Shown here piece by piece: positions 1 to 11,727 of a stretch of 11,727 nucleotides of DNA. The notes beneath the pieces are model-generated. The model saw nothing but the letters and a program-made list of their open reading frames with translations. It was not told the origin of the DNA and ran no database searches. Position numbers and translations under genes: made by a program. How positions within the stretch are numbered: position 1 is the stretch's first letter; every line of letters begins with the position of its first letter. The stretch comes from Acidobacteriota bacterium (GTDB lineage Bacteria > Acidobacteriota > UBA4820 > DSQY01), in assembly GCA_022759065.1 (NCBI GenBank), contig JAEMPZ010000229.1:1-11727 (forward strand), given 5' to 3'.

Positions 1-20
1 CTCTCATCTGTCCTTTGTGC

Positions 21-38
21 CCTTTGTGCCTTCGTGGT
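21..38 (+). repeat. Dispersed GTG-rich 18-mer, copy 1
   Basis: The 18-mer CCTTTGTGCCTTCGTGGT matches the one at 8851-8868 with a single mismatch. A partial extra copy of its first half, CCTTTGTGC, precedes it at 12-20. Both full copies are intergenic and on the plus strand. Function is unknown. Confidence 0.6.
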
Positions 39-93
39 GAAATCTTTCCTCCCTGGCCTCCCCGTCCTCCCTGTTAATTGCGCGTTGGAATGA

Positions 94-175
94 GGTATCG
101 GGGTATCGGTGTGCCGGCGTTGACGGTACTTTTCTTTTGCTCCGATACGCCCTCACTCCGTTACGCCGTCACACC
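94..175. repeat. Pair of inverted octamer arrays
   Basis: The left arm holds GGTATCGG twice (94-101 and 102-109) and then TGTGCCGG (110-117). The right arm holds CCGATACG, CCCTCACT, CCGTTACG and CCGTCACA in exact 8-bp phase (142-173), then CC. The left arm read on the other strand gives CCGGCACA, CCGATACC and CCGATACC, so both arms share the pattern CC-N-N-N-AC-N in opposite orientations. A spacer of 24 bp separates them. The unit is too short for CRISPR and there are no spacers. Confidence 0.6.
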
Positions 176-193
176 ACTTTCCCGCGCCGTCTG

Positions 194-221
194 ATTCCGG
201 TCTCCCGCTGGTCGCCGGAAT
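194..221. repeat. Inverted repeat with ATTCCGG arms
   Basis: Perfect 7-bp arms, ATTCCGG at 194-200 and CCGGAAT at 215-221, flank a 14-nt spacer, with TGACGG following. The form resembles small dispersed inverted repeats such as the neisserial dRS3 type (ATTCCC arms), but the arms and spacer length differ. No T-tract follows on either strand, so it is unlikely to be a terminator. Confidence 0.5.
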
Positions 222-238
222 GACGGCACTGGCGCAAG

Positions 239-266
239 CGACGACCGGCCAACGGCCAACGACGAC
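239..266. repeat. Four-unit heptamer block within inverted flanks
   Basis: Units in exact 7-bp phase are CGACGAC, CGGCCAA, CGGCCAA and CGACGAC. The block sits between perfect inverted hexamers, GCGCAA (232-237) and TTGCGC (273-278), just beyond the stop codon of the oxidoreductase gene. Confidence 0.5.
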
Positions 267-296
267 CACGCGTTGCGCTGCCACTTCCCCACCGCC

Positions 297-1382
297 CTAC
301 CTGGCGGCTTCCATGTACTCCCGCCGAATGGCGTCCACGGTCTGTTTGACCGATATTATCTCCTTCGCGCGGTAAGCGTTTGCGCCGGCGAAGGCGAATC
401 CGCCGGCAAGATTGCCGCGCTGAGCGTTTACAAGGGCGAGCGCGATGCAGTAGGGCGCCTTCTGGTAGTCACAGGTTATGATGCAGTGGTAAGGGCACTT
501 GAACGGGGTCTTGTCTCCGGCTTCCACCGCCTCGATAAAAGAGTTGCGAATTGCCCTTCCAGGAAGGCCCACCGGGCTCTTGATGATCGTGAGGTCCTCC
601 TCACGGGCGTTGATGTAGCTCTGCTTGAAAGCCTCGGAGGCGTCGCATTCAATCGTGGTGACGAAACGAGTCGCCATCTGGACGCCGGAGGCGCCGAGCT
701 TCTCGAATTTCAGGATGTCGGCGCCGGTATAAATCCCGCCCGCCGCGATCACCGGTATCTGCTTGCCGGCTCGCGCTTCGAAGGCCCTTGCGGTATCAAC
801 TACTTCGGGGATGAGCTTTTCCAGCGAGTGGCCCGGGTCTCCGATCTCCTCGGGCTTGAAGCCAAGGTGGCCTCCAGCCAATGGCCCTTCAACCACTACC
901 GCATCCGGGGCGTAATTGTATTTGTCAAGCCAGCGCTTGCAAAGAATGGCCGCGGCCCTGCCGGACGAAACTATGGGAACCAGTTTAGTGTGGCAACCTT
1001 CTTGAAGATGCTTAGGCATGTCCAGGGGCAATCCGGCTCCAGAGATGATGAAGTCAATTTTTTCCTCGATCGCGGCTTTGACCATCTCGGCGTAGTTGGT
1101 CATTGCCACCATTATGTTGACCGCCAGCAATCCCTTGGTCTTGGCGCGCGCCTTGCGGATTTCCTTCTTCAACGCCCTGACGTTGGCTTCAATGAAATTG
1201 GTGTAGATGTCGGGTTCGAACATGCCGATGCCGACGGCCGCGATAGTGCCCACGCCCCCTTCGTTAGCTATGGCCGAGGCAAGAGAAGAGAGCGAAATGC
1301 CGACGCCCATGCCGCCCTGTATTATGGGCAAAGAGGCTTCAAAGCCGCCTATCCTGAGTGGTGTCAAGCCTGAGTGCTCCAT
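297..1382 (-). CDS. NAD(P)H-dependent flavin oxidoreductase, nitronate monooxygenase / FabK family
   Basis: This 361-residue protein has the TIM-barrel FMN enzyme pattern of the 2-nitropropane dioxygenase/nitronate monooxygenase family, which also includes the enoyl-ACP reductase FabK. Visible marks are the N-terminal IIQGGMGVGIS (20-30), the AGGHLG segment whose His172 matches the catalytic His of the family, AAGGI (213-217, phosphate binding) and MATRFVTT (236-243). Length is normal. The start follows GAGAGG at a suitable distance. An unusual C-terminal cluster, Cys296, 300, 304 and 312, could hold an Fe-S centre or metal; this is inference. It begins 51 bp after hemL on the same strand and may be co-transcribed. 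Substrate is open: nitronate detoxification or a FabK-like reduction are both possible. Confidence 0.88.
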   Translation of the reverse strand: MEHSGLTPLRIGGFEASLPIIQGGMGVGISLSSLASAIANEGGVGTIAAVGIGMFEPDIYTNFIEANVRALKKEIRKARAKTKGLLAVNIMVAMTNYAEMVKAAIEEKIDFIISGAGLPLDMPKHLQEGCHTKLVPIVSSGRAAAILCKRWLDKYNYAPDAVVVEGPLAGGHLGFKPEEIGDPGHSLEKLIPEVVDTARAFEARAGKQIPVIAAGGIYTGADILKFEKLGASGVQMATRFVTTIECDASEAFKQSYINAREEDLTIIKSPVGLPGRAIRNSFIEAVEAGDKTPFKCPYHCIITCDYQKAPYCIALALVNAQRGNLAGGFAFAGANAYRAKEIISVKQTVDAIRREYMEAAR

Positions 1383-1433
1383 GACCTCTCTCCATCGCCG
1401 CCGTTCAAGCCGGCATTAAGAATCACCGGCGGG

Positions 1434-2738
1434 TCAGCGGGTCAGCCTCGCCGCCGCCTTCATTGCCGTATTGGCCGCCTCTATTGTGAGGGCTATGTCA
1501 TCATCTTTGTGGGCGCACGAGACGAAACCTGTTTCGAACTGGCTCGGGGCCAGATAAACTCCATTCTCCAGCATCTCTCTAAAAAAGGCCGCGAAGCGGG
1601 CAGTGTCGCATGAGCGGGCCGAGGCGTCGTCTTCAATTGGCCCTTTGGCGAAAAAGGCGGTGAACATCGAGCCTTGGTGGTTCACGGTGATCTCAACGTT
1701 TGCGAGCGAAGCGGCGGCCTTGACGCCATTCCCCAGCCTTTCGGTAATGGCATCGAGCCTCGGGTATATCTCATTTCGGTCGCGGTCCAGCACCTTGAGC
1801 TGGGCGAGCCCGGCCGCCATTGCGAGGGGGTTGCCCGAGAGCGTTCCCGCCTGGTAAACGGGGCCGGAAGGCGAGACGAGCTTCATAAGCTCCCGCTTGC
1901 CGCCGTAAGCCCCGACCGGAAGGCCGCCGCCAATGATCTTTCCGTATGTGACGAGGTCCGGCGTTACCGCCGAAAGCTCGGTCATTCCACCGAAGGCCAC
2001 CCGGAATCCGCTCATCACTTCGTCAAAAATAAGGACAACGCCGTGTTTCGAGCAAAGGGCCCTGACCTCTCGGAGATAGCCGGGCCTTGGCAAAAGGGTG
2101 CCGACGTTTCCAGGAAGCGGTTCCAGGATAAAGCAGGCGATTTTGCCCGCGTTGGCATCAAGAATCCTCTCCAGCGCCGCGGCGTCATTGTACGGAATGA
2201 CCAGCGTATCGGCGGCGAGCGACTTTGGGACGCCGGGGCTCGAAGGCGTGCCAAAAGTAAGGGCCCCGCTTCCGGCTTCGACCAGCAGGGAATCGCCGTG
2301 GCCGTGGTAGCAGCATGACACCTTGACTATTTTGTCGCGGCCGGTGGCCCCCCTGGCGAGGCGGATCGCGGACATCGTCGCTTCCGTGCCCGAGTTGACC
2401 ATCCTCACCATCTCAAGGTGTGGGAGCCTGTCGCAGAGAAAGTCCGCCATTTCAACTTCCAGGCGGGTCGGCGCGCCGAATGAGGTGCCGTTCTCGAGCG
2501 CCTTTGCAATCGCTTCCCTGACCTCGGGGTGGTTGTGGCCAAGAATCATGGGGCCCCATGATCCAACGTAGTCAATGTACTTGTTGCCGTCTTCGTCCCA
2601 AATGTAGGCCCCTTGGGCTCTTGCTATGAAGGGAGGGAACCCTCCCACTGACTTGAACGCGCGCACGGGAGAATTGACTCCGCCCGGAATATGCATGAGC
2701 GCCCTTTCCAGGAGCGCGCGGCTTTTTTTGTTTTTCAT
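1434..2738 (-). CDS. hemL: Glutamate-1-semialdehyde 2,1-aminomutase
   Basis: The enzyme converts glutamate-1-semialdehyde to 5-aminolevulinate, the first committed tetrapyrrole precursor of the C5 pathway, in the cytosol with PLP/PMP. At 434 residues it is standard length. It shows the family N-terminus (HIPGGVNSPVRAF, 16-28), NSGTEA (115-120), FDEVMSGFR (238-246, Asp239 to the PLP ring nitrogen), TYGKIIGGGLPVGAYGG with Schiff-base Lys267, and AGTLSGNP (297-304). The frame is open upstream to an ATG at 2807, but the start at 2738 is preferred: it gives the family N-terminus and has GAAGGA about 7 nt upstream. It lies 116 bp after recA with no visible terminator or promoter between, so readthrough from recA is possible. 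hemA is not in the window. Confidence 0.96.
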   Translation of the reverse strand: MKNKKSRALLERALMHIPGGVNSPVRAFKSVGGFPPFIARAQGAYIWDEDGNKYIDYVGSWGPMILGHNHPEVREAIAKALENGTSFGAPTRLEVEMADFLCDRLPHLEMVRMVNSGTEATMSAIRLARGATGRDKIVKVSCCYHGHGDSLLVEAGSGALTFGTPSSPGVPKSLAADTLVIPYNDAAALERILDANAGKIACFILEPLPGNVGTLLPRPGYLREVRALCSKHGVVLIFDEVMSGFRVAFGGMTELSAVTPDLVTYGKIIGGGLPVGAYGGKRELMKLVSPSGPVYQAGTLSGNPLAMAAGLAQLKVLDRDRNEIYPRLDAITERLGNGVKAAASLANVEITVNHQGSMFTAFFAKGPIEDDASARSCDTARFAAFFREMLENGVYLAPSQFETGFVSCAHKDDDIALTIEAANTAMKAAARLTR

Positions 2739-2854
2739 GTGGCGGTCCTTCGCCCCAAAGTGCGCTATGAAATCGCGTTCACGCCGCCAGATTGGGCTCG
2801 GCCCCAAAAGGGACCACGCGTTCCCCCTGGCGCGGTAAAATGCTCGGCCCTGCC

Positions 2855-3877
2855 CTATTCCGCGGGCGCTTCGGCCGCGGCAAATCCCAGTTTTGAACGC
2901 AATTTGGCCTCAATTTCTTCCATCAGCTTCGGGTTGTCTTTCAAGTACTGCCTGGCGTTTTCCTTGCCCTGGCCAAGCCTCTGGTCGCCGTATGCGTACC
3001 ATGTCCCAGACTTTTCGACCATTTTGTGCTCGACGCCAAGGTCCAAAATGTCGCCCGCTTTGGATATGCCCTCTCCGTAAAGAATGTCAAATTCCGCCAG
3101 CTTGAAGGGGGCCGCCATCTTGTTCTTGGCGACTTTGACCTTGACCCTGCTGCCGATGATCTCGTTATTGGACGCCTGAAGGTTGGCGATCCTGCGGATA
3201 TCCAACCGGATAGAGGCGTAGAACTTCAAAGCCCTGCCGCCGGTCGTGGTTTCGGGGTTTCCAAACATCACGCCGATCTTCTCGCGTATCTGGTTGATGA
3301 AAATTATGGTGGTGTTGCTCTTGCTGACGATGCCGGTTAGTTTTCTAAGCGCCTGCGACATGAGGCGCGCCTGCAGGCCCATGAAGCTGTCGCCCATTTC
3401 GCCTTCGAGCTCGGCTTTTGGAACGAGCGCGGCCACGGAGTCAATGACCACGAGATCAACGGCGCCTGACCGGGTGAGCGTTTCGGCTATCTCCAGCGCC
3501 TGCTCTCCGGTGTCTGGCTGGCTGATCAAAAGGCTCTCGACGTTGACGCCGAGCCTCGCGGCGTAGTCCGGATCCATGGCGTGCTCCGCGTCAACGAACG
3601 CGGCTATTCCGCCCTGCCTGTGAATCTCGGCGATCGCTTGCAAGGCGAGCGTGGTTTTGCCAGACGATTCGGGGCCGTATATCTCTATGACCCTGCCCCT
3701 TGGGAGGCCGCCGATGCCAAGCGCGTAGTCTAGCGCGAGGCTGCCCGTGGGTATGACCGGCACCTTGACCTTCGCTCCTTTTTCGCCGAGGCTCATTATT
3801 GAACCCTTGCCGAACTGCCGTTCGATCTGAGCGACGGCCGCGTCGATCGCCTTTCTTCTCTCTTTGCTGATATCCAT
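2855..3877 (-). CDS. recA: Recombinase RecA
   Basis: RecA is the DNA-dependent ATPase that forms filaments on single-stranded DNA, drives strand exchange and triggers LexA self-cleavage. The 340-residue product has Walker A GPESSGKT (68-75), Walker B LVVIDS (142-147), the L1 region around [10 protein letters not shown] (158-167), and L2 from NQIREKIG (195-202) through the NPETTTGG segment (207-214). All are canonical. The acidic C-terminal tail is short (AEAPAE). The open frame reaches 3943, but the ATG at 3877 has AAGGAG about 7 nt upstream and gives the usual N-terminus [12 protein letters not shown]. It has its own leader: a terminator closes the argF transcript at 3977-4011, and a 23-bp palindrome sits in the likely promoter. 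No recX or lexA is seen here. Confidence 0.98.
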
Positions 3878-3894
3878 CCTCAACTCCTTCATCC

Positions 3895-3935
3895 AGGGTC
3901 TTATCATGAGCCATTTTGGCCCATGAATCAACCGC
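3895..3935 (-). promoter_or_regulatory. Possible recA promoter
   Basis: Reading the minus strand, TTGATT is followed after about 18 nt by ATGATA, roughly 25 nt before the recA ATG. Both hexamers are only fair matches to sigma70. The case rests mainly on position: a terminator lies upstream and a palindrome fills the spacer. Other -35 choices (TTGATA, TTGAAG further upstream) exist. Confidence 0.4.
3904..3926. promoter_or_regulatory. 23-bp palindrome upstream of recA, candidate LexA operator
   Basis: Arms TCATGAGCC (3904-3912) and GGCCCATGA (3918-3926) match at 8 of 9 positions around the spacer ATTTT. The site ends 27 bp upstream of the recA start and overlaps the proposed promoter spacer and -10 region. 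It matches neither the E. coli CTGT-N8-ACAG nor the Bacillus GAAC-N4-GTTC box. LexA sites vary greatly between phyla, so an unusual SOS box is a reasonable inference. No second copy was found in the window. Confidence 0.45.
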
Positions 3936-3976
3936 ACCGGCACTTCAAGGTATCAAGATTCGTGCCAATCCGGCGC

Positions 3977-4011
3977 AAAAATAAACCGGGCAGCGCTTGC
4001 GCGGTGCCCGG
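3977..4011 (-). terminator. Rho-independent terminator after argF
   Basis: On the minus strand the perfect 7-bp stem CCGGGCA / TGCCCGG (4011-4005 with 3992-3986) encloses a GC-rich loop that can pair further. It is followed at once by TTTATTTTT. It begins 27 bp after the argF stop and ends the GTPase-arcC-argF transcript, separating it from recA. Confidence 0.85.
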
Positions 4012-4037
4012 CTCAATGGGGAACATTGCCGGTTGGA

Positions 4038-4973
4038 TCAATCCAAATCGCCTTCGGCGAACATCAGCCGCAGGATGGCGGCCTTCTGCGCGTGCAACCT
4101 GTTTTCGGCTTCGTCGAAGACGACCGACTGCTCGGACTCGATGACTTCGTCGGTGACCTCCTCGCCCCTGTGGGCGGGAAGGCAATGTAGGAAGATCGCG
4201 TCCTCTTTAGCTTTTGCCATGAGCGCGGCGTTGACCTGGTAAGGGGCGAATATCTTCTTGCGCTCCTCCGCCTCTTTTTCCTGGCCCATCGAGGCCCAGA
4301 CATCGGTATATATGACGTCGGCGCCCTTAACACCCTCGTCAATGTCATTGGTCACGGCCATCTTCGCGCCAAGGGCCTTTCCCGCTTCTTGCGCCGCCTT
4401 GACTATGCCGGCGTTCGGCTCGTAGCCCTTGGGGCAGACGACGGTGACGCTGACTCCGGTCTTGGCGCCGCAATTCATGAGCGAGTGGGCGACGTTGTTG
4501 CCATCGCCGACGAAAGCCAGCTTGAGCCCCCGCAACTGCTCCTTCTTCTCCATGATGGTGAGGTAGTCGGCGAGCGCCTGGCACGGGTGCAGAAGGTCGC
4601 TTAGGGCGTTGATCACTGGCGCCTCCGCGTACTCTGCCAGCGTCAGGATGCTCTGGTGCGAGAATGTCCGCGCCATGATGATGTCAACCATTCGGTCGAG
4701 CGTGCGGGCTATGTCTGGGACGCTTTCGCGCTTGCCAAGCGAGATGTCGCTGGGGCCCAGATAAATGGCGTGGCCGCCAAGCTGGGTCATGCCGGCCTCA
4801 AAGCTGACCCTCGTGCGCAACGACGGCTTCTCGAAGATCATGGCCATTGTCAGCCCAGTGAGGCTGTCGCAGTAATCCTCCGGGTTTGCCTTCAGTTTTA
4901 GCGCCAAATCAAAAATGCCCTGAACGTTTTCCGCGCTCAGGTCCGCGATCGAGATGAGATCTTTACCGTACAT
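4038..4973 (-). CDS. argF: Ornithine carbamoyltransferase
   Basis: The enzyme catalyses carbamoyl phosphate + ornithine to citrulline + phosphate in arginine synthesis, or the reverse in the arginine deiminase route. The 311-residue protein has every landmark: the carbamoyl phosphate loop SLRTR (51-55), HPCQALAD (129-136), FVGDGNN (154-160), the ornithine-side SMG loop (228-230) and HCLPAHRG (263-270, catalytic Cys265). Length is typical. The start has AAGGGAG about 7 nt upstream. The first 37 nt overlap the 3' end of arcC in another frame, so translation is probably coupled. Pairing with carbamate kinase suggests a catabolic or reversible role, but anabolic and catabolic forms cannot be told apart by eye, so the symbol argF rather than arcB is a convention. 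Confidence 0.96.
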   Translation of the reverse strand: MYGKDLISIADLSAENVQGIFDLALKLKANPEDYCDSLTGLTMAMIFEKPSLRTRVSFEAGMTQLGGHAIYLGPSDISLGKRESVPDIARTLDRMVDIIMARTFSHQSILTLAEYAEAPVINALSDLLHPCQALADYLTIMEKKEQLRGLKLAFVGDGNNVAHSLMNCGAKTGVSVTVVCPKGYEPNAGIVKAAQEAGKALGAKMAVTNDIDEGVKGADVIYTDVWASMGQEKEAEERKKIFAPYQVNAALMAKAKEDAIFLHCLPAHRGEEVTDEVIESEQSVVFDEAENRLHAQKAAILRLMFAEGDLD

Positions 4974-5944
4974 GGCAGACTCCCTTGGTCTTCTGTTTTC
5001 TTTTTTTCGTGGACGATGCGCGTCCCGGCCTTCCCAAGGACGGCTTCTTTCAAGTTGGCCGCGTCGGTCAGAACGACGGAGCCTCCCTGGCGTACCAGGA
5101 ATTGAACGGCTGCCTCGACCTTCGGCCCCATCGAGCCTGGCGGAAACTGTCCCTGCTTCTGGTACTCAAGGATCTCCTCCAGGCTGACGACGCCAAGCGC
5201 CTTCTGGCTGGGCTTGCCGAAATCAACGTAGATGCACGGCACCGAGGTGAGGAATATCAGATCATCAACTTCCAGCTCGCAGGCCAGGAGCACGGAGGTT
5301 CGGTCCTTGTCTATGACCGCCTCGACCCCTTTGTGCGTGCCGTCGAGCTGGCGGACTACCGGTATGCCGCCGCCGCCGCCAGCGGTGATAAGGGCCCCGG
5401 TGTTGTAAAGCGCCTTTAGCGCGCCGATCCCAAGGATTCGCTTGGGCTTGGGCGACGCGACGACTTTCCTGTACCCGCGGCCGCTATCCTCGACCATGGC
5501 CCACCGCTCGACCTCCATGAGGTGTTTGGCGCGGTAGGCCGTATAGAACGGGCCGATAGGCTTGGTCGGGTTGCGAAACGCCGGGTCCTCCGCGTCAACT
5601 TCCACCTGGGTGAGGACTGAAAGAAGATCGCGGCCGTCTCCGTGAAGCTGGAGTTCGTTGCTGAACGCCTTTTCTATGATGTAGCCCATCGAGCCCTGGG
5701 TCTCGGCCACGCAAACGTCGAGGGGGAGGGGCGGGACCTTTGTCACCGCCTCCTCCACCCTGATTAGGTTTTGTCCGACCTGCGGGCCGTTGCCGTGGAC
5801 AAACATCATGTGGCTGTATGAGCCGAGCATCGGCACGAGCGCCCTGGCGGCCTCGGCCGCGTTGGCGATCTGCTCGTGAATCGTGCCTTTCTCGTTGGCC
5901 TTTATCAGCGCGTTGCCGCCGAAGGCCACCAGTCCGCGGCGCAT
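4937..5944 (-). CDS. arcC: Carbamate kinase
   Basis: Carbamate kinase transfers phosphate between carbamoyl phosphate and ADP, giving ATP plus carbamate (or the reverse). It belongs to the amino acid kinase fold. The 335-residue product has GGNAL (9-13), HGNGPQVG (50-57), TAGGGGGIPV (187-196), VIDKDR (210-215, active-site Lys) and GSMGPKVEAA (270-279). The family normally ends near GT-R-I (308-310). Here about 25 more residues (Lys-rich, then polar) run into argF. The frame is open upstream to 6019, but the ATG at 5944 gives the family N-terminus, with AGGT about 9 nt before it, only 7 nt after the GTPase stop. At 5006-5000 the codons GAA AAA AAG form a canonical A-AAA-AAG slippery site. Confidence 0.95.
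   Translation of the reverse strand: MRRGLVAFGGNALIKANEKGTIHEQIANAAEAARALVPMLGSYSHMMFVHGNGPQVGQNLIRVEEAVTKVPPLPLDVCVAETQGSMGYIIEKAFSNELQLHGDGRDLLSVLTQVEVDAEDPAFRNPTKPIGPFYTAYRAKHLMEVERWAMVEDSGRGYRKVVASPKPKRILGIGALKALYNTGALITAGGGGGIPVVRQLDGTHKGVEAVIDKDRTSVLLACELEVDDLIFLTSVPCIYVDFGKPSQKALGVVSLEEILEYQKQGQFPPGSMGPKVEAAVQFLVRQGGSVVLTDAANLKEAVLGKAGTRIVHEKKKTEDQGSLPCTVKISSRSRT
5000..5006 (-). promoter_or_regulatory. Candidate -1 frameshift heptamer A-AAA-AAG at the end of arcC
   Basis: On the minus strand the arcC codons read GAA AAA AAG AAA. This puts A-AAA-AAG in the exact phase used for -1 slippage in E. coli dnaX. The -1 frame is the argF frame, and it has no stop between the heptamer and the argF ATG, so slippage would give an arcC-argF fusion protein. 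A strong downstream hairpin is not evident. The GGGAAGG upstream is farther than the ideal distance for a stimulating Shine-Dalgarno. It could be chance in an A-rich linker. Confidence 0.35.
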
Positions 5945-5951
5945 GGCTTGG

Positions 5952-7274
5952 TTACCTGATGAACTTCTTGGCCCGAAGGACCGTTTCCAGCGTCGGCTCG
6001 CCGATTTCCTGCAAGTCATACCCGACCCTGACGGAGGGCTTGTTGATCTTTATGATGCGTCCGAGGTCAATCGGCGTGGCGATTATGATCAGGTCGCACT
6101 TTGAAGCGTTGATCGTCTTTTCGAGGTCCTTCATCTGCTCTTTGCCGTAACCCATGGCTGGAAGCAGGATGCCGATGTCCGGATATTTCTCGTAGGTTTC
6201 GCGGATGGAAGCGACCGCGAAGGGGCGGGGGTCAACGAGTTCGGCGGCGCCGTACTTGCGGGCGGCCATCACGCCGGCGCCGTACTGCATTTCTCCGTGG
6301 GTGAGAGTCGGGCCGTCCTCGACCACGAGGACCCTCTTGCCGCGAATCTTTTCGGCGTTGGCGACGGTCAGCGGCGAGGCGGCGTCAACCACGATGGCCT
6401 TGGGATTGACCTGCGCGATGTTGTAGCGGACCTCTTCGATGTTATCGGCGTCGGCGGTGTCAATCTTGTTGATGACGATGACGTCGGCCCTGCGGGTGTT
6501 GGTCTCTCCAGGATAATAGGAGACCTCGTGGCCCGGGCGGTGGGGGTCAACCACCACGATTTCAAGATCGGACTTGAAGAAGGGCATGTCGTTGTTGCCG
6601 CCGTCCCAAAGAATGATGTCGGCCTCCTTCTCGGCCTCGCGGAGGATCGCTTCGTAGTCAACGCCGGCGTAGATGATGACGCCGCGGACGATGTGCGGCT
6701 CGTACTCCTCGCGCTCCTCTATCGTGCACTTGTGCTTGTCAAGGTCCGCCAACGTGGCGAAGCGCTGCACCTTCTGCTTCTCAAGATCGCCGTATGGCAT
6801 CGGGTGGCGCACAGCCACCACCTTTTTGCCGGCCTTTTGGAGAATATCGGCGACCCGCCGGGTCGTCTGGCTCTTGCCGCACCCGGTTCGCACGGCGCAG
6901 ATGGAGATGACCGGCTTTGACGACTTGACCATGGTGTGGTCCGGCCCCATCATCATGAAGTCGGCTCCGGCCGCCATCGCGATAGACGCCTTGTGCATGA
7001 CGTTCTCGTGCGACTGGTCCGAGTAGGCGAAAACCACGAGGTCAACCTTTTCTTTCCTGATAATGGAAACAAGGTCTTTTTCGTCGTAGATCGGGATGCC
7101 TTTCGGGTAGCCTTTGCCTGCCAGCGCGGCGGGATACTTCCTGCCCGCGATGTCGGGGATTTGGGTGGCGGTGAAGGCCACGACTCTGTATGCCGCGTTG
7201 CCCCTGAAGAAGAGGTTGAAATTGTGGAAATCTCGGCCTGCGGCGCCCATGATTAGGACGTTCTGGGGGTTCAT
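5952..7274 (-). CDS. COG2403-type GTPase, cyclic 2,3-diphosphoglycerate synthetase-like
   Basis: The 440-residue protein starts with a Rossmann-like segment, VLIMGAAGRDFHNFN (6-20), and continues into a P-loop NTPase region. This has TGCGKSQ (130-136) with Val where the usual Gly/Ala opens Walker A, a WDGGNND segment (223-229), a guanine-specificity-like NKID (269-272) and the conserved-looking EDGPTLTHGE (319-328). I recognise it as the family listed as predicted GTPase COG2403; related proteins carry the name cyclic 2,3-diphosphoglycerate synthetase. Reaction in bacteria is not established to my knowledge. It leads the operon with arcC (7-nt gap) and argF, which points to carbamoyl phosphate or acyl phosphate chemistry; that is inference. 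The start at 7274 is chosen over 7331 because AGGAGG precedes it by 9 nt and the proposed promoter covers the longer start. Confidence 0.8.
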   Translation of the reverse strand: MNPQNVLIMGAAGRDFHNFNLFFRGNAAYRVVAFTATQIPDIAGRKYPAALAGKGYPKGIPIYDEKDLVSIIRKEKVDLVVFAYSDQSHENVMHKASIAMAAGADFMMMGPDHTMVKSSKPVISICAVRTGCGKSQTTRRVADILQKAGKKVVAVRHPMPYGDLEKQKVQRFATLADLDKHKCTIEEREEYEPHIVRGVIIYAGVDYEAILREAEKEADIILWDGGNNDMPFFKSDLEIVVVDPHRPGHEVSYYPGETNTRRADVIVINKIDTADADNIEEVRYNIAQVNPKAIVVDAASPLTVANAEKIRGKRVLVVEDGPTLTHGEMQYGAGVMAARKYGAAELVDPRPFAVASIRETYEKYPDIGILLPAMGYGKEQMKDLEKTINASKCDLIIIATPIDLGRIIKINKPSVRVGYDLQEIGEPTLETVLRAKKFIR

Positions 7275-7306
7275 GTTGATTTTCCTCCTGACAAAACGAT
7301 TGCGGC

Positions 7307-7335
7307 TGCCGGTTGTCGGCATTCTTCGCAAAGAA
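7307..7335 (-). promoter_or_regulatory. Two adjacent perfect inverted repeats in the GTPase operon leader
   Basis: TTCTT-CGCA-AAGAA (7322-7335) and TGCCG-GTTGT-CGGCA (7307-7321) lie side by side, starting at about the predicted transcription start of the minus-strand operon. They could fold as 5' RNA hairpins or act as operator DNA. No resemblance to the E. coli ARG box was noticed. Confidence 0.4.
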
Positions 7336-7341
7336 GTCCCT

Positions 7342-7371
7342 ATTTTATCTTAGATTAGCGGTCCAGGTCAA
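7342..7371 (-). promoter_or_regulatory. Sigma70-type promoter of the GTPase-arcC-argF operon
   Basis: On the minus strand TTGACC (7371-7366) and TAAAAT (7347-7342) are separated by 18 bp. Predicted transcription starts near 7335, giving a leader of about 60 nt before the ATG at 7274. Confidence 0.65.
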
Positions 7372-7378
7372 CTTGGGG

Positions 7379-7407
7379 TTGCCCCTTTTCTCGGTACGGG
7401 CTACAAT
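7379..7407 (+). promoter_or_regulatory. Sigma70-type promoter of the flotillin gene
   Basis: TTGCCC (7379-7384) and TACAAT (7402-7407) are separated by 17 bp. Predicted transcription starts near 7413, about 35 nt before the flotillin ATG. It is back to back with the minus-strand operon promoter. Confidence 0.6.
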
Positions 7408-7413
7408 AAGCAC

Positions 7414-7432
7414 CGCTCCCCGCGCGGGAGCG
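7414..7432 (+). promoter_or_regulatory. 5'-end hairpin of the flotillin leader
   Basis: Perfect 7-bp arms CGCTCCC (7414-7420) and GGGAGCG (7426-7432) surround the 5-nt loop CGCGC. The hairpin would begin almost at the transcription start and end about 7 nt before the Shine-Dalgarno GGGAGGGG. Only a short CTTT follows, so it is not a good terminator. An mRNA-stabilising role is a guess. Confidence 0.45.
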
Positions 7433-7448
7433 CTTTAGGGAGGGGCAG

Positions 7449-8834
7449 ATGGTCTTTATCCCGTGGATTGTTGCCGCCGTCTTTGTCATCGCCGTCGTTC
7501 TTGCCTGGGCGATGAACTACAAAAAAGTAGGCCCGAACCAGGTTCTCGTCATATCAGGCCGGACCTCCGTCGTCACAGAGCCGGACGGAACGAAGCGCAA
7601 GGTCGGTTACAGGCTCCAGGTCGGAGGCGGCACCTTCGTGGTGCCTTTCCTGGAAACCGTGGACGTCCTTCCCCTCGAAGTGATGTCCATCAGCCTTCGC
7701 TGCCCCGACGTGCTGACGGCGCAGGGCGTCCTGATTTCAGCCGAGGCGCAGGGCCAAGTAAAGGCCGCCTCCAGCGAGGCGCTTCTGCACCGTGCCGTGG
7801 AGAACTTTCTTTCGAAGGGGACGTCGGGCATCACTTACGTCGCACAGGAAGTCCTCGAAGGCCACGTGCGAGCGATTCTCGGCACGCTCGCGGTTGAAGA
7901 AATCTACTCGGACCGGGAGGAGTTCGCGCGGCGCGTGAATGCGGCCGCCCAGCCCGACTTCGAGCGCATGGGCTTGGAGCTTCTCTCCTTCTCGTTGAAG
8001 GACATCAGTGACAGCCAGGGCTACATACAGTCCTTGGGCGCCAGGCGAATCGCCGAAGTAAAGCGCGACGCGGTTTTAGCTCAGGCAGAGACGGAACGCG
8101 ACGCGGCCATTCAGGCTGCCAGGTACCGAAAAGAGGGCGACGTGGCGCGCCTTATGGCCGAGGCCGAGCTTGCCAGCGCCACCCGCGATTTCGAGGTCCA
8201 ACGCGCCGAATTTCAGTCCAGCGTCAACGTGAAGCGCGCTCAGGCCGACATAGCCTACGATTTGGAGCGCGCCAAGCTCGCCGAGAATCTCAAGCGGCAG
8301 GAATTTGCCGTCAAGCTCGCCGAGAAGGAACTGGCGGCGGAGGTCGAGGGCAAGGAGATTGAGCGGCGCGAGAAGGAGCTTGAAGCGACGGTCAAGCGTC
8401 CCGCCGAAGCGATGAAGTACCAGGCGCAACTGGAAGCCGAAGCGGTAGCTTACCAGAAGGAGCTCGAAGCCAAAGGCCGGGCAGCCGGAATTCGCGTGGA
8501 GGGCGCCGCAAGGGCCGAGGCGACGAAGGCGCAGGGCTCCGCGGAAGCCTGCGCCATGGAGGAGAAGGCTAAGGCGTGGAAGCAATACAACGACGCCGCG
8601 ATGGCTCAGATGGTGATAGAGAAACTGCCTGAGCTTGCCCGCGCCATTTCCGAGCCGCTCTCCAAGGTTGACAAGATCATCATGGTTGGCGAAAACAACG
8701 GCGCGCCAAAGATCACGGGCCAGGTGGCTTCAGTTCTAGCGCAACTTCCGCCGGTTGTTGAGAACCTCACGGGGATAAAGCTGGAGGATCTGCTGAAGCG
8801 GGCCAAGCCCTCACAGGACAAAGAGGGGAAATAG
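7449..8834 (+). CDS. Flotillin-like SPFH/band 7 membrane protein
   Basis: The 461-residue protein has one N-terminal membrane segment (about 4-21, IPWIVAAVFVIAVVLAWA). An SPFH domain follows (about 25-210, with GPNQVLVISG at 28-37). Next comes a long charged coiled coil rich in Glu, Ala, Lys and Arg (about 205-400), typical of flotillins. It ends with IEKLPELARAISEPLSKVDKI (split by eye at about 396-416), the usual flotillin terminus. Flotillins oligomerise at the inner membrane and organise membrane domains. Length is close to FloT/YuaG of Bacillus. The start follows GGAGGGG. No NfeD partner is seen nearby; instead the aminotransferase fusion gene follows after 57 bp without an obvious terminator. 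Confidence 0.92.
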   Translation: MVFIPWIVAAVFVIAVVLAWAMNYKKVGPNQVLVISGRTSVVTEPDGTKRKVGYRLQVGGGTFVVPFLETVDVLPLEVMSISLRCPDVLTAQGVLISAEAQGQVKAASSEALLHRAVENFLSKGTSGITYVAQEVLEGHVRAILGTLAVEEIYSDREEFARRVNAAAQPDFERMGLELLSFSLKDISDSQGYIQSLGARRIAEVKRDAVLAQAETERDAAIQAARYRKEGDVARLMAEAELASATRDFEVQRAEFQSSVNVKRAQADIAYDLERAKLAENLKRQEFAVKLAEKELAAEVEGKEIERREKELEATVKRPAEAMKYQAQLEAEAVAYQKELEAKGRAAGIRVEGAARAEATKAQGSAEACAMEEKAKAWKQYNDAAMAQMVIEKLPELARAISEPLSKVDKIIMVGENNGAPKITGQVASVLAQLPPVVENLTGIKLEDLLKRAKPSQDKEGK

Positions 8835-8850
8835 TTTCGCCTTCTTGGCG

Positions 8851-8868
8851 CCTTTGTGCCTTGGTGGT
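8851..8868 (+). repeat. Dispersed GTG-rich 18-mer, copy 2
   Basis: CCTTTGTGCCTTGGTGGT differs from 21-38 by one base. It lies in the 57-bp gap between flotillin and the fusion gene, followed by a T8 run (8871-8878). The first open codon of the long reading frame (GTG at 8856) falls inside it, which argues against that start. Confidence 0.6.
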
Positions 8869-8891
8869 CGTTTTTTTTGCACGGAGTCTCC

Positions 8892-11222
8892 ATGCTCGCT
8901 GACAGGGTAAACAGAATCACGCTTTCGCCGACGCTTCGAATCGGGGCGCGTGCCTTGCAAATGAGGGCGCAGGGCATTGACCTCGTGGACCTGACTGTCG
9001 GAGAGCCCGATTTCCCCACGCCCGAGGCCGTGAAACGCGCCTGCAAAGAGGCGCTCGACGCCAATTTCACGAAGTACACCGCGAACGACGGGATACCAGA
9101 CCTCAAGCAGGCGATAAAAGAAAAGCTGCAGCGTGACAATGGGCTCGACTATTCACTGGACGAGATAATCGTATCTCCGGGAGCCAAGACCAACCTCTTC
9201 AACGTGGCCATGGCCGTCTACGGCGCGGGCGATGACATTCTGATCCCTACGCCGTGCTGGGTCTCCTATCCCGACCAAGTGAGGCTCGCCGGCGCAAATC
9301 CAGTCTTCGTTCCGACCCGCGAGGAGGATGGATTCAAGCTCCAGGCAAAGGATCTTGCCGCAGCCATAACGCCGAACACCAAGGCGCTGATCCTGAACTA
9401 TCCGTGCAACCCGACGGGCGCCGTTTATTCGAGGGAAGAGCTTGAGGCGCTCGCCGACGTCTGCGTCCGCGAGCAGATTTGGGTCCTCTCGGACGAAATT
9501 TACGAGAAGCTCTTGTACGACGGCGTCCCCTTTACCTCAATAGCCTCGCTCAACCCGAAGATAAAGAAGCTCACCATCGTAATCAACGGTTTTTCGAAAG
9601 CCTTTTCAATGACCGGTTGGAGGCTCGGTTACGCCGCCGGCCCGAAAGAGATAATCGCCGCCTGTTCAAAGATACAGTCGCACAACACCTCGAACGCCGT
9701 CTCGTTCGTCCAGAAGGCCGCGGTGACCGCGCTTAGAGATTGCGCGATGGACGTGGAGAGAATGCGGCAGGAGTTCGAGCGGCGCCGGAATTTCATCATT
9801 TACAAGCTGCGAGCGCTCCCCAACGTCTCGTGCTTTTCCCCGCAGGGCGCCTTCTACGCCTTTCCAAACGTGGGCGCCTACTTGGACAAGGAGTTTGGCG
9901 GCGCGCCCTTGCGAAACTCCTACGGCCTTGCCTATTACCTCCTCAAAGAGGCCCACGTGGCCGTCATTCCGGGTGACGCCTTCGCCGCGCCGAACCACCT
10001 TCGCCTGTCGTTCGCGGCCTCGATGGGCCGGTTGGAAGAGGGGATGCGCCGCCTTGAAAAAGCGCTTGGGCGCCTGGAAACGCCGAAGCGGCTCAAGCCC
10101 CACGCCCTCAACAACGTCGTGACAAAGGTTCAAAGGTATTCGGAAACGAGGACCGCCCCGGGGATTGACGGCAGGAACGAGCTTTTGGCCGAGGCCGAAG
10201 CGCGCCTCTCTCCAGATAGCTACTTTGAGTGGAACGCCGCCATAGCCGGCGCCGTCGTCCAACTGCGCACCAATTCTCCCCACCTTGCGGACTTCTACCA
10301 GGAGAATTTCTACCCCGCCCCCCTTGAAAGCGACCTTGAGCCGCACGCCGTCGTTTACGCCGTAAAGGACATTCCAGGAAGGGAGGCATCCTCCTTCCTC
10401 AGCCTCGACACGGCCACCGGTTTTGCATTCAACACCGCTTTTTATGGGCAGGCGCGTTCCCTGGCTCTGGTGCTTGCCGGCGAATCGGCGGCGCGTACCG
10501 GCGGGGCGCTCATGGCCCACTGCGCCACTTTGGACCTGGATGGTTCCGGCGCGCTGGTATGGGGGCTTCCCGGTTCAGGCAGGACCGCTGTTCTCGCCGC
10601 CGCCCTTGAACAGGAGGGGGTAAAACTTTGCGCTTCGGACATGACTCTCGTCCGGATGGGAGCTTCCGGGGTGGTTGCCGATTTTCCCGAGCGCAAGCTC
10701 TACCTGAAGGCGAAGTGGGCAAAGTACCTGCCTGAAATCGAAAAGCTCCTGGAGCGATGCAAGCTGGAAAACATCGTCACGCGCCGCGACGAATGCGCCG
10801 TTGAATACTGCAAAAGTAGCGATAGCTGCCCCTTGGACCGGGGAGCGGCCGCCTGCGCGATGGCTTCAACCAACGGCCGCATGATGCTTGACCCCTACTG
10901 GCTGGGCGCGGCGAAGAGGCACGTCCGCCGGACAAGGCCTTCGGTGGCGCTGTTCCTGGTCAAAGACCCGGTCGCCCCCGCGGCCAAAGAGCTTCCCGCG
11001 CGAGAAGCGGCCAGGTGGTTCGCGGAGGGGACGTTGCCGGGAGCCGGAGGCGGGGCGGTCCCGTTCTTAAACCCGCACCTGCCCTTCCTGGACACCGCCC
11101 GCCAGGAACTGCTTCGCAGCCAGTATGAGCGCCTCTTCGGCTCGGTGCGCGCCGTCGTCCTGAACACCGCCCTTGGCACGCCGGAAGCCATCGCCAAACG
11201 GATGTTTGAACTTGTCAAGTAA
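8892..11222 (+). CDS. Class I aminotransferase fused to a PEPCK/HprK-like P-loop domain
   Basis: This 776-residue protein is about twice normal aminotransferase length. Residues 1 to about 395 form a fold-type I, aspartate aminotransferase-like enzyme: NYPCNPTG (169-176), SDEIY with Asp201, GFSKAFSMTGWRLGY with PLP Lys236, and HLRLSF with substrate-carboxylate Arg371. Residues about 405-776 resemble the PEPCK/HPr kinase superfamily: AHCATLDLDG (542-551, compare MHCSAN of ATP-PEPCK), a P-loop GLPGSGRT (558-565) and ASD (581-583) where relatives have an acidic pair. The Walker A Lys is Arg. Cys623, 635, 640, 646 and 655 form a cluster. The ATG at 8892 is chosen (GGAG 5 nt upstream) over GTG at 8856. 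Transamination is likely; the second domain's reaction is unknown. It probably shares the flotillin transcript. Confidence 0.85.
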   Translation: MLADRVNRITLSPTLRIGARALQMRAQGIDLVDLTVGEPDFPTPEAVKRACKEALDANFTKYTANDGIPDLKQAIKEKLQRDNGLDYSLDEIIVSPGAKTNLFNVAMAVYGAGDDILIPTPCWVSYPDQVRLAGANPVFVPTREEDGFKLQAKDLAAAITPNTKALILNYPCNPTGAVYSREELEALADVCVREQIWVLSDEIYEKLLYDGVPFTSIASLNPKIKKLTIVINGFSKAFSMTGWRLGYAAGPKEIIAACSKIQSHNTSNAVSFVQKAAVTALRDCAMDVERMRQEFERRRNFIIYKLRALPNVSCFSPQGAFYAFPNVGAYLDKEFGGAPLRNSYGLAYYLLKEAHVAVIPGDAFAAPNHLRLSFAASMGRLEEGMRRLEKALGRLETPKRLKPHALNNVVTKVQRYSETRTAPGIDGRNELLAEAEARLSPDSYFEWNAAIAGAVVQLRTNSPHLADFYQENFYPAPLESDLEPHAVVYAVKDIPGREASSFLSLDTATGFAFNTAFYGQARSLALVLAGESAARTGGALMAHCATLDLDGSGALVWGLPGSGRTAVLAAALEQEGVKLCASDMTLVRMGASGVVADFPERKLYLKAKWAKYLPEIEKLLERCKLENIVTRRDECAVEYCKSSDSCPLDRGAAACAMASTNGRMMLDPYWLGAAKRHVRRTRPSVALFLVKDPVAPAAKELPAREAARWFAEGTLPGAGGGAVPFLNPHLPFLDTARQELLRSQYERLFGSVRAVVLNTALGTPEAIAKRMFELVK

Positions 11223-11224
11223 AA

Positions 11225-11374
11225 CGTTAGACGCAAGACGGAAGGCGGAAAAAAGGTTTTGAGTTTTGAGTTTTGAGTTTTAAGTTAACGAATAAAAGCA
11301 CCTTAACTCGCAACTCACAACGCTCAACTTGGAACTTCTAACGTCTAACTTCTATCGTCTAACGTCTAGCCTTC
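11225..11374. repeat. Large inverted array of degenerate heptamers
   Basis: The left arm has TTTTGAG three times and TTTTAAG once (11257-11284), preceded in the same phase by AGACGCA, AGACGGA and AGGCGGA (11229-11249). The right arm has nine units in strict 7-bp phase (11305-11367). Eight begin with AAC, e.g. AACTCGC, AACTCAC, AACTTCT and AACGTCT; the other is ATCGTCT. Read on the other strand, the left arm gives AACTTAA and AACTCAA units, then GCGTCTAACG, so both arms go from AACTC types near the centre to CGTCTAACG at the ends. The centre pairs as AGTTAA (11283-11288) with TTAACT (11303-11308) around a 14-nt loop. Confidence 0.7.
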
Positions 11375-11389
11375 CATGCTTCACACCTG

Positions 11390-11402
11390 CCCTGCTAATT
11401 GC
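11390..11402 (+). repeat. CCCTG-TAATTGC motif, second copy
   Basis: CCCTGCTAATTGC matches CCCTGTTAATTGC at 69-81 with one mismatch, and CCT precedes both. Both copies lie in repeat-rich gaps beside short-unit arrays, in the same orientation. Confidence 0.4.
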
Positions 11403-11485
11403 CCCAAGCCTTGCCTCGCCAAGAGCCCGAAGCGTGCCGGCAACACCAAACTTAACTTTTCTCTCAAATAGACCGGCATTCTGAT

Positions 11486-11502
11486 TGTCGGAAATTCCGA
11501 CA
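11486..11502. promoter_or_regulatory. Perfect 17-bp palindrome, likely autoregulatory operator
   Basis: Arms TGTCGGAA (11486-11493) and TTCCGACA (11495-11502) are fully complementary around one A. The palindrome abuts the Shine-Dalgarno AGGAGG (11502-11507) of the AbrB-like gene. AbrB/MazE-type proteins commonly bind palindromes at their own promoters, so self-repression is a sound inference. The same site in RNA could form a hairpin beside the ribosome binding site. No clear -35/-10 pair was identified. Confidence 0.6.
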
Positions 11503-11512
11503 GGAGGTCAAT

Positions 11513-11727
11513 ATGAGACAGCTACCCGTTAAAGTTGGCAGGCGGGGAACGATAGTCCTGCCCGCCGAGCTACGCAAAAGGTACAAAATCGAGGAGGACT
11601 CCATGCTGGTGGCCATGCCTACCGAGGAAGGAATCCTCCTGCACCTCGCGGGCGTCTTCGTTCAGCCGGAGACCTACACCCCAGAGCGCCGTGCCGAGTT
11701 CCTCTTGATGAACGCCGTCGGCGCCAA
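11513..11727 (+). CDS. AbrB/MazE-like (SpoVT-AbrB) DNA-binding protein, 3' end outside window
   Basis: The first 71 codons are present and the frame is open at the window edge. Residues about 5-28 (PVKVGRRGTIVLPAELRKRY) show the swapped-hairpin AbrB pattern: a basic strand, G-x-I-x-LP and a short helix. In toxin-antitoxin antitoxins and transition-state regulators this part binds DNA. The following residues (EEDSMLVAMPTEEGILLHL) complete the fold, and the rest may contact a partner. The start has AGGAGG 5 nt upstream. Whether a PIN or MazF toxin gene follows cannot be seen. A stand-alone regulator is the alternative. Confidence 0.8.
   Translation, partial: MRQLPVKVGRRGTIVLPAELRKRYKIEEDSMLVAMPTEEGILLHLAGVFVQPETYTPERRAEFLLMNAVGA

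Follow-up and report, generated by a model that had tools for sequence, protein, structure and literature searches.

An aspartate-type aminotransferase fused to a probable pseudo-PEPCK domain and encoded beside a flotillin-like gene in Acidobacteriota and other phyla

The ATP-dependent PEPCKs (PF01293) are represented by structures from T. thermophilus (2pc9/1j3b), T. cruzi (1ii2) and E. coli (1ayl). We take Lys213, His232 and Asp269 (E. coli numbering) to be their metal ligands, and the roles given below to residues at other PEPCK positions are likewise assumed; as PDB titles indicate, Lys212, Lys213, Lys254, Asp269 and Arg65 are among the residues that have been mutated in the E. coli enzyme. 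The class I aspartate/prephenate aminotransferases of subgroup I-beta (6f35, 6f77, 1j32, 5wmh, 1bjw) occur in the PDB entries listed as chains of 382–475 aa without a second domain. Other described systems that bear on the present locus are the HPr kinase/phosphorylase and HprK-related kinases (TIGR00679, TIGR04352, TIGR04355) and the bacterial flotillin FloT; to our knowledge, little is established about the proteins that bacterial flotillins anchor. The protein described here shares its first half with the aminotransferases and the fold of its second half with the PEPCKs, and unlike the former it is fused and linked to a flotillin-like gene. No description of this fusion, of its operon or of a PEPCK pseudoenzyme was found among the papers listed from the open-licence PMC literature.

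A two-domain protein encoded in one frame

In the stretch of 11,727 nucleotides that was analysed (contig JAEMPZ010000229.1 of an Acidobacteriota bacterium; hereafter the window), positions 8892–11222 of the forward strand form a stop-free frame of 776 aa, encoding an aspartate-type aminotransferase followed by a PEPCK-fold domain. The single open frame had been noticed in an earlier note on this DNA, which had allowed for a missed stop or a frameshift between two separate genes. This can be excluded because homologues of equal length are common: a homologue search gave 270 proteins at E ≤ 1e-3 among 7999 scored candidates, and most of the 120 listed are 771–781 aa long. A relative is encoded on 208 stretches among the genome contigs searched, the best 80 of which were used as loci; these include Acidobacteria, Aminicenantes, Zixibacteria, Calditrichaeota, Eisenbacteria, Latescibacterota and Planctomycetota, the near relatives of the window's fusion being from Acidobacteria or Thermoanaerobaculaceae, and in all 80 the frame, followed from the C-terminal domain, stays free of stops until it reaches the aminotransferase or the contig runs out. 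Among 396 Acidobacteriota genomes, 54 contain a match at E ≤ 1e-3, strong in 42 (E < 1e-60) and weak in the remaining 12 (E 1e-3 to 1e-7). The frame measures 769–799 aa in 41 of the 42 strongly matching genomes and is truncated by the contig start in the last one, G254.

The aminotransferase domain (residues 1–395; 8892–10076, +) is matched by Aminotran_1_2 (PF00155) over residues 30–387 with E 1e-77. The PLP lysine of fold-type I enzymes, Lys236 (9597–9599), and the carboxylate-binding arginine, Arg371 (10002–10004), are both present and invariant in 140/140 aligned full-length sequences, the window's included, which bears out the earlier reading of a complete PLP aminotransferase. The best PDB match is Aspartate aminotransferase B (6f35, E 2e-105), aspartate aminotransferase A reaching 4e-104, and the class I structures listed above match over the whole domain with E values from 8e-90 to 2e-105; the cut-off of the aspartate transaminase equivalog PRK06107 is not reached (407 bits vs 617). 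The domain also keeps Thr14 and Lys99, which may be linked to prephenate use; no mention of such a link was found among the papers listed or in the passages of PMC9309667 consulted.

The second half (residues 404–776; 10101–11219, +) has the whole PEPCK fold according to Foldseek, with only PEPCKs among the 50 structural matches listed, and is best described as a probable pseudo-PEPCK or adaptor domain. In sequence it stands far from the curated families: no Pfam family was found, NCBIfam gave weak matches to HprK_rel_A (3.8e-5) and PEPCK (1.2e-4), both far under cut-off, and the domain lies below every curated PEPCK cut-off tried, from PF01293 and NCBIfam (20.8 bits vs 369 for PRK09344.1-3). 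The full-length structure model (pTM 0.54) leaves the arrangement of the two domains unfixed. Unlike ATP-dependent PEPCK, the fused domain is shorter, carries a four-cysteine insertion, is joined to an aminotransferase and has neither a conserved Walker-A lysine nor a conserved metal-ligand lysine.

Equivalences to PEPCK positions come from sequence alignments, among them a profile alignment with the T. cruzi enzyme (1ii2), and the residues were counted in 65 family members. Arg522-Ser523 (10455–10460, +) occupy the positions of Lys212-Lys213, with Arg at 522 in 65/65 members and Ser at 523 in 47/65. His543 (10518–10520, +) stands at metal-ligand His232 (His in 20/65, Arg in 37/65) and Asp583 (10638–10640, +) at metal-ligand Asp269 (Asp in 62/65, Glu in 3/65), so the window keeps two of the three metal ligands, with Ser523 in place of the third. 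The Walker A is altered to GLPGSGRT (residues 558–565; 10563–10586, +), Arg564 replacing the lysine that corresponds to PEPCK Lys254. Position 564 is Lys in 38/65 members, Arg in 21/65, Gly in 5/65 and Met in 1/65, by which a uniform Arg-for-Lys switch across the family was rejected; the tree shows four switches between Lys and non-Lys, of which at least two remain when only strongly supported branches are counted, Lys564 and Ser/Thr565 occur together in 28/65 and the Thr/Ser after position 564 is lost in 18/65. Arg663, equivalent to Arg333 of the PEPCK NTR motif, is Arg in 36/65 members. Arg588, Glu600-Arg601-Lys602, Glu626-Asn627, Asp667 and Trp670 are identical in 65/65. Beside a true PEPCK, the fused domain resembles an enzyme whose catalytic set has eroded while other residues remained fixed. 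It may still bind nucleotide, since the Walker A is intact in some members and Asp583 hardly varies. The inserted cysteines (Cys635, Cys640, Cys646 and Cys655; 10794–10856, +), conserved in 58/65, 52/65, 64/65 and 63/65 members of the alignment, form a possible metal site, which could be zinc or Fe-S.

The earlier note had described the second half as having a PEPCK/HprK-style P-loop region. The GLPGSGRT element and the PEPCK fold agree with this, but an arginine replaces the Walker-A lysine and the HprK similarity is weak: the likeness to HprK kinases lies in the P-loop neighbourhood and is confined to about 60 residues. No Hpr_kinase_C match exceeds the cut-off in 18 members searched: eight of them reach E ≤ 1, the lowest value being 4e-4, and the window's domain is not among these eight. 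HprK was rejected as the parent fold, as sequence matches cover the P-loop region only and the 50 structural matches listed are PEPCKs; a kinship to HprK stays compatible with its absence from these 50. Stand-alone relatives of 327–360 aa also exist (P0192, P0193, P0213, P0214 and P0194, the last of these named Thermodesulfobacteriota). P0192–P0194 have GTGKST, the His and DD, the four-Cys insertion not being seen in them, and a PEPCK model matches P0192 over 293 residues (39 bits), not P0194. They may be split-off descendants of fused proteins, because they fall among fused sequences on a midpoint-rooted tree. Their position there, together with the lack of a recognisable Walker A (judged by eye) in the more distant P0213 and P0214, leaves intact stand-alone ancestors unsupported.

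The flotillin-like gene and the separate PEPCK

The gene 57 bp upstream of the fusion (7449–8834, +; 461 aa) encodes an SPFH/Band 7 protein (PF01145, 1.8e-25). It resembles bacterial FloT in the Band_7 domain and scores 344 bits with the FloT model (NF058507), below the equivalog cut-off of 700 bits; differently from FloT, its partner in the module is the aminotransferase fusion. Its conservation was followed by clustering and tblastn over 81 loci (the 80 above and the window), "directly upstream" being defined as the same strand with a gap of up to 620 bp, and room to score as at least 900 bp, which 11 of the 81 loci lack. An SPFH gene is directly upstream in 63 of the 70 loci with room, lies within about 2 kb in three more and is missing in four, and the SPFH–fusion gene order is kept across phyla. 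In Acidobacteriota it is directly upstream in 41/42 fusion genomes; in G254, where the fusion stands at a contig start, the two genes are on different contigs.

At E ≤ 1e-100 the SPFH protein is present in 42/42 fusion genomes and 14/354 others (Fisher p 6e-45, a statistic that ignores phylogeny, many of the sequences being related). The 14 include G006, which has the SPFH protein, the separate PEPCK described next and, at a contig end, the first 62 residues of the aminotransferase, so that the fusion is probably present there as well. At the looser E ≤ 1e-20 a match occurs in 146/396 genomes, SPFH proteins as such being common, and in SPFH loci outside the module, read in seven genomes, no fusion was found near the SPFH gene.

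A third protein, here called X, is a divergent PEPCK_ATP protein, mostly of 610–670 aa. The four X scanned exceed the PF01293 cut-off (82.9–91.6 bits vs 26.5), as does a protein in 24/42 fusion genomes, and the two scanned against NCBIfam remain below the PEPCK cut-off of PRK09344.1-3 (277 and 281 bits vs 369). YxGExKK, the His, GK[ST], DD and NGR are kept in 16/16 aligned X in register with canonical PEPCK; the Arg65-type motif of the oxaloacetate site (TGRxxxDxF) was not seen at the aligned place, where the alignment is weak. X lies near the fusion in 45/81 loci: 24 have it downstream on the same strand, 16 upstream in reverse orientation and 5 upstream in forward orientation, while the remaining 36 have no X nearby. 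When 34 of the genomes concerned were searched as a whole, it turned up in 26 (16/24 without an adjacent copy, 10/10 with one). The window's genome carries it on a contig (C33) other than that of the fusion. A strong X (E ≤ 1e-160) occurs in 28/396 Acidobacteriota genomes; 24 of these encode the fusion, and G006, G009, G011 and G012 make up the rest. X cannot be an obligatory partner, because it is missing from 18 of the 42 Acidobacteriota fusion genomes and from 8 of 34 other genomes.

A separate PEPCK relative is encoded in 40/42 fusion genomes: the 24 with X and, among the 18 X-less ones, the 16 with a GTP-PEPCK (G145 and G231 have neither). An additional PEPCK is found in 5 of the 24 X-bearing genomes, namely a canonical ATP-PEPCK in G161 and G230, a fragment in G392 and a GTP-PEPCK in G097 and G254. 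GTP-PEPCK occurs in 0/13 genomes of the window's class, which suggests that X may act as the PEPCK of that class.

The tail of X and its absence together with the fused domain

In fusion genomes the C-terminus of X consists of a variable linker followed by a basic peptide, in forms such as RPxRPGxWRxR, RPPRSLGWR and, near the window, PLSPYITPWxxRRP. The tail was scored by eye from the sequence ends, because a single regular expression caught only 24/45. Of 50 distinct X sequences at E ≤ 1e-100, 45 come from fusion genomes and all 45 have the tail, that of G362 and L047 matching the common forms only weakly; the other five come from fusion-less genomes, and in the distant X-like PEPCKs of five such genomes the tail is absent. 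In a second set of X ends from fusion genomes it is present in 25/25 readable ones, of which 15 are new. The same tail was looked for on GTP-PEPCK and found in none of the seven genes read out of eight fetched (from six X-less genomes and a second paralogue of G343, G097 being left out).

In the order to which the window belongs, the genomes G009 and G012 encode a stand-alone aminotransferase of 397–400 aa, 65% and 61% identical to the window's, and the fused domain is absent. Their X ends at 578–581 aa without the tail. No SPFH match at E ≤ 1e-20 was found in G009, G012 or G011, the four best of 15, 10 and 5 first-look candidates, respectively, having been scored, and no tail remnant was recognisable past the X stop in any of the three. 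G010, of the same genus as G012, keeps all parts, with an X of 618 aa that has the tail. On the tree the G009 and G012 aminotransferases group together (97/97) beside G010 and inside the fused clade, because of which the joint absence of the fused domain, SPFH and X tail, read from the sequences, is one secondary loss; it counts as a single evolutionary event. G011 also has no domain, SPFH match or tail, in a genome 88% complete in which no close aminotransferase was seen.

Possible roles of the fused domain

The arrangement points to an undescribed membrane-linked metabolic complex. We lean towards a working aspartate-type aminotransferase with a PEPCK-fold adaptor that is tied to the SPFH protein and, where present, to X. 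The aminotransferase, whose activity like that of X is assumed from its residues, would interconvert aspartate and oxaloacetate with glutamate and 2-oxoglutarate. The C-terminal domain, turned adaptor and carrying the aminotransferase, would attach it to its operon partner, the flotillin-like membrane protein, as a scaffold, and where X exists the assembly would hold the tailed X by its tail. X would use or make oxaloacetate, bringing aspartate ↔ oxaloacetate beside oxaloacetate → PEP, and the outcome would be a membrane-linked aspartate–oxaloacetate–PEP node; the physical contacts, the part of X that binds each partner and the membrane location are what we infer here. A more specific version, possible but put forward tentatively, is a flotillin-anchored metabolon in which the pseudo-PEPCK on the aspartate aminotransferase recruits a true PEPCK through its tail, with the SPFH protein as scaffold at the membrane and oxaloacetate channelled. 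If true, the metabolon would contain a PEPCK pseudoenzyme and would give a bacterial flotillin a direct partner in metabolism. A gene pair kept across many phyla and a third protein whose tail is missing together with the link offer a concrete and cheap way to ask whether a flotillin acts on core metabolism. The adaptor reading would also show a PEPCK that has become a non-catalytic adaptor, and would explain the annotated "aspartate/methionine/tyrosine aminotransferases" whose second half has no Pfam name.

The main rival makes the fused domain an allosteric sensor that would regulate the aminotransferase when oxaloacetate, PEP or a nucleotide occupies the former PEPCK site. The invariant Arg, Lys, Glu, Asn and Asp residues that remain despite the eroded P-loop would fit such a role, which is compatible with that of an adaptor; taken as the explanation of the locus it is rather unlikely, as it accounts neither for the strict SPFH operon nor for the fact that SPFH and the X tail are missing along with the domain. 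An atypical kinase whose substrate is a small molecule or a protein such as SPFH or X, and in which Arg partly stands in for Lys, would agree with Lys or Arg at position 564 in 59/65 members, with the weak HprK similarity around the P-loop and with the GTGKST of P0192–P0194. Gly or Met in the other 6/65, the loss of the next Thr/Ser in 18/65 and the lack of a recognisable Walker A (by eye) in the distant P0213 and P0214 make it improbable.

That the genes are conserved neighbours with no functional link accords with the varying position of X across the 81 loci, but an SPFH order kept across phyla and the joint absence and X tail pattern speak against it, and we give it little credence. The earlier note had suggested a single bifunctional chain leading from aspartate through oxaloacetate to PEP, and its overall interpretation holds in part: the fusion and the whole PEPCK fold stand, and His543, Asp583 and Arg663 are at PEPCK catalytic positions in the window. 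The coupling of both steps in one protein is very unlikely, as the window has Ser at the Lys213 position and Arg at that of the Walker-A Lys, neither Lys is conserved in the family, and a separate PEPCK relative is encoded in 40/42 fusion genomes.

Some further neighbours deserve mention. A non-module SPFH gene in G286 adjoins an NfeD-like gene (25.6 bits vs a cut-off of 29.1), and in G022 (L149, 3592–6434) an SPFH gene 46% identical to the module's is directly upstream of a glutamine synthetase gene (PF00120, 4e-140), another flotillin-like gene beside a nitrogen-metabolism enzyme. Ten loci have a nucleoside diphosphate kinase gene downstream of the fusion (PF00334 in L095, 9144–9566), which in nine of them starts within 84 bp. 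In the window itself, genes for an ornithine carbamoyltransferase, a carbamate kinase and a CobW-like GTPase, whose role is uncertain, are clustered on the minus strand (4041–7274) and point away from the SPFH gene, and a MazE/AbrB-like open reading frame (PF04014; 11513–11727) runs past the window's end.
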